Positions 1-64,000 of a DNA stretch of 64,000 nt are shown here, in pieces (the stretch's first letter is position 1; every line of letters starts with the position of its first letter). The stretch covers positions 1 through 64,000 of the forward strand of contig NZ_LOCN01000022.1 of assembly GCF_001574435.1 (NCBI RefSeq), written 5' to 3'. The position numbers and the translations under genes are program-made. The DNA is from Moritella sp. JT01 (GTDB taxonomy: Bacteria; Pseudomonadota; Gammaproteobacteria; Enterobacterales; Moritellaceae). The notes under the pieces were generated by a model. That model did not search any database, was not told the origin of the DNA, and saw only the letters and a program-made list of their open reading frames with translations.

Positions 1-47
1 CTCTGCAAGTGCTCACACAGATTGCTTGAATAAATTGTTAAAGAGCA
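1..47 (-). promoter_or_regulatory. rRNA operon leader with boxA antitermination site
   Basis: Read on the minus strand, this is the transcribed leader of an rRNA operon. BoxA, TGCTCTTTAACA, lies at 36-47 and is followed by the usual AATTTATTCAAGCAATCTGT stretch and GTGTGAGCACT. These elements load the Nus antitermination complex in E. coli and Vibrio rrn operons. The mature 16S gene would begin to the left of base 1, so no rRNA is present here. The match to the gammaproteobacterial rrn leader is strong. Which rrn copy this is cannot be told. Confidence 0.9.
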
Positions 48-83
48 TTGACCTTGACGCCTTGCGTCGTAGTCAGGCTGCGT

Positions 84-111
84 ATTCTACGCAAACCAGA
101 TTTGAAGTCAA
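84..111 (-). promoter_or_regulatory. rrn promoter P2 (proximal)
   Basis: On the minus strand, TTGACT (106-111) and TAGAAT (84-89) are separated by 16 bases and followed by a GC-containing discriminator. It lies about 40 bases upstream of boxA, which is where the proximal rRNA promoter P2 is expected. The 16-base spacing is typical of growth-rate-controlled rrn promoters. The hexamers are seen directly. The P2 role is inferred from position. Confidence 0.8.
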
Positions 112-205
112 GCACATATTCATGCTTTATTCAGGACGTTTAGAAAGTAACCGAAGTTATTTTAAACACCTTACCGAACGGCTGTTGCCGTGTCAGTGAG
201 GTCGC

Positions 206-233
206 ATTATAGAGATCTAGACTCACTTGGCAA
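206..233 (-). promoter_or_regulatory. rrn promoter P1 (distal)
   Basis: On the minus strand, TTGCCA (228-233) and a perfect TATAAT (206-211) are 16 bases apart, followed by GCGACC. A GC-rich discriminator of this sort makes rRNA P1 promoters sensitive to ppGpp and DksA in E. coli. It is about 122 bases upstream of the second promoter, matching the tandem P1-P2 layout. The AT-rich sequence further upstream (234-300) could hold an UP element or Fis sites, but I cannot point to a specific one. Confidence 0.82.
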
Positions 234-328
234 GTTTTATATACCGTAATTAACTAGATAGATTGGACTGTACGATAATCATGCATATGACGTGCATTAA
301 GTGTGGGGTAACTGAGTTAGTTCGAAAG

Positions 329-356
329 GAAAAGTGATTATTCATACAATAATCAC
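329..356 (-). terminator. Rho-independent terminator downstream of yheO
   Basis: On the minus strand a 9-base stem (GTGATTATT / AATAATCAC) with a 5-base loop is followed by TTTTCC. It lies 60 bases past the yheO stop and before the rrn P1 promoter, which is read in the same direction. It would keep yheO transcripts out of the rRNA operon. The stem is AT-rich, so strength is uncertain. Confidence 0.65.
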
Positions 357-416
357 CTTCTTAGTTACTTACACATTCATATATCTAGATATAAGCAGCT
401 TAAATAATTAACTTAT

Positions 417-1127
417 TTACAGCTCGGCTTCATCGGACTTGATTTGACGTATATATAAGTACACGGTATGTTTTGAAATATTCAATTTTTCCGCAACCAT
501 ATTAATTGCATCTTTAATATCAAAAATACCTTGTTGGTGAAGTGAGATTACAATGTGCTTATTTTTAGCATTATTGGCAATATCAGTTCGATTGTTAATA
601 TCAGCAATAGTTTCTTCTACAGAACGATCAACCAATTCTTCAACTGTCGTTGCGAAGTTTTCAGAAGACAACTCAGTTTCTCTTGTCTCAGGCGTAGGTA
701 ATAACTCCTGAACAAAATCAATAAACGACGCACCAATATTAATGTTGATACAAATTAAGCCAATTGTTCTTTCTGAACGGTTTTTGATTGCGATCGTCAT
801 CGAACGCATCATTTGACCATCTTTTGTCTGTGTAAAATAAGCTTTAGAACATTGCTTATTTTGTGCTGATATATCTTGTAGCATTTTTAATGCTAAATCA
901 GTGATCGGAGAACCTTCAACACGACCTGTATTAAAACCATTCTCAATTTTAATCACAGAACGGTCTACGCTTTCTAATGAATGTAAGATCACTTCACATT
1001 GCTTACCAAATAAAGTAGCAATACCTTCAATAACACCATCATAAGATCTTAAAATACGGTGATCTTCATCCGTAAATGTATTTGAACTTGTCAATTCATT
1101 CTCAATATTATCTAGTTCAAGTAGCAC
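417..1127 (-). CDS. yheO: YheO-type PAS/HTH transcriptional regulator
   Basis: This is a predicted cytoplasmic DNA-binding regulator of 236 residues, close to E. coli YheO (about 240). Residues ~22-135 form the YheO-type PAS domain (start LRSYDGVIEGIATLFG, then CEVILHSLE). The last ~45 residues form a helix-turn-helix (AINMVAEKLNISKHTVYLYI) of the HTH_22 type. The start codon is GTG, with GAGGG about 7 bases upstream. The ligand and targets of YheO are not established. In E. coli yheO lies beside the tusDCB genes, but here it stands alone between an rrn operon and rsmJ. Family assignment is firm; function is unknown. Confidence 0.88.
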   Translation of the reverse strand: MLLELDNIENELTSSNTFTDEDHRILRSYDGVIEGIATLFGKQCEVILHSLESVDRSVIKIENGFNTGRVEGSPITDLALKMLQDISAQNKQCSKAYFTQTKDGQMMRSMTIAIKNRSERTIGLICININIGASFIDFVQELLPTPETRETELSSENFATTVEELVDRSVEETIADINNRTDIANNAKNKHIVISLHQQGIFDIKDAINMVAEKLNISKHTVYLYIRQIKSDEAEL

Positions 1128-1271
1128 AACTATCCCTCGCCTATAGCTAAGCCCATTTGGGAGGCAACGTTAGCATAGTTAAACATTAAAAACCTTGAAC
1201 CGGATTCCAGATATTATATTAAAATAAAATATCTAACCGATATTAATAACTACACAAATACATTAAGGTAA

Positions 1272-2036
1272 TTACTTCATCGCTTGTTTAACATAAACAT
1301 CAAAGCGATTTTTCTTAGTTTCAATTGCCATGCTCGGTTCAACGTTTGCTATATATTCCGCATAATCAGGACGTTTAACAACAACACGCTTCGTCGCTAC
1401 GCGCATAGCAGGTTCAAACAGACCATCCGCATCTAAATCGGCTCCAACTAAAGATTGAAAAACGCGCATCTCTTTTTTCACCAGTGCCGATTTCTTCTTA
1501 TGTGGATACATAGGGTCAAGATAAACCACATCAGGAGTAATGCCCAAACCTTCTAATTTCGATAGGCTTGATGCAAAGACCAATTTTAGCCTTGTTCCAA
1601 TCCAGCCACCGATCTCTGCATCTTCAACGGCTCTTTTTAAACCATCTTCCAGTAATGCCGCAACAATTGGCGAGCGTTCTAACATAGTGACATGACAACC
1701 TAATGATGCCAGCACAAATGCATCTCGCCCTAACCCTGCCGTGCCATCAACGACAGATGGTGTTACTCCCGACTTTAAGCCCACGGCTTTTGCAATTGCT
1801 TGCCCTTTACCACCACCAAATTTACGACGGTGATTAACAGCTCCACCAGCAAAATCAACATATACAGAACCTAGCTTCGGCTCATCAAGTTTAAATAATT
1901 CAAGTCCCTTATCCGAATATACTAATTGGAATTGAGCATCAGCCACAGGCTCAAGAGAAAAATCCCACTGTTTGGCAAGTCCTGCTATATGTTCAGAAAA
2001 GAGTGAATCTGTTGTGATTATTTGTATGCTGTTCAT
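1272..2036 (-). CDS. rsmJ: 16S rRNA m2G1516 methyltransferase RsmJ
   Basis: RsmJ (formerly YhiQ) is the SAM-dependent enzyme that methylates G1516 of 16S rRNA. At 254 residues the protein matches the family length. It shows the SAM-binding segment [19 protein letters not shown] (residues ~97-115), the acidic end of the next strand (MLERSP) and the catalytic loop [18 protein letters not shown] (~175-192). AGGT lies 4-5 bases before the ATG. In E. coli rsmJ lies directly after prlC. Here a GGDEF/EAL gene is inserted between the two, all on the same strand. Assignment is secure. Confidence 0.95.
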
Positions 2037-2148
2037 GTATACCTGATAAGGTTAGGTGTAATTATTCAAGTTAGATTGCCTATATTAGCAAAAAATACGA
2101 ATACAACCTAAATTCAGTTGATGATTAGAGGAAGATAGAAAGTGTGAA

Positions 2149-5133
2149 TTAAAAAACACTTTCATTTTTAGAGAGAAATTCTAATAGCTCATGCAGTGGT
2201 ATCGGACGGCATAATAAGAAACCCTGTGAGTAATCACATTTTTTCTCTTGTAGGTAATTCAATTGCGCTTTTGTTTCAACGCCCTCAGTAACGACTTTCA
2301 TCCCCAGATTATGGACAATAGTAATAATACCATCGAGTAGTAAATTATCTTGCTGGTTCTCAGGAATATTAATAATGAAACTACGGTCAATTTTAACGAT
2401 ATCAGCAGGCAAGCTGCGTAAATAGTTTAGTGATGAATAACCCGTACCGAAATCATCAATCGCAATTTTAACACCAGCACTTTTTAAAGCATTAATACGT
2501 TGCATATACTGACCGTCCATATCCATCAGTAAACTTTCCGTTATCTCCATGGTCACCGAACTATAAGGTAAGTTATGTGAAGAAATTACTTTGAGCCATT
2601 CTGATACTTGCATGTCTACAGTCTTAAATTCGAGACTAGAACGGTTCACACTCATTTCAATATAAGGATAACCGGCTTCATGCAAAATTTTCAGGTCACA
2701 GCACGCCTGATCTAATACATATTCCCCTAAACCTTGAATGAGACCGCCTTCTTCAGCCAGAGGGATAAACTCCGCTGGTGAGATAAAGCCTCTATCTTGA
2801 TGATTCCAACGAACTAAAGCTTCTACCTTATCAATTTTACCCGTGACATTATCAACTATAGGTTGATAGTACACATCAAGACTGCCACGTTTTATGGCAT
2901 CCGCTAACTCAACAACCGTTTGATGCTTAAGTATCGCGGCATCACTTAACTCTTGCGTAAACGTAACGCATTGATTACGACCTTTACGCTTTGCTTCAAA
3001 TATCGCTTGTTCTGCACTTTGCATTAACGCTTCGACCGATACCCCATCTTCAGGGTACATGGTAATACCGACCGATGCTGTCACATAACGCTGCTGATTT
3101 GAGAGTTGATAAGCTTGCGCAAAAACACCTTGTAACTGTTTAGCATATACTTCGGCTTGACGTTTATTCACCACTTCAGGAATGATAAATGCAAATTCAT
3201 CACCATCAATTCGGGCAAGAAAATCATTTTCTCTACTTCGGTATTTTAATCGCTCTGCAGTCTCTTGCAGTAGGCGATCACCGGCCATAAAATCTTCTGA
3301 ATTATTGACCGATTTAAAGTCATCAATATCAATATAGAGGATCGCAAATTTTTGCCCATGTTTAGCTGATCTATCGATAACTTGACGAATTTCAGCACTA
3401 AAATACTGACGATTAGGCAAACCAGTTAGCGTATCAAAATTAGACTGGCTGATAATCTGTTGATCTGTTTTCTTCTCTTCTGTCACATCAGTAAAAACAG
3501 CAAAGAAATATTTAAGTCTACCACCTTCTTTAATACTCGAAAGCGTCACTTGTTGCGCAAATATCTCACCCGCTCGATTACGGCTCCAGATAACACCTTT
3601 CCACTCATTATTATTTAACAATGCTTCAGAGATGCCATTATAGAAAGCTTCATCATGAACGCCAGAACGCAATAGATCATGTGTATGCCCTATCGCATCT
3701 TCGGCGCTATAGCCTGTGATTACTTCAAAAGCAGGGTTAACATCAATAATCTTTCCATTGGAACCACACAACATAATGCCTTCAGCACTATGTTTATACA
3801 TACTTTCAATAATGGATAGGCGTTGTCTGTTATCTTGCTCTTCGGTGAGATCTTGAATAGTATTAATAAAATATTGAATGTTATTAACGTCATCCTTAAC
3901 TGCCGTGACGGTTAACTTTGTCCATAAGATACTACCGTTACGATGGCGATAACGTGTATTAAGCGTAAAATTATTACGTTTGTTGGCATATATTTCTTGA
4001 TAATATTCTTCAAACTGCTCTATATCTTCATCAAAATATAAATTCAGGCTACTGGTATTCAGTACACCCTTTTCACGTAAACGATGAAAATCTTCCAATT
4101 CATAACCAAACATCTTACATGCTTGCTTATTCACCCATTTAATTTCACGCTTCGCATTTAGTTTGATTAACCCTACTGGCGTTGTCGCTAAAACAGTTTC
4201 AAGAATACGCTCTTGCGCAGATGCCCTTTTTTTCGTTAACTCCTCAGCGGTGATATCTTTACTAATGCAATCTAGGCGATACACCAGGCCTGACTCATTA
4301 ACAATAGGATAAATATCACTTTGAATACGTTTTGAATTGCCCTGTAGTGTCCTAATATTGAAAATACTGCGTATAGATGTCGTTGAATTAGACTCTATAG
4401 CATTTTGAAAGTCACGAAATACAGAAGCTTTATCTGATTTATGTACTAATGCTAACAAAGCCTCTAGTTTATCAATTTGTTCTACATTATCGGTTTCAAT
4501 AATACTGGCGGCAGAATCAGAACATACTAATCTATCCTGTTCCAAAAAGTAGCTCCAACTACTTAAGCGACCTTTGGCTATGTTATCTTCTAGCCACAAT
4601 GTATAAGCACTTAACTCTGCAGGTGGGTCAAAAGTCGTTATAGCGGAAGGCAATGTAACACGTTCTTTAAGCTGAAGTTCTTTTTCTAAAAAGCTAGACA
4701 CTAAGCGGATTAAATTTAACTCAAGCTTATGTTTAGAAAGTTGGCGAGGAAAAAATACGGATAACACACCAATAGGTTGGCCAGATACATCATTTAAACG
4801 GATACCTAAATATGCTTGTGCTTGCCATTTTTGCAGTAATTTTTGGTCAGGGAATCGTAATGCTAAATCTTGCTCATATTCAGCATAACCACGTTGATAA
4901 GCAGCAAAACATGGCATCGATTTAAAATCAATCTCAGCATTGGGAACGAATACCCCCTGCTGTAAACAAGACAACATAGAGAGATCGAAAGACTCGGGGC
5001 AAACAGTCGCAACATAAAGAGTATCAACACGCAGTAATGTGGCTAAATTAGTGAGAAACAAATCCAGATGGTTTGTCGCACATAATGGTGTCGCATCAAT
5101 GTTTATGTCACTAAGCGTGAGTGTATCAATCAT
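2149..5133 (-). CDS. GAF/PAS sensor with GGDEF and EAL domains (c-di-GMP turnover)
   Basis: This 994-residue cytoplasmic signalling protein has no clear membrane segment. In order it carries a GAF-like domain (~10-160), three PAS-type domains (~185-300, 310-435, 440-560), a GGDEF domain (~565-730) and an EAL domain (~740-985). The cyclase signature is DGDEF (643-647) instead of GGDEF, and an RxxD inhibitory site (REND) sits five residues upstream. The EAL domain looks intact: EALVRW (771-776), MEITES, IDDFGTGYSSL and VVTEGVET. It probably degrades c-di-GMP; whether it also makes it is uncertain. The gene sits between prlC and rsmJ, which are adjacent in E. coli. The three PAS domains suggest redox, oxygen or ligand sensing, but no cofactor ligand is obvious. 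Confidence 0.9.
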   Translation of the reverse strand: MIDTLTLSDINIDATPLCATNHLDLFLTNLATLLRVDTLYVATVCPESFDLSMLSCLQQGVFVPNAEIDFKSMPCFAAYQRGYAEYEQDLALRFPDQKLLQKWQAQAYLGIRLNDVSGQPIGVLSVFFPRQLSKHKLELNLIRLVSSFLEKELQLKERVTLPSAITTFDPPAELSAYTLWLEDNIAKGRLSSWSYFLEQDRLVCSDSAASIIETDNVEQIDKLEALLALVHKSDKASVFRDFQNAIESNSTTSIRSIFNIRTLQGNSKRIQSDIYPIVNESGLVYRLDCISKDITAEELTKKRASAQERILETVLATTPVGLIKLNAKREIKWVNKQACKMFGYELEDFHRLREKGVLNTSSLNLYFDEDIEQFEEYYQEIYANKRNNFTLNTRYRHRNGSILWTKLTVTAVKDDVNNIQYFINTIQDLTEEQDNRQRLSIIESMYKHSAEGIMLCGSNGKIIDVNPAFEVITGYSAEDAIGHTHDLLRSGVHDEAFYNGISEALLNNNEWKGVIWSRNRAGEIFAQQVTLSSIKEGGRLKYFFAVFTDVTEEKKTDQQIISQSNFDTLTGLPNRQYFSAEIRQVIDRSAKHGQKFAILYIDIDDFKSVNNSEDFMAGDRLLQETAERLKYRSRENDFLARIDGDEFAFIIPEVVNKRQAEVYAKQLQGVFAQAYQLSNQQRYVTASVGITMYPEDGVSVEALMQSAEQAIFEAKRKGRNQCVTFTQELSDAAILKHQTVVELADAIKRGSLDVYYQPIVDNVTGKIDKVEALVRWNHQDRGFISPAEFIPLAEEGGLIQGLGEYVLDQACCDLKILHEAGYPYIEMSVNRSSLEFKTVDMQVSEWLKVISSHNLPYSSVTMEITESLLMDMDGQYMQRINALKSAGVKIAIDDFGTGYSSLNYLRSLPADIVKIDRSFIINIPENQQDNLLLDGIITIVHNLGMKVVTEGVETKAQLNYLQEKKCDYSQGFLLCRPIPLHELLEFLSKNESVF

Positions 5134-5292
5134 ACATCCTTGTCCAGAAATTCAGTTAGTTTAACTACAGTAGATTGATATCCCTTCAATTATCACCACA
5201 GATTATTTACAACTATGGTAATACCATAGCACTAAAAATAAAGTGGTAAATATCACGCCAAGATAATACACAATTTACCACTATTTTAAAAT

Positions 5293-5331
5293 CAAAACTA
5301 AACGATAACCGCTACAACTCAGCAGTTATCG
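5293..5331 (-). terminator. Terminator downstream of prlC
   Basis: On the minus strand a 10-base stem (CGATAACTGC / GCGGTTATCG, one G-U pair) with a 9-base loop is followed by TTTAGTTTTGATTTT. It starts 17 bases past the prlC stop. The rest of 5134-5292, before the GGDEF/EAL gene, is AT-rich and shows no gene. Confidence 0.65.
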
Positions 5332-5347
5332 CCAGTTATCCATTGTA

Positions 5348-7387
5348 TTAATTAATTCCTGAATGATTTAATAACGCATATGTACTCGGTTTACGCCCAC
5401 GGAACTGCACAAATAATGACATTGGCGTATCACTACCCCCACGTTCAAGCACACAATTCATAAAGTCACGACCCGTTTCGGCATTAAAAATACCTTCTTC
5501 TTCAAAACGTGAAAAGGCGTCAGCGGATAATACCTCAGCCCATTTATAGCTGTAATAACCCGCCGCGTAACCACCAGCAAAAATATGCGAAAAACCATTT
5601 TGGAAACGATTAAATTCTGGCGCCGGTAATACAGATACTTTTTCTCTTACCGAGTTTAATACCGATTGAATATTTGAACCTTGCGCAGGGTTATATTCCA
5701 TGTGCATGCGAAAGTCGAATAAACCAAACTCAATTTGACGTAACATGCCCATCGCAGAATTAAAATTCTTAGCGGCTAATAGCTTATCTAACATAGCTTG
5801 TGGTAGAGGCTCATCTGTTTCATGATGACCCGAGATAAACGCAAGCGCCTCTTCTTGCCAACACCAGTTTTCCATAAACTGACTTGGTAGTTCTACCGCG
5901 TCCCAAGGTACACCATTAATACCTGATACAGCCGCCGGGATTACTTTTGTTAGCATGTGATGCAAACCATGACCAAACTCATGGAATAAAGTAGTCACTT
6001 CGTTATGGGTAAATAGCGCAGGTTTATCACCAATCGGTTTATTAAAGTTACACGTTAAGTAAGCAACTGGCTTTTGCAGTTCACCATCTGCTTTGATACG
6101 GTGCGTTAAGCAATCGTTCATCCAAGCCCCGCCGCGTTTATGTTCACGTGCATACAGATCAAGATAGAAACTACCGCGCAACTCGCCCTCGTCATCAAAG
6201 ATCTCAAAGAAACGCACATCTTTATGCCAAGACTCTACGCCAAGCTCTTCGATAATATTTAGGCCAAATAAACGCTTAACCACTTCGAACATGCCTTTGA
6301 CAACGCGATCTTCAGGGAAGTATGGACGTAGCTCTTCATCAGAAATGGTGTATTTAGCTTGTTTTAATTTTTCAGCATAAAATGTTAGATCCCAGGCTTC
6401 TAGCGCTTGTGCCATAAAGTTATCTTTGGCGAATGCTTGAATTTCTGCTAATTCAACTTCTGCTTGTGAAACTGATTTATCGGCAAGGTCAGTTAAAAAT
6501 TCTATCACTTGGGCTGGTGTTTCTGCCATTTTGGTGGCGAGTGACTTTTCTGCAAAATGTGCAAAACCAAGTAATTCAGCAAGTTCATGACGCAGTGCAA
6601 TAATTTCATTCATTATCGCCGAGTTATCCCACTTTCCTGCATTTGGACCTACATCTGATGCTCGAGTACAGAATGCTTCGTACACTTCACGACGTAACTC
6701 TCTATTCTCAGAATACATCATCACGGGTAAATAACTTGGGAAGTCTAAAGTAAATAGATAACCTGTTAATGATTTACTTTCTGCTGCTGCTTTGGCTGCT
6801 GCTTTCGCTGATTCAGGCAAGCCAATAAGTAATGCTTCGTCAGTAATCTCTTTCTGCCAACCTAAAGTAGCATCCATAACATTGTTACTAAATGTTGATG
6901 TCAGTTGTGATAAACGTTTAGTGATCTCACCATAACGCTGTTTATCATCATCTTGTAAATCAATACCTGACAATCTAAAATCACGTAAGGCATTGGTGAT
7001 CACTTTTTGCTGTGCTGTCGATAATGTTGCAAACTCACTACCGTCATGTAAACGCTGATACGCTAAAAACAAAGCTTGATTCTGACCAACCTTGGTCTGG
7101 TACTCTGACAGTAAAGGTAAACAAGCATCATGGGCTTCACGTAATTCATCACAGCTCACCACTGCATTTAAGTGGCCAATAGGCGACCAAACACGTCCTA
7201 ACCGATCATCACTTTCTTCTAAAGGCGCAACCAAATTAGCCCAAGTGACAGTATCTTCATTCGCTAATACGTTAGCAATAACCGCTTCACAATCAGCAAT
7301 TGCTTGCGTTACAGCAGGCACTATGTGCTCGGGTTTAATACTCGCGAACGGGGGTAAACCTGTCATAGTCAAAAGTGGGTTAGTCAT
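5348..7387 (-). CDS. prlC: Oligopeptidase A (M3 zinc metallopeptidase)
   Basis: This cytoplasmic M3-family oligopeptidase degrades short peptides, including cleaved signal peptides and products of ATP-dependent proteases. At 679 residues it matches E. coli OpdA/PrlC (680). The zinc site HEFGH is at residues 469-473, within TLFHEFGHGLHHML, followed by ELPSQFMENW carrying the third ligand Glu. The start MTNPLLTMTGLPPF resembles E. coli OpdA. The E. coli gene is heat-shock induced, but I see no clear sigma-32 promoter here. It is divergent from gor across about 250 bases, echoing the E. coli neighbourhood. Confidence 0.96.
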   Translation of the reverse strand: MTNPLLTMTGLPPFASIKPEHIVPAVTQAIADCEAVIANVLANEDTVTWANLVAPLEESDDRLGRVWSPIGHLNAVVSCDELREAHDACLPLLSEYQTKVGQNQALFLAYQRLHDGSEFATLSTAQQKVITNALRDFRLSGIDLQDDDKQRYGEITKRLSQLTSTFSNNVMDATLGWQKEITDEALLIGLPESAKAAAKAAAESKSLTGYLFTLDFPSYLPVMMYSENRELRREVYEAFCTRASDVGPNAGKWDNSAIMNEIIALRHELAELLGFAHFAEKSLATKMAETPAQVIEFLTDLADKSVSQAEVELAEIQAFAKDNFMAQALEAWDLTFYAEKLKQAKYTISDEELRPYFPEDRVVKGMFEVVKRLFGLNIIEELGVESWHKDVRFFEIFDDEGELRGSFYLDLYAREHKRGGAWMNDCLTHRIKADGELQKPVAYLTCNFNKPIGDKPALFTHNEVTTLFHEFGHGLHHMLTKVIPAAVSGINGVPWDAVELPSQFMENWCWQEEALAFISGHHETDEPLPQAMLDKLLAAKNFNSAMGMLRQIEFGLFDFRMHMEYNPAQGSNIQSVLNSVREKVSVLPAPEFNRFQNGFSHIFAGGYAAGYYSYKWAEVLSADAFSRFEEEGIFNAETGRDFMNCVLERGGSDTPMSLFVQFRGRKPSTYALLNHSGIN

Positions 7388-7593
7388 AGAGTAATCCTAT
7401 TTATAATGATATTAATTAGTTAATGCGGCTATAAAATGATAATTTCAAGTATAGTGAGTAAATATCGAGAAACGCTCAACGCGTAAAATTTAGCATCGAT
7501 AGGTAAAAGTAATGACCGTGAATGGCTTTACCTACTAATAATATCTCTCAATTCAGTTTAAACTGTGTAATTAACTTTATAACAAAACAAGGT

Positions 7594-7622
7594 GATGAAC
7601 TTAGTCATATAATAAGTTCATC
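7594..7622 (+). other. Inverted repeat in the gor leader
   Basis: A perfect 10-base inverted repeat (GATGAACTTA / TAAGTTCATC) encloses a 9-base spacer and ends 24 bases before the gor start codon. In RNA it would form a stable hairpin just ahead of the ribosome binding site (AAGGAC). In DNA it could be an operator. No T-run follows, so it is not a standard terminator. The role is not known. Confidence 0.5.
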
Positions 7623-7646
7623 TTCTCAATTAAGGACTATAAGAAT

Positions 7647-9002
7647 ATGTCACAACATTTTGATTATATTGCCATTGGTGGTGGTAGCGGCGGTATTGCA
7701 TCTGCAAACAGAGCTGCAATGCACGGTAAAAAAGTGGCCATCATCGAAGCAAATGCGCTAGGTGGTACTTGTGTTAATGTTGGTTGCGTACCGAAAAAAG
7801 TGATGTGGCATGGCGCACAAATCGCCGAAGCTATGCACCTTTATGCAAAAGACTATGGCTTTGATGTTGAAAATAAGGGCCTTGATTGGGGTAAGTTAGT
7901 TGCGGCACGTGAAGCGTATATAGGCCGTATTCACACCTCTTATGACAATGTACTGGGTAATAATAAGGTTACCGTGATAAAAGGTTTTGCAACCTTCGTA
8001 GACAAAAACACAGTAAGCGTAAACGGTGAAACGTACACCGCCGATCATATCCTGATTGCAACGGGTGGCGCACCAACAATTCCGAATGTACCTGGCGCTG
8101 AGCACGGTATTGATTCAAATGGTTTCTTTGAGTTAACAGTACAACCAAAACGCGTTGCAGTTATCGGTGCCGGTTATATTGCGGTTGAACTAGCAGGTGT
8201 ATTACACGGTCTTGGTAGCGAAACACATTTATTTGTCCGTAAAGAATCTCCACTGCGTAGCTTTGATCCAATTTTGATTGATACGCTGGTTGATGTAATG
8301 AATACCACAGGTCCAAAATTACATACCAATTCAGTACCAAAAGAAGTAGTGAAAGAAGCAGATGGCTCTATCACCTTACATCTTGAGAATGGCGAATCAC
8401 AAAATGTTGATACCCTCATTTGGGCTATCGGTCGTCATCCTTCAACAGACAAGATCAACCTTGCAGCAACGGGCGTTGAAACCAATGACCGTGGCTACAT
8501 CAAAGTAGATGAATACCAAAACACCAATGTTGATGGTATCTACTGTGTGGGTGATATTATGGAAGGTGGTGTTGAGCTAACACCTGTCGCAGTTAAAGCG
8601 GGTCGTCAATTATCTGAACGCCTATTCAACGGTAAAACAACGGCGAAAATGGATTACAACCTGATCCCTACTGTTGTATTTAGCCACCCTCCGATTGGTA
8701 CTATCGGTCTAACAGAAGCAGAAGCTATTGCACAATACGGCGAAGAAAACGTAAAAGTATACCAATCTGGCTTTACTGCTATGTATACCGCAATCACTTC
8801 AAACCGTCAGCCTTGTAAAATGAAATTGGTTTGTGCGGGTGAAGAAGAAACCGTTGTAGGTCTACACGGCATTGGCTTTGCTGCTGACGAAATGATCCAA
8901 GGTTTTGGTGTCGCGATGAAGATGGGCGCAACCAAAGCGGATTTCGATAGCGTTGTTGCTATCCATCCAACTGGCTCAGAAGAGTTCGTTACCATGCGCT
9001 AG
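7647..9002 (+). CDS. gor: Glutathione-disulfide reductase
   Basis: This FAD- and NADPH-dependent homodimer reduces oxidised glutathione in the cytoplasm. At 451 residues it matches E. coli Gor (450). Residues 8-16 give the FAD fingerprint IAIGGGSGG. The redox-active disulfide is C42/C47 in [13 protein letters not shown]. The NADPH-binding [13 protein letters not shown] is in the middle, and HPTGSEEF near the C-terminus carries the catalytic His of the partner subunit. AAGGAC precedes the ATG. Divergent from prlC, it is probably controlled from its own promoter in the 7395-7646 gap, which also holds an inverted repeat. Confidence 0.97.
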
Positions 9003-9007
9003 ATCTA

Positions 9008-9042
9008 GCGCATATTCTGGTGTGTATATAGTTGATATGCGC
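9008..9042 (+). terminator. Possible hairpin terminator after gor
   Basis: An 8-base stem (GCGCATAT / ATATGCGC) with a 19-base loop begins five bases past the gor stop and is followed after a few bases by CTTTTCC. The loop is long and the T-run short, so this is a weak call. The rest of 9043-9242 shows no gene. Confidence 0.35.
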
Positions 9043-9242
9043 ACCAACTTTTCCACTTTCATTTCAATAATATTCCCATCTCGCTATAGAGATCACGAAA
9101 CGACGCCTTCCTTGTTAAATACGCACACAAAATACTTAACATTCAGTTAACAAGCCGATATATTATTCATACGTTAGCATTAGCCACTTAACCATACTTC
9201 GCAGGCTCACCACTTTCTCACCATATTGATAAGGATATTTTT

Positions 9243-11267
9243 ATGGGCACATTATTGCAGCCAGTCACCTACCTGATTAGCCGATTATCATTTCAGAAAA
9301 AGTTTGGTTTAGTGATCTTACTTCTTGCCACACCGATTGTATTTTTCTCATTTAAAATCATCTCGCAAACACAAAAAGATATCGCATCTGCGGAATCTGA
9401 GCTGCAAGGCTATCAATTATTAAAAGCCCTACCAGAAGTCGCCAATAAGTTAATTGATTTTCGCCATCTGTTAAGCTTGGAAGTCGCAGAACTCGAACCT
9501 GGAGATGACAAAATACAACAAGCACAAGTGCTCGCAGAAAATACCTTCAATCAATATTACCGCTCTTATACGGCGGCAACAGGATTACAATTATCGGCGT
9601 TTGATAAGATCACGACCGATTGGCAACAACTCAAAGCAGACAGTGACTTCCTATTACCAGAAGAGATTTTCTACGCTATCGATTTAATGTTAGAAAACTT
9701 GCGTATCGGTACCCGTGAGATCAACAGCGAAAGTAAATTATTATTTGATTCACACCTCAGTAGCTATTACCTGATTAATTTAACCCAAAGTCAGTTGCCA
9801 AGACTTATCGACTTCTCTTATCAAGTGAGTGACAAAGCAGCTGAGACGGCAGCGTTTGCCGCGTTTACAGCCACCAGCTTCAATGATTTAAGCCGCCGAA
9901 TTGATCAACTTAATATTATTTTTTCAGCAACCGATAATGATGTGCAAGCATTAGTGGCAATTAACCCCGATTATCACAACATCTTAGCCACGCCATTTGA
10001 ACAGATCAAAACCACCATGGCGACACTCGAAGATCTTCTCGACCGCCAGTTAATAAATACCGTATCAGCCGAGATCAAAATTGACCCAAATACGCTTTAT
10101 CGTTTAGGTGAAGAGTTACGAGTAAAAACCAATGATTTGTATCAAGTCGCCTTTAATACGCTCGGTACTGAAATAACAGTCCGACTCAGTGAACAAAATA
10201 GCGAGCTAAATATTTTTTACGCGATATTGATCACCTTATTTGTGGTTTGCATGGTGATCTTATTAAGTATTTATATTTCTCTAACCGAAACCATACGTAG
10301 TATCAGTCAAGTAGCGCAGAATGTATCAAATGGCGACCTTTCGCAAAACGTGAAGATTGTCAGCAATGACGAACTGGCTATTATTGCCCAACACTTCAAT
10401 AGCACCATTGATGGCATGCGCACGTTAGTCAAGCAACTCAATAGCAGTGCCGTTGATGTGCATAGTTCAGTCCAGGACATTAAAGATAAAACCAATTCAG
10501 CAGAAACCACCATCACCGCACAACAAACGGAAACTCACCAAATAGCGGCGGCAATAAAACTAATGGCGGCCACATCAACGGAGATGGCCATTAATGCCAA
10601 TGATGCCACCAGTGCAACGCATGATGCTGAGCGTGCAGTATTAGAAGGTAAACAAGTTGTAGATCAAACAATCATCGCCATTAATGCCATTGCTTCAGAG
10701 GTACAAACATCGAGTGATACGATTCAGAAATTGGAAAATCATTGCGCCGATATTGGCGGTGTAGTGGAAGTGATCAAGAGTATTGCCGAACAAACCAACT
10801 TACTGGCATTAAATGCCGCGATTGAAGCGGCCCGAGCCGGAGAGCAAGGCCGAGGTTTTGCCGTGGTAGCAGATGAGGTGAGAACGCTAGCAAGCCGTAC
10901 ACAACAATCAACCAATGAGATCCAAGTGATGATTGAGCGCGTACAAGCTGGCGCTAAAGAATCAGTAAAAGTGATGGCAATAGGTCGAGAGCAAGCCAAC
11001 ATGGGGGTGATGCAAGCCAAAGAAGCCTCAAATACCTTTGAAGCTATTACTTTGTCAGTCGATAAGATCGTTTCACTCAATAACCAAATAGCCAGTGCGA
11101 TTGAAGAACAAAGTCTCGCAGCAGAGGAAATTGAACGTAATGTCAGTAATGTATCAGCGGGAGCTGACTCGGCACGCGCGGTTGCCACAGGAGCCACCCA
11201 GTCAGCACACAACCTATTAACGGTTGCCGATAAACTCACTGAAGTTGCCGAAGAATACGCATTTTAG
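9243..11267 (+). CDS. Methyl-accepting chemotaxis protein
   Basis: This 674-residue inner-membrane chemoreceptor has a first membrane helix near residues 20-40 ([17 protein letters not shown]), a ~280-residue helical periplasmic sensing region, a second helix near 322-345 ([19 protein letters not shown]), then a HAMP domain (~346-400). The signalling domain ends in the conserved hairpin tip [20 protein letters not shown] and [15 protein letters not shown]. The periplasmic part matches no Cache or four-helix Tar type I recognise by eye, so the ligand is unknown. It lacks a C-terminal NWETF-like pentapeptide for CheR. It is transcribed alone, with a hairpin downstream. Confidence 0.93.
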
Positions 11268-11302
11268 ACTCGGTGTTTTAGCGTTTTCACATTAAAAAAG
11301 TA

Positions 11303-11335
11303 GTGGCTTGAGCGTGTTTTATTGCTTTAAGCCAC
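11303..11335. terminator. Stem-loop downstream of the chemoreceptor gene
   Basis: GTGGCTT (11303-11309) pairs with AAGCCAC (11329-11335), with partly paired bases inside. On the plus strand it is followed by AATTTAAC. On the minus strand a TTTTTT run follows. It lies 36 bases past the chemoreceptor stop and probably ends that transcript, though the plus-strand T-run is poor. Confidence 0.4.
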
Positions 11336-11442
11336 AATTTAACTATTTGAATATAAGTTATCCCGCATGAAACACTAGATCTGAATAAACTTGCCGATTA
11401 CACTGCCAATACGCCTTAACCTACCCCCCGAAATTGGTGCAA

Positions 11443-12348
11443 ATGAAAAATCAAAAAAAAGCCATGCTGTTCGGCTTAATAACAGTGTTACTCTGGTCCA
11501 CAGTGGCCTCCGCATTTAAAATTACCCTTAGCCATTTTGCGCCAATTCAAATGGTTTTGATTGCCTCATTAACCAGTATCGTTTTACTACTGGGAATTAC
11601 TTATCAACAAAAAAAATTACACCTAATCAAGCAATACTTTGTCAAACAACCGCTATTCTATTTAACACTAGGGGTGATTAATCCGTTTCTCTATTATTTA
11701 GTGTTATTTAAAGCCTATGACTTACTGCCCGCATCACAAGCCCAGGCATTAAATTACACGTGGGCAATCACCCTCACATTATTATCAGTGCCTTTTTTAG
11801 GCCAAAAGATCCGAAAAAAAGACTGGGTTGCGATCTTATTCAGCTATACCGGTGCATTAATAATTGCCACTAAGGGTGACCTGTTAGGGCTAAATTTCGA
11901 AAGCCCACTTGGGGTGGCATTGGCATTATTAAGCACCTTGATTTGGGCAAGTTATTGGATCATAAATGCGAAGAATAACAATGATCCAATTGTCAGTTTA
12001 TTACTCGGTTTTTTATTAAGTTTACCCTTTACCTTAGTCGCAACCGCATTACTTTCCGACTTTAATTTTAATTCTGTAGAAGGAATTTTAGGGGCAATTT
12101 ATATCGGTTTATTTGAAATGGGAATTTCATTTGTACTGTGGTTAATGGCCATTAAATTAGCCACCAATACCGCACAGGTAAGTAACCTTATCTTTATTTC
12201 GCCGTTTATATCGCTGTTTTTGTTAAGTGCCATTGTTGGGGAAGAAATTCATCCCTCAACCTTCGTCGGCTTAGTAACAATTATCATCGGACTCGTCCTC
12301 CAACAAATTAACTGGCGTAAAAAACGTCGTGCCGTAACAGCGAAATAA
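11443..12348 (+). CDS. EamA/DMT-family membrane transporter
   Basis: This drug/metabolite transporter superfamily protein of about 301 residues has two EamA repeats giving roughly ten membrane helices. Typical segments are LFGLITVLLWSTVASAFKI at the N-terminus and LALLSTLIWASYWIINAK at the start of the second repeat. Such proteins usually export amino acids or metabolites, and the substrate cannot be read from sequence. I place the start at ATG 11443. TTG 11434 and GTG 11437 are also in frame, and none has a good ribosome binding site (upstream is CTACCCCCCG). The following 12349-12582 gap holds two hairpin-forming repeats (around 12374-12392 and 12400-12430) and no gene. Confidence 0.85.
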   Translation: MKNQKKAMLFGLITVLLWSTVASAFKITLSHFAPIQMVLIASLTSIVLLLGITYQQKKLHLIKQYFVKQPLFYLTLGVINPFLYYLVLFKAYDLLPASQAQALNYTWAITLTLLSVPFLGQKIRKKDWVAILFSYTGALIIATKGDLLGLNFESPLGVALALLSTLIWASYWIINAKNNNDPIVSLLLGFLLSLPFTLVATALLSDFNFNSVEGILGAIYIGLFEMGISFVLWLMAIKLATNTAQVSNLIFISPFISLFLLSAIVGEEIHPSTFVGLVTIIIGLVLQQINWRKKRRAVTAK

Positions 12349-12582
12349 TTGTGACGCTTGGTGGCTGATAAATAAAATCAACCACCAGCTGAGTTAAATT
12401 AAACCGTAATAATGACTTAATCACGGTTTAATTACTGAAAGTATCACAATCCCCATTACCTCCTCTTGCATATCTAAAGCCTAACAGGTTAATGTTTCAA
12501 TATTCTCTCTTTCTATAACCAGAACATGACCCTATAAAACGCAGAGTAGTGCGTCAGGTAACATGACGAACCGGACAGCAAG

Positions 12583-14373
12583 ATGCCTCAAACAATAGAA
12601 CAGAAATTAGCAGCAATACGTACCCATATGAATGCAGCAAACTTAGACGCATTTATTGTTCCGCGCGCAGATGAGTACCTTGGCGAATACGTACCAGCAC
12701 ATAATGAACGCCTATTATGGTGCAGTGACTTTACCGGCTCAGCAGGCACGGTAATAATCTTAAAAGATCGCGCCGCCATTTTTACCGATGGTCGTTATAC
12801 GATTCAAGTTAAGCAGCAAGTTAATGGCGATTGCTTTGAGTTTTATCATCTTATCGAAACACCACATGTTACTTGGTTAAGTGAACAATTACCCGCCAAT
12901 GCAAATATCGGTTATGACGCCAAAGTACATAATTTAAATTGGCATAACGCCAGTAAAAAAATCTTAGCAGATAAACAAATAAACTTAGTGGCAGTCGATG
13001 AAAACCCTGTTGATTTGAGCTGGTCAGATAGACCCATACCAACAGAAAATTTAGGCCTGTTACTCGATGAGCAATACACAGGCCAATCAAGTTTAGAAAA
13101 ACGCCAACAGATTGGTGCCGATATTGAGAAGCAAGGTGCTGATGCCGTTATTATCAGCGCGTTAGATTCTATTGCTTGGTTATTGAATATCCGTGGTAAA
13201 GACATTCATTGCTTCTGTGTGATCTTAGGCAGTGCGGTATTACGTAAAGATGGTTCAATGACATTCTTCACCAATCCATCGAAGATCCCCGCGGGTTTTC
13301 ACGAACACGTTGGCGCTGGTGTTAAGATTGTTGATGAATCACAGGCAACTGCAACTTACCAAGCGCTCGGAGAACAGCAATTACATGTATTAGCAGATCC
13401 TGAAGCATCAAATGCATTCAGCCAGCTAACCGCACAGCAAGCTGGTGCGACTCTCATTGCAGGCAATGATCCAGTGGCATTACCAAAAGCCTGTAAAAAC
13501 GCAGTTGAACTTGCAGGTATGCGTACCTCACATATTCGTGACGGCGCTTCAGAAGTACGCTTTCTTCATTGGCTAGAAACAGAAGTTGCCGCAGGGCGTT
13601 TGCATGATGAAGGTTACCTTTCTGACAAGCTGACAAGTTTCCGCGCATCGAATGAGAACTTCGTTGAATTAAGTTTTGATACTATTTCAGCAGCAGGTGG
13701 TAATGCCGCTATGTGTCACTACAATCATAATAATGGCGTGCCAGCACAACTCCCAATGGACAGTATTTACCTGTTCGATTCAGGCGCTCAATACCTTGAT
13801 GGTACAACCGATATTACCCGTACTGTTGCCATTGGTACACCGAGTGCTGAGCATAAGAAAATGTTCACCTTGGTATTAAAAGGCCATATCGCACTGGCGA
13901 AAATGAAATTCCCAGCAGGCACTAACGGTGGACAACTGGATTCACTCGCGCGTCAATTCTTATGGCAACAAGGTTATGATTATGACCACGGTACTGGGCA
14001 TGGTGTAGGTTGTTTCTTGAATGTACACGAAGGTCCACACCGTATTGGTAAAAATTCTAACGGCGTAGCATTAGAACCGGGTATGGTGGTATCCAATGAG
14101 CCGGGTTACTACAAACAAGATGAATACGGTATCCGTTGTGAAAACCTAATTTATGTTGTTGCTAAAGATAATGGCCATGATGGCAAGACATTCTACGAAT
14201 TTGAAACATTAACACTGGTTCCTTTTGATTTGCATCTGATAGATCAACAACTACTCTCACAAGACGAAGTAAACTGGATCAATACTTATCACGCTCAAGT
14301 ACGTGACGCATTATCACCATTGTTAACCGGTGCTGATTTACAGTGGCTATCTCAAGCTACACACGCTATTTAA
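12583..14373 (+). CDS. M24B aminopeptidase P family protein
   Basis: This 596-residue Xaa-Pro aminopeptidase-like protein is the long cytoplasmic form, resembling eukaryotic XPNPEP1 more than the 441-residue E. coli PepP. Two N-terminal creatinase-like domains (~1-305) precede the catalytic pita-bread fold (~310-540) and a short C-terminal domain. Metal-site motifs are visible: LFDSGAQYLDGTTDITRT, GTGHGVGCFLNVHEGP and VVSNEPGYY with GIRCENL. It removes N-terminal residues preceding proline. The ATG has GGACAGCAAG upstream. A 28-base perfect palindrome lies 12 bases past the stop. Confidence 0.92.
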   Translation: MPQTIEQKLAAIRTHMNAANLDAFIVPRADEYLGEYVPAHNERLLWCSDFTGSAGTVIILKDRAAIFTDGRYTIQVKQQVNGDCFEFYHLIETPHVTWLSEQLPANANIGYDAKVHNLNWHNASKKILADKQINLVAVDENPVDLSWSDRPIPTENLGLLLDEQYTGQSSLEKRQQIGADIEKQGADAVIISALDSIAWLLNIRGKDIHCFCVILGSAVLRKDGSMTFFTNPSKIPAGFHEHVGAGVKIVDESQATATYQALGEQQLHVLADPEASNAFSQLTAQQAGATLIAGNDPVALPKACKNAVELAGMRTSHIRDGASEVRFLHWLETEVAAGRLHDEGYLSDKLTSFRASNENFVELSFDTISAAGGNAAMCHYNHNNGVPAQLPMDSIYLFDSGAQYLDGTTDITRTVAIGTPSAEHKKMFTLVLKGHIALAKMKFPAGTNGGQLDSLARQFLWQQGYDYDHGTGHGVGCFLNVHEGPHRIGKNSNGVALEPGMVVSNEPGYYKQDEYGIRCENLIYVVAKDNGHDGKTFYEFETLTLVPFDLHLIDQQLLSQDEVNWINTYHAQVRDALSPLLTGADLQWLSQATHAI

Positions 14374-14385
14374 TTAATTATTATG

Positions 14386-14413
14386 TAACCAATCTAATCG
14401 ATTAGATTGGTTA
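14386..14413. repeat. 28-base perfect palindrome between the aminopeptidase and DyP genes
   Basis: The sequence starts TAACCAATCTAATC and reads identically on both strands, with no spacer. It ends 19 bases before the DyP start codon, just ahead of its ribosome binding site AAGGAG (14421-14426). No T-run follows on either strand, so a simple terminator is unlikely. It could be an operator for a dimeric regulator or a long RNA hairpin. Confidence 0.9.
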
Positions 14414-14432
14414 TGCATTAAAAGGAGTTGGC

Positions 14433-15314
14433 ATGACCCAACCACAGAACGCTATTTTTAACGAACACAGCCAAAGCTACCATCATTTAGAATACAAATT
14501 TAAAGACGATGTTTACTTAGCCAATATTCAAAGTGCACTGCGAACAGCACTATGCAAACAAACGAATGACATTAACATCGTGATTGCCTTTGGTCGTAGT
14601 GCCACGAATACGCTATTACCTGATTTACAACTCACTGCATTTGACGATTTTACCGAGATAGCGAGTCCACACGGAAAAAAAGCTATTGCCAGCCAAGGTG
14701 ATGTGATGTTTTGGATCCACAGCGACAACGCCAGCCATACCTTAGAGCAAGCATTTCATATCCAATCGGCGCTAAGTAAAATTGCCGATACCCAACTGGA
14801 TATTTCCGGTTTCCAATACCATAAGAATCGCGATTTAATTGGTTTCGTTGATGGTACCGCAAATCCAAAAAAAGATGCGCGCCAATTAGCCTCGCTGATC
14901 CCAGAGGGGCAATCAGGTGCAGGCGGTAGCTTTGTATTGTCACAAAAGTGGGTACATGACTTAAGTAGCTTCAATGCAATGCCAGTACCAGAACAAGAAG
15001 CGGTTGTCGGTCGTACTAAAGAAGACGATATCGAGTTATCCGGCGATGCTATGCCAGCTAATTCACACGTCAGCCGCACCGATGTATCGGGCATGAAGAT
15101 ATATCGTCGTAGCTCGCCTTATGGTAACGCATCCGAACACGGACTATACTTTTTAGCATTCGCATGTGAACAATTACGCTTTACGACTCAGCTACAACGT
15201 ATGTATGGAATACCTGACGGAGTCACAGACAGATTAATTGATTATTCAGATGCTGTAACAGGATCATATTGGTTTGCCCCTTCTCAAACAGAACTAGACA
15301 CATTAATGAATTAA
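14433..15314 (+). CDS. DyP-type heme peroxidase (YfeX-like)
   Basis: This 293-residue dye-decolorising peroxidase is close in length to E. coli YfeX (299). The hallmark GxxDG motif appears as GFVDGTANP (~137-145). The likely proximal heme ligand is His in NSHVSRTD (~209-216), and GLYFLAFACE follows near the C-terminus. The family oxidises organic substrates with hydrogen peroxide, but the natural substrate is unknown. No signal peptide is visible, so it is probably cytoplasmic. It forms a pair with the RibD-like reductase 26 bases downstream, and perfect palindromes lie before and after the pair. The ribosome binding site AAGGAG is strong. Confidence 0.92.
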   Translation: MTQPQNAIFNEHSQSYHHLEYKFKDDVYLANIQSALRTALCKQTNDINIVIAFGRSATNTLLPDLQLTAFDDFTEIASPHGKKAIASQGDVMFWIHSDNASHTLEQAFHIQSALSKIADTQLDISGFQYHKNRDLIGFVDGTANPKKDARQLASLIPEGQSGAGGSFVLSQKWVHDLSSFNAMPVPEQEAVVGRTKEDDIELSGDAMPANSHVSRTDVSGMKIYRRSSPYGNASEHGLYFLAFACEQLRFTTQLQRMYGIPDGVTDRLIDYSDAVTGSYWFAPSQTELDTLMN

Positions 15315-15340
15315 TTTGCATTCAACCGGGAGCGATGATT

Positions 15341-15883
15341 ATGTCGAACGTTATTTTGTATATAGCTACTAGCCTTGATGGTTACATAGCCAAAATGGAC
15401 CATGACATCTCATGGCTCTCACATGTAGAAGTAAAAGGTGAAGATTACGGCTACCAACAATTTTTCGATGGTGTCAGTGCCGTGATCATGGGGAACAGTT
15501 CTTTTCAGGTGATTAAAGACTTTGCCGATTGGCCTTATGCCGATAAGCAATGCTTTGTCGCCTCTCACTCACCCGATATTACCCCGAATGATAGCGTCAC
15601 CTTTATTACCGACCCGGCAGCAACGATCAAACAATTAAAAGCCAGTTCTAAAGGTAATATTTGGTTACTTGGTGGCGCTAACTTAGCAGATTCTTTATTA
15701 CGGCTAGATTTAGTTGATGAATTAATTTTATCTACCATTCCTATTTTACTCGGTAATGGCATACGTTTATTTAATGCACCTCTGCCAGAACTGGGAGTGA
15801 CGCTATTATCCTCGAAATCCTATCCGTCAGGACTGGTACAAACACATTATAAGATAATAAAAAACAACAAAAATGAAGGATAG
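15341..15883 (+). CDS. RibD C-terminal/dihydrofolate reductase-fold protein
   Basis: This 180-residue protein of the RibD_C/DHFR-like fold family probably binds NADPH. It shows the N-terminal strand ILYIATSLDGYIAK, a central nucleotide-binding segment GNIWLLGGANLADSLL, and ILSTIPILLGNGIRLF. I chose ATG 15341 because CCGGGAG ends 8 bases upstream. ATG 15335 is too close to it, and longer versions would overlap the DyP gene. The family includes many uncharacterised reductases related to riboflavin biosynthesis, so the reaction is not known. Coupling with the DyP gene suggests co-expression. Confidence 0.85.
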   Translation: MSNVILYIATSLDGYIAKMDHDISWLSHVEVKGEDYGYQQFFDGVSAVIMGNSSFQVIKDFADWPYADKQCFVASHSPDITPNDSVTFITDPAATIKQLKASSKGNIWLLGGANLADSLLRLDLVDELILSTIPILLGNGIRLFNAPLPELGVTLLSSKSYPSGLVQTHYKIIKNNKNEG

Positions 15884-15903
15884 ATACGAGTCCGCATTAA
15901 TAC

Positions 15904-15939
15904 AGGCTATGCCGCTAATATATATTAGCGGCATAGCCT
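15904..15939. repeat. 36-base perfect palindrome after the DyP/RibD-like pair
   Basis: The arm AGGCTATGCCGCTAATAT is followed immediately by its exact reverse complement, beginning 20 bases past the stop of the RibD-like gene. The RNA would form a very stable stem. Only TTACC follows on the plus strand, so the classical T-run is missing. It may still end or protect the transcript, or it may be a protein-binding site. The rest of the gap to 16119 is AT-rich and shows no gene. Confidence 0.9.
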
Positions 15940-16119
15940 TACCTCTAAGCAGTCATCGACCCACCTTTTAAATATCCTCAAAACAAGTGTTAACTTGCGT
16001 TTTACTCTATTCACGGTTTATCTGTATTAAAAATTAAAGTAATATTATGTTATTCATCGTTTTATTATAAAGCGAATGCCCTTTTTCGAATCTAATACTA
16101 AGTATAAGAGTCTTTCTCC

Positions 16120-16575
16120 ATGTCTAAATGGTTAACAGCTGGTGTGAGTATTATCTCTATCGCCGCAGTCGGTTATTTCAACGTGTTCTATCAGCCACAA
16201 CAGGATCTCAACCGCATTCAATTCCCACTACAACAAGACTGTCGTGTAAATCAGCAAGAATGTCAGGTGCAGTTAACGCCAGATCAAACTATCTCGCTGT
16301 CGATCACGCCATTCAATGCAAAACCAATGACGCCTTTATCCGTTAATTTAAATGGCACAAAAATTGATAATGCCAGTATAAGCATAAACGGTGTGAATAT
16401 GACCATGCCCGGATTTCCGACGTCGCTAAAGGCCATAAAGAAAGATAAATACCAAGCAGAAACAGCACTCGCGATCTGTATATTGGGTGAAATGCTGTGG
16501 CAAGCAGACTTAACCGTCACGGTTGCTGGTCAGCCTTATTTAATCCCTTTTCAATTTACCACCACGACTCATTAA
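16120..16575 (+). CDS. Small membrane-anchored protein of the copper cluster, unknown function
   Basis: This 151-residue protein has an N-terminal hydrophobic anchor (residues ~4-24) and a periplasmic part of about 125 residues. It contains a Cys pair (DCRVNQQEC, ~47-55), a third Cys later (LAICILGEMLW), and a segment GVNMTMPGFPTSLKAI that resembles FixH/YtkA-type periplasmic domains. It lies 14 bases before the PCu(A)C gene and is read in the same direction, followed by Sco1. That context points to copper delivery or cytochrome oxidase assembly. The methionines and cysteines could bind copper, but this is inference and I know of no named function. Confidence 0.75.
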   Translation: MSKWLTAGVSIISIAAVGYFNVFYQPQQDLNRIQFPLQQDCRVNQQECQVQLTPDQTISLSITPFNAKPMTPLSVNLNGTKIDNASISINGVNMTMPGFPTSLKAIKKDKYQAETALAICILGEMLWQADLTVTVAGQPYLIPFQFTTTTH

Positions 16576-16589
16576 TTCAGGATGAACAA

Positions 16590-17099
16590 ATGCAAAAATC
16601 AATAATCACCACACTTATCGCGACTGCGATTCTTTCTGCAGCACCGACGTTTGCTGCGGAAAAAACTAACATGATGATCATGGATGCGTGGGTGCGTGCA
16701 GCGCCACCATCAGCAAAAGTACAAGCCGCTTTTTTCACGGTGATGAATCACAGTAATAAACCGATCGTGATCACAGATGTTGAAGCGCAAGGTTTTGGCC
16801 GTAGCGAACTGCATTTATCAGGTAAAAAAGATGGCATGATGACAATGCAAAAACAGCAGCAAGTAACTATTCCTGCAAATACTGTTTTTCAGTTTAAACC
16901 GGGTAGCTATCATGTGATGTTATTAGAACCAAGTAAGATCGCTGCACCGGGTGAATTGGTCAATGTATCGTTTACTTTATTAAACGGTGAAAAGATTAAC
17001 GTAAAAATGCCTGTGAAACGTGATAACAGTAAGACAAAAATGGATCACAGTAAGATGGACCATAACAAAATGGACCACACGAACATGAAACATAATTAG
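16590..17099 (+). CDS. PCu(A)C periplasmic copper chaperone
   Basis: This 169-residue exported protein has a Sec signal peptide (residues 1-22, cleavage near TFAAEK). The PCu(A)C domain carries the known copper site pattern: H75 in ELHLS, methionines at 83-86 and the H108-x-M110 pair in YHVML. In other bacteria these proteins pass Cu(I) to the CuA site of cytochrome oxidase, often with Sco. The tail is unusual, with four M-(D/K)-H units (MDHSKMDHNKMDHTNMKH) that would add Cu ligands. I start at ATG 16590, which has AGGA 7 bases upstream and a proper signal peptide. The longer frame opening at 16497 overlaps the previous gene. Confidence 0.9.
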   Translation: MQKSIITTLIATAILSAAPTFAAEKTNMMIMDAWVRAAPPSAKVQAAFFTVMNHSNKPIVITDVEAQGFGRSELHLSGKKDGMMTMQKQQQVTIPANTVFQFKPGSYHVMLLEPSKIAAPGELVNVSFTLLNGEKINVKMPVKRDNSKTKMDHSKMDHNKMDHTNMKHN

Positions 17100-17119
17100 T
17101 TTCGACAAGGGATCAACGA

Positions 17120-17770
17120 ATGAAAAAATCTAAGGCTATAATCGCTGCGGGTATTATCGGCCTTAGTGCGTTCGGCGCTATAGTTGCCAATAATATGCAG
17201 CAATCAAGTTTGCCGACATTCACGACGGCTTACGCACAACCTAAGCAAATCACCTTGCCAGATTTCGTACTCGGCGATAATCAAGAATACACTAAGGCCT
17301 TATTTAAAGGTAAATGGTCATTGGTTTTCTTTGGTTATGCCAGCTGCCCAGACATTTGCCCTACAGAGCTGTACAACCTCAACCATGTAGCTAGTATCAT
17401 GACTGACGCTGGTAAAGTCATGCCACAAGTGGTGTTTATCTCGGTCGACCCACAGCGAGATAGTAATGAAATGCTGACAACCTACGCGCATTTTTATAAC
17501 GATGACTTTATGGGGATAACAGGCGCGACGAGTGAGATTGATAAATTAGTCGCTGGTTTTGGGGTTATTTATCAAAAAACGTTTTTAGCGAATAATGGTC
17601 AATATGTCTCAGTGCCTTATAGTAGTCCAATACCAGAAGATCAGCGTGAGAGTTATTTAATTAATCACTCTTCTCGACTGTATTTAGTTAATCCAGAAGG
17701 ACAATATGTAGCGGCATTTGCACCGCCCCATAGCGCAAAAAAAATAGCTGCAGACCTGCTTAAATTATAA
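17120..17770 (+). CDS. Sco1/SenC/PrrC copper-binding thioredoxin-fold protein
   Basis: This 216-residue protein is anchored by an N-terminal helix (~5-25) with a periplasmic thioredoxin-like domain. The copper site is complete: C76 and C80 in ASCPDICPTE, and H183 in LINHSSRLY. Sco proteins reduce and metallate the CuA centre of cytochrome c oxidase or act in redox sensing. It is the third gene in the run 16120-17770, 20 bases after the PCu(A)C gene, with a good AAGGGATC ribosome site. No cytochrome oxidase genes lie in the window, so the client must be elsewhere. Confidence 0.93.
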   Translation: MKKSKAIIAAGIIGLSAFGAIVANNMQQSSLPTFTTAYAQPKQITLPDFVLGDNQEYTKALFKGKWSLVFFGYASCPDICPTELYNLNHVASIMTDAGKVMPQVVFISVDPQRDSNEMLTTYAHFYNDDFMGITGATSEIDKLVAGFGVIYQKTFLANNGQYVSVPYSSPIPEDQRESYLINHSSRLYLVNPEGQYVAAFAPPHSAKKIAADLLKL

Positions 17771-17810
17771 TAATGTGGATCGCGCGATTAAGGGCTCTTT
17801 ATTATAAATA

Positions 17811-18269
17811 TTAATAAATCGGTAATTGCGTCGTATTTTTCAACCCTTCCATCGCAAAGGAAGAGGTGACATCTGTTAATCCATCGACGCAATTCACTAA
17901 TCGTTTATAAAATACATCAAATGCAGCCATATCTTTCACCAACACCTTCATCATGTAATCGTATTCGCCAGCCATACGGTAAAACTCGGTCACTTCTGCA
18001 AAGCCATCGACACTCACGACAAACTTTTTAAACCAACTATCACTGTGATTTTGGGTTTTGATATTAACAAAGGCAGTGAGTGCGAGGCCGAGTTTTTGCT
18101 CATTTAATAATGCCACTCGACGTAAGATATAACCGCTATCCTCTAACCGTTTTAACCGCTTCCAGCAAGGCGATACCGTTAAACTCACCTTATCCGCGAG
18201 CTCAGCCACTGACAAAGATGCATCGCGCTGCAGTATGTCTAAAATCAATTTATCCTTCGAATCTAACAT
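17811..18269 (-). CDS. Lrp/AsnC family transcriptional regulator
   Basis: This 152-residue regulator has an N-terminal winged helix-turn-helix (~5-60: [20 protein letters not shown], then [16 protein letters not shown]) and a C-terminal ligand-binding RAM domain (~70-145, with [14 protein letters not shown]). I start at ATG 18269, giving the standard Lrp N-terminus [10 protein letters not shown]. An upstream in-frame start would add 24 residues with no family match. It is divergent from an EamA exporter 120 bases away, a common arrangement in which the regulator controls the exporter in response to an amino acid. That link is inference. Confidence 0.92.
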
Positions 18270-18388
18270 AATGGAGTAAATCCTTTCCTTTAAAGCCAAT
18301 ATTAGCAGCATATATGAAATCATATTTCCGCTTAAAAGCAATATAATTATCGTATTAAATATTCCTGCACTGATATAGAGATAGCCTT

Positions 18389-19315
18389 ATGAATACAAAA
18401 CTCGTCGCCACATTATTATTTGCATCTGTATGTTTGATCTGGGGTACAACCTGGATGGCTATGGAAATTGCAGTTCATTCAATTCCACCGATCACTGCAA
18501 CTGGATTACGTTTTGCATTGGCTGCACCGCTATTAATTTTAGCTGCTCGCAAGCTCAATATTCCGCTGATGTTCCCAAAAGGTAAAAATCTTGAATTTGC
18601 GTTAATCAGCGTGTTTTATTTTGCAGCACCATTTACCTTAATGATTTTTGGTGAGCAATATATTTCGTCAGGCTTAGCATCCATTATTTTTGCCACTATG
18701 CCGGTTGTAGTATTAGCGTTCGCCGTATTAGTACATCGCCAAAAAGTACACATTCACCAAGTAGCAGGTCTCGCCATTGCTCTGTTTAGCTTAATTACAA
18801 TTATTAGTAATGAGATGGGTGTGAGTGCAAATGGCAGCCTAATCGGTGTTGGTGCATTAGTGCTAGCCGTATTAATGCACGCGACGATTTATACCAGTGT
18901 CCAAACGCGTTGTCAGGGTATTCACGTACTGACTTACAATGCACTACCGTGTCTGGTTGCTGCAGTACTATTATTGACTGTTGGTGCATTCACAGAACAA
19001 CCTGACTTTAGCACATTCACATCAACATCTTGGTTATCGGTTATTTATCTTGGTGTTATTGCAGGTATTGGCGGCATCATGGCTTACTTCCAATTAAATA
19101 AAGTGGCTAGTCCGTTTCAAGCATCAATCTGTTTTCTGGTGTTCCCCGTTATCGCGCTTGGCCTAGACAGTGCAATCAATGGCAGAACAATTAGCCACGA
19201 ATCATTAATCATGATGGTAATACTAACTGCAGGTGTTTTATTGTGTAAATTACCGATTGAATTAATCAGTAAACGTTTCACAAAAATCACCTCTAAAGTA
19301 GAGAAATCGTCATAA
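18389..19315 (+). CDS. EamA/DMT-family exporter
   Basis: This 308-residue protein has two EamA repeats and about ten membrane helices. The N-terminus SVCLIWGTTWMAMEIAVHSI carries the typical WGTTW signature, and the FGEQYISSGLASIIFATMPV segment is characteristic of the family. It probably exports an amino acid or related metabolite. The divergent Lrp-type gene is its likely regulator, with the shared 18270-18388 region holding both promoters. It is only distantly like the other EamA gene in the window (11443-12348), so they are not recent duplicates. Confidence 0.88.
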   Translation: MNTKLVATLLFASVCLIWGTTWMAMEIAVHSIPPITATGLRFALAAPLLILAARKLNIPLMFPKGKNLEFALISVFYFAAPFTLMIFGEQYISSGLASIIFATMPVVVLAFAVLVHRQKVHIHQVAGLAIALFSLITIISNEMGVSANGSLIGVGALVLAVLMHATIYTSVQTRCQGIHVLTYNALPCLVAAVLLLTVGAFTEQPDFSTFTSTSWLSVIYLGVIAGIGGIMAYFQLNKVASPFQASICFLVFPVIALGLDSAINGRTISHESLIMMVILTAGVLLCKLPIELISKRFTKITSKVEKSS

Positions 19316-19336
19316 TTCATGACCGATTTTATAATA

Positions 19337-19369
19337 TAGGCTGCGTTCGCGTTATGCGATAGCAGCCTA
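19337..19369. terminator. Hairpin between convergent exporter and thiH genes
   Basis: TAGGCTGC (19337-19344) pairs with GCAGCCTA (19362-19369), and TCGC/GCGA pair inside the loop. It lies in the 60-base gap between two convergent genes, 7 bases from the thiH stop and 21 bases from the exporter stop. It probably serves both directions, though neither side has a strong T-run. Confidence 0.5.
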
Positions 19370-19375
19370 CTTGCA

Positions 19376-20497
19376 TTATTTCAGTGCCGTTAACGACCTA
19401 TCCCAATCTTTCCAAACCACTTCTAAGCCCATGGTTTTGACTAGTTCGGCCATTTCACTTGGTGAACGGTCATCATCAATTTCAAACTGCTCTAACGCTT
19501 TCTCTGTATCGTCAGAATAACCTCCGGGTTGGGTTTTCGAACCCGCACTGATAGTTGTTATGCCCAAGGGAATAACATTGTCACGAAAATGCTCGGACTC
19601 TCGAGTCGATAACGATAATTCCACATCCGGATTAAACAATCGATAAGCACAAATCAACTGTACTAATTGGCGATCATTCATAATCGACTTCGGCTGAAAT
19701 GCACCTTCACATGGTCTTAAACGTGGGAACGAAATTGAATACTTGGTTTGCCAATAACGTTTTTGCAAATAATCTAAATGCGCAGCAACATGGAAACAGT
19801 CGGTACGCCATTCATCCAAGCCAATTAATGCACCTAGCCCCATTTTATGAATACCAGCTTTGCCTAACCTGTCTGGGGTTTCAATTCGATACTTAAAATC
19901 AGACTTCTTACCTTTGATATGGTGCTCGGCATACGTCCGGGGATGATAGGTTTCTTGATACACTAATACTGAATCTAACCCCAATTCTTTTAGTTCTTCA
20001 TAATCGGCTTGTTCTAGCGGCTGCACTTCCAGAGATAAATGCGAGAACTGCGATTTCAATTCATTAAATACCTGACGAAAATACGGCATACCCACTTTAC
20101 GTTCCGACTCACCTGCCACTAATAACAAATGATCAAAACCCATTTTTTTAATCGCTCGCGCTTCACTGTTTAACTGCTTCATATCCAGCGTGGTACGACG
20201 AATTTTGTTATGCATCGAAAAACCACAATAGGTACAAATATTAGAGCACATATTAGAAAGGTATAACGGTACATAGAATTGGATGGTATTACCAAAACGT
20301 TGTCGTGTTAACTGTACACTACGCTGTGCCATCTGCTCTAAATAAGGTTCTGCCGCAGGTGAAATTAAGGCTTGAAAGTCATCCAGATCGAGTCGAGACT
20401 TCGATAATGCCCGTTCAACATCCGCCGCCGTTTTGGCATAAATGGATAAGCGAATATCATCCCAATCTAATTTTTGTAATTGCTCGTAAAAGCTCAT
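19376..20497 (-). CDS. thiH: 2-iminoacetate synthase ThiH
   Basis: This radical SAM enzyme cleaves tyrosine to dehydroglycine (2-iminoacetate) and p-cresol, supplying the glycine-derived part of the thiazole ring under anaerobic-type metabolism. At 373 residues it matches E. coli ThiH (377). The [4Fe-4S] motif CxxxCxxC is in CSNICTYCGFS (~88-98). It is the last gene of the thiC-thiE-thiF-thiS-thiG-thiH operon, 23 bases after thiG. Having ThiH rather than ThiO is typical of facultative anaerobes. Confidence 0.97.
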   Translation of the reverse strand: MSFYEQLQKLDWDDIRLSIYAKTAADVERALSKSRLDLDDFQALISPAAEPYLEQMAQRSVQLTRQRFGNTIQFYVPLYLSNMCSNICTYCGFSMHNKIRRTTLDMKQLNSEARAIKKMGFDHLLLVAGESERKVGMPYFRQVFNELKSQFSHLSLEVQPLEQADYEELKELGLDSVLVYQETYHPRTYAEHHIKGKKSDFKYRIETPDRLGKAGIHKMGLGALIGLDEWRTDCFHVAAHLDYLQKRYWQTKYSISFPRLRPCEGAFQPKSIMNDRQLVQLICAYRLFNPDVELSLSTRESEHFRDNVIPLGITTISAGSKTQPGGYSDDTEKALEQFEIDDDRSPSEMAELVKTMGLEVVWKDWDRSLTALK

Positions 20498-20520
20498 ATT
20501 TAATCCTTAAGTTGGCGTTA

Positions 20521-21330
20521 TTACAGATCTAAAAATGCCGTTAATGGACTAGAAGCAACTGCAGTCTGTGCTTGGGTACCTAACCCAGCTAAATAAGCTT
20601 GGCGACCGGCTTGCACAGCTAACGCAAATGCTTGACTCATTGCCACTGGATCTTTAGCCACCGCAATCGCAGTATTAACCAGTACCGCATCCGCGCCCAT
20701 TTCCATGGCTAACGCCGCATGTGATGGCGCGCCAATACCGGCATCAACAATCACAGGGACTGTCGACTGCTCAATAATAATCTCTAAGAACTCTGCAGTA
20801 CGAATACCTTTGTTTGAACCAATCGGCGCACCTAACGGCATAACTGCAGCAGTACCCACAGCTTCCAGACGTTTACACAATACCGGGTCGGCATGAATGT
20901 ATGGCAACACATGGAAACCATCACGCGCTAACAGTTCTGTGGCCTTTAAGGTTTCAATTGGATCAGGTAATAAATATTTTGGGTCAGGATGAATTTCTAA
21001 TTTAATCCAATTGGTTTGCAATGCTTCACGTGCTAATTGCGCAGCATATACCGCTTCTTTGGCATTACGCGCACCAGACGTATTTGGTAATAAGTTCATG
21101 CCTGCTGCAATCAAAGGCTTAAGAATATCATCATCTTGATTAGCTAAATCAATGCGTTTTAATGCCATAGTCACTAACTGGGATTGAGATGCAATCAAGG
21201 CAGCAGCCATTATTTTTTGATCGCTAAATTTCCCTGTTCCGGTAAACAATCGTGATGAAAAGGTTTTATCGGCAATAACCAGTTCATCGTTTGGTAATAT
21301 GAATGCTGGGTTTAAAGTTGTTACTGACAT
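20521..21330 (-). CDS. thiG: Thiazole synthase ThiG
   Basis: ThiG forms the thiazole phosphate ring from deoxyxylulose phosphate, ThiS thiocarboxylate and iminoacetate. The 269-residue TIM-barrel protein shows [12 protein letters not shown] near the N-terminus, the [14 protein letters not shown] loop, [16 protein letters not shown], and the phosphate-binding [24 protein letters not shown]. Its ATG directly abuts the thiS stop, and its ribosome binding site AGGAGG is made by the last sense codons of thiS. About 10 residues at the N-terminus are extra relative to E. coli. Confidence 0.97.
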
Positions 21331-21528
21331 TTAGCCTCCTGCAATAGCTTGAAATAAAGTCACTCGATCATTTTCTGACAATTGAAAATCATCCCATTTT
21401 TGACGTGTAATAATGGCTTGGTTCACCGCTACTGCAATGCCTTTTCCCGGCTGTTCTAATACCGTCAATAATGACGTAATAGTCGTCACCGCTAGGTTCT
21501 TTATTTCATCGTTAATGATTAATTTCAT
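21331..21528 (-). CDS. thiS: Sulfur carrier protein ThiS
   Basis: This 65-residue ubiquitin-fold sulfur carrier ends in the required Gly-Gly (LFQAIAGG), which ThiF adenylates before thiocarboxylation. Family length is about 66. The stop codon TAA is followed at once by the thiG ATG, giving tight translational coupling. It starts 102 bases after thiF, the largest gap in the operon. That spacer (21529-21630) holds a possible AGGAAGAG ribosome site and otherwise nothing I can name. Confidence 0.95.
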   Translation of the reverse strand: MKLIINDEIKNLAVTTITSLLTVLEQPGKGIAVAVNQAIITRQKWDDFQLSENDRVTLFQAIAGG

Positions 21529-21630
21529 CTTCTCTTCCTGTCCCTCACATCCAAATATTCAGCAATGAGGTTATTTAATTAACTACTTAGTTTTACTATT
21601 TATATTCAGCACTTATATTTCATATTGGTA

Positions 21631-22401
21631 TTAGCGACCTGCACACACAGAGCAGTCGGGATCTTTCATGACTGAGAGGTGCTGCCATTGCAAGGTTTTA
21701 CCATCAAAACGCATTAACCGATTTAGTGAAGACAGCGGCATGCCGGTTAAATATTTAATCGCTTCCAATGCTTGCAAAGAACCAATAACCCCGACCAACG
21801 GCCCAAGCACACCCGAAGTACTGCAATTATTGACTTCCACTGTATCTTCAAAAGGATATAAACAGTGGTAACATGCCGAATCAGCTTGTTGGGCGTTAAA
21901 CGAGATCAGTTGCCCTTCCATGCGAATACCCGCCCCGATTATTAACGGTAGTTTCTGGGTCACACAGATCTTGTTTATCGCTTGCCTGGTCGGCATGTTA
22001 TCGCTGCAATCAATCACTAAATCAATTTGGGCAAGCATATCTGCCATTTGATTACTCGCACTATCGAGGGTTACTCGCTGTGCGATTGCCGTGACACTTA
22101 TATGTGGATTAAGCTGTACTAACGAGGCTTTTGCCGCGCTAACTTTAGTTTGCTTTAACTGCTGTTGAGTGAAAATGATTTGCCGTTGCAGATTACTTAA
22201 CTCAACATGATCATCATCCGCTAAGTATAAATGGCCAACACCAGCAGAAGCCAAATACAGAGCAACAGGCGCACCAAGGCCACCCACACCGACAATCAAT
22301 ACGTTGGCATTGCGCAATGCTAATTGTCCCTGTTCGCCGACGTCACCAAGCAGTAAGTGCGCGCTATAACGCATATATTCCTGATCACTTAATGCTGTCA
22401 T
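21631..22401 (-). CDS. thiF: ThiS adenylyltransferase ThiF
   Basis: This E1-like enzyme adenylates the C-terminus of ThiS using ATP. At 256 residues it matches E. coli ThiF (251). The nucleotide-binding loop VLIVGVGGLGAPVALYLASAG starts near residue 34, and DDDHVELSNLQRQI follows. Zinc-binding Cys pairs are visible as ACYHC (~180) and DCSVC at the C-terminus. It lies between the thiE fusion gene (15 bases upstream) and thiS in the operon. Confidence 0.95.
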   Translation of the reverse strand: MTALSDQEYMRYSAHLLLGDVGEQGQLALRNANVLIVGVGGLGAPVALYLASAGVGHLYLADDDHVELSNLQRQIIFTQQQLKQTKVSAAKASLVQLNPHISVTAIAQRVTLDSASNQMADMLAQIDLVIDCSDNMPTRQAINKICVTQKLPLIIGAGIRMEGQLISFNAQQADSACYHCLYPFEDTVEVNNCSTSGVLGPLVGVIGSLQALEAIKYLTGMPLSSLNRLMRFDGKTLQWQHLSVMKDPDCSVCAGR

Positions 22402-22416
22402 AATAGTCCCGTCATA

Positions 22417-23892
22417 TTAATCATTCACACATACTAAGGGTGATTGCGGTTCAACGATCGCCAATAACTCTGCAATGGCTTGCTTATAGTCGTCAGCGCG
22501 AGTGATCGCAGTGACAACGGCGACACTCCCCACACCTGTCGCTGCCACTTGCGGTGCTCGCTTTATGCTAATACCGCCAATTGCAACTAAAGGATAGTCT
22601 TGCATTAAATCAGCATAACGCTGTAAACGCTGTAATCCCTGCGGTTTTGATGGCATGTCCTTGGTCACAGTCGGATAGATATGACCAAGGGCGATATAAC
22701 TCGGTTTTATTTGATGAGCACGTAATATTTCATAATAACCGTGTGTGCTTAAACCCAGTTTTAAACCGGCTGTTTTTATCGCCACAAAATCGGCAATCAG
22801 CATGTCTTCTTGACCTAAATGCACACCATAAGCACCATGCTCAATCGCTAATTGCCAGTAATCATTGATAAATAAGCGCGCTTGATATTGACGGCCTAAT
22901 GCCACAGCAGCTTTAATATCATCAACCACTTCAGCTGGTGTTTTATCTTTAATACGTAATTGCAGGGTTTTAACCCCTTGTTGTAATACTTTCTCTAACC
23001 ATTCGACCGTATCCACCACCGGATACAGTCCAAGGCGATTGGTATCACAAGGTGCAAAGTCATAAGCTAATTGCATTTGCAGTGCTAAGCCAAGCTGATC
23101 GCCTAATCCCGTATTCGGTAATACGACCTGTGGGAAATCACTGCGATCGGTAGGCCAAGCTTCATAAGTTTGGTTCAAGTAGGCTCTGGCTACCACTAAT
23201 GCATCATCCACCGGATAATCTTGGGCGATCACGGCTGCCAATGCCGAAGAAAAAATACCACTGTTTTCATCTTTGCTTCGTGGCGTTAATGTCGCGCCTG
23301 GTGACGATAATAAAATTTCACGTTGCGCATCAATATAAACGTCGAGGACGATAGATTGCTGCTTATCATCATGATGACAATTAACAGTAATCGCTTTAGC
23401 ACAAACACCTTTGACACCAAAATTCAGTAGTGTGTTGATCGCTTTTTTCGTCGCACTGAATAACACAGCAGCATCTGTTCCGCCTTGCTCTTGCGGTAAG
23501 ATCAATACATCCACGATTGGTAATAAGCGTATTTTAATCACATTTATTAGCACTGTGTCTGCCGATTCAGCCTTTGCCATATCAGATAATGAAATTGATA
23601 ACGGCTCATAGATAACACTGAGTTCTGGATGTCGTTGCTTATATGCTTGTAAAAAATCAGCTAAGATCTCTACATGCGAAGTTGTCGCTATCACACTTAT
23701 TTTAATGGCAGATGCCACTGGTGCGGCAGTCAATACCGCTAGCTCAGCAGAAAAATCCGCATCGGATAATAGCCTCGTCGATACATGATAACCACGTCCA
23801 CCCAACGCATTAATCGTATTAATATCGGTTTTAGTCGCAGCATTATCGCGAGCATCGAGGCTCGCGATAGTCCAAATAATGGCTTGAGTCAT
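22417..23892 (-). CDS. thiE: Fusion of a degenerate ThiD-like domain with thiamin phosphate synthase ThiE
   Basis: This 491-residue protein has two parts. Residues ~287-485 are a ThiE domain joining HMP-PP and thiazole phosphate, with [34 protein letters not shown] and VAIGGIS intact. Residues ~4-275 follow the fold of ThiD (HMP-P kinase) but lack its active site. The ThiD segment GTDPSGGAGIQADLKT is replaced by [16 protein letters not shown] (residues 11-26), and the GTGC nucleotide/catalytic loop is replaced by ENSGIF (209-214). The N-terminal half is therefore probably not a kinase, and a true ThiD should exist elsewhere. I start at ATG 23892, 7 bases after thiC. Similar fusions are annotated as ThiDE in Shewanella. 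Confidence 0.9.
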
Positions 23893-23899
23893 TACGTTA

Positions 23900-25924
<2,025 letters not shown>

Positions 25925-26054
25925 CTAATAAGATGATTGCTTGTCGTTGAGTATGGAGAGTAGTGATATAGATATATTGATCGTAGATGTAATAGTAAGC
26001 GGCCTGATATCCCTATGGCTAACTTACAATGACACGAATAATATTCGTATTAAT

Positions 26055-26147
26055 CACTCTTGTTTCCTCACGCAGGTATTAGCCTGATCAGGTTCCACGG
26101 ATCCCATTATTAAATGGTCTCAGCCCTAAAGCACTCCGACAAGATGT
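26055..26147 (-). promoter_or_regulatory. TPP riboswitch (THI element) upstream of thiC
   Basis: On the minus strand the conserved TPP aptamer core is clear: GGGCTGAGA, then ATCCGTGGAACCTGATCAGG, then CTAATACCTGCGTGAGGAAACAAG, closed by CTTGT/ACAAG pairing. Thiamin pyrophosphate binding would repress the whole thiC-E-F-S-G-H operon. Between the aptamer and thiC (25919-26054) there is a small hairpin (ACGAATATTATTCGT) but no strong terminator with a T-run. Control may therefore be at translation of thiC, which is inference. Promoter hexamers were not identified with confidence. Confidence 0.96.
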
Positions 26148-26184
26148 ACCGAAGTATAGACTGGTATGGCGTTAAAAAACAAGC

Positions 26185-26212
26185 AAAAAAAAAGCGCCCT
26201 ATAAAAGGGCGC
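26185..26212 (-). terminator. Rho-independent terminator of the rpoBC operon
   Basis: On the minus strand a 7-base GC-rich stem (GCGCCCT / AGGGCGC), extended by GG and a 5-base loop, is followed by nine T residues. It lies 85 bases past the rpoC stop and upstream of the TPP leader, so it separates the RNA polymerase operon from the thiamin operon. Confidence 0.93.
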
Positions 26213-26296
26213 CTTTACTATCTAATAACGGTGAGTAAGTGAATCAGTGGGCCTGTCATCACTTACACACGACTTTAATTGCATTCAGCAAATCAA

Positions 26297-30580
<4,284 letters not shown>

Positions 30581-30611
30581 GTTTTTCTCCACTGGGAGTG
30601 AAAACTACGCA

Positions 30612-30638
30612 GCCTCAACTCACAGAGTGAGTCGAGGC
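30612..30638 (-). other. Strong stem-loop between rpoB and rpoC
   Basis: On the minus strand GCCTCGACTCAC pairs with GTGAGTTGAGGC (one G-U pair) around a TCT loop. No T-run follows. It lies 43 bases after the rpoB stop and 32 bases before the rpoC start. It could be an RNase cleavage site or a structure affecting rpoC translation. Confidence 0.75.
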
Positions 30639-30680
30639 GCAATGCTAATTCAAAAGTTTGAATAATCTCTTAATAAGAGC

Positions 30681-33600
30681 TTATTTCTTACCTTTGTTTT
30701 CATCTAGTTCGATGTTGATACCCAATGAGCGGATCTCTTTCAACAATACGTTGAATGATTCAGGCATACCTGGGTCCATACGATGATCGCCGTCTACGAT
30801 GTTTTTATACATCTTAGTACGACCGTTCACGTCATCAGACTTAACAGTTAGCATCTCTTGTAGAGTATATGCTGCACCGTATGCTTCCAGAGCCCATACT
30901 TCCATCTCACCGAAACGCTGACCACCGAACTGAGCTTTACCACCCAGCGGCTGCTGAGTAACTAGGCTGTAAGAACCGGTAGAACGTGCATGCATCTTGT
31001 CATCAACCAAGTGATTCAGTTTCAGCATATACATGTAACCAACGGTAACTGGACGTTCGAATACATCACCAGTACGGCCATCAAATAACTCTAATTGACC
31101 TGATTCTGGTAAATCAGCCAATCTAAGCATTTCTTTGATTTCAGCTTCAGCTGCACCATCAAACGCAGGCGTTGCCATTGGCAGACCTTTACGTAAGTTG
31201 TGCGCAAGAACACGAACCTGCTCGTCAGAGTAAGTTGATAAATCAACTTTCTGATGCGTATCACCGATGTCGTATGCTTTTTGCATAAATTCACGGATCT
31301 TAGCAAGATCTTGTTGTTCTTTGATCATGTTATCGATTTTAGTACCGATACCACGAGCAGCAAGGCCCAAGTGAACTTCAAGTACCTGACCGATGTTCAT
31401 ACGCGATGGTACACCCAGCGGGTTAAGTACGATATCAACTGGCTCACCAAACTTATCGTGTGGCATGTCTTCAATAGGAACGATTGTTGAGATCACACCT
31501 TTGTTACCATGACGACCAGCCATCTTATCACCCGGTTGGATACGACGTTTAACAGCTAGGTATACTTTAACAATCTTAAGTACACCCGGTGCTAGGTCAT
31601 CACCTTGGGTAATTTTACGGCGTTTGATATCAAACTTAGAATCAAAGTCAGCGCGTAGCTCATCGTGTTGCTTAGCTAGGCCTTCTAATTGAGTCTGCTG
31701 TTCTTCATCAGTAAGCACGATTTCAAACCATTGTCCGCGAGAAACAGCATTAAGTTGCTCTTCTGTTTTGCCAGCAGCTAATAGTAAGTTCTTAACGCGA
31801 CCGAATAAGCTTTCTTCGAAGATAGATAATTCTTCAGTTAAGTCTTTTTTCGCTTCACGCAGTTGCATCTGCTCGATGTCTTGTGCACGTTTATCTTTAT
31901 CTACGCCATCACGGGTAAATACTTGCACGTCAATTACAGTACCGTAAACAGAGTTAGGTACACGTAATGAACTGTCTTTCACATCTGATGCTTTTTCACC
32001 GAAGATAGCTCGTAGAAGCTTTTCTTCAGGCGTTAATTGTGTTTCACCTTTAGGGGTTACTTTACCTACCAGGATATCACCCGGCTTAACTTCAGCACCA
32101 ACGTAAACGATACCAGACTCATCTAGCTTAGATAATGCGCTTTCACCCACGTTAGGGATATCCGCAGTAATCTCTTCGCTACCAAGTTTCGTATCACGCG
32201 CAATCGATGATAATTCTTGAATGTGGATTGTCGTTAGACGATCTTCTTTTACAACACGTTCAGATACAAGAATTGAATCTTCGAAGTTGTAACCATTCCA
32301 AGGCATGAATGCGATACGCATGTTTTGGCCAAGTGCTAATTCACCTAGGTCTGTTGAAGGACCGTCAGCAAGCACGTCACCTTTAACCACAGCTTCACCA
32401 GTTAATACTGTTGGGCGTTGGTTAATACATGTGTTTTGGTTCGAACGTGTGTACTTAGTTAGCGTGTAGATATCAATACCCGCTTCACCTGGTACAAGTT
32501 CATCTTCGTTAACTTTAACGATGATACGACTTGCATCAGCATAGTCGATTGAACCGCCACGTAGCGCAACAACAGTTACACCAGAATCGATTGCTACCGC
32601 GCGTTCAATACCAGTACCTACTAATGGCTTATCAGCGTTTAGTGTTGGTACTGCTTGACGTTGCATATTCGCACCCATCAATGCACGGTTAGCATCATCG
32701 TGTTCTAGGAACGGAATTAGCGATGCCGCCACAGAAATAATTTGCTGTGGAGATACGTCCATATACTGAATTTGGTCCGCTGACATAAAGGTTGTTTCAC
32801 CTTTGTGACGACATGGAATAAATTCATCTTGTAACATACCATTTGTATCGATAGTTGCGTTAGCCTGTGCTACTGCATACAGACCTTCTTCGATAGCAGA
32901 AAGGTATTGAACGTCATTAGTGACTTTGCCGTTGATTACTTTACGGAATGGTGTTTCTAAGAAACCATAATCGTTAGTACGGGCAAATACAGCTAGCGAG
33001 TTAATTAGACCAATGTTTGGTCCCTCTGGAGTCTCAATCGGACATAAACGACCGTAGTGAGTTGGATGTACGTCACGTACCTCAAAACCAGCACGTTCAC
33101 GTGTTAGACCACCAGGCCCTAATGCAGAAATACGACGTTTGTGCGTCACTTCTGACAATGGGTTATTTTGATCCATGAACTGAGACAGTTGTGATGAACC
33201 AAAAAACTCTTTAATCGCAGCTGAAATCGGCTTAGCATTGATTAAATCTTGTGGCATTACTGCATCAAGATCACCAAGACTTAGGCGTTCACGAACAGCA
33301 CGCTCTACACGAACTAAACCAACACGGAATTGGTTTTCTGCCATTTCGCCAACTGAACGAATACGACGGTTGCCAAGGTGATCGATATCATCAACTTCGC
33401 CTTTACCATTACGGATATTAATCAAAGTTTTCATTACTTCAACAATATCAGCTTTGTTCAGGATGCCTGAGCCAGTATCTTCTTCGCGGCCAATACGGCG
33501 GTTGAACTTCATACGACCTACAGTAGATAGGTCATAGCGTTCTTCTGCGAAGAATAGATTATTAAATAGACCTTCTGCCGCTTCACGCGTTGGTGGTTCA

Positions 33601-34718
33601 CTAGGACGCATCATGCGGTAGATTTCAACTAACGCTTCAAGTTTGTTAGTAGTTGAGTCAACACGTAATGTGTCAGACATGTAACTACCTACATCAAGGT
33701 CGTTCGTATAAAGAACATCAATGATCTTGATACCAGCTTGAGACAATTCAGCCACAGATTCTAGTGTTAGTTCAGCATTCGCTGCAACAATCACTTCGCC
33801 TGTTTCTTCATTGATGTAATCTTTAGAGGCTACTTTACCAGCGATATACTCTAATGGTACTTCGATCTCTGTTACGCCGTCTTTTTCAAATTTCTTGATA
33901 TGACGAGCAGTAACACGACGACCATTTTCAACGTATACTTCACCGTTAGCAACGATGTCAAATACCGCAGTTTCGCCACGTAGACGCTCTGGCTCTAGTT
34001 CCATCAATAACTTGCCATCTTTAACTTCAAAACGTGTAGTATCGAAGAAGATTGCTAAGATTTCTTCCGTCGTGAACTCAAGTGCACGAAGAATAATTGA
34101 TGATGGTAATTTACGACGACGGTCAATACGAACGAATAAGCAATCTTTCGGATCGAATTCAAAGTCTAACCATGAACCACGGTAAGGAATAACGCGTGCG
34201 TTATATAGTACTTTACCTGATGAATGAGTTTTACCTTTGTCGTGATCGAAGAATACACCTGGACTACGGTGTAACTGAGATACGATAACACGCTCTGTAC
34301 CATTGATAACAAAAGTACCAGTTTCAGTCATTAATGGGATTTCGCCCATGTAGACTTCTTGTTCTTTGATATCTTTAATAGTACCTGCTGGTGCATCACG
34401 ATCGTATAATACAAGACGTAATTTAACACGCAGCGGTGCAGAATAAGTAATGCCTCGGGTTTGACATTCTTTAACTTCAAATACAGATTCACCTAAACGG
34501 TACGATACATATTGAAGTTCAGAAGTTCCAGAGTAACTTTTAATAGGGAACACGCTACGGAATGCTGCTTCCAGGCCGTATTCACCTGTGTGATCCATTT
34601 CTAAAAACTTTTTAAAAGAGCTCGTTTGGATAGCCAACATTTGCGGCTTAGCCACAACTGGTGCACTTTTACCAAAGTCTTTACGGATACGTTTTTTTTC
34701 GGTATTAGAGTAAACCAT
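30681..34718 (-). CDS. rpoB: RNA polymerase beta subunit
   Basis: This is the beta subunit of RNA polymerase, at 1345 residues close to E. coli (1342). The N-terminus [16 protein letters not shown] matches the family. The rifampicin pocket [16 protein letters not shown] followed by [13 protein letters not shown] is wild type, including the serine equivalent to E. coli S531, so the sequence predicts rifampicin sensitivity. It follows rplL after 233 bases that contain an attenuator hairpin. Confidence 0.98.
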
Positions 34719-34883
34719 TTGGTTCCTCAGCTCGCTGATAAGTGACCCACTCTGCCCTGAATAAGGACAGCTCTAACAACATCATTATATGTTTTTTATC
34801 CTGTCTCGACCAAATGAATTGGGCTAAACAGTGCGCAGAATTTTGGTTGAAATGATGTGAAATTTCCAAACATCCTATAGCGC

Positions 34884-34914
34884 AAAAAGGCCGGCGATTA
34901 AAGAATCACCAGCC
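34884..34914 (-). terminator. Attenuator between rplL and rpoB
   Basis: On the minus strand an 11-base stem (GGCTGGTGATT / AATCGCCGGCC, two G-U pairs) with a CTTT loop is followed by TTTTTGCG. It starts 38 bases past the rplL stop. E. coli has a partial terminator at the same place that lowers rpoBC expression relative to the ribosomal proteins, so the same role is inferred. The rest of the gap to rpoB (34719-34883) shows no gene. Confidence 0.88.
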
Positions 34915-34951
34915 AATGCCTTATGAGGGCAATAATCTATTTAAGAATAGA

Positions 34952-35317
34952 CTATTTGATCTCAACAGTACAACCAGCTTCTTCTAGAACTTTCTTAAGT
35001 TCTTCAGCTTCAGCTTTTTCTACAGCTTCTTTAACAGCTACAGGTGCAGATTCAACAACACCTTTAGCTTCTTTAAGACCTAGGCCTGTAGCAGCACGAA
35101 CAGCTTTAATAGCTTTAACTTTGTTTTCGCCGAAAGAAGCAAGAATTACGTCGAATTCTGTTTGCTCTTCTTCAGCAGCAGCAGCAGCGCCGCCAGCAAC
35201 AACTGCAGCTGCAGCTGATACGCCGAATTTTTCTTCCATTGCTTCGATTAATTCAACAACTTCCATAACAGAAAGTTCAGCAATTGCGTCGATGATTTGG
35301 TCTTTAGTGATAGACAT
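34952..35317 (-). CDS. rplL: 50S ribosomal protein L7/L12
   Basis: This 121-residue acidic stalk protein recruits translation factors to the ribosome. The N-terminal dimerisation part ([21 protein letters not shown]) is followed by an Ala-rich hinge (~35-50) and the globular domain with [17 protein letters not shown]-type sequence (here [20 protein letters not shown]). It lies 47 bases after rplJ in the standard rplJL order. Codons are strongly biased, as expected for a highly expressed gene. Confidence 0.98.
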
Positions 35318-35364
35318 GTGTCATTCCTAATATATTAAAATTTATTTTAGACAAAGCGGCTAAA

Positions 35365-35868
35365 TTAAGCAGCTTCTTGCTCTTTTTGATCGCGTAAAGC
35401 AGCCAATGTACGTACAAGTTTGCCAGCTGATGCTTCTTTCATAGTCATCATTAACTGAGCAATTGCTTCGTCGTATGTTGGTAGTGTTGCTAGTTTATCA
35501 ATGTTTTCCGCACCGATAAATTCGCCTTCAAATGCTAACGCTTTAACTGTGAAAGATTCTTCTTTTGCAGCGAAGTCTTTTAATAGACGAGCTGCAGCAC
35601 CTGGGTGCTCATTAGAGAATGCGATCAGAGTTGGACCGGTAAATACTTCGTTCAGGCACTCAAATTGAGTACCTTCAACAGCACGCTTCATAAGAGTATT
35701 ACGTACTACACGAATGTATACGTTATTCTCACGAGCTAGCTTGCGAAGACCAGTCATTGCACCTACAGTAACGCCACGTGAATCAGCAACTACTGCAGAA
35801 AGCGCAGCCTTGGCAGCTTCGTTGACTTCAGCAACAATTGCTTTTTTGTCGTCGAGACCTAATGCCAT
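35365..35868 (-). CDS. rplJ: 50S ribosomal protein L10
   Basis: L10, at 167 residues (E. coli 165), anchors the L7/L12 stalk to 23S rRNA. The N-terminus [32 protein letters not shown] is typical. In E. coli the L10-L12 complex represses its own mRNA by binding the leader, and the 374-base leader upstream suggests the same. AGGAG lies 10 bases before the ATG. Confidence 0.98.
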
Positions 35869-36242
35869 GGTCTATACTCCTGGATAAAACCGATATGAAA
35901 TCGGTATTAAAAATTTCCGACCAATATCTTGCCTTAGCAGTCACATCAGTCGAACCATTACGGCTTGGATTCCAGAAAAAAATAAATTCTTCAGAGGTCC
36001 TGCACCATCTACGTAGGAAAGATCAAGTATTAACTAAAATAGCCGATCATTATTAAGTCATGCTTACAGAGTAAGTACAACTCCTACGGTCTTGGACGGA
36101 AGTAAGCAACACTAAGTATTAAACCCGATGTACTTACTTCAACCCACATTTTTTGCCGGTCGGTTAAGATTAATAAATTAGTATTAACCGACCAGCTAAA
36201 TTTAAGGAACCAAATTATACTAAATAATTTCGTTCCTGTAAA
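35869..36242 (-). promoter_or_regulatory. Long leader of rplJL with stem-loops (L10 autoregulation region)
   Basis: This 374-base stretch between rplA and rplJ holds no gene on the minus strand. It contains a 12-base stem near its 5' end (36156-36194, CTGGTCGGTTAA with TTAACCGACCGG), inverted GTAAG/CTTAC elements near 36062-36135, and a small hairpin ACCGAT/ATCGGT at 35890-35906 just before the rplJ ribosome site. E. coli has the rplJ promoter and the L10-binding leader here. The equivalent function is inferred from position and structure. No promoter hexamers are convincing. Confidence 0.6.
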
Positions 36243-36941
36243 TTATTTAGTTTCTACAGTTGCAACATCAACAGTTAGACCAGCACCCATCGTAGTAGAT
36301 AGGCTGATCTTCTTGATGAATTGACCTTTAGCAGAAGCAGGCTTTGACTTAGTCAATGCTTTAAGTAGTGACTCAAGGTTTTCTTTGATGTTACTAGCTT
36401 CAAAATCCACTTTACCGATAGTAGTGTGGATGATGCCAGCTTTGTCGTTACGGTAACGAACTTGACCAGACTTAGCATTTTTAACTGCAGTCGCTACGTC
36501 AGGAGTTACTGTACCAACTTTAGGGTTTGGCATTAAACCACGTGGACCTAGGATTTGACCTAGTTGACCAACAACACGCATAGCGTCTGGAGATGCGATA
36601 ACAACATCAAAGTTAAGCTCACCGGCTTTAACTTGTGCAGCTAGATCTTCCATACCTACGATGTCAGCGCCAGCAGCTTTAGCCGCTTCAGCGTTAGCAC
36701 CTTGTGTAAATACTGCAACACGTACGTCACGACCAGTACCGTGTGGTAGCACAGTAGCGCCACGCACGTTTTGATCAGATTTACGTGAATCAATACCTAG
36801 ATTGATAGAAACGTCGATGCTTTCTTTGAATTTAGCAGATGCTAATTCTTTAAGAAGTTCAACAGCTTCAGTGATTTCATATTGCTTAGTTACTTCCACT
36901 TTTTCGCGGATAGTACGCATACGTTTAGAAAGTTTAGCCAT
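36243..36941 (-). CDS. rplA: 50S ribosomal protein L1
   Basis: L1, at 232 residues (E. coli 234), forms the mobile L1 stalk at the ribosomal E site and represses the rplKA mRNA in E. coli. Family signatures include [15 protein letters not shown] and [17 protein letters not shown]. The gene follows rplK after 8 bases, the usual L11 operon order. Confidence 0.98.
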
Positions 36942-36949
36942 GTTCAGTA

Positions 36950-37378
36950 TTATCCTTCTACGTTCAAGCCCATTGAGCGAGCTGTACCAGCAATAGTGCG
37001 AACCATTGCATCTAGATCAGCGCCCGTAAGGTCTGGTTGTTTAGTGTTTGAAATCTCTTCCAGCTGAGCGCGAGTAACAGTACCCACTTTATCAGTGTTA
37101 GGACGACCAGAACCAGACTTGATGCCTGCTGCTTTCTTAAGTAAGAAAGATGCTGGAGAAGTCTTCGTTACGAACGTGAACGAACGATCAGAATAAACTG
37201 TGATAACAACAGGAGTCGGAGAACCCTTCTCTACAGAATCTGTTTTTGCGTTAAACGCTTTACAGAATTCCATGATGTTAACACCGTGTTGACCTAATGC
37301 AGGTCCAACCGGTGGACTAGGATTCGCCATACCAGCTGAAACTTGCAGCTTAATATATGCAGTAACTTTTTTAGCCAT
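36950..37378 (-). CDS. rplK: 50S ribosomal protein L11
   Basis: L11, at 142 residues, binds the GTPase centre of 23S rRNA and is needed for RelA activation and thiostrepton sensitivity. Typical segments are [21 protein letters not shown] (~17-37) and [15 protein letters not shown]-like sequence (here [15 protein letters not shown]). It is the first gene of the rplKA unit, with its own promoter in the nusG-rplK gap, and has AAGGT before the ATG. Confidence 0.98.
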
Positions 37379-37454
37379 TTTAATTTACCTTAAATATGGG
37401 TGCGAACGCTGTATCCGACATGGATACTAGCTTCCCGAAAAACAAGGGCAGCGA

Positions 37455-37483
37455 ATTATAGATATAATCGCTGCCCTTGCCAA
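37455..37483 (-). promoter_or_regulatory. Promoter of rplKA (L11 promoter)
   Basis: On the minus strand TTGGCA (37478-37483) and a perfect TATAAT (37455-37460) are 17 bases apart, about 77 bases before rplK. E. coli has the P-L11 promoter in the same gap. Between nusG and this promoter (37536-37562) lies an inverted repeat CCTTTAACC/GGTTAAAGG just past the nusG stop that may reduce read-through. Confidence 0.85.
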
Positions 37484-37563
37484 GCATTTTGTTGAGATTT
37501 AATTCAATAAAATGCGAATTTTATTTTCTTTAACCTAACCTTTAACCTAATAGGTTAAAGGTA

Positions 37564-38106
37564 TTAGCCTTTTTCTACTTGACCGAAATCTAATTCAACC
37601 GGAGTAGAACGACCGAAGATCAATACAGAAACTTTTAAGCGACTTTTTTCATAGTCAACTTCTTCTACAACACCGTTAAAGTCTGCGAATGGACCGTCTG
37701 ATACACGAACCACTTCACCCACTTCAAATAGCGTTTTAGGACGCGGCTTATCAATCGCGTCCTGAAGACGGTTAAGAATGCGGTCAGCTTCTTTTTGGGT
37801 GATTGGAGCTGGACGCTCTTTAGTACCACCAATGAAACCAAGTACACGCGGTAAACTGCTTACCAAATGCCATGATTCATCGTTCATTACCATTTGAACT
37901 AAAACGTAGCCAGGAAAGAACTTACGTTCACTCTTGCGACGTTGACCGGCACGCATTTCAACAACTTCTTCCGTAGGAACAAGTATATCACCGAAATATT
38001 CTTCCATTTCGTGGATCTTAATATGTTCAAGTAATGTTTTTTGAACACGACCTTCAAAACCGGAAAAGGCTTGAACTACGTACCATCTCATTTTCTGTTC
38101 AGACAT
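37564..38106 (-). CDS. nusG: Transcription termination/antitermination factor NusG
   Basis: NusG, at 180 residues (E. coli 181), binds RNA polymerase through its N-terminal NGN domain (~8-120, [25 protein letters not shown]) and contacts Rho or ribosomal S10 through its C-terminal KOW domain (~127-178, [16 protein letters not shown]). It lies 4 bases after secE, as in most gammaproteobacteria. Confidence 0.98.
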
Positions 38107-38110
38107 GAAC

Positions 38111-38488
38111 TTATACCTTTACATCTGTGATAAATGCCACTACACGAACTAGAATACCATCTAATCCCCATAGCACTAACGCCATAATAGCGGTAACAAC
38201 TAATACGATAAGTGTAGTTTGGATCGCCTCTTGGCGTGTAGGCCAAACTACTTTACGTACTTCTGTTCTTGATTCAGATGCAAATTCAAGCGCATTGCGC
38301 CCTTTACTTGTCTGCAATGCAATGCCACCAGCAATAACAGCGGCAATAATTACAGCAACTGCGCGGATTAACACTGATTCTTCACTAAAAATATTGTTAC
38401 CAATAACTGTGCCAATTAGAATTATTGCAACTAGTACCCATTTTACGGTTTCTAGTGCTTTTCCTTGGTTTTCAGTATTTGAAGTCAT
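38111..38488 (-). CDS. secE: Protein translocase subunit SecE
   Basis: SecE, at 125 residues, has three membrane helices (~15-33, 40-58, 92-115) like the E. coli form (127). The essential conserved region [17 protein letters not shown] lies between helices 2 and 3. It clamps SecY in the SecYEG channel. I start at ATG 38488, with AGGT about 11 bases upstream. The frame extends 26 codons further, but that part overlaps the tRNA-Trp-like sequence and is not family-like. Confidence 0.96.
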
Positions 38489-38543
38489 ACTACTAACCTG
38501 TACCTTAAGACAAAAAAAATCCGCTGTTACACGGTGATGACAG

Positions 38544-38616
38544 TGGCAGGAGGGAGATAATCGCACTCACAAACATAGGTTTGGAGACCGCCTTTCTACC
38601 AATTGGAGCTACCCCT
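38544..38616 (-). pseudogene. Decayed tRNA-Trp (CCA) upstream of secE
   Basis: On the minus strand 73 bases align along their length with gammaproteobacterial tRNA-Trp. They start AGGGG, contain AATTGGTAGA of the D-arm, CGGTCTCCAAA of the anticodon arm (anticodon CCA), and end CCTGCCA. The structure is broken: two bases of the acceptor are missing, with mismatches at its base. The anticodon stem pairs poorly after the loop, and the T-loop TTC is TGC. Intact tRNA-Trp sits just before secE in Vibrio and Shewanella relatives. I read this as a relic, with a working tRNA-Trp expected elsewhere. A strongly diverged functional gene is the less likely alternative. Confidence 0.72.
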
Positions 38617-38632
38617 ACAAACGGAGCTCCTA

Positions 38633-38660
38633 ATTATAGGGGCTTTCGTTTTTCATGCAA
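38633..38660 (-). promoter_or_regulatory. Promoter of secE-nusG (and the tRNA-Trp relic)
   Basis: On the minus strand TTGCAT (38655-38660) and a perfect TATAAT (38633-38638) are 16 bases apart. Transcription would start about 10 bases before the tRNA-Trp relic and run into secE-nusG. The stretch between this promoter and tRNA-Thr (38661-38816) is AT-rich. It shows no tuf gene or remnant, although a tuf gene occupies this place in E. coli. Confidence 0.8.
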
Positions 38661-38816
38661 GTTATTCGTAAAAAATTATGAATAATATTTGAATTACAAA
38701 TAGCTTAAATTCGTTATAATTAAATTTATCTTTGGATTTTTAAATCTTGATTATTTTTAAGGTATCGTTATTTGGTATGGAGAATATAGAGAAGAAGAAA
38801 TAATTGACCTGAAAAA

Positions 38817-38892
<76 letters not shown>

Positions 38893-38897
38893 AAATT

Positions 38898-38972
38898 TGG
38901 AGCGGGCGGCGGGAATCGAACCCGCATTATCAGCTTGGAAGGCTGGAGTAATAGCCATTATACGACGCCCGC
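38898..38972 (-). tRNA. tRNA-Gly (TCC)
   Basis: This 75-base tRNA with encoded CCA starts GCGGGCGTCGTATAATGG. The anticodon loop CTTCCAA gives TCC, reading GGA and GGG. It corresponds to glyT in the E. coli thrU-tyrU-glyT-thrT cluster, in the same order. Confidence 0.97.
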
Positions 38973-38991
38973 ATGCGTCTTGAATACAAAG

Positions 38992-39076
38992 TGGTGGAGG
39001 GAGAAGGATTCGAACCTTCGAAGGCTGAGCCGTCAGATTTACAGTCTGATCCCTTTGGCCACTCGGGAACCCCTCC
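38992..39076 (-). tRNA. tRNA-Tyr (GTA)
   Basis: This 85-base tRNA with a long variable arm and encoded CCA has anticodon loop CTGTAAA, giving GTA. It starts GGAGGGGTTCCCGAGTGG. It corresponds to tyrU of E. coli. Confidence 0.97.
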
Positions 39077-39104
39077 ACATATTGTACTTCAGTAACGAGT
39101 TAAA

Positions 39105-39180
<76 letters not shown>

Positions 39181-39201
39181 GGCGTCACTTAACGAGGAGA
39201 G

Positions 39202-39230
39202 ATATTAGAGTAACCCCCTACCTCTTGCAA
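39202..39230 (-). promoter_or_regulatory. Promoter of the four-tRNA operon
   Basis: On the minus strand TTGCAA (39225-39230) and TAATAT (39202-39207) are 17 bases apart, about 21 bases before the first tRNA. The segment just after it, CTCTCCTCGTTAAG, includes a C-rich discriminator. An A-run/T-run (39241-39260) lies upstream and may help end birA transcripts. Confidence 0.7.
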
Positions 39231-39330
39231 CCTTAATCGATAAAAACCAGTTTTTTTTTATTTACATGGTGAAATATTAGCCATTTCGACTAAGCTTCGA
39301 CTTAAAACCATGAATAAGGTCCATTTTAGA

Positions 39331-40299
39331 TTAAATATCTGCACGTCGTAACGATACTTCACCACCAATTTGCGGACTAATAATGCCATTAACATCTAAT
39401 AACAATGCACCACTTTGATCAATACCTTTCGCAATACCGTATTTTTTCTTATTTCCGACACTCACGAGTACAGGGCAATCTTTAAATGCATCACAATTGT
39501 TCCACTCTTCAACAAAATATCCAAAACCAAACTGCTCGAAATCAGTTAATATTTTGATTAGGTGTGTTAAATAACGCGTGGCTAATTCATTCCGATCAAG
39601 TGAGTGCGATAATTGCTGACTTATATCAGTCCAAGCTTGATCAATTTCTAATCCTGCTTGTAATGGCATATTCACGTTTAAACCCAGACCAATAACTAAA
39701 TGGCATTCACCACCCGCTGTCGCAATAATCTCAACCAGTACACCAGCAATCTTTTTACCATCCACGTACACATCATTCGGCCATTTCAATTGAGTATTAG
39801 CAATACCAAGGTCTGTTAATGTACGCGCGACAGCAATACCGATCACTAAACTGAGTCCAGATGCAGCTTGAATACCGGCATCTAAACTCCAGTAGGTACT
39901 GGTATAAAGATGTGAACCATAAGGAGACACCCATTTTTTACCACGGCGTCCTCGTCCAGCAGTCTGATATTCAGCAAAACAACTGTGACCTTTGTTTAAT
40001 AACGCCGCTTTATCCAATAAATGTTGATTGGTCGAACCGAGAACTTGATGACTTTCAATGCTGACACCACTACCGTCTGCGATCAATTGAGCATCGAGCA
40101 ATTGTAAAGGTGCAGAAAGCTTATAACCTTTACCTGTCACTTTAAATACATCCAGACCGATGCTTTCTAAAACTTTGATCTGTTTACTTACCGCCATGCG
40201 GCTAACGCCCAGTCTTTCACCCAGAGCTTCTCCAGAATGAAATTCACCATCTGCCAGTAAACGAATCAGTTGCTGCCTTGATACCGTCATATTAACCAC
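39331..40299 (-). CDS. birA: Biotin ligase and biotin operon repressor BirA
   Basis: This bifunctional protein has 322 residues (E. coli 321). The N-terminal winged helix (~5-60, HSGEALGERLGVSRMAVSKQIKVL) binds bio operators. The central catalytic domain (~80-270) has GRGRRGKKW, WPNDVYVDGKKIAGVLVE and IGLGLNVN. The C-terminal SH3-like domain ends with GGEVSLR. GTG 40299 has GGAGGT 5 bases upstream and overlaps the murB stop, so I keep it. ATG 40290 is an alternative. It biotinylates AccB and senses biotin demand. Confidence 0.95.
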   Translation of the reverse strand: MVNMTVSRQQLIRLLADGEFHSGEALGERLGVSRMAVSKQIKVLESIGLDVFKVTGKGYKLSAPLQLLDAQLIADGSGVSIESHQVLGSTNQHLLDKAALLNKGHSCFAEYQTAGRGRRGKKWVSPYGSHLYTSTYWSLDAGIQAASGLSLVIGIAVARTLTDLGIANTQLKWPNDVYVDGKKIAGVLVEIIATAGGECHLVIGLGLNVNMPLQAGLEIDQAWTDISQQLSHSLDRNELATRYLTHLIKILTDFEQFGFGYFVEEWNNCDAFKDCPVLVSVGNKKKYGIAKGIDQSGALLLDVNGIISPQIGGEVSLRRADI

Positions 40300-41341
40300 G
40301 ACACACCTCCGCTAGATTGGTTTCTCCATCACGACCCATAAAGCGAACCTCATGGTGTAATTCAATTGCAAATCGTGCCATCACCGTAGTTTGGATATGC
40401 TTTGCGAGTGCAATAATGTCACCAGCGGTTGCAGAACCCGTGTTAACAATAACCAGTGCTTGCTCCGTGTGTACTTGTGCTCCGCCTTGCCGGTAACCTT
40501 TTAGATGGCATTGATCAATTAACCAGCCTGCGGCTAATTTAATATCATCACCAGCAGGATAATGAGGGATGTTAGGATGCTTAGCCACAATAGCGTTAAA
40601 TTGCGTTAAATTGATGATCGGGTTTTTAAAAAAACTACCCGCATTGCCGAGCTTATTTGGATCCGGTAATTTTTGTTGGCGCGTAAGGCAAACCTGCTTA
40701 AAAATTGCTAATGCCGAGGCGCCATCCCCTAAACTCGCTAATGGTCCATAGTTAATTTTGGCAATCCAAGGTTTGTGTAGTTTAATGCCGACAGCGGTGA
40801 TCACCGCGCTGTCTTTAAGTTCACCTTTGAAAACACTGTCACGATAACCAAATTGACATTCTGCGGGTGCATAACGCTGTACTGTTAGGGTCTCGATATC
40901 CAGTACATCCACATAATCACAGACATCCTTAAATTCAACGCCATAAGCGCCAATGTTTTGTACTGGTGCGGCTCCGACAACACCCGGGATCAACGCCAGA
41001 TTTTCTAAACCATCATAGCCTTGGGTCAATGTCCATTCCACAAATTCATGCCAATTTTCTCCAGCCGACACATGTAAACAAACCACATCATCTGCCGATT
41101 CATTCACTGCTATGCCCGTCAAGCAAATACGGATAACGAGTCCATCAAAGTCATCACAAAATAATAAATTACTACCGCCGCCAAGAATTAACCGTTGAGG
41201 CGCAGGGATCTGTAGTGCTAACTTAAGCTCACTTAACGTGGTAACGGTGACAAACTGTGTGGCATAGGCATCAACACCAAAGCTGGTATACGGTTTTAAA
41301 TTGTGATTTTTTAGTATTTGCATGAAATAATTAACACTCAT
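40292..41341 (-). CDS. murB: UDP-N-acetylenolpyruvoylglucosamine reductase MurB
   Basis: This FAD enzyme makes UDP-MurNAc for peptidoglycan. At 349 residues it is the type I form, like E. coli (342). FAD-binding segments RLILGGGSNLLF and IPGVVGAAPVQNIGAYGVE and the catalytic-serine loop KLGNAGSFFKNP are all present. It overlaps birA by 8 bases, as an operon. Confidence 0.96.
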   Translation of the reverse strand: MSVNYFMQILKNHNLKPYTSFGVDAYATQFVTVTTLSELKLALQIPAPQRLILGGGSNLLFCDDFDGLVIRICLTGIAVNESADDVVCLHVSAGENWHEFVEWTLTQGYDGLENLALIPGVVGAAPVQNIGAYGVEFKDVCDYVDVLDIETLTVQRYAPAECQFGYRDSVFKGELKDSAVITAVGIKLHKPWIAKINYGPLASLGDGASALAIFKQVCLTRQQKLPDPNKLGNAGSFFKNPIINLTQFNAIVAKHPNIPHYPAGDDIKLAAGWLIDQCHLKGYRQGGAQVHTEQALVIVNTGSATAGDIIALAKHIQTTVMARFAIELHHEVRFMGRDGETNLAEVCRG

Positions 41342-41406
41342 AAGGCATAATTCACTGCAGATAGTAACGTATCTACATGCAAAACCGAATAATAAAAGGC
41401 AACAAC

Positions 41407-41835
41407 ATGCAGTTTCAATGGTTAAAAAAAATAGAGAACCCGTTAGTTAAGCCTTTCTATAAGCAATATTTGCCCTATTCAAGACCCAATAAAGCCGAGC
41501 ATATTGCTGTATTAAAAGAGGGTAATAACATTGTGGCTTGCGCGCGGCTGCGCCCTATTGGTGAGTTATCTTTATTAACGGGTATGTTGGTCGCTCCCGA
41601 TCACCGGGGTCAACGACTTGGTCACCATATTTTACGGCACATGCGTCCTCAATTTCAGAATAATAAGACGTTCACTTTTGCTTTGCCTCATCTTGAACAG
41701 TTTTATGGTCAGCATGACTTCTATCCGACAACGCAAGCGCCGAACGATATTCAGCAACGTTTTTTAGCCTATCAAAAACAGGGTAAACAGCTGCTGTTAT
41801 TAGGATTTAATGATTCGAATCAAGCTGACATCTGA
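41407..41835 (+). CDS. GNAT-family N-acetyltransferase
   Basis: This 142-residue single-domain acetyltransferase has the acetyl-CoA motif A LTGMLVAPDHRGQRLGHHIL (~61-80). The preceding strand is IVACARLRPIG, and FYGQHDFYPT near the C-terminus fits the family. The substrate cannot be read. I start at ATG 41407 with AAGG 8 bases upstream. An earlier ATG at 41377 lacks a ribosome site. It is divergent from murB and 66 bases before aroH, so it may share a transcript with aroH. Confidence 0.85.
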   Translation: MQFQWLKKIENPLVKPFYKQYLPYSRPNKAEHIAVLKEGNNIVACARLRPIGELSLLTGMLVAPDHRGQRLGHHILRHMRPQFQNNKTFTFALPHLEQFYGQHDFYPTTQAPNDIQQRFLAYQKQGKQLLLLGFNDSNQADI

Positions 41836-41901
41836 TTATCTTTATAATAAAGTGAAATTACGTTAAGCTGATCACAGCCCATATTTAGATTAATAGACAT
41901 C

Positions 41902-42960
41902 ATGACAATTAAAACAGACGAACTTAGAACTACCTATATCGACCAGGTGATCACTCCAAGTCAACTGGTTAAAGAGTTTCCATTATCTGATAACGCCGCA
42001 AAAAAGCTAATAAATAGCCGTCGTGAAATCGAAGCGATTATTGAAGGCAAAGACAAACGCCTACTGGTTATCATTGGCCCTTGTTCAATTCATGATACTA
42101 GCGCGGCGTTAGATTACGCTCGCCGTCTAAAACCATTACAAGAGCAGTATAAAAACAGCTTAGTAATTGCAATGCGTGTGTATTTTGAAAAACCACGTAC
42201 TATTGTGGGCTGGAAAGGTTTGATCAGCGATCCTGACTTAAACGGTCAATACCAAGCGAACAAAGGCTTACGTCTAGCTCGTAAGCTACTCGTTGATATT
42301 ACTGAAATCGGTTTACCAATCGGGACCGAATTTTTAGACATGGTTAACGGTCAATACATTGCAGACTTGATCAGTTGGGGTGCAATTGGCGCCCGTACTA
42401 CAGAAAGCCAAGTACACCGAGAAATGGCGTCAGCCTTGTCTTGCCCTGTCGGTTTCAAGAACGGGACTGATGGCAATACCAAAATTGCCATTGATGCGGT
42501 ACGTGCAGCGCAAGTATCACACATTTTCTACTCTCCCGATAAAGATGGCTTAATGACAGTATACCAAACGCATGGTAACCCGTTTGGTCATGTGATCTTA
42601 CGTGGCGGTAAAACACCTAACTATGATAAATCACACATTGACGTGGCGACCAAAGCATTAAGTGATGTAGGTTTAACACCGTCTGTCGTGGTCGATTTTA
42701 GTCACGGTAATAGCCAAAAGCTCCACACCAATCAGCTACTTGTTGCTGAAGATGTGATGGCGCAAATGCGCACGGGTAGCATGCAAATTTCAGGTATTAT
42801 GGCTGAAAGCTTTATCGAAGAAGGCAACCAAGCTGTCGTTGCTGGTGAGCCTTTGGTTTATGGTAAGAGTATTACCGATGCTTGTCTCCATTGGCAAGAC
42901 ACCGAAAAATTATTAGCGGACCTTGCACTGGCAGCAAGAGATCGTATCGCTATCGCATAA
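41902..42960 (+). CDS. aroH: 3-deoxy-7-phosphoheptulonate synthase (AroH-like)
   Basis: This class I DAHP synthase condenses erythrose 4-phosphate with PEP at the entry to the shikimate pathway. It has 352 residues. Signatures are LLVIIGPCSIHD, MRVYFEKPRTIVGWKGL, SWGAIGARTTESQVHRE and the metal-site DFSHGN. Short stretches such as TDELRT, GWKGLISDPDLNG and SALSCPVGFKNGTDGNT are closest to E. coli AroH, the tryptophan-inhibited isozyme, so Trp sensitivity is likely but inferred. I see no TrpR operator upstream. Confidence 0.88.
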   Translation: MTIKTDELRTTYIDQVITPSQLVKEFPLSDNAAKKLINSRREIEAIIEGKDKRLLVIIGPCSIHDTSAALDYARRLKPLQEQYKNSLVIAMRVYFEKPRTIVGWKGLISDPDLNGQYQANKGLRLARKLLVDITEIGLPIGTEFLDMVNGQYIADLISWGAIGARTTESQVHREMASALSCPVGFKNGTDGNTKIAIDAVRAAQVSHIFYSPDKDGLMTVYQTHGNPFGHVILRGGKTPNYDKSHIDVATKALSDVGLTPSVVVDFSHGNSQKLHTNQLLVAEDVMAQMRTGSMQISGIMAESFIEEGNQAVVAGEPLVYGKSITDACLHWQDTEKLLADLALAARDRIAIA

Positions 42961-42984
42961 GCTCAGTGCTATATTGCAAAGACT

Positions 42985-43013
42985 AAAAAGCCGCGTTCAT
43001 CACGCGGCTTTTT
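42985..43013. terminator. Bidirectional terminator between aroH and glpX
   Basis: A 7-base stem (AGCCGCG / CGCGGCT) with a 7-base loop is flanked by AAAAA on the left and TTTTT on the right, so it can act in both directions. It lies between convergent aroH and glpX, 25 and 43 bases from their stops. Confidence 0.92.
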
Positions 43014-43055
43014 GTTATCTAATCAATCACGCTTCTATTCTTATAAAATGATGTG

Positions 43056-44072
43056 TTATAAAATGATGCTTTGTAGATCTGCACTTTTTCGGTTAAGCAT
43101 ATGCGTTGATTGAATACGACGAATGGTGCCCGACTTACCACTAATAACCAAAGTTTCTGTCGTGGCAATATTACCTTTACGCTGCACACCTTCAACCAGA
43201 TCGCCTTTAGTGATACCTGTTGCGGCAAAAATCACATTATTGGTTTTCGCTAATCTATCCAATGGTAAGATCTCACCAACAACCAAACCAAGCGCCTGGC
43301 AACGTGATATTTCAATCTCACCTGCCGCGCGGTTTTCAGGAGTATCACCTTTCACATCATGACGAGCTAATAATCGCGCCTGCATGTTACCGTCCATCGC
43401 ACGAATCGCCGCGGCTGAAATAACCCCTTCTGGCGCCCCGCCAATGCAATACATCATATCGACGTCACTATCAGGCATGCAGCACAAGATAGACGCTGCA
43501 ACATCACCATCAGGTAATGCAAATACACGCACGCCCATTGCTTGCATGGCTTTGATTTTATCATCGTGACGTGGTTTGGCTAACGTCACCACCGTTAACT
43601 CAGTAATGTCTTTATCTAGCGCGTGAGCAACATTACGAATATTGTCTTCAAGGGATAAACGTAAGTCAATGGCGTCTTTAGCACCTGGACCAACGACTAA
43701 TTTCTCCATATACATGTCCGGTGCTTTTAGAAATGCACCTTTTTCACCGACAGCCAATACTGCAACTGCATTGGATTGACCCATTGCAGTCATACGTGTA
43801 CCTTCAATCGGATCAACAGCGATATCAACCGCGTCAGCTCCAGCTATTTTCGTACCGACTTTCTCGCCGATATACAACATAGGTGCTTCATCGATTTCGC
43901 CTTCACCAATAACAATTTCACCATCAATATCGATTGTATTTAACATCACGCGCATGGCTTCAACAGCAGCACCATCTGCAATGTTCTTATCACCGCGGCC
44001 TAACCATTTATAACCGGCAAGAGCAGCGGCTTCAACGACACGCGAAAATTCAATGGCAAGTGTACGATTCAT
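43056..44072 (-). CDS. glpX: Class II fructose-1,6-bisphosphatase GlpX
   Basis: This gluconeogenic phosphatase converts fructose 1,6-bisphosphate to fructose 6-phosphate. At 338 residues it matches E. coli GlpX (336). The metal- and substrate-binding GEGEIDEAPML, DPIEGTRMTAMG and YCIGGAPEG segments are intact. In E. coli it lies with glpFK, but here it is alone, convergent with aroH. The start MNRTLAIEFSRVVEAAA is canonical. Confidence 0.96.
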   Translation of the reverse strand: MNRTLAIEFSRVVEAAALAGYKWLGRGDKNIADGAAVEAMRVMLNTIDIDGEIVIGEGEIDEAPMLYIGEKVGTKIAGADAVDIAVDPIEGTRMTAMGQSNAVAVLAVGEKGAFLKAPDMYMEKLVVGPGAKDAIDLRLSLEDNIRNVAHALDKDITELTVVTLAKPRHDDKIKAMQAMGVRVFALPDGDVAASILCCMPDSDVDMMYCIGGAPEGVISAAAIRAMDGNMQARLLARHDVKGDTPENRAAGEIEISRCQALGLVVGEILPLDRLAKTNNVIFAATGITKGDLVEGVQRKGNIATTETLVISGKSGTIRRIQSTHMLNRKSADLQSIIL

Positions 44073-44179
44073 ATCTTAATTCCTATATATAAGTAGGTGC
44101 ATTTTAAAGTGCCACCTACTTAATTACAATTTGAGAGTATTAATATTTAAAACTAAAAAAACCCAATACAACAACATCA

Positions 44180-46090
44180 TTATGCGCTAATCACCACATC
44201 CGTTTGTGGAATGCAGCTACACGCCAATATTTTTTTCGCCTTTTTACCATCATCTGTTAATGCATGGTCGGCAAGTACGCGCACTTCACCCGACTCTAAC
44301 GTTACGCGGCAAACACCACAATAACCTGCACGACAGTTATAGGGAATATTCACGCCATTTTTTTCGGCTTGTTCTAATAATGTGGTTTTGTTATCACCAA
44401 CAAAACTAGTATCCCAACTATCCAATAAGATATTCACTGGTTTACCTGGGGTATCAGAATGTTTATGGTCTCCAAAACTCTCTTGAAATTGTTGATCAGC
44501 GGGTACATCCAATGTAGTGAGCGCTGTAGCCATAGTCATCATGAAGGCTTCGGGACCACAGACATAAGCTGAGCGGTCACTTATATCACGCACAACATCA
44601 GCCAGCATTTGCTGGTCAATACGTCCTCTTAACCCCGTCCAATCACTCTGTATACTTTCAGCCGTCAACGTTAAGACTAAACGCATATTGGAATGTTGAC
44701 GAGTGAGTAATTGCAGTTCATCAAGGGCTATCAAGTCTACCGCTGTTTTTGCACAGTAGAAGAAGACGATATCTTTATCACATTCGGTATCCGCATAATA
44801 ACGCGCCATTGAAAGCATAGGAGTAATACCACTACCCGCTGACAGTAATAATAATTTTTGTGTCGTTGCTGTAAAGGCATGGAATGGCCCACGTGGTGAT
44901 GACGCACCTAACCGATCGCCAACCGCTAAATTGTCATTTAACCAATTTGACGCTTTACCATCAGGGACCCGTTTTACCGTAATCGCTAACAAGTCAGGGC
45001 GGCTTGGTGATGATGACAAGGTATAATTACGCATCACCAGATTCTGACCAATCTTTAAATTAAGGGTAATAAATTGACCGGGTTTATAGTTCAATAGCGT
45101 AGCTGGTTCAACACGAAAGCGAAATGTCTTAGTATCTGGTGTTTCATCAATAACCGCGACACAGCAAAGCTGGCGAGTTTCATTTTTATTCCACAAGGTT
45201 TTAGGTTCAGAATTATGGTTTATTGCAGTCTTTGGTGCTGACACAATTGGTGTTTGTTTAGGGCGGTTATCGACATAAAATTTAGGCGCGTGGTACTCCA
45301 ATATTTCAACAGTATCACCAAGCTTAATTTCCTCATCGTTATGACTAATTAAATTTTGGCCAAAATCGATCTTACCATCATTACCTTTGCGGAATAAACT
45401 TAACGTCTTAAGCGGTTCTTTATCTTCAGAAAATCTTGTTTCTCCTGGACTTAATGTCGTAAATATACAACGCTCGCAGGGTTTCACTAATTCAAATTCA
45501 GCATTACCAATTTTGATCCGCTTCCAACTATCTTCCGCAAATGGTTCACAGCCCGTCACAATGAAGTTAGCTCTAAATTGGCTCATCTCGATTGGTCGCG
45601 GAGTGCTGCGATTTAATTCATCAAGAGAGGCTTGTGAAATTAATAAAATCGGATAGCCATCAGCAAAACTTAATTGTTTATCGAAATTAGAAACCTGACG
45701 TGACGAGCCTGTTCCAAAATAAAGTAACTGGCAGTCTATCTGTAAGAACTTACCAAGCCATTGGTTAATCTCTTCGCTGCAACGCTGACCTTGAATAGTC
45801 GTTCCCCAAACCGTTACATCTGTATAATCCTTCTGTAGCGCTTTAAACGTGAAAGCAATCGGCGGCATCAGTGGCGCTGAAAGCATGATTCCTTGCGCCA
45901 CAACTTCAATTTTAATCCTTGTGATTTTAGGCTGAGTTCGCCCCGTAATAAACTGTCCTTGCATGTCACTAATAACAAATCTGCGATCATGTTCTAAGCC
46001 CATTTCACTCACATGGGAATGGGTTAAGTTAATTGCTTTTGCTGATTTTAATGGGTAAATAGCAAGTGCAGATAAATTTATTTTAGCCAC
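44180..46090 (-). CDS. MOSC-domain molybdoenzyme fused to flavin reductase and 2Fe-2S ferredoxin domains
   Basis: This 636-residue cytoplasmic protein has three parts. Residues 1-~275 are a YcbX/mARC-like MOSC_N-MOSC unit, with the likely molybdenum-ligand cysteine in VKPCERC (C205/C208). Residues ~310-535 are an FAD/NAD(P)-binding reductase (MRNYTLSSSP for flavin, LLSAGSGITPMLSM for pyridine nucleotide). Residues ~550-636 are a plant-type 2Fe-2S ferredoxin with C586, C591, C594 and C624. E. coli YcbX has the MOSC and ferredoxin parts only and takes electrons from CysJ to detoxify N-hydroxylated bases. Here the reductase is built in, so a self-sufficient N-hydroxyl reductase is plausible. The substrate is inferred. 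Confidence 0.88.
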   Translation of the reverse strand: MAKINLSALAIYPLKSAKAINLTHSHVSEMGLEHDRRFVISDMQGQFITGRTQPKITRIKIEVVAQGIMLSAPLMPPIAFTFKALQKDYTDVTVWGTTIQGQRCSEEINQWLGKFLQIDCQLLYFGTGSSRQVSNFDKQLSFADGYPILLISQASLDELNRSTPRPIEMSQFRANFIVTGCEPFAEDSWKRIKIGNAEFELVKPCERCIFTTLSPGETRFSEDKEPLKTLSLFRKGNDGKIDFGQNLISHNDEEIKLGDTVEILEYHAPKFYVDNRPKQTPIVSAPKTAINHNSEPKTLWNKNETRQLCCVAVIDETPDTKTFRFRVEPATLLNYKPGQFITLNLKIGQNLVMRNYTLSSSPSRPDLLAITVKRVPDGKASNWLNDNLAVGDRLGASSPRGPFHAFTATTQKLLLLSAGSGITPMLSMARYYADTECDKDIVFFYCAKTAVDLIALDELQLLTRQHSNMRLVLTLTAESIQSDWTGLRGRIDQQMLADVVRDISDRSAYVCGPEAFMMTMATALTTLDVPADQQFQESFGDHKHSDTPGKPVNILLDSWDTSFVGDNKTTLLEQAEKNGVNIPYNCRAGYCGVCRVTLESGEVRVLADHALTDDGKKAKKILACSCIPQTDVVISA

Positions 46091-46149
46091 GAATTAATTC
46101 CCTTACTGTAACGACGTTAACACTCTCAGTTAACTGTTCATATAACTGG

Positions 46150-46794
46150 TCATATAACTGAAAACGCAATAAAATACTGGGCAAGATAGTAGCTTACAAT
46201 AATAACCGCATAAGCACTATGGAACTGTTTTTTAAATCGGTCGAATGCCAGCGTCGCATCTGAAAACAAAAATATTACCGCACCAATAAACGCATAAAAA
46301 CTGGCTGTGTTATCCAAGCTAAAGTAACGCTCACCACTGATCCAAGCCATTACTACAATAATACTCATGTAAACCAACACAGGCACTTTCATTTCTGCTA
46401 GTGATGGCCACAATAGGGTTAAGTAGAGCATTGCTATAATGGCTAAAGGGAAGATAAGCGGCCAAGTATAAGTCAACTCCAGAGCCATCGAAAATGCAAT
46501 AATGTAAGTAATATGCGCCAACAAGAAGCTCAGTAATCCCGGTATGAAGCGATCCTTGGGTAACATAAGGAAGACATCCCCCAAGGTTGAGAGCAATAAA
46601 CCAAGTAAGATCAGCCAGACATAATCATTAAACCCCGGCGCAAGATACCAACACAAGGCAGCGATAGAAAGTGTGGTCGCAGGTTTAAACAGATAAAATA
46701 ACCACTTTCGGTCTTGGTAGGCACCATATAAGTGCAATATCGCGCACACAGTGATAATAATAGTGCTGGTGATAATCGTCGTTGTAAATTCCAT
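46150..46794 (-). CDS. yhhN: YhhN/TMEM86-family lysoplasmalogenase-like membrane protein
   Basis: This 214-residue polytopic inner-membrane protein has about seven or eight helices. The conserved acidic residues fall in LLLSTLGDVFLMLP and FLFSDATLAFDRF, as in the YhhN family. Animal TMEM86B hydrolyses the vinyl ether of lysoplasmalogen. The bacterial role is poorly known. It lies 60 bases after the MOSC fusion start on the same strand and may be transcribed ahead of it. Confidence 0.88.
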   Translation of the reverse strand: MEFTTTIITSTIIITVCAILHLYGAYQDRKWLFYLFKPATTLSIAALCWYLAPGFNDYVWLILLGLLLSTLGDVFLMLPKDRFIPGLLSFLLAHITYIIAFSMALELTYTWPLIFPLAIIAMLYLTLLWPSLAEMKVPVLVYMSIIVVMAWISGERYFSLDNTASFYAFIGAVIFLFSDATLAFDRFKKQFHSAYAVIIVSYYLAQYFIAFSVI

Positions 46795-46988
46795 TTTGAC
46801 AGTCCCATCGCATCGAATAAATACTCAATTCTGAGTCATATCCACCGTAATGAGCAAGTATTAAAGCGGTATAAATGTGCGTGAGTTAACATTTATAAAC
46901 ATAACAACCTGTAATTTAAGTCTAACACTAGACAGAAATCCACAAACTATACTAGTTTATTCATTCATAAACCTTAGGAGGCATGAAT

Positions 46989-47135
46989 ATGGAACAGCAA
47001 CAAGCACTACAAAATCATCTGGTCGCAATTGAAATGTATATTTGTCATTTAGGTAAAACATTTGAAGAAGCTTGCAACGAACTGAACTTAGATATTACCG
47101 ATCAGTTAGCACTAAAAAGCCTGATGGTTTCATAA
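46989..47135 (+). CDS. Small 48-residue protein, unknown function
   Basis: ATG 46989 is preceded at 7 bases by AGGAGG (46976-46981), the best ribosome binding site in this part of the window. The frame runs 48 codons to TAA. The product starts MEQQQALQNHLVAIEMYICH, is probably mostly helical, has two cysteines (C19, C29), no signal peptide and no membrane segment. A further in-frame ATG at 46983 is too close to the ribosome site. It stands alone, divergent from yhhN (195 bases) and convergent with the degenerate hybrid kinase gene (37 bases). I do not recognise the family. Confidence 0.7.
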   Translation: MEQQQALQNHLVAIEMYICHLGKTFEEACNELNLDITDQLALKSLMVS

Positions 47136-47172
47136 GATAAATTCGTCAGCATTTAAAAGAGAAGTATTTACC

Positions 47173-48795
47173 CTACTCTTCTAAGCTGACTTTGCACTCT
47201 TTATTAATCGGCAGGACCACGTCTGTAACGGGTATTTCAAAACCAAGCACACGTACCGTTTCGTCAATTAAAGCCTGCTTGGATATCGGTTTATTAATAT
47301 AACCGTCCATTTCTGTATGCTTACAGGTCACTAGATCAAATTTAAATGCATCCTCTATAAGCGCTATAATGGGAGTGTCACGATTATCACTCGTACCGGC
47401 CCTAATCATCTTGGTCGTTGCAATACCATCTGGACCAGGGATCTGCATATAAATAATATCGAAAATGTATTTTTGGATCAAATCAAGGCCTTCTAAACCT
47501 GTATTCGCAGTAAACACCTGCATTTGCAATTGCGTCAGAGCTTGCTGAAAAACAATTTGATTCATTTTATTATCTTCGATCAATAATACTTTTAACCCTG
47601 CTAATTTATCTAATGCTAAATCACTACTACCAATAATATGCTGTGTGCGTAATTGGTAAGCATGAGGCAACCTTAAATTAATCTTAAATTGTGCACCCTC
47701 ACCTAATTTACTTTCGACTTGTAAACGACCTTGCATTAAGTTAATCAAACGGGAACAAATCGCTAAGCTTAAGCCTCCACTTGGTAAATCATTGGATTTA
47801 TGATTATAAGGTAGCTGCTCGTTATCAAACAAATGCGCAAGTTTAGTCACTGGAATACCAATGCCAGTATCACTAATCGTAAAAACAATATCTGCTACAG
47901 CCACCTCTTCATTTGTATCATCGACCTTACTGCAATTGACTTTAAGTTCAACAAAGCCTCTATCGGTAAACTTCAACGCATTCGCAACCAAATTGACCAG
48001 CACTTGTTGTAACCGAACCGGATCACCGATATAAAACCGATGCAGATCGTCACTATAATTCAGGCTAAAGCGTACGCGTAAATTGTTATGCACAAACGGA
48101 CGTAGCGAGGTGTAAACTTGATCGAGTATTTCTAACAAATCAAAACGAACTTTAGCGAGTTCTAAATTACCCGATTCGATTCTCGAGTAATCAGTAACAT
48201 CATTCAGTACCATCTGCATATGATTAGCAGAGTGCTTCATTAACTTCAGATATTCTGCGGATTTAATATTTTGTGGCATTTCACAAAGTAACTCAGCAGT
48301 ACCTAGAATACTATTCATTGGCGTTCGAATATCATTACTTAAACTCTCGACAAATTGCTGCTTAGATTGCGCTAACAGTATTTTATTTACTCGAGGTTCG
48401 GTCATTGTCTCTATCTGATCATTCAATAAGTTAACTAACCCATCCAATTCTATATAAGGAGAGCTAAATGGTTCATGATGATTATCTTTATCAGCAAGCG
48501 CGTCATGGCACTTTTGTTGTAGTTTCGCTAATGGCTTGGAGACTAATTTGTCTAACACCAATTTTGAGATAACAAGCGAGATTAATAATAGTGGCAATAT
48601 TGTTAATAAAAGGTTTATTTTTAAGGTCGTAAATACATCTATAAGTAATGGGTTAGCTTGTTGAAGTGTCACTTCAATCGCAATAAAAATACCCGCAATA
48701 ACCAACGCCAACATCACTAACAATAATGTTCTTATTTTACTATATAACGAATATTGTAAAATGACTTTACTTGAATCGACCTTGATATCACGCAT
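47173..48795 (-). CDS. Hybrid histidine kinase-like protein lacking both phosphorylation residues
   Basis: This 540-residue inner-membrane protein has two N-terminal helices (~20-40 and 57-80), a helical linker, a HisKA-like domain (~140-210), an HATPase domain (~250-375) and a receiver domain (~400-520). The H-box reads LSNDIRTPMNSILG, with Asn (N154) where the phosphoryl-accepting His of SHEIRTP should be. The receiver keeps IEDN and the KP lysine but has Gln (Q451, in IYMQIPGP) where the phospho-Asp belongs. ATP-binding motifs (NALKF, DTGIGIP) are still good. It is probably a pseudokinase or scaffold, not a working phosphorelay protein. I start at ATG 48795 (AAGG 9 bases upstream); ATG 48804 is too close. 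The periplasmic loop is very short, about 15-20 residues. Confidence 0.85.
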   Translation of the reverse strand: MRDIKVDSSKVILQYSLYSKIRTLLLVMLALVIAGIFIAIEVTLQQANPLLIDVFTTLKINLLLTILPLLLISLVISKLVLDKLVSKPLAKLQQKCHDALADKDNHHEPFSSPYIELDGLVNLLNDQIETMTEPRVNKILLAQSKQQFVESLSNDIRTPMNSILGTAELLCEMPQNIKSAEYLKLMKHSANHMQMVLNDVTDYSRIESGNLELAKVRFDLLEILDQVYTSLRPFVHNNLRVRFSLNYSDDLHRFYIGDPVRLQQVLVNLVANALKFTDRGFVELKVNCSKVDDTNEEVAVADIVFTISDTGIGIPVTKLAHLFDNEQLPYNHKSNDLPSGGLSLAICSRLINLMQGRLQVESKLGEGAQFKINLRLPHAYQLRTQHIIGSSDLALDKLAGLKVLLIEDNKMNQIVFQQALTQLQMQVFTANTGLEGLDLIQKYIFDIIYMQIPGPDGIATTKMIRAGTSDNRDTPIIALIEDAFKFDLVTCKHTEMDGYINKPISKQALIDETVRVLGFEIPVTDVVLPINKECKVSLEE

Positions 48796-49064
48796 TCCAT
48801 ACATCCTTCTATTACCTATATAATAAATTTAGCTAAAATTGTCAAAATTGCTGCAATAACTAATATTTTTTCATTAATGACAAATGCACAATGCGCTTTT
48901 AAAAAGGGATAATGATTTATTTCTGAAGGCATCTTCTGTTTATGCTGTATAATAGCCAGCAGTCACTAGAAAATAGGGTTGGAATTTGAGCTTTGCTCCT
49001 ATATAGTTCTCGCCCCTAAATAATTTCTAGCCATTATTTTAATTCTATTTAAGAGGTAGCTTCT

Positions 49065-50447
49065 TTGCGCTTTCAAGATTTCGGTATCGATCCACGTTTA
49101 ATCAGTTCAATCGAGCATTTAGGATTTGAACAAGCAACAGAGGTGCAGGAAGCAGCTATTCCACTTATTTTAGGTGGCTGTGACATCATGGCTACATCGC
49201 AAACGGGTAGTGGTAAAACCATTGCTTATGGTCTGCCAATATTACAACGTATGTTAAAACAGCGTCGTTTCGAGCACCGCGCTGTACGTGCTGTGATCTT
49301 AGCGCCAACGCGTGAGCTTGCGATCCAAGTACATGCAAACATGAAACACTTGGGTATGAGTCTGGATTATCAAATCCAACTGATTATTGGTCGTGAGTCT
49401 TTCCAGCACCAAGAAAAATTATTACGTAAAAATCCAGAAGTTTTAATTGCGACACCAGGTCGTTTGCTTGATCATATCCGTGAAAAATCAATTTCGCTTG
49501 AGCACTTAGAATTCTTAGTGCTCGATGAAGCTGATCGTATGTTAGACATGGGTTTCCGTGATGACGTATCTGCAATCTCAAAAAGTGCGCCAAACGTAAA
49601 ACGTCAAACGATGTTGTTCTCTGCAACACTAGAGCACGTTGACGTTGCTAATATTTGTAATCAAGTATTACGCGCACCAGAACGTATCGAAATAAACCGT
49701 TCAAACGATCAACATGAGAAAATTGAACAGCGTTTATTCTTCTCTGATAATCTGACGCACAAAGAAGAACAACTAGTTCATCTGGCTAAGACTGAAGACT
49801 ATCGTCAGCTGCTAATCTTCACAGCAACAAAATTAGATACTGAACGTCTCGCAAAACTATTAGTTGATAACGGTATCAATACCACTTCAATTCACGGTGA
49901 CATGTTACAAAATCAACGTAAACGTACGTTAGAAGATTTCCGTCGTGGACGTGTTGAAGTATTAGTGGCAACAGACGTTGCCGCGCGTGGTCTTGATATT
50001 CGTACATTAAGCCATGTTATCAACTTCGATTTACCGATTAACCCTGAAGACTTTATCCACCGTACTGGTCGTACTGGTCGTGCTGGCGCAACAGGTATTG
50101 CAATCTCACTCGTAAGCCCGAAAGACTGGACTTCATTTGGCAAGATCCAAAGTTACTTAAAAGTTAAACTACCTTGCACTATGCTGGAAGGTTTTGAAGC
50201 TAAGTTTAAAGGCCTTAAACCAAAACCTGCGAAAAAACGTTTACCAGAAAGTAATAAAGGGCGTCCAACTAAACTCGCGCGTAAAGGTGATAAAAATGCA
50301 CCGACACACAAGCAGAATACCGCTCCTAAGCAAGACAAGAAACAAGCGATGCGTGATTCAATGGCAAGCGCCGTGGATGGCGGTTTCGCTCCGATGAAGA
50401 GAAAGCCAAGAGCCGAAATCATCGACGATGGTCACGAAGAAGATTAA
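49065..50447 (+). CDS. DEAD-box ATP-dependent RNA helicase (SrmB-like)
   Basis: This 460-residue helicase has all core motifs: Q-motif region FEQATEVQEAAIP, motif I ATSQTGSGKT, PTRELA, TPGR, DEAD in LVLDEADRMLDMGF, SAT in LFSATLE, then VATDVAARGLDI and HRTGRTGRAG. The C-terminal tail (~375-460) is lysine-rich and basic, suited to RNA binding. LFSATLE and the early domain 2 resemble SrmB, a 50S assembly factor, but I do not assign the symbol. The start is TTG 49065 with AGAGGT 7 bases upstream. The 5' gap (48805-49064) has a TATAAT at 48948-48953 without a good -35. Confidence 0.9.
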   Translation: MRFQDFGIDPRLISSIEHLGFEQATEVQEAAIPLILGGCDIMATSQTGSGKTIAYGLPILQRMLKQRRFEHRAVRAVILAPTRELAIQVHANMKHLGMSLDYQIQLIIGRESFQHQEKLLRKNPEVLIATPGRLLDHIREKSISLEHLEFLVLDEADRMLDMGFRDDVSAISKSAPNVKRQTMLFSATLEHVDVANICNQVLRAPERIEINRSNDQHEKIEQRLFFSDNLTHKEEQLVHLAKTEDYRQLLIFTATKLDTERLAKLLVDNGINTTSIHGDMLQNQRKRTLEDFRRGRVEVLVATDVAARGLDIRTLSHVINFDLPINPEDFIHRTGRTGRAGATGIAISLVSPKDWTSFGKIQSYLKVKLPCTMLEGFEAKFKGLKPKPAKKRLPESNKGRPTKLARKGDKNAPTHKQNTAPKQDKKQAMRDSMASAVDGGFAPMKRKPRAEIIDDGHEED

Positions 50448-50462
50448 CAATCTGACTGTATT

Positions 50463-50488
50463 AGCCCGCACAATCTGCGGGCTTTTTA
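50463..50488 (+). terminator. Terminator after the DEAD-box helicase gene
   Basis: An 8-base stem (AGCCCGCA / TGCGGGCT) with a 5-base loop is followed by TTTTTATT, starting 16 bases past the helicase stop. This is a classical Rho-independent terminator. Confidence 0.93.
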
Positions 50489-50604
50489 TTAGGCTGATTG
50501 TATCCATGAAGTATATGGATATAAAAGTAATGGTACTGTGATTGAAATGTGATAATTGCTCGCTAATATTTAAATTAACATTTAATTTGAATATCGAGGC
50601 CATT

Positions 50605-51306
50605 ATGAAGTTTATCTACATACCACTACTTTTTTTAACCATACTGCTTGCAGGCTGTGATGACTCAAACTCCTCCAGTATAAATAACATCAACCCAACC
50701 GATGACGTCGTTTACGAGCTTACCTTTAACTCCAACTGGAGTGCAGCTAACTTTCCAACTAATTACCCCGCGACAGCACACTTCTCTGGCTTAATAGGCC
50801 TTACTCACAACAATCAAATTAATATTTTTAGACGCTCAGAGTTAGCCAGCCCTGGAATCATTGTTGTTGCCGAAACGGGAGAAAAAGGCACACTAATAAA
50901 TGAAATCAACACGCACATAACCAATAACGATGCCGATAAAATCGTCGACGGAGCTGGAATCCCTGCAGATAGTAACTCGGTTTCATTAAGTTTCTCTGCT
51001 AACACCAATTATTCTTACTTCTCAATCGTATCTATGCTGGCACCTAGCCCAGACTGGTTTACCGGTATTGATAATTTGCAACTATATGAAAATAATAAAT
51101 GGAAGGATAATTTAACCCTAAATCTACGCGTATATGATGCAGGCAGCGATAGTGCAGACACTTTTACTGCAGCTAATGCACCTCAAATAAACAAAGATGT
51201 TATTACACGCCTTACAACAGATTCAGCAGATACTAACTTTTTTGATGGTGTACATCGTGACAATGGTACATTTATTGGTACTATTACACTAAAGTTAAAA
51301 CCTTAA
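50605..51306 (+). CDS. Lipoprotein with spondin-N-like domain
   Basis: This 233-residue exported lipoprotein has the signal peptide MKFIYIPLLFLTILLAGC with lipobox LAGC (Cys18). The mature part matches the spondin_N style: VYELTFNSNWSAANFPTNYP at the start, FSIVSMLAPSPDWFTGIDNLQL in the middle and a C-terminal IGTITLKL strand. Related bacterial proteins are secreted or surface lipoproteins of unknown role. Asp at position 19 after the Cys (GCDD) would favour inner-membrane retention by the E. coli rule, though that rule may not hold here. I start at ATG 50605, with GAGG upstream. Confidence 0.85.
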   Translation: MKFIYIPLLFLTILLAGCDDSNSSSINNINPTDDVVYELTFNSNWSAANFPTNYPATAHFSGLIGLTHNNQINIFRRSELASPGIIVVAETGEKGTLINEINTHITNNDADKIVDGAGIPADSNSVSLSFSANTNYSYFSIVSMLAPSPDWFTGIDNLQLYENNKWKDNLTLNLRVYDAGSDSADTFTAANAPQINKDVITRLTTDSADTNFFDGVHRDNGTFIGTITLKLKP

Positions 51307-51416
51307 ATACGTGTTTATCAGTTAAGTTATCAAGCTATGTATCCAAGGTTGTTTTACCAAGCAGCTGCCAACGTTTATCGTTAGCAGCTGCGATTTATTA
51401 ATGAGGACTTTGATAT

Positions 51417-52328
51417 ATGGCAGGATTAAGTTTAATCGCCCTACTCGATGATATTGCATCGGTATTGGATGATGTTGCACTGATGACCAAAGTCGCCGCA
51501 AAGAAGACGGCTGGCGTGTTAGGTGATGATCTCGCACTTAATGCACAACAAGTGTCAGGCGTGAGTGCTGACCGTGAACTCCCCGTTGTTTGGAAAGTGG
51601 CTAAAGGTTCTTTTAAGAACAAAGCGATCTTAGTACCTGCCGCCCTACTCATAAGCGCTATTGCACCTTGGTTAATTACCCCATTATTACTTATCGGTGG
51701 CTTGTTTTTATGCTTTGAAGGTGCCGAGAAACTCCATCATGCTAAATCCACATCCGATCATGAAGAGAACAGCGATGATGATGCATTAGCGGGACTATCC
51801 ATTGAAGAATTTGAAGATAAGAAAGTCAAAGGCGCAATTAGAACAGACTTCATTTTGTCTGCCGAGATTATTGTCATTGCCTTGGGCACAGTACAAATAC
51901 AACCCTTAACAACCCAGTTTACCGTGGTGAGTTTAATCGCCGTATTAATGACGGTCGGTGTTTATGGTCTTGTTGCCGCTATCGTCAAAATGGATGATGT
52001 CGGTTTATATCTCGTTAATAACAGTCAAGCAAAAAGTATCAAACACTACCTCGGTAATGGCCTACTGACTTTCGCGCCAAAACTGATGCGCTCATTAGTC
52101 GTAATCGGGACAATTGCAATGTTTCTTGTTGGCGGCAGTATTGTCATTCACAGTATTCCAGGAACTCACGATGTGATTCACACACTACTGACTATTTTAC
52201 CTGATGCATTGGCACATAATGCGATTGTCGCGGGAGTCACGCCCGTGTTAATTAATGGCTTAGTGGGGTTGCTAGCAGGTTTTATTGTGTTGATGGTGGT
52301 GACGGGTATACAAAAACTAAGAAACTAA
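51417..52328 (+). CDS. yedI: DUF808/YedI-family membrane protein
   Basis: This 303-residue inner-membrane protein matches E. coli YedI (305). The N-terminus MAGLSLIALLDDIASVLDDVA is characteristic, followed by about five hydrophobic segments, for example ILVPAALLISAIAPWLITPLLLIGG. GAGG lies upstream of the ATG. The function is unknown. It follows the spondin lipoprotein by 110 bases on the same strand. That gap contains an imperfect repeat of CAGCTGC-type sequence but no clear terminator. Confidence 0.9.
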   Translation: MAGLSLIALLDDIASVLDDVALMTKVAAKKTAGVLGDDLALNAQQVSGVSADRELPVVWKVAKGSFKNKAILVPAALLISAIAPWLITPLLLIGGLFLCFEGAEKLHHAKSTSDHEENSDDDALAGLSIEEFEDKKVKGAIRTDFILSAEIIVIALGTVQIQPLTTQFTVVSLIAVLMTVGVYGLVAAIVKMDDVGLYLVNNSQAKSIKHYLGNGLLTFAPKLMRSLVVIGTIAMFLVGGSIVIHSIPGTHDVIHTLLTILPDALAHNAIVAGVTPVLINGLVGLLAGFIVLMVVTGIQKLRN

Positions 52329-52425
52329 CTGCATAAACAGCATGAGTAACGATAATGAGGACACCAACATACATCAGTGTCACCGTCGTTACTCATCAAT
52401 CAAAATTCCGATTAAGCGCTAAGGC

Positions 52426-52962
52426 TTAACACCAAACTTCAGGTTTAATCACAATACTCGTCTCGCCAGATAACACTTGAATATCACCATCTTGGATCAT
52501 CAATTGTAGCTCCATATTACGGCTATATAACTGCGCCATTTTCTCTGCAGTTTCATCATTAATAAACTGAATAGATAAGTTATCTGCGCTGTATTTTATC
52601 TTCTTAAACCATAATGCAGCACTGCGATCGCCGTACGTATAAATCGTCGCTTTCTGTGCTTGATTACTGGCTTTCTTTAGACGTTTGTCCGATGGCTGAC
52701 CTAAATCAATCCACTGCTCAATCACACCAATATCAGACTTAAACCAAATATCCGGTTCTTCATCTTCGCCTAAGCCTTTAGTAAAGCTTAAACGCGCTTC
52801 AGCATCAACATTTAGCATCCAAGCAAGTAGACGTAACATCAGACGATTATCGGTCTCAGACGGATGCTGAGCCAGCGTCAGGGGAATATCATTAAGATAA
52901 ACATGATTATCAAGATCAACGATTGATATTTTTGCTTTTAAAATGGTTGCTGTTAAAGCCAT
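52426..52962 (-). CDS. yaeQ: YaeQ-family protein
   Basis: This 178-residue protein matches E. coli YaeQ (181) from MALTATI onward. Family segments include LTLAQHPSETDNRLMLRLLAW, DEEPDIW and the lysine-rich KRLKKAS. The fold is PD-(D/E)XK nuclease-like, but a nuclease activity has not been established. Older work linked it to suppression of rfaH loss. I start at ATG 52962 on homology. An upstream in-frame ATG at 52995 would add 11 unrelated residues, and neither has a clear ribosome site. Confidence 0.92.
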   Translation of the reverse strand: MALTATILKAKISIVDLDNHVYLNDIPLTLAQHPSETDNRLMLRLLAWMLNVDAEARLSFTKGLGEDEEPDIWFKSDIGVIEQWIDLGQPSDKRLKKASNQAQKATIYTYGDRSAALWFKKIKYSADNLSIQFINDETAEKMAQLYSRNMELQLMIQDGDIQVLSGETSIVIKPEVWC

Positions 52963-53030
52963 GGAAGTCACTAATAAAGGGGATATGACAGGCATGATAC
53001 ACCAGTCTTTAGAGCAAGAAAGCTTAAGGC

Positions 53031-53086
53031 AAAAAAAAAGCCTAATAATCGCAAATTGCTTTCACAACCTGCCAACTATTAGGCTT
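53031..53086 (-). terminator. Terminator of the torECA operon
   Basis: On the minus strand a 10-base stem (AAGCCTAATA / TATTAGGCTT) with a long 29-base loop is followed by a run of nine T residues. It lies 48 bases past the torA stop and before yaeQ, so the operon ends without a torD gene. Confidence 0.8.
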
Positions 53087-53133
53087 TATCGGACCGGTTT
53101 AACGATCTATTTAATTAGTGTTTTACAACATCA

Positions 53134-55641
53134 TTAAACGATTTCGATTGGACCACCGAATCCATTAACGGCCGGTGCTTTACCTTTGAATTTCTCAAAC
53201 TCTACCTGACATGTATTTGCCGAGGTTGCTTGCGCAAGTTCAGAGGTACCCACATCCATCGTTAAGTTGTTTGGATCGCCATAAGTACAAAGTGAGCCGA
53301 TACTTTCGTCTTCAGGGCTATACCAAGCACCCTCTTCAATACGAATAACATTCACCGGGTAGTTATCATCAATTACTGCACCTGCTAGTAGCTGACCACG
53401 GTCGTTAAATACACGCACGATGTCACCGTCTTTAATGCCACGTTTCTTCGCGTCTGCGGAGTTCATGTAAACTGGTTCACGACCTTGAACTGTGTACGTT
53501 GCGCGGAATTTTTCTGATTCACACATTTGTGAATGCAGGCGTTTATTCGGGTGACAAGACTGCATCCATACAGGGAATTCAGCTGATTTCGGACCACCGT
53601 GTGAACGTTCTGTTTTCTCGAACCACATAGGGTGGCCTTTACAGTGCTCATAACCAAAACGCGCAATCTTACGACTGTAAATTTCAATGAAACCAGATGG
53701 TGTACCCAGTGCATTAACTTCAGGATCTTCACGGAAGTCGGCATGACGCGTCCAGTTTTCACCGTCACCAAAGTGGAAGTAACCTTCTTTCCAAAATTCA
53801 TGGAAGTCAGGCATATCCCATTTTCCAACATTCGCATCTTTTGATTTGTTATACAGCGTTTCTAACCACTGAACTTCACTCTTACCTTGAGTATACTCTT
53901 TGCTCTTGCCCCAACGTTTCGTTAATTCAGTAAAGATCTCAAAGTCAGTTTTAGATTGGAATAGCGGGTCAACTAGCTTCTTCATACCCAGTAAACCTTT
54001 CGCACGGTATGAACCATAGATATCTAAATCGTTACGTTCGTACTGCGTACAAGCTGGTAACACGATATCAGAAAAACGACACGTTGCTGTCCAGTTATAA
54101 TCAATCGCGATCACAGTTTCCAGTTTCTGGAATGCCGCTTTCATGTTGTTGCGATCTTGATGACGATGCCAAGGGTTACAACCCGTGAATACCATCATTT
54201 TGATATCAGGGAAGGTGATTTTTGAACCATTGGCATCAATCACTTTACCTGGATTTTTCAGCGCATCAACAAAGCGTGCTACAGGGATCGTAGAACTCGC
54301 GCCTTTGAAGTCTTTGCTTTCGTGACGTGGTTTTTGGCCTGAATCTGGGTTACGAGGGAATGAACCCGCACCAACTGCACCAGAAGTAGGTACACCAATA
54401 GAGCTATAGTGATGACCATAGCTGATGCCACCGCCAGGTAGGCCGATTTGACCAATCATGGCAGCTAATACCGCGCCCATCCAATATGGTTGTTCACCAT
54501 GTTCCTGACGTTGAATTGACCAGCCAAATAAGAATTGAGTACGACCGTTAGTAATTAAACGAGCGAAGTCACGGATGTCATCAGGCGATACACCACAAAT
54601 TTCGCTCGCCCATTCAGGCGTTTTCTCAACTTTATCTTCTGTTTCACCCTGCACGTATTTCAAGAATTCTTCAAAACCAAGTGCATAAGTATCTAAGAAT
54701 TTCTTATCATGTAGATCTTCTTTTACCATAGTGTGTGCTACAGCAAGCATAAACGGTACATCGGTATGTGGATTGATGTATCTGTGTTCATTACCTAAGA
54801 AGTTTTGCGTTTTGTTCTTAACCGGATCAACACTGATCACGCGGATTTTCTTTTCAGCAACTTTATCTTTTAGCGCTTCCAGATATTCAAAACTATCATG
54901 GGTTTCACAGTTCCAACCTACTTGTAGGTTTTTCACTGGATCCGTTGCCCATAAGATAATGGTTTTACTATTATCTAGAATTAACTGCCATGATGTACCC
55001 GGTGCATATACTTCTGTCGAACCAAGTACGTAAGGCAAAATTGTTTGACCGGCGCCCGTTGAGTAATCGCCAACATCTTTTACTGACGCACCGTGCATTG
55101 CGATTGCACGCGCCATGTGGCTACCACAGCTATGTAGTTGACCTGTTGCACGCCAACCGTTAGCACCTGTATGTAGACCTGATGGACCATACGTATTCTG
55201 AACACGTTCTAATTCTTCGTAGAACATGTCTAACGCTTGATCCCAAGTAACACGGATGAAGCGATTATCACCACGTTGTGTTGTATCACTCTTCTCACGG
55301 TTCAGATACCAATCTAAACGAACCATAGGGTAACGAACACGTGATGGACTATAAATAATCCCTTCAATGCCTTGCAGCATGTCCGTTGGATATTTATCTA
55401 ACTCAAAGGCTTTAACTTCTGTAACCTTGCCGCCGTGGATTTTAGCGCGGAATGCCCCCCAGTGCGAACCAGTTAACCTCCATTCAGCACGCTCAGCCAT
55501 CGTTGCTGCGTTTGCTGTTTTTGGTACTAATAAACTAGGACCAATCACCGCCACTGCTGATGTTGCCATCACACCTTTTAGAAAAGAGCGACGACTGACA
55601 GATACATTTTCATTTTTAGACTTTTTGTCTTTATTAAACAT
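53134..55641 (-). CDS. torA: Periplasmic trimethylamine-N-oxide reductase TorA
   Basis: This molybdenum enzyme (bis-MGD) reduces TMAO to trimethylamine as a terminal anaerobic electron acceptor. It has 835 residues (E. coli 848). A Tat signal, [20 protein letters not shown], covers residues ~17-36. The likely Mo-ligand serine is in [13 protein letters not shown], and [30 protein letters not shown] and [11 protein letters not shown] match TorA. I choose ATG 55641, with AGAGAAG 7 bases upstream. An upstream frame start at 55671 overlaps torC. It follows torC by 19 bases. Its specific chaperone gene torD is not nearby. Confidence 0.95.
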
Positions 55642-55660
55642 AGTCATACTTCTCTTTGAA

Positions 55661-56854
55661 TTAGTGAGCATCTTTGCTGTAATCTGATGAATGGTTTTGT
55701 AGATACTTCAAGATAACATCATGTGTATCACCATCTAAGTTCACAAAACCTTGCATGCCAGCAAACATACCAACCCACGTATTTGCATCGAAATGAGCTT
55801 CTGCTGGTTGGGTATGACAAACACTACATGTGGTTTGGTAAGCCTCTTTCGCGTAATCCCAAATGTTTTGTAGGTTCTCTTCATACCCTTTCTTATCAAC
55901 CCATAATGTGAACGTTACTTGTTCCCAAGGTAGACCCGTTAAATCATCTTCTCTCTTATCACCACGTACGAATAACGATTCATCTTGTGATGCTTCTTTT
56001 GACAATGTTGCTTGTACAATATTTTTAGCAAAATCAAAGTACAGTACGCGACCGTAACCTTTGGCTTTATGCCAAGTCACTAATTCAATTTCCAGACGTT
56101 GACCAGACTCAGCGATAACTTTAAACTTAGTCGCAGGTGTTAATACACCCAGGTACTCAGGTTCTTTATCATCTATATAAAGTGGTGTTTGCACCAGAGA
56201 ATAGTACTCTTTACCAATTTCAAATGAGTGACCTTCCAGGTTTCTCGCCATTTTACCCAGTTCACTGATTGCAGATGTATCCATTTCAGGTAGGTGGTGG
56301 GCAATACCTTTATGACAATCTAAACAAGATTGATCACGTTCTGCCGCTTTACGCATTTGTACTTGCGCACGTTCAGACATTTTGGTGAAATCCATGCTCT
56401 TATAATCATGACAGTTTTTACATTCTAAAGAACCGTTGGCTTTAAATCGAGCCCATTCGTTTTGCGCTAAGTGTAAACGCTTAGATTCGAATTTTTCTTT
56501 CGTATTCACCGTACCCAATAACCAACCAAATACGTCTTTACTCGCACGCGCTTTGGCTGCGATTTTGTTTTGCCAGCGATGGGGAACATGGCAATCAGGG
56601 CAAGTAGCACGGACACCACTACGGTTTGACCAGTGAACCGTAGTTTGAATTTCTTGATAGTTATTTTCTCTCATACTGTGACAAGAAATACAAAATGCTT
56701 CTGTATTTGTCGCTTCTAGCGCGGTATTGAAACCACCCCAGAAAATAACGCCCGCAATAAAAGCAGCACAAGTCACAACACCTAAAGAGATATGTTTACT
56801 TGGTTTATTAAACACACGCCAAGAGCGAGCGATTATAGAGAATAATTTTTTCAT
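55661..56854 (-). CDS. torC: Pentaheme c-type cytochrome TorC
   Basis: This 397-residue inner-membrane cytochrome transfers electrons from menaquinol to TorA. An N-terminal membrane helix (~20-45) precedes a NapC/NirT-type domain with four heme motifs (CISCH, CPDCH, CKNCH, CLDCH). A C-terminal domain carries a fifth, CSVCH (~347), as in E. coli TorC. It lies between torE and torA. Its start is 26 bases from a run of five 9-base repeats. Confidence 0.95.
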
Positions 56855-56880
56855 TACTGTAATACCTGGATAATTAGTAA

Positions 56881-56925
56881 TTGATTAATTTGATTAATTT
56901 GATTAATTTGATTAATTTGATTAAT
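56881..56925. repeat. Five tandem copies of a 9-base repeat between torE and torC
   Basis: The unit TTGATTAAT is repeated exactly five times. The right-most copy contains the torE stop codon (56921-56923), and the left end is 26 bases before the torC start codon. A repeat of this sort can change copy number by slippage and would alter the spacing of the torE-torC junction. It is the only clear microsatellite I see in the window. Confidence 0.95.
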
Positions 56926-57094
56926 GCGTAGGTAGGCCAAAAAGGATATGACTCATCCAAATGACAAACCCATAACCAAATACACTAACGGTTGCGAGGA
57001 TTGGAAATAAGAACACCGTTAAGAAGACAAATAACTTCCATTCGGCCTTCTTCTCGACTTTCTTGACCTCTACATTGCTTGCTTGTTGTTTCAT
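56921..57094 (-). CDS. torE: TorE-type small membrane protein
   Basis: This 57-residue protein begins MKQQASNVEVKKVEKKAEWK and continues with one membrane helix (LFVFLTVFLFPILATVSVFG) and a short tail ending LPTH. It belongs to the NapE/TorE family found ahead of torC in Shewanella and Vibrio torECAD operons. Its role is not settled. AGGA lies 7 bases before the ATG. It is the first gene of the operon. The 157-base upstream region (57095-57251) should hold the promoter and TorR sites, but I could not identify them. Confidence 0.88.
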   Translation of the reverse strand: MKQQASNVEVKKVEKKAEWKLFVFLTVFLFPILATVSVFGYGFVIWMSHILFGLPTH

Positions 57095-57251
57095 CTCAAA
57101 TTCCTGCAGCTAGATGATATATAAAATTAGAGTTTAGGACAGTGTAAAGCAAGGTCAAGAAAGATTAATTGCAGCAGATCAAGGAAAGGTTATTTTATAA
57201 AACAAATAAGTATTTTTTTAGTGTCAAATTGTAACTAAACACAGCGGTGCG

Positions 57252-57830
57252 CTATTTTCGTCTACTAGATAGCAGGAGTATCACTAAAAAAGCATATATA
57301 ATGGGTTCAATCCAGCCGGACTTCACCGACAGATAATAATGAACGGGGGTTAAAACTGCAGATAAATATATGAAATTGTGTAACTTTTGCCAATTCCTCC
57401 GCATTTTACGACGTATCCACATTGGCGAAGTTAACGCTAACAGCAGTAAAATTATAAACGCGATCATGCCTAGCCAGATATACGGGCGTTTTACCAATTC
57501 TTGGAAAAATAAACCTAGATCCCAGCCTAAATCTAGCCAAGCAAAAGCAACTAAATGTAGCGTTGCATAAAAGAAACAGTATAAACCGACCAGGCGACGG
57601 GTTGAGATCAACAACCCTTCTTTGTAGCGCTTTGCCAAAGGTGAAATAACCAAGGTGGCGAGTAATAAATTTAATGCGCCTTTACCCAAAAAATGGATCA
57701 CTGCTTGCACAGGGTCGCCACCCAATGCATCAGCATCAATTGCTAACCCGAGATATACTAATGGCATAATGGCCAGTACATGAATATAAGCCTTCAGATA
57801 CGGCATATGCTTGTAGGTCAGCATTGGCAT
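57252..57830 (-). CDS. msrQ: Heme-binding membrane subunit MsrQ of the periplasmic Met-sulfoxide reductase
   Basis: This 192-residue protein has six membrane helices and conserved histidines (IHFLGKGALNLLL, YATLHLVAF, WQKLHNFIYL, TPVHYY) that bind heme b in MsrQ/YedZ. It passes electrons from the quinone pool to MsrP. The gene starts 2 bases after msrP, the standard msrPQ pair. Confidence 0.94.
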   Translation of the reverse strand: MPMLTYKHMPYLKAYIHVLAIMPLVYLGLAIDADALGGDPVQAVIHFLGKGALNLLLATLVISPLAKRYKEGLLISTRRLVGLYCFFYATLHLVAFAWLDLGWDLGLFFQELVKRPYIWLGMIAFIILLLLALTSPMWIRRKMRRNWQKLHNFIYLSAVLTPVHYYLSVKSGWIEPIIYAFLVILLLSSRRK

Positions 57831-57832
57831 AA

Positions 57833-58855
57833 TTAAATGTACCTCTTCAGATCCATCCCACGATACAGGTCAGCAACTTCGTCAGCGTAGCCATTGAAAG
57901 GTAATGTTTTTATGCGTTTAGATGTAAAAATGCTGCCATTACCGATACGACGCTCTGATGCTTGGCTCCAACGCGGATGGTCTACAGCAGGATTCACGTT
58001 AGCATAAAAACCATATTCACGTGCAGCAAGGCGATTCCAAGTGGTTGGTGGTTCTTGTTCGAGTAAGTGAATTTTAACAATTGATTTAATGCCTTTAAAA
58101 CCATACTTCCACGGCACAACTAAACGAATAGGCGCACCATTTTGCGGCGCGAGGGTTTTACCAAACGCACCAACAGACAAGATAGTTAACGGATGCATCG
58201 CTTCATCAATACGCAATCCTTCAACATAGGGCCAATCCAGACTACCGCCTAAATAAGAAGATGCTTGTCCCGGCATTTGTTCCGGATCATATAAGGTTTC
58301 AAACGCGACATATTTAGCTTTTGATGTTGGATTGGCTTTTTTGATAATTTCCGCTAGTGAAAAACCTGTCCACGGGATCACCATCGACCAAGCTTCCACA
58401 CAACGCATACGGTAAATCCGCTCTTCCAAATCCGCCACTTTAAATAAATCATCGTAGCCGAAAGTAATTTCTTTTTCCACCGCACCGGTGATCGTCAACG
58501 TCCATGGCTCAACTTTAAAATTCTGAGCATTTTTTTGTGGGTCTGTTTTCGCCGTGCCAAACTCATAAAAATTATTATGTGACAGTACTTTTTTCTCAGG
58601 CGTCCAGATCTCACCATCGGCGTAATCTTTACTGCCAATGAGTGTCAATGGCGATTGCACAAACGCCTGACTGCGGGCTTTTTTCTTACCGCTATCAAAA
58701 ATATCGAAGATGCTGGCTTGTGCTGGACTCGCAGCGGCCAAACCAACACCAGCAAGGCCTAATTGCTTGAGGAATTGTCGACGTTGCTGATAAACAGGTT
58801 CCGCAACAACATCATTTTCACTTGCTTGAGATTTTTTTTTACACTTAATAATCAT
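57833..58855 (-). CDS. msrP: Periplasmic methionine sulfoxide reductase catalytic subunit MsrP
   Basis: This molybdopterin enzyme repairs oxidised methionines in periplasmic proteins. It has 340 residues from ATG 58855 (E. coli YedY 334). A Tat signal [19 protein letters not shown] lies at ~24-42. The Mo-ligand Cys is in [13 protein letters not shown], and [16 protein letters not shown] and [13 protein letters not shown] are family-typical. I prefer this start because AGGTAACGGA precedes it. A frame start 13 codons upstream lacks a ribosome site. Confidence 0.94.
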
Positions 58856-59002
58856 TCCGTTACCTGCTTGGTTAACTTCCCATATACTAATCATGAGCTA
58901 TTTAAGCAAATTGTTCATCACAGAATTATCACAATAGCGGCACAATTTGATCTAAATGCAGCACCGCCTTATATAAATACGGGAATCGCTATCAGTTTTC
59001 GA

Positions 59003-60952
59003 TCATGATTTTTTATAAGTCCGTTTTTTGGCTGGTTTTTTCTTAAACCGTCCACCTGCTGGTTTGCCGCTTGAAAGACCACGTAAACCATCAGGTAGCG
59101 TTGCTTTAGCCTGCTCAATCATGCCTGCTAGCTGTTGTAATAAACCGCCCATAAAATGCTGGTAGCTGGCTTCTTTTTTACTGATACCATCAAGTACAGA
59201 TTCCCATTGAGCAGTCATATCCGGTAAGGTCGCCGATTCAGGTAAAGCATTAATCAAGCCTTTACCCGCGTCTGTGGATAAAATAAGTTTGTTATTACGT
59301 ACCAAGAAGTTACGTCTAAATAATAATTCAATAATCCCCGCACGCGTGGCTTCGGTGCCGAGCCCATCGGTGTCTTTTAAGATCTTGCGGATCTCACTGT
59401 CTTTGACATAACGAGAGATCCCGGTCATCGCCGCAAGTAAAGTGGCATCACTAAAATGTTTCGGTGGTTGAGTTTGTTTTTCAACACACTCAGCGTGTTG
59501 GCATAATACCTGTTCACCTTGTTTAATGGTCGGTAATTGCGCGGCTAATTCTTTCTCAGCTTCAGTTTGCTTGGCATTACTTGTTGCTGATTTCGGAAAT
59601 AATATTTTCCAGCCTTGTTTTAAGGTCATTTTGGCTTTGGCGATAAACAAACCACCTGCGATAGTTATTTCTGCAACCGTATCTGCGTATTCATAAGGCG
59701 GATAAAATTGACACAAATATTGCCTTGCGACTAATTCATAAATGTTTTTTTCACTGCTATTGAGACGCTCTACACTGCTGCTTTTTTCGGTGGGGATAAT
59801 AGCATGGTGGGCCTCAACCTTACTGTCATTCCAGACTTTGCTACGTAAGCCTTGATCGGCATTTAAGGCCGCTTGCTGCAATGATCCACTGGTTTTGGCT
59901 ATTGCGCTAATCACACTACCACGGTGCCCGTAATGTTCCTTGGGTAAATAACGACTGTCTGAACGTGGATAAGTAATGAGTTTATGGCGTTCGTACAATG
60001 CTTGGCAGGTATCTAATACTTGCTGTGCACTCATACCAAAACGTTTCGCACCATCAATTTGCAGTGAAGAAAGGTTATATGGCAGTGGCGCGGCTTGTTG
60101 TTTATTTTTCTTTTCCAACTTAGTGACTTCGCCCGTTTGGCCCTGGACGCGACTAACTACATTCTCAGCCAGTTTTTTTACCAGTACCCGACCGTCTTCA
60201 TCCATATACGGACGACAAGCTTCACTCGGTTTCCACTTAGCGGTGAACATCTCTTGCTGCTGGGTTTGTAAATGCACCAACACTTCATAAAAAGGTTTAC
60301 TGACGAAGTTAGCGATCTCGATATCACGTCTCACCACTAAACCCAAAATCGGGGTTTGTACGCGCCCGACAGACAACACACCTTGGTAACCAACTTTTTG
60401 CCCCTGTAGCGTATAAGCCCGAGTCATATTCATGCCATATAACCAATCTGCACGCGAGCGCGCTAATGCCGACACCGATAAAGGAATAAAGTCACTGTTT
60501 GGTTGCATATTATTCAGGGCTTTTGTCACTGCTGCCGGGTTAAGGTCGCTGATCAATAAACGTTGGGCAGTATTTTTCTTTTTCGCGGGGGTTTTAAGAA
60601 ATTCAATCACCTCATCCACCAACAATTGCCCTTCTCGATCCGGATCGCCAGCATGCACAAGACTCGTGGCCTTTTTAACCAGCCCTCTTAATACGGTCAG
60701 TTGTTTACTGGTATTGGGTTTTTTCTTCAGTTGCCAGGTTTCAGGTACGATCGGCAGGTGTTCTAACCGCCATTTTTTAAACGCTTCATCGTATGCATCC
60801 GGCTCTGCTTGTTCGAGTAAATGGCCAATACACCAAGACACCACATCTCCGTTACCTACTTCAATATAACCTTGTTGTTTTTTATGGGGTTTAGGTAATA
60901 CATCGGCAATAGCACGACCAAGGCTGGGTTTTTCGGCAATATAAAGTTTCAT
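59003..60952 (-). CDS. topB: DNA topoisomerase III
   Basis: This type IA topoisomerase has 649 residues (E. coli TopB 653). The Toprim domain starts MKLYIAEKPSLGRAIADVLP and carries the metal DxD in HAGDPDREGQLLVDE. The active-site tyrosine is in LITYPRSDSRYLP (~330). The C-terminal tail is basic (GGRFKKKPAKKRTYKKS), suited to DNA binding. It helps resolve linked replication intermediates. It is downstream of the acidic orphan gene on the same strand, separated by a 12-base inverted repeat. Confidence 0.96.
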   Translation of the reverse strand: MKLYIAEKPSLGRAIADVLPKPHKKQQGYIEVGNGDVVSWCIGHLLEQAEPDAYDEAFKKWRLEHLPIVPETWQLKKKPNTSKQLTVLRGLVKKATSLVHAGDPDREGQLLVDEVIEFLKTPAKKKNTAQRLLISDLNPAAVTKALNNMQPNSDFIPLSVSALARSRADWLYGMNMTRAYTLQGQKVGYQGVLSVGRVQTPILGLVVRRDIEIANFVSKPFYEVLVHLQTQQQEMFTAKWKPSEACRPYMDEDGRVLVKKLAENVVSRVQGQTGEVTKLEKKNKQQAAPLPYNLSSLQIDGAKRFGMSAQQVLDTCQALYERHKLITYPRSDSRYLPKEHYGHRGSVISAIAKTSGSLQQAALNADQGLRSKVWNDSKVEAHHAIIPTEKSSSVERLNSSEKNIYELVARQYLCQFYPPYEYADTVAEITIAGGLFIAKAKMTLKQGWKILFPKSATSNAKQTEAEKELAAQLPTIKQGEQVLCQHAECVEKQTQPPKHFSDATLLAAMTGISRYVKDSEIRKILKDTDGLGTEATRAGIIELLFRRNFLVRNNKLILSTDAGKGLINALPESATLPDMTAQWESVLDGISKKEASYQHFMGGLLQQLAGMIEQAKATLPDGLRGLSSGKPAGGRFKKKPAKKRTYKKS

Positions 60953-61048
60953 GATATTAGCAATTACGGACTGTATGAATAAACAGTTAATGTAGCTAAT
61001 TTCGACGTGTAAGTCTATGACTTAAAAATGGGGGATATAAGTGAGAAT

Positions 61049-61085
61049 AGATTAACGTATTAAACGGAAACGGATACGTTAATCT
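61049..61085. other. 12-base inverted repeat upstream of topB
   Basis: AGATTAACGTAT (61049-61060) and its exact reverse complement (61074-61085) enclose 13 bases, in the gap between the acidic orphan gene and topB. No T-run follows on the minus strand. It could be a weak terminator, an operator or an mRNA hairpin. Confidence 0.5.
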
Positions 61086-61110
61086 GTTATCGATAAGCAG
61101 CGTGATTAAA

Positions 61111-61581
61111 TTACACGATTGCGCGGCCTAAATATTCAACTAAAGCCTCAGAAAGGTTTAACCATTCATCTTCAGGAACATATGCACTCGGATCATCTTC
61201 ATCATACTCACCGAACTCTTCCCAATATACTTCACGCACTGCACACGCAAATTCATTGTTTAATTCGGCCATTTCGGCAATGCTGCCAAACCAAATAATA
61301 TGGCGTAAATCGACCGTTAACTCATTCACGTTTTCGATCCATTCCGCATCTGAGTACGCTTGTTCTTGCAGTACTTTAAAGCGCTGTTTTGCTGCATAAA
61401 CTAACTCGCCGTCCATTTCGCCGGTGTCAGCCAAAATATCTAGATACTCATCATAAATAAACTCAACGGCCTGTTCGCGGCTATTACACCAGTGTAGCTT
61501 AGTGCCTCTGCTGCCTAATACTGATGCATTGTACGAATCATCAATATGCACGATAGCCCAGCTATCTGTAGATCTACTCAT
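61111..61581 (-). CDS. Acidic protein of unknown function
   Basis: This 156-residue, strongly acidic soluble protein has no signal or membrane segment. It is rich in Trp and Glu/Asp, with an acidic stretch near the C-terminus (YWEEFGEYDEDDPSAYVPED). AGAGA precedes the ATG. I do not recognise the family. It sits upstream of topB on the same strand and is divergent from the dehydrogenase-like gene. The long open frame and normal composition support a real gene, but no function can be given. Confidence 0.75.
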   Translation of the reverse strand: MSRSTDSWAIVHIDDSYNASVLGSRGTKLHWCNSREQAVEFIYDEYLDILADTGEMDGELVYAAKQRFKVLQEQAYSDAEWIENVNELTVDLRHIIWFGSIAEMAELNNEFACAVREVYWEEFGEYDEDDPSAYVPEDEWLNLSEALVEYLGRAIV

Positions 61582-61678
61582 GGTTTTCTCTTTAGTTTAT
61601 GTAACGACAGATTATCAATCGCTATTATAACCAAAAATCGTTACGCTTGTATCTAACTAGATAATACAGGCAACGGAT

Positions 61679-62509
61679 ATGAGCACAAATAAACAACCGA
61701 AAATTGCGATCATAGGCGCGGGCTGGTTAGGTAAACCGCTAGCACGACAGTTATTATCGCAAGACTATCAGCTTACAGTCAGTTGTAGCCATACCGAAAA
61801 AGCGGCAAGTTTAGTTTCTCAAGGTATTCCAGCAGTAAGCGCCACCCTTAGCGATGAACCACAAGGTGATTGGGCAAGCTTGTTAAGCAATAAAGATATT
61901 GCAATTTGCCTGTTGCCAGCCAGTAGAGGCAATCATGCAAATGCACCATTAGCGGTGCAAATTGAACAGTTGTTAGCGCTACTCAAAAAATACCAAGTGG
62001 GCAAATTTATTTTTATTAGTTCCACCAGCATTTATCACAAAACAGACCAAGCATTGACCGAAACATCCCCCTTAAATTCAAGCAGTACTGTGTATGCGGC
62101 AGAACAGTTAATTCAGCAACAACAAAATATTGATTGCACCATTATCCGCTTTGCAGGGCTTATTAGCGAAGATAGAAATCCAACGCGAAGTTTATCGAAA
62201 AAGAGTACCGATGGACATATCTTTGACGCAGGAGAATCACCAGTAAACCTGATTCATCAACATGATGCCGTTGGGGTCATTGAGCAAGTGATCAAACAAC
62301 AATGTTGGGGAGAAGTATTCAATGCCTGTTGCGATCACCATCCCAGCAGACAAGATTTCTATCAGCAAGCAGCTAAACAACTGGGTATTACTATTCCAAG
62401 CTTTACAGCTAAGAACAGCAAACCACATTGCATCATTGCCAACGAGAAGTTAAAGCAACGATTAAACTTCCAATTTACACATCAGTCAGCTACAGATTTA
62501 GTAATTTAG
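61679..62509 (+). CDS. NAD(P)-binding epimerase/dehydratase-like protein (YeeZ-like)
   Basis: This 276-residue protein has an N-terminal Rossmann fold, with the nucleotide loop IAIIGAGWLGKPLARQLL (residues 9-26). FIFISSTSIYH and TVYAAEQLI resemble the extended SDR pattern, although the usual YxxxK is altered (YAAEQ). It resembles E. coli YeeZ. The substrate is unknown. Its 3' end overlaps convergent ygbA by 20 bases. Confidence 0.85.
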   Translation: MSTNKQPKIAIIGAGWLGKPLARQLLSQDYQLTVSCSHTEKAASLVSQGIPAVSATLSDEPQGDWASLLSNKDIAICLLPASRGNHANAPLAVQIEQLLALLKKYQVGKFIFISSTSIYHKTDQALTETSPLNSSSTVYAAEQLIQQQQNIDCTIIRFAGLISEDRNPTRSLSKKSTDGHIFDAGESPVNLIHQHDAVGVIEQVIKQQCWGEVFNACCDHHPSRQDFYQQAAKQLGITIPSFTAKNSKPHCIIANEKLKQRLNFQFTHQSATDLVI

Positions 62510-62855
62510 GTTTTGGCATTTGACTTGGTTTGAGGCTATCAAAACAATATAATGACATGAGAATAGGATGACGAAACCAAATGCGCAGGCGGCCCCAACG
62601 AGAAATAGTCTTTACTTGTTTGGAGACAACAGGGGTATAACATACAGCAGTGCAGGTTGCACAGGTGGGTTTTTCTATACCACTTTCACAAAATGCCAGT
62701 TTACGCGCGGTCATTTGTTGTAAACGTTCGCACTCACGACACACTTTACCTTGGTAAACATGATGCTGTTTACAGTACATAGTGATCATTGCATTTTGCA
62801 GGCGCATTTCACGGTTTAAACGTGGCTGCGCTAAAGTTTCAGTAACTGTTTTCAT
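62490..62855 (-). CDS. ygbA: YgbA-family nitrosative-stress protein
   Basis: This 121-residue protein belongs to the YgbA/"nitrous oxide-stimulated promoter" family. The conserved cysteines appear in VCRECERL and in FCESGIEKPTCATCTAVCYTP (read as CxxG-xxKPTCxxCxxxCY), followed by ISRWGRLRIWFRHPILM. E. coli ygbA is under NsrR control and responds to nitric oxide; the biochemical role is uncertain. The Cys set suggests metal or cluster binding. It is convergent with the YeeZ-like gene. Confidence 0.88.
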   Translation of the reverse strand: MKTVTETLAQPRLNREMRLQNAMITMYCKQHHVYQGKVCRECERLQQMTARKLAFCESGIEKPTCATCTAVCYTPVVSKQVKTISRWGRLRIWFRHPILMSLYCFDSLKPSQMPKPKLLNL

Positions 62856-63070
62856 CGTGTATCTATTTTATCTGTTCGCCAACTTAACGGTTCAATAAAT
62901 CCGTTAATCTCTTGGTTCAACAATAAAATGAGTCTTGTATAAATTCAGAAGAGCGCAATTAGAACAGCAAAATAATCGAACTGCAAGACAAAAAAACAGG
63001 CGTTTAGTTTACATCCGTTTTTTTGCCTTACTCCATTATCATGCCACAATAACGCAATAATGTGTCTTAA

Positions 63071-64000
63071 CTACTGCCCAGCCTGCACCAGTGCGATAGT
63101 GACAGTATCTTTCGTTAATAACTCAGGTAATAGCTTCCCTTGTGGTAATGCCGGACCAAACACCTGATTAAATGGGATCGCATAACGGCCATGGCGTTTT
63201 AAATACGCTTCAATTTGACTATCGGGCTTAGTCCAGTCACCTTTCATCGCCACAACGTTATTCGCATTTAAGCGGGCGATAATATCAGTGCGTTGCAATA
63301 CTGCACGTTCATTCACCACACAGGTAATACACCAATCAGCGGTAATATCGATAAACACGGTTTTTCCTTCTGCTACATATCCCGCAATCTTTTCTGGCTC
63401 AAATACTTGCCAATGTATTTCTGATTCAGACTGAATATCGCTACGCTGTAATAACGTCACGGATTCTGGCGACCAAATAATGGTATTCGCCAACAGCAGA
63501 TATATTGCAAATGTCGTGACGAGCGATTTAGGGCCAGGTTTCACGATTAAGAGAATCACCATAGCACAAATAATGACACTAAAAGTAACCCACAACATCA
63601 TGCTTAAATGTGCTTTCAGCAGCCAAATCAACCACACTAACGTCGCGCACAGTAAGGCTGCTAGAAACTGACGAAAGCGCACCATCCACAGACCCGGCTT
63701 TGGCATTACTTTCACGCTATTCGGCCACATCGCGATAAGTAAATATGGCAGTGATAAACCCAAAGCTAAACCACTAAATATCACCATAATCTGCCAGCTT
63801 GAGCCAGCTAAGGCAAAGGCAACCGCGGTACCTAAAAAAGGCGCAGAGCAAGGCGTTGCTAATAACACCGCAAAGATACCTTGATAAAAATGCCCCTTAT
63901 TAGAACCAGACAGCCTATCCATTAAACTTTGTGGTAACTGCACATCAAATTTATCTAATAGATTTAATGCAAATAACAACAATACCGGGATCATGATCAA
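63071..64000 (-). CDS. DsbD/ScsB-family thiol:disulfide interchange protein (C-terminal part)
   Basis: The 309 residues present are the C-terminal part of a membrane thiol-reductant transporter. The gene continues past the right edge. Visible are membrane helices, including LLATPCSAPFLGTAVAFALA, whose Cys belongs to the transmembrane redox pair. A C-terminal thioredoxin-like domain (~215-309) has the motif ADWCITCVVNE. The TPCSAPFLGTA form is closer to ScsB-type proteins than to classical DsbD. It passes cytoplasmic electrons to periplasmic thiol proteins. Downstream at 62984-63024 an AT-rich hairpin with T-runs may be its terminator (weak). The partner and full domain plan lie outside the window. 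Confidence 0.85.
   Translation of the reverse strand: MIMIPVLLLFALNLLDKFDVQLPQSLMDRLSGSNKGHFYQGIFAVLLATPCSAPFLGTAVAFALAGSSWQIMVIFSGLALGLSLPYLLIAMWPNSVKVMPKPGLWMVRFRQFLAALLCATLVWLIWLLKAHLSMMLWVTFSVIICAMVILLIVKPGPKSLVTTFAIYLLLANTIIWSPESVTLLQRSDIQSESEIHWQVFEPEKIAGYVAEGKTVFIDITADWCITCVVNERAVLQRTDIIARLNANNVVAMKGDWTKPDSQIEAYLKRHGRYAIPFNQVFGPALPQGKLLPELLTKDTVTIALVQAGQ

Follow-up and report, generated by a model that had tools for sequence, protein, structure and literature searches.

A hybrid histidine pseudokinase conserved in the genus Moritella

A gene for a hybrid histidine kinase that has lost the phospho-accepting residues of both of its signalling domains was found in a 64,000-nucleotide stretch of the genome of Moritella sp. 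JT01 (hereafter the window). As in DivL and RocA, the kinase fold has been kept by selection while catalytic residues have been lost, and the protein is almost certainly catalytically dead, as judged from its sequence. On balance, we take it to be a membrane-anchored hybrid histidine pseudokinase, specific to this genus, that uses its DHp domain for binding and thereby modulates another two-component system. Few bacterial histidine pseudokinases have been characterized, and automatic annotation would label this one an ordinary hybrid sensor kinase, wrongly predicting phosphotransfer. The Moritella protein has lost the His, the Asp and a normal ATP lid, yet it occurs throughout the genus and its DHp domain has hardly changed, which points to a split of binding function from catalysis brought about by natural evolution. 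Pseudokinases are known as a kind and a literature search returned precedents, but nothing on the Moritella protein itself, which as far as could be found is undescribed.

Domain organization and catalytic residues

The coordinates of the gene and of its features are collected in Table 1. Of the two candidate start codons, the one at 48795 marks the point from which the orthologues in all 11 Moritella genomes align. The product consists, in this order, of a transmembrane (TM) hairpin, a HAMP-like linker, and HisKA, HATPase and receiver domains; the last three were all detected above the Pfam cut-offs and follow one another as in hybrid histidine kinases. The periplasmic loop between the predicted helices is short, a large sensor domain is absent, and a Pfam search detected no PAS domain. 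The AlphaFold model of the protein was of moderate confidence (pLDDT 68.5).

Table 1. Positions in the window of the pseudokinase gene and of its domains and diagnostic residues.
Feature	Position	Strand	Basis or remark
Pseudokinase gene	47173..48804	(-)	ATG at 48804 gives 543 aa, ATG at 48795 gives 540 aa; stop 47173-47175
Two predicted membrane helices, ca. residues 21-43 and 60-82	48550..48735	(-)	Sequence; TM limits by eye; AlphaFold helices 8-46, 49-101
HisKA/DHp domain, residues 144-209	48169..48366	(-)	Pfam PF00512, E 4e-15
N154 (AAT), in place of the phospho-accepting His	48334..48336	(-)	Invariant in 11 species
D155-I-R-T158: acidic H+1 residue, docking Arg, phosphatase-motif Thr (D/ExxT)	48322..48333	(-)	Invariant in 11 species
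HATPase_c domain, residues 257-377	47665..48027	(-)	Pfam PF02518, E 1.4e-21
Altered G2 box/ATP lid PSGGLSL (canonical GGTGLGL), residues 338-344	47764..47784	(-)	Alignment to intact kinases
Receiver (REC) domain, residues 403-511	47263..47589	(-)	Pfam PF00072, E 1.2e-14
E407-D408, receiver acidic pair	47572..47577	(-)	E-E in one species, E-N in two
Q451 (CAG), Gln of DxQMP moved into the acceptor slot	47443..47445	(-)	Gln in all 11 species (CAG or CAA)
I480, receiver switch Thr/Ser position	47356..47358	(-)	I/A/V/T across species
K502, conserved receiver Lys, kept	47290..47292	(-)	Invariant in 11 species

The H-box reads SNDIRTP, with the Asn codon exactly where the original prediction had placed it, and an Asn stands in place of the phospho-accepting His in all 11 species. 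Within the genome of the window, the pseudokinase is the only one of 30 HisKA regions in which the His is replaced; 28 of the 29 others carry the His in an open frame. The 29th belongs to a CpxA-like kinase gene (near position 35877 of contig C35), in which a TAG codon was observed straight after the phospho-His, between ISH and LRSPL, in a frame that is otherwise open. Seven other hybrid kinases were detected in this genome.

The ATP site was altered as well. The original prediction had described an open frame with intact ATP-binding motifs; the frame is indeed open over 540-543 codons, but the motifs are only partly preserved. The N-box and G1 box are kept. By contrast, the G2 box has diverged from the canonical glycine-rich motif (Table 1), with G340, G341, L342, S343 and L344 invariant in the 11 species; the F-box (FxxF), just upstream, reads FDNE and lacks the second Phe, and the lid Arg is absent.

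In the receiver, the Gln that had been read as replacing the phospho-accepting Asp is encoded at that place, but the correspondence is positional only and does not reflect a swap. When aligned with 19 intact hybrid kinases, FDIIYM--QIPGPDG matches FDLILMDxQMPxMDG with a two-residue gap that falls between M450 and Q451, so that Q451 pairs with the conserved Gln of DxQMP. Most simply, the Asp and the residue next to it would have been lost together by a two-codon deletion (LMDxQMP to YM--QIP), and on this simplest history the deletion would have placed the DxQMP Gln at the end of strand 3, which in the AlphaFold model spans residues 447-452, Q451 included. An Asp-to-Gln exchange combined with deletion of Gln-Met is a possible alternative history that needs more changes. 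Contrary to what had been stated, the remaining receiver residues are not intact either: the switch Thr is replaced by Ile, Ala or Val in nine of the 11 species and is present in two, and the acidic pair is altered in three, the Lys being kept. Given that the acceptor loop is two residues shorter and that most species have lost the switch Thr, normal switching by the receiver is unlikely. The suggestion that a Gln point substitution locks it in one state was not supported.

With no His and a degenerate ATP lid, autophosphorylation would be impossible, as would acceptance of phosphate by a receiver that has no Asp. The protein may have residual ATP binding or phosphatase activity.

Conservation and distribution

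Each of the 11 Moritella genomes, the window's own included, contains one orthologue, and the ten others are 64-97% identical to that of the window. An alignment of these orthologues, one of the checks originally proposed, showed that neither the Asn nor the Gln varies in any of the 11 species, even at 64% identity. This invariance does not stem from too little divergence, since among 59 fourfold-degenerate codons conserved in the orthologues none had an unchanged third base across species. The presence of the same residues in 11 genomes of different species also rules out a reading or assembly error at the two codons.

The second proposed check, dN/dS (NG86), gave low values of 0.05-0.13 for the whole gene and of 0-0.06 (at most 0.057) for the DHp domain, its most constrained part; dS was saturated for distant pairs, so that the closer pairs alone are quantitative. 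The constraint on the DHp domain equalled or exceeded, approximately, that on the DHp domain of an active Moritella hybrid kinase of 610 aa, with dN of 0.021 for the pseudokinase and 0.050 for the active protein between the genome of the window (G000) and one other (G010). The gene is thus not a random pseudogene, as shown by its intact frame in all 11 species, its low dN/dS and a constraint like that of its active paralogue. Strong purifying selection has maintained the sequence, the DHp helices above all. With both changes fixed throughout the genus, it is the structure that selection preserves, and apparently not the transfer of phosphate. In this the original prediction was right at its centre, and wrong in two supporting details, the Gln swap and the intactness of the other motifs.

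The pseudokinase is restricted to the genus Moritella, being present in 11 genomes and not found in 383 others of the order. A profile built from the 11 orthologues retrieved no orthologue at E 1e-80 from these 383 genomes; a class-wide search at E 1e-65 added six matches, all ordinary active kinases with the His, GG(T/S)GLGL and the Asp; and a scan of genome contigs returned two Moritella records, both among the 11 genomes and with identical sequences, together with distant kinases. Orthologues with a normal His and Asp, named at the outset as evidence that would count against the prediction, were likewise not encountered in the 383 genomes searched outside Moritella. The nearest homologues, at 39% identity or less, are separate active kinases. 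The 11 orthologues formed one clade on a stem of ca. 1.5 changes per site, in a quick tree with many open forks that does not place the parent lineage.

Proposed function

Because the sequence is conserved, and especially so on the DHp surface, binding is the likely option that remains, and we infer a role as a scaffold or allosteric partner. The protein would act through the contacts that its DHp four-helix bundle makes with other proteins, most likely by pairing with an active hybrid kinase of the cell or by competing for its dimerisation. The kinase/phosphatase balance of the active partner would thereby be shifted in the manner of RetS or RocA, with input coming from the pseudokinase's own membrane and HAMP-like region. 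In Foldseek searches, GacS, RetS and the RetS-GacS complex were among the best PDB matches of the modelled kinase core and DivL came further down, with TM-scores over the query of about 0.3 and a likeness to RetS that reflects the general HisKA/HATPase fold; the core resembles GacS, RetS, HK853 and DivL, which is to be expected of any HisKA kinase core.

The DHp surface could also serve a read-out of the DivL kind, which we regard as unlikely though worth weighing: a docking surface formed by D155, R157 and T158 would bind a phosphorylated receiver, and the information would be passed to another kinase. The DHp segment does correspond to the docking surface of DivL, including R157, the equivalent of DivL R553 (PMC4211667), and it is invariant in Moritella. 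However, the phospho-specificity of DivL relies on PAS domains, none of which were found in the pseudokinase, and DivL, unlike the Moritella protein, retains every ATP motif and lacks a receiver.

Less credence is due to a stand-alone phosphatase, in which D155-xx-T158 and the docking surface would dephosphorylate a response regulator, or the receiver of another kinase, without any kinase activity. In some HisKA kinases, His mutants retain phosphatase activity, and neither the D/ExxT motif nor R157 varies among the 11 species; against this, the H+1 residue is Asp where Glu is usual, and the ATP lid, the usual helper of phosphatase function, is degenerate. DivL, moreover, keeps more motifs and yet has no phosphatase activity (PMC4211667). 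More doubtful again is a fully phospho-blind hybrid whose dead DHp domain dimerises with an active kinase while its dead receiver, with the shortened acceptor loop, acts as a permanent decoy on that kinase or on the Hpt partner of that kinase, a two-sided brake that would have evolved once, at the root of Moritella.

Gene neighbourhood

The pseudokinase gene lies in a block with the order murB, aroF, glpX, MOSC/ferredoxin reductase gene, yhhN, pseudokinase gene, rhlE, DUF808, yaeQ, torA, torC, which was the same in the window and in the six other species with which it was compared. Neither a cognate regulator gene nor a phosphotransfer gene adjoins the pseudokinase gene. At 44180-46090 of the window, beside glpX, MOSC_N/MOSC domains are fused to a FAD/NAD-binding oxidoreductase and a 2Fe-2S domain. 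A gene for a Spondin_N-domain protein (50542-51306) lies beside rhlE and had no match at E 1e-20 in six other Moritella neighbourhoods; it is probably a local insertion. Genes torA (53134-55671) and torC (55661-56854), encoding a TMAO reductase and a pentahaem cytochrome, form an operon-like pair that is syntenic in the genus.

Modulation of the TMAO respiration (tor) genes by the pseudokinase was judged very improbable. The top NCBIfam match of the protein is TorS, and torA and torC lie ca. 4-8 kb away in a linkage conserved in the genus. However, the TorS model (TIGR02956) scored 263.7 bits, far below its curated cut-off of 676.5, and all hybrid kinases tested outscored the pseudokinase on it, so that membership of the TorS family was rejected. 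Linkage lends no support either, since the entire block that contains the tor genes is syntenic, and rhlE, the Spondin_N gene, DUF808 and yaeQ separate them from the pseudokinase gene. That the gene is decaying and open by chance, a pseudogene in the making, is scarcely credible: several catalytic motifs are lost and it evolves faster than its neighbours (64% versus 81-97% identity in one genome, G006), but the intact frames, the low dN/dS, the nearly frozen DHp domain and the comparison with the active paralogue contradict such a reading.

Comparison with known systems

The active kinases of the BarA/ArcB/LuxQ/TorS class have the order HisKA-HATPase-receiver in common with the pseudokinase, at an identity of 39% or less. 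Unlike it, they have retained the His, the Asp, the glycines of the G2 box and the switch residues of the receiver, and several of them possess a larger sensor region as well as an Hpt domain.

DivL of Caulobacter crescentus, a HisKA/HATPase protein that also appeared among the fold matches (4q20), carries a Tyr in place of the acceptor His, as do its orthologues; it senses a receiver in the phosphorylated state and works with neither kinase nor phosphatase activity (PMC4211667). It contains PAS domains, keeps the H, N, G1, F and G2 boxes except for the His, and has no receiver, whereas in the Moritella protein the His has given way to Asn, the lid is degenerate, the receiver is dead and no PAS domain was detected. 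In a set of hybrid kinases from Bacteroidales/Bacteroidota (L036-L048), the H-box was observed to contain a Tyr (MSYEIRTPLN) and the N and G boxes to be degenerate, with the receiver Asp kept (DLIFMD); these seem to form a distinct and widespread pseudokinase family of the DivL kind.

RocA of group A Streptococcus, a membrane pseudokinase whose CA domain is degenerate, modulates the membrane kinase CovS (PMC7028121). It differs in having six TM helices and in retaining the His, which it can do without, and a receiver is not described for it; common descent with the Moritella protein is evidenced no further than the kinase fold. A ChrS pseudokinase obtained by laboratory evolution promotes signalling through a paralogous kinase (PMC9491836).

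RetS of Pseudomonas aeruginosa is, like the proposed role of the Moritella protein, a hybrid kinase that regulates another kinase by heterodimerisation, and it was among the best fold matches (6dk7, 7n0e), a likeness at the level of the fold. Its sensor region is periplasmic and multi-TM, in which it differs from the pseudokinase. The partner with which RetS heterodimerises is GacS, which it has also been reported to dephosphorylate (PMC12189002).
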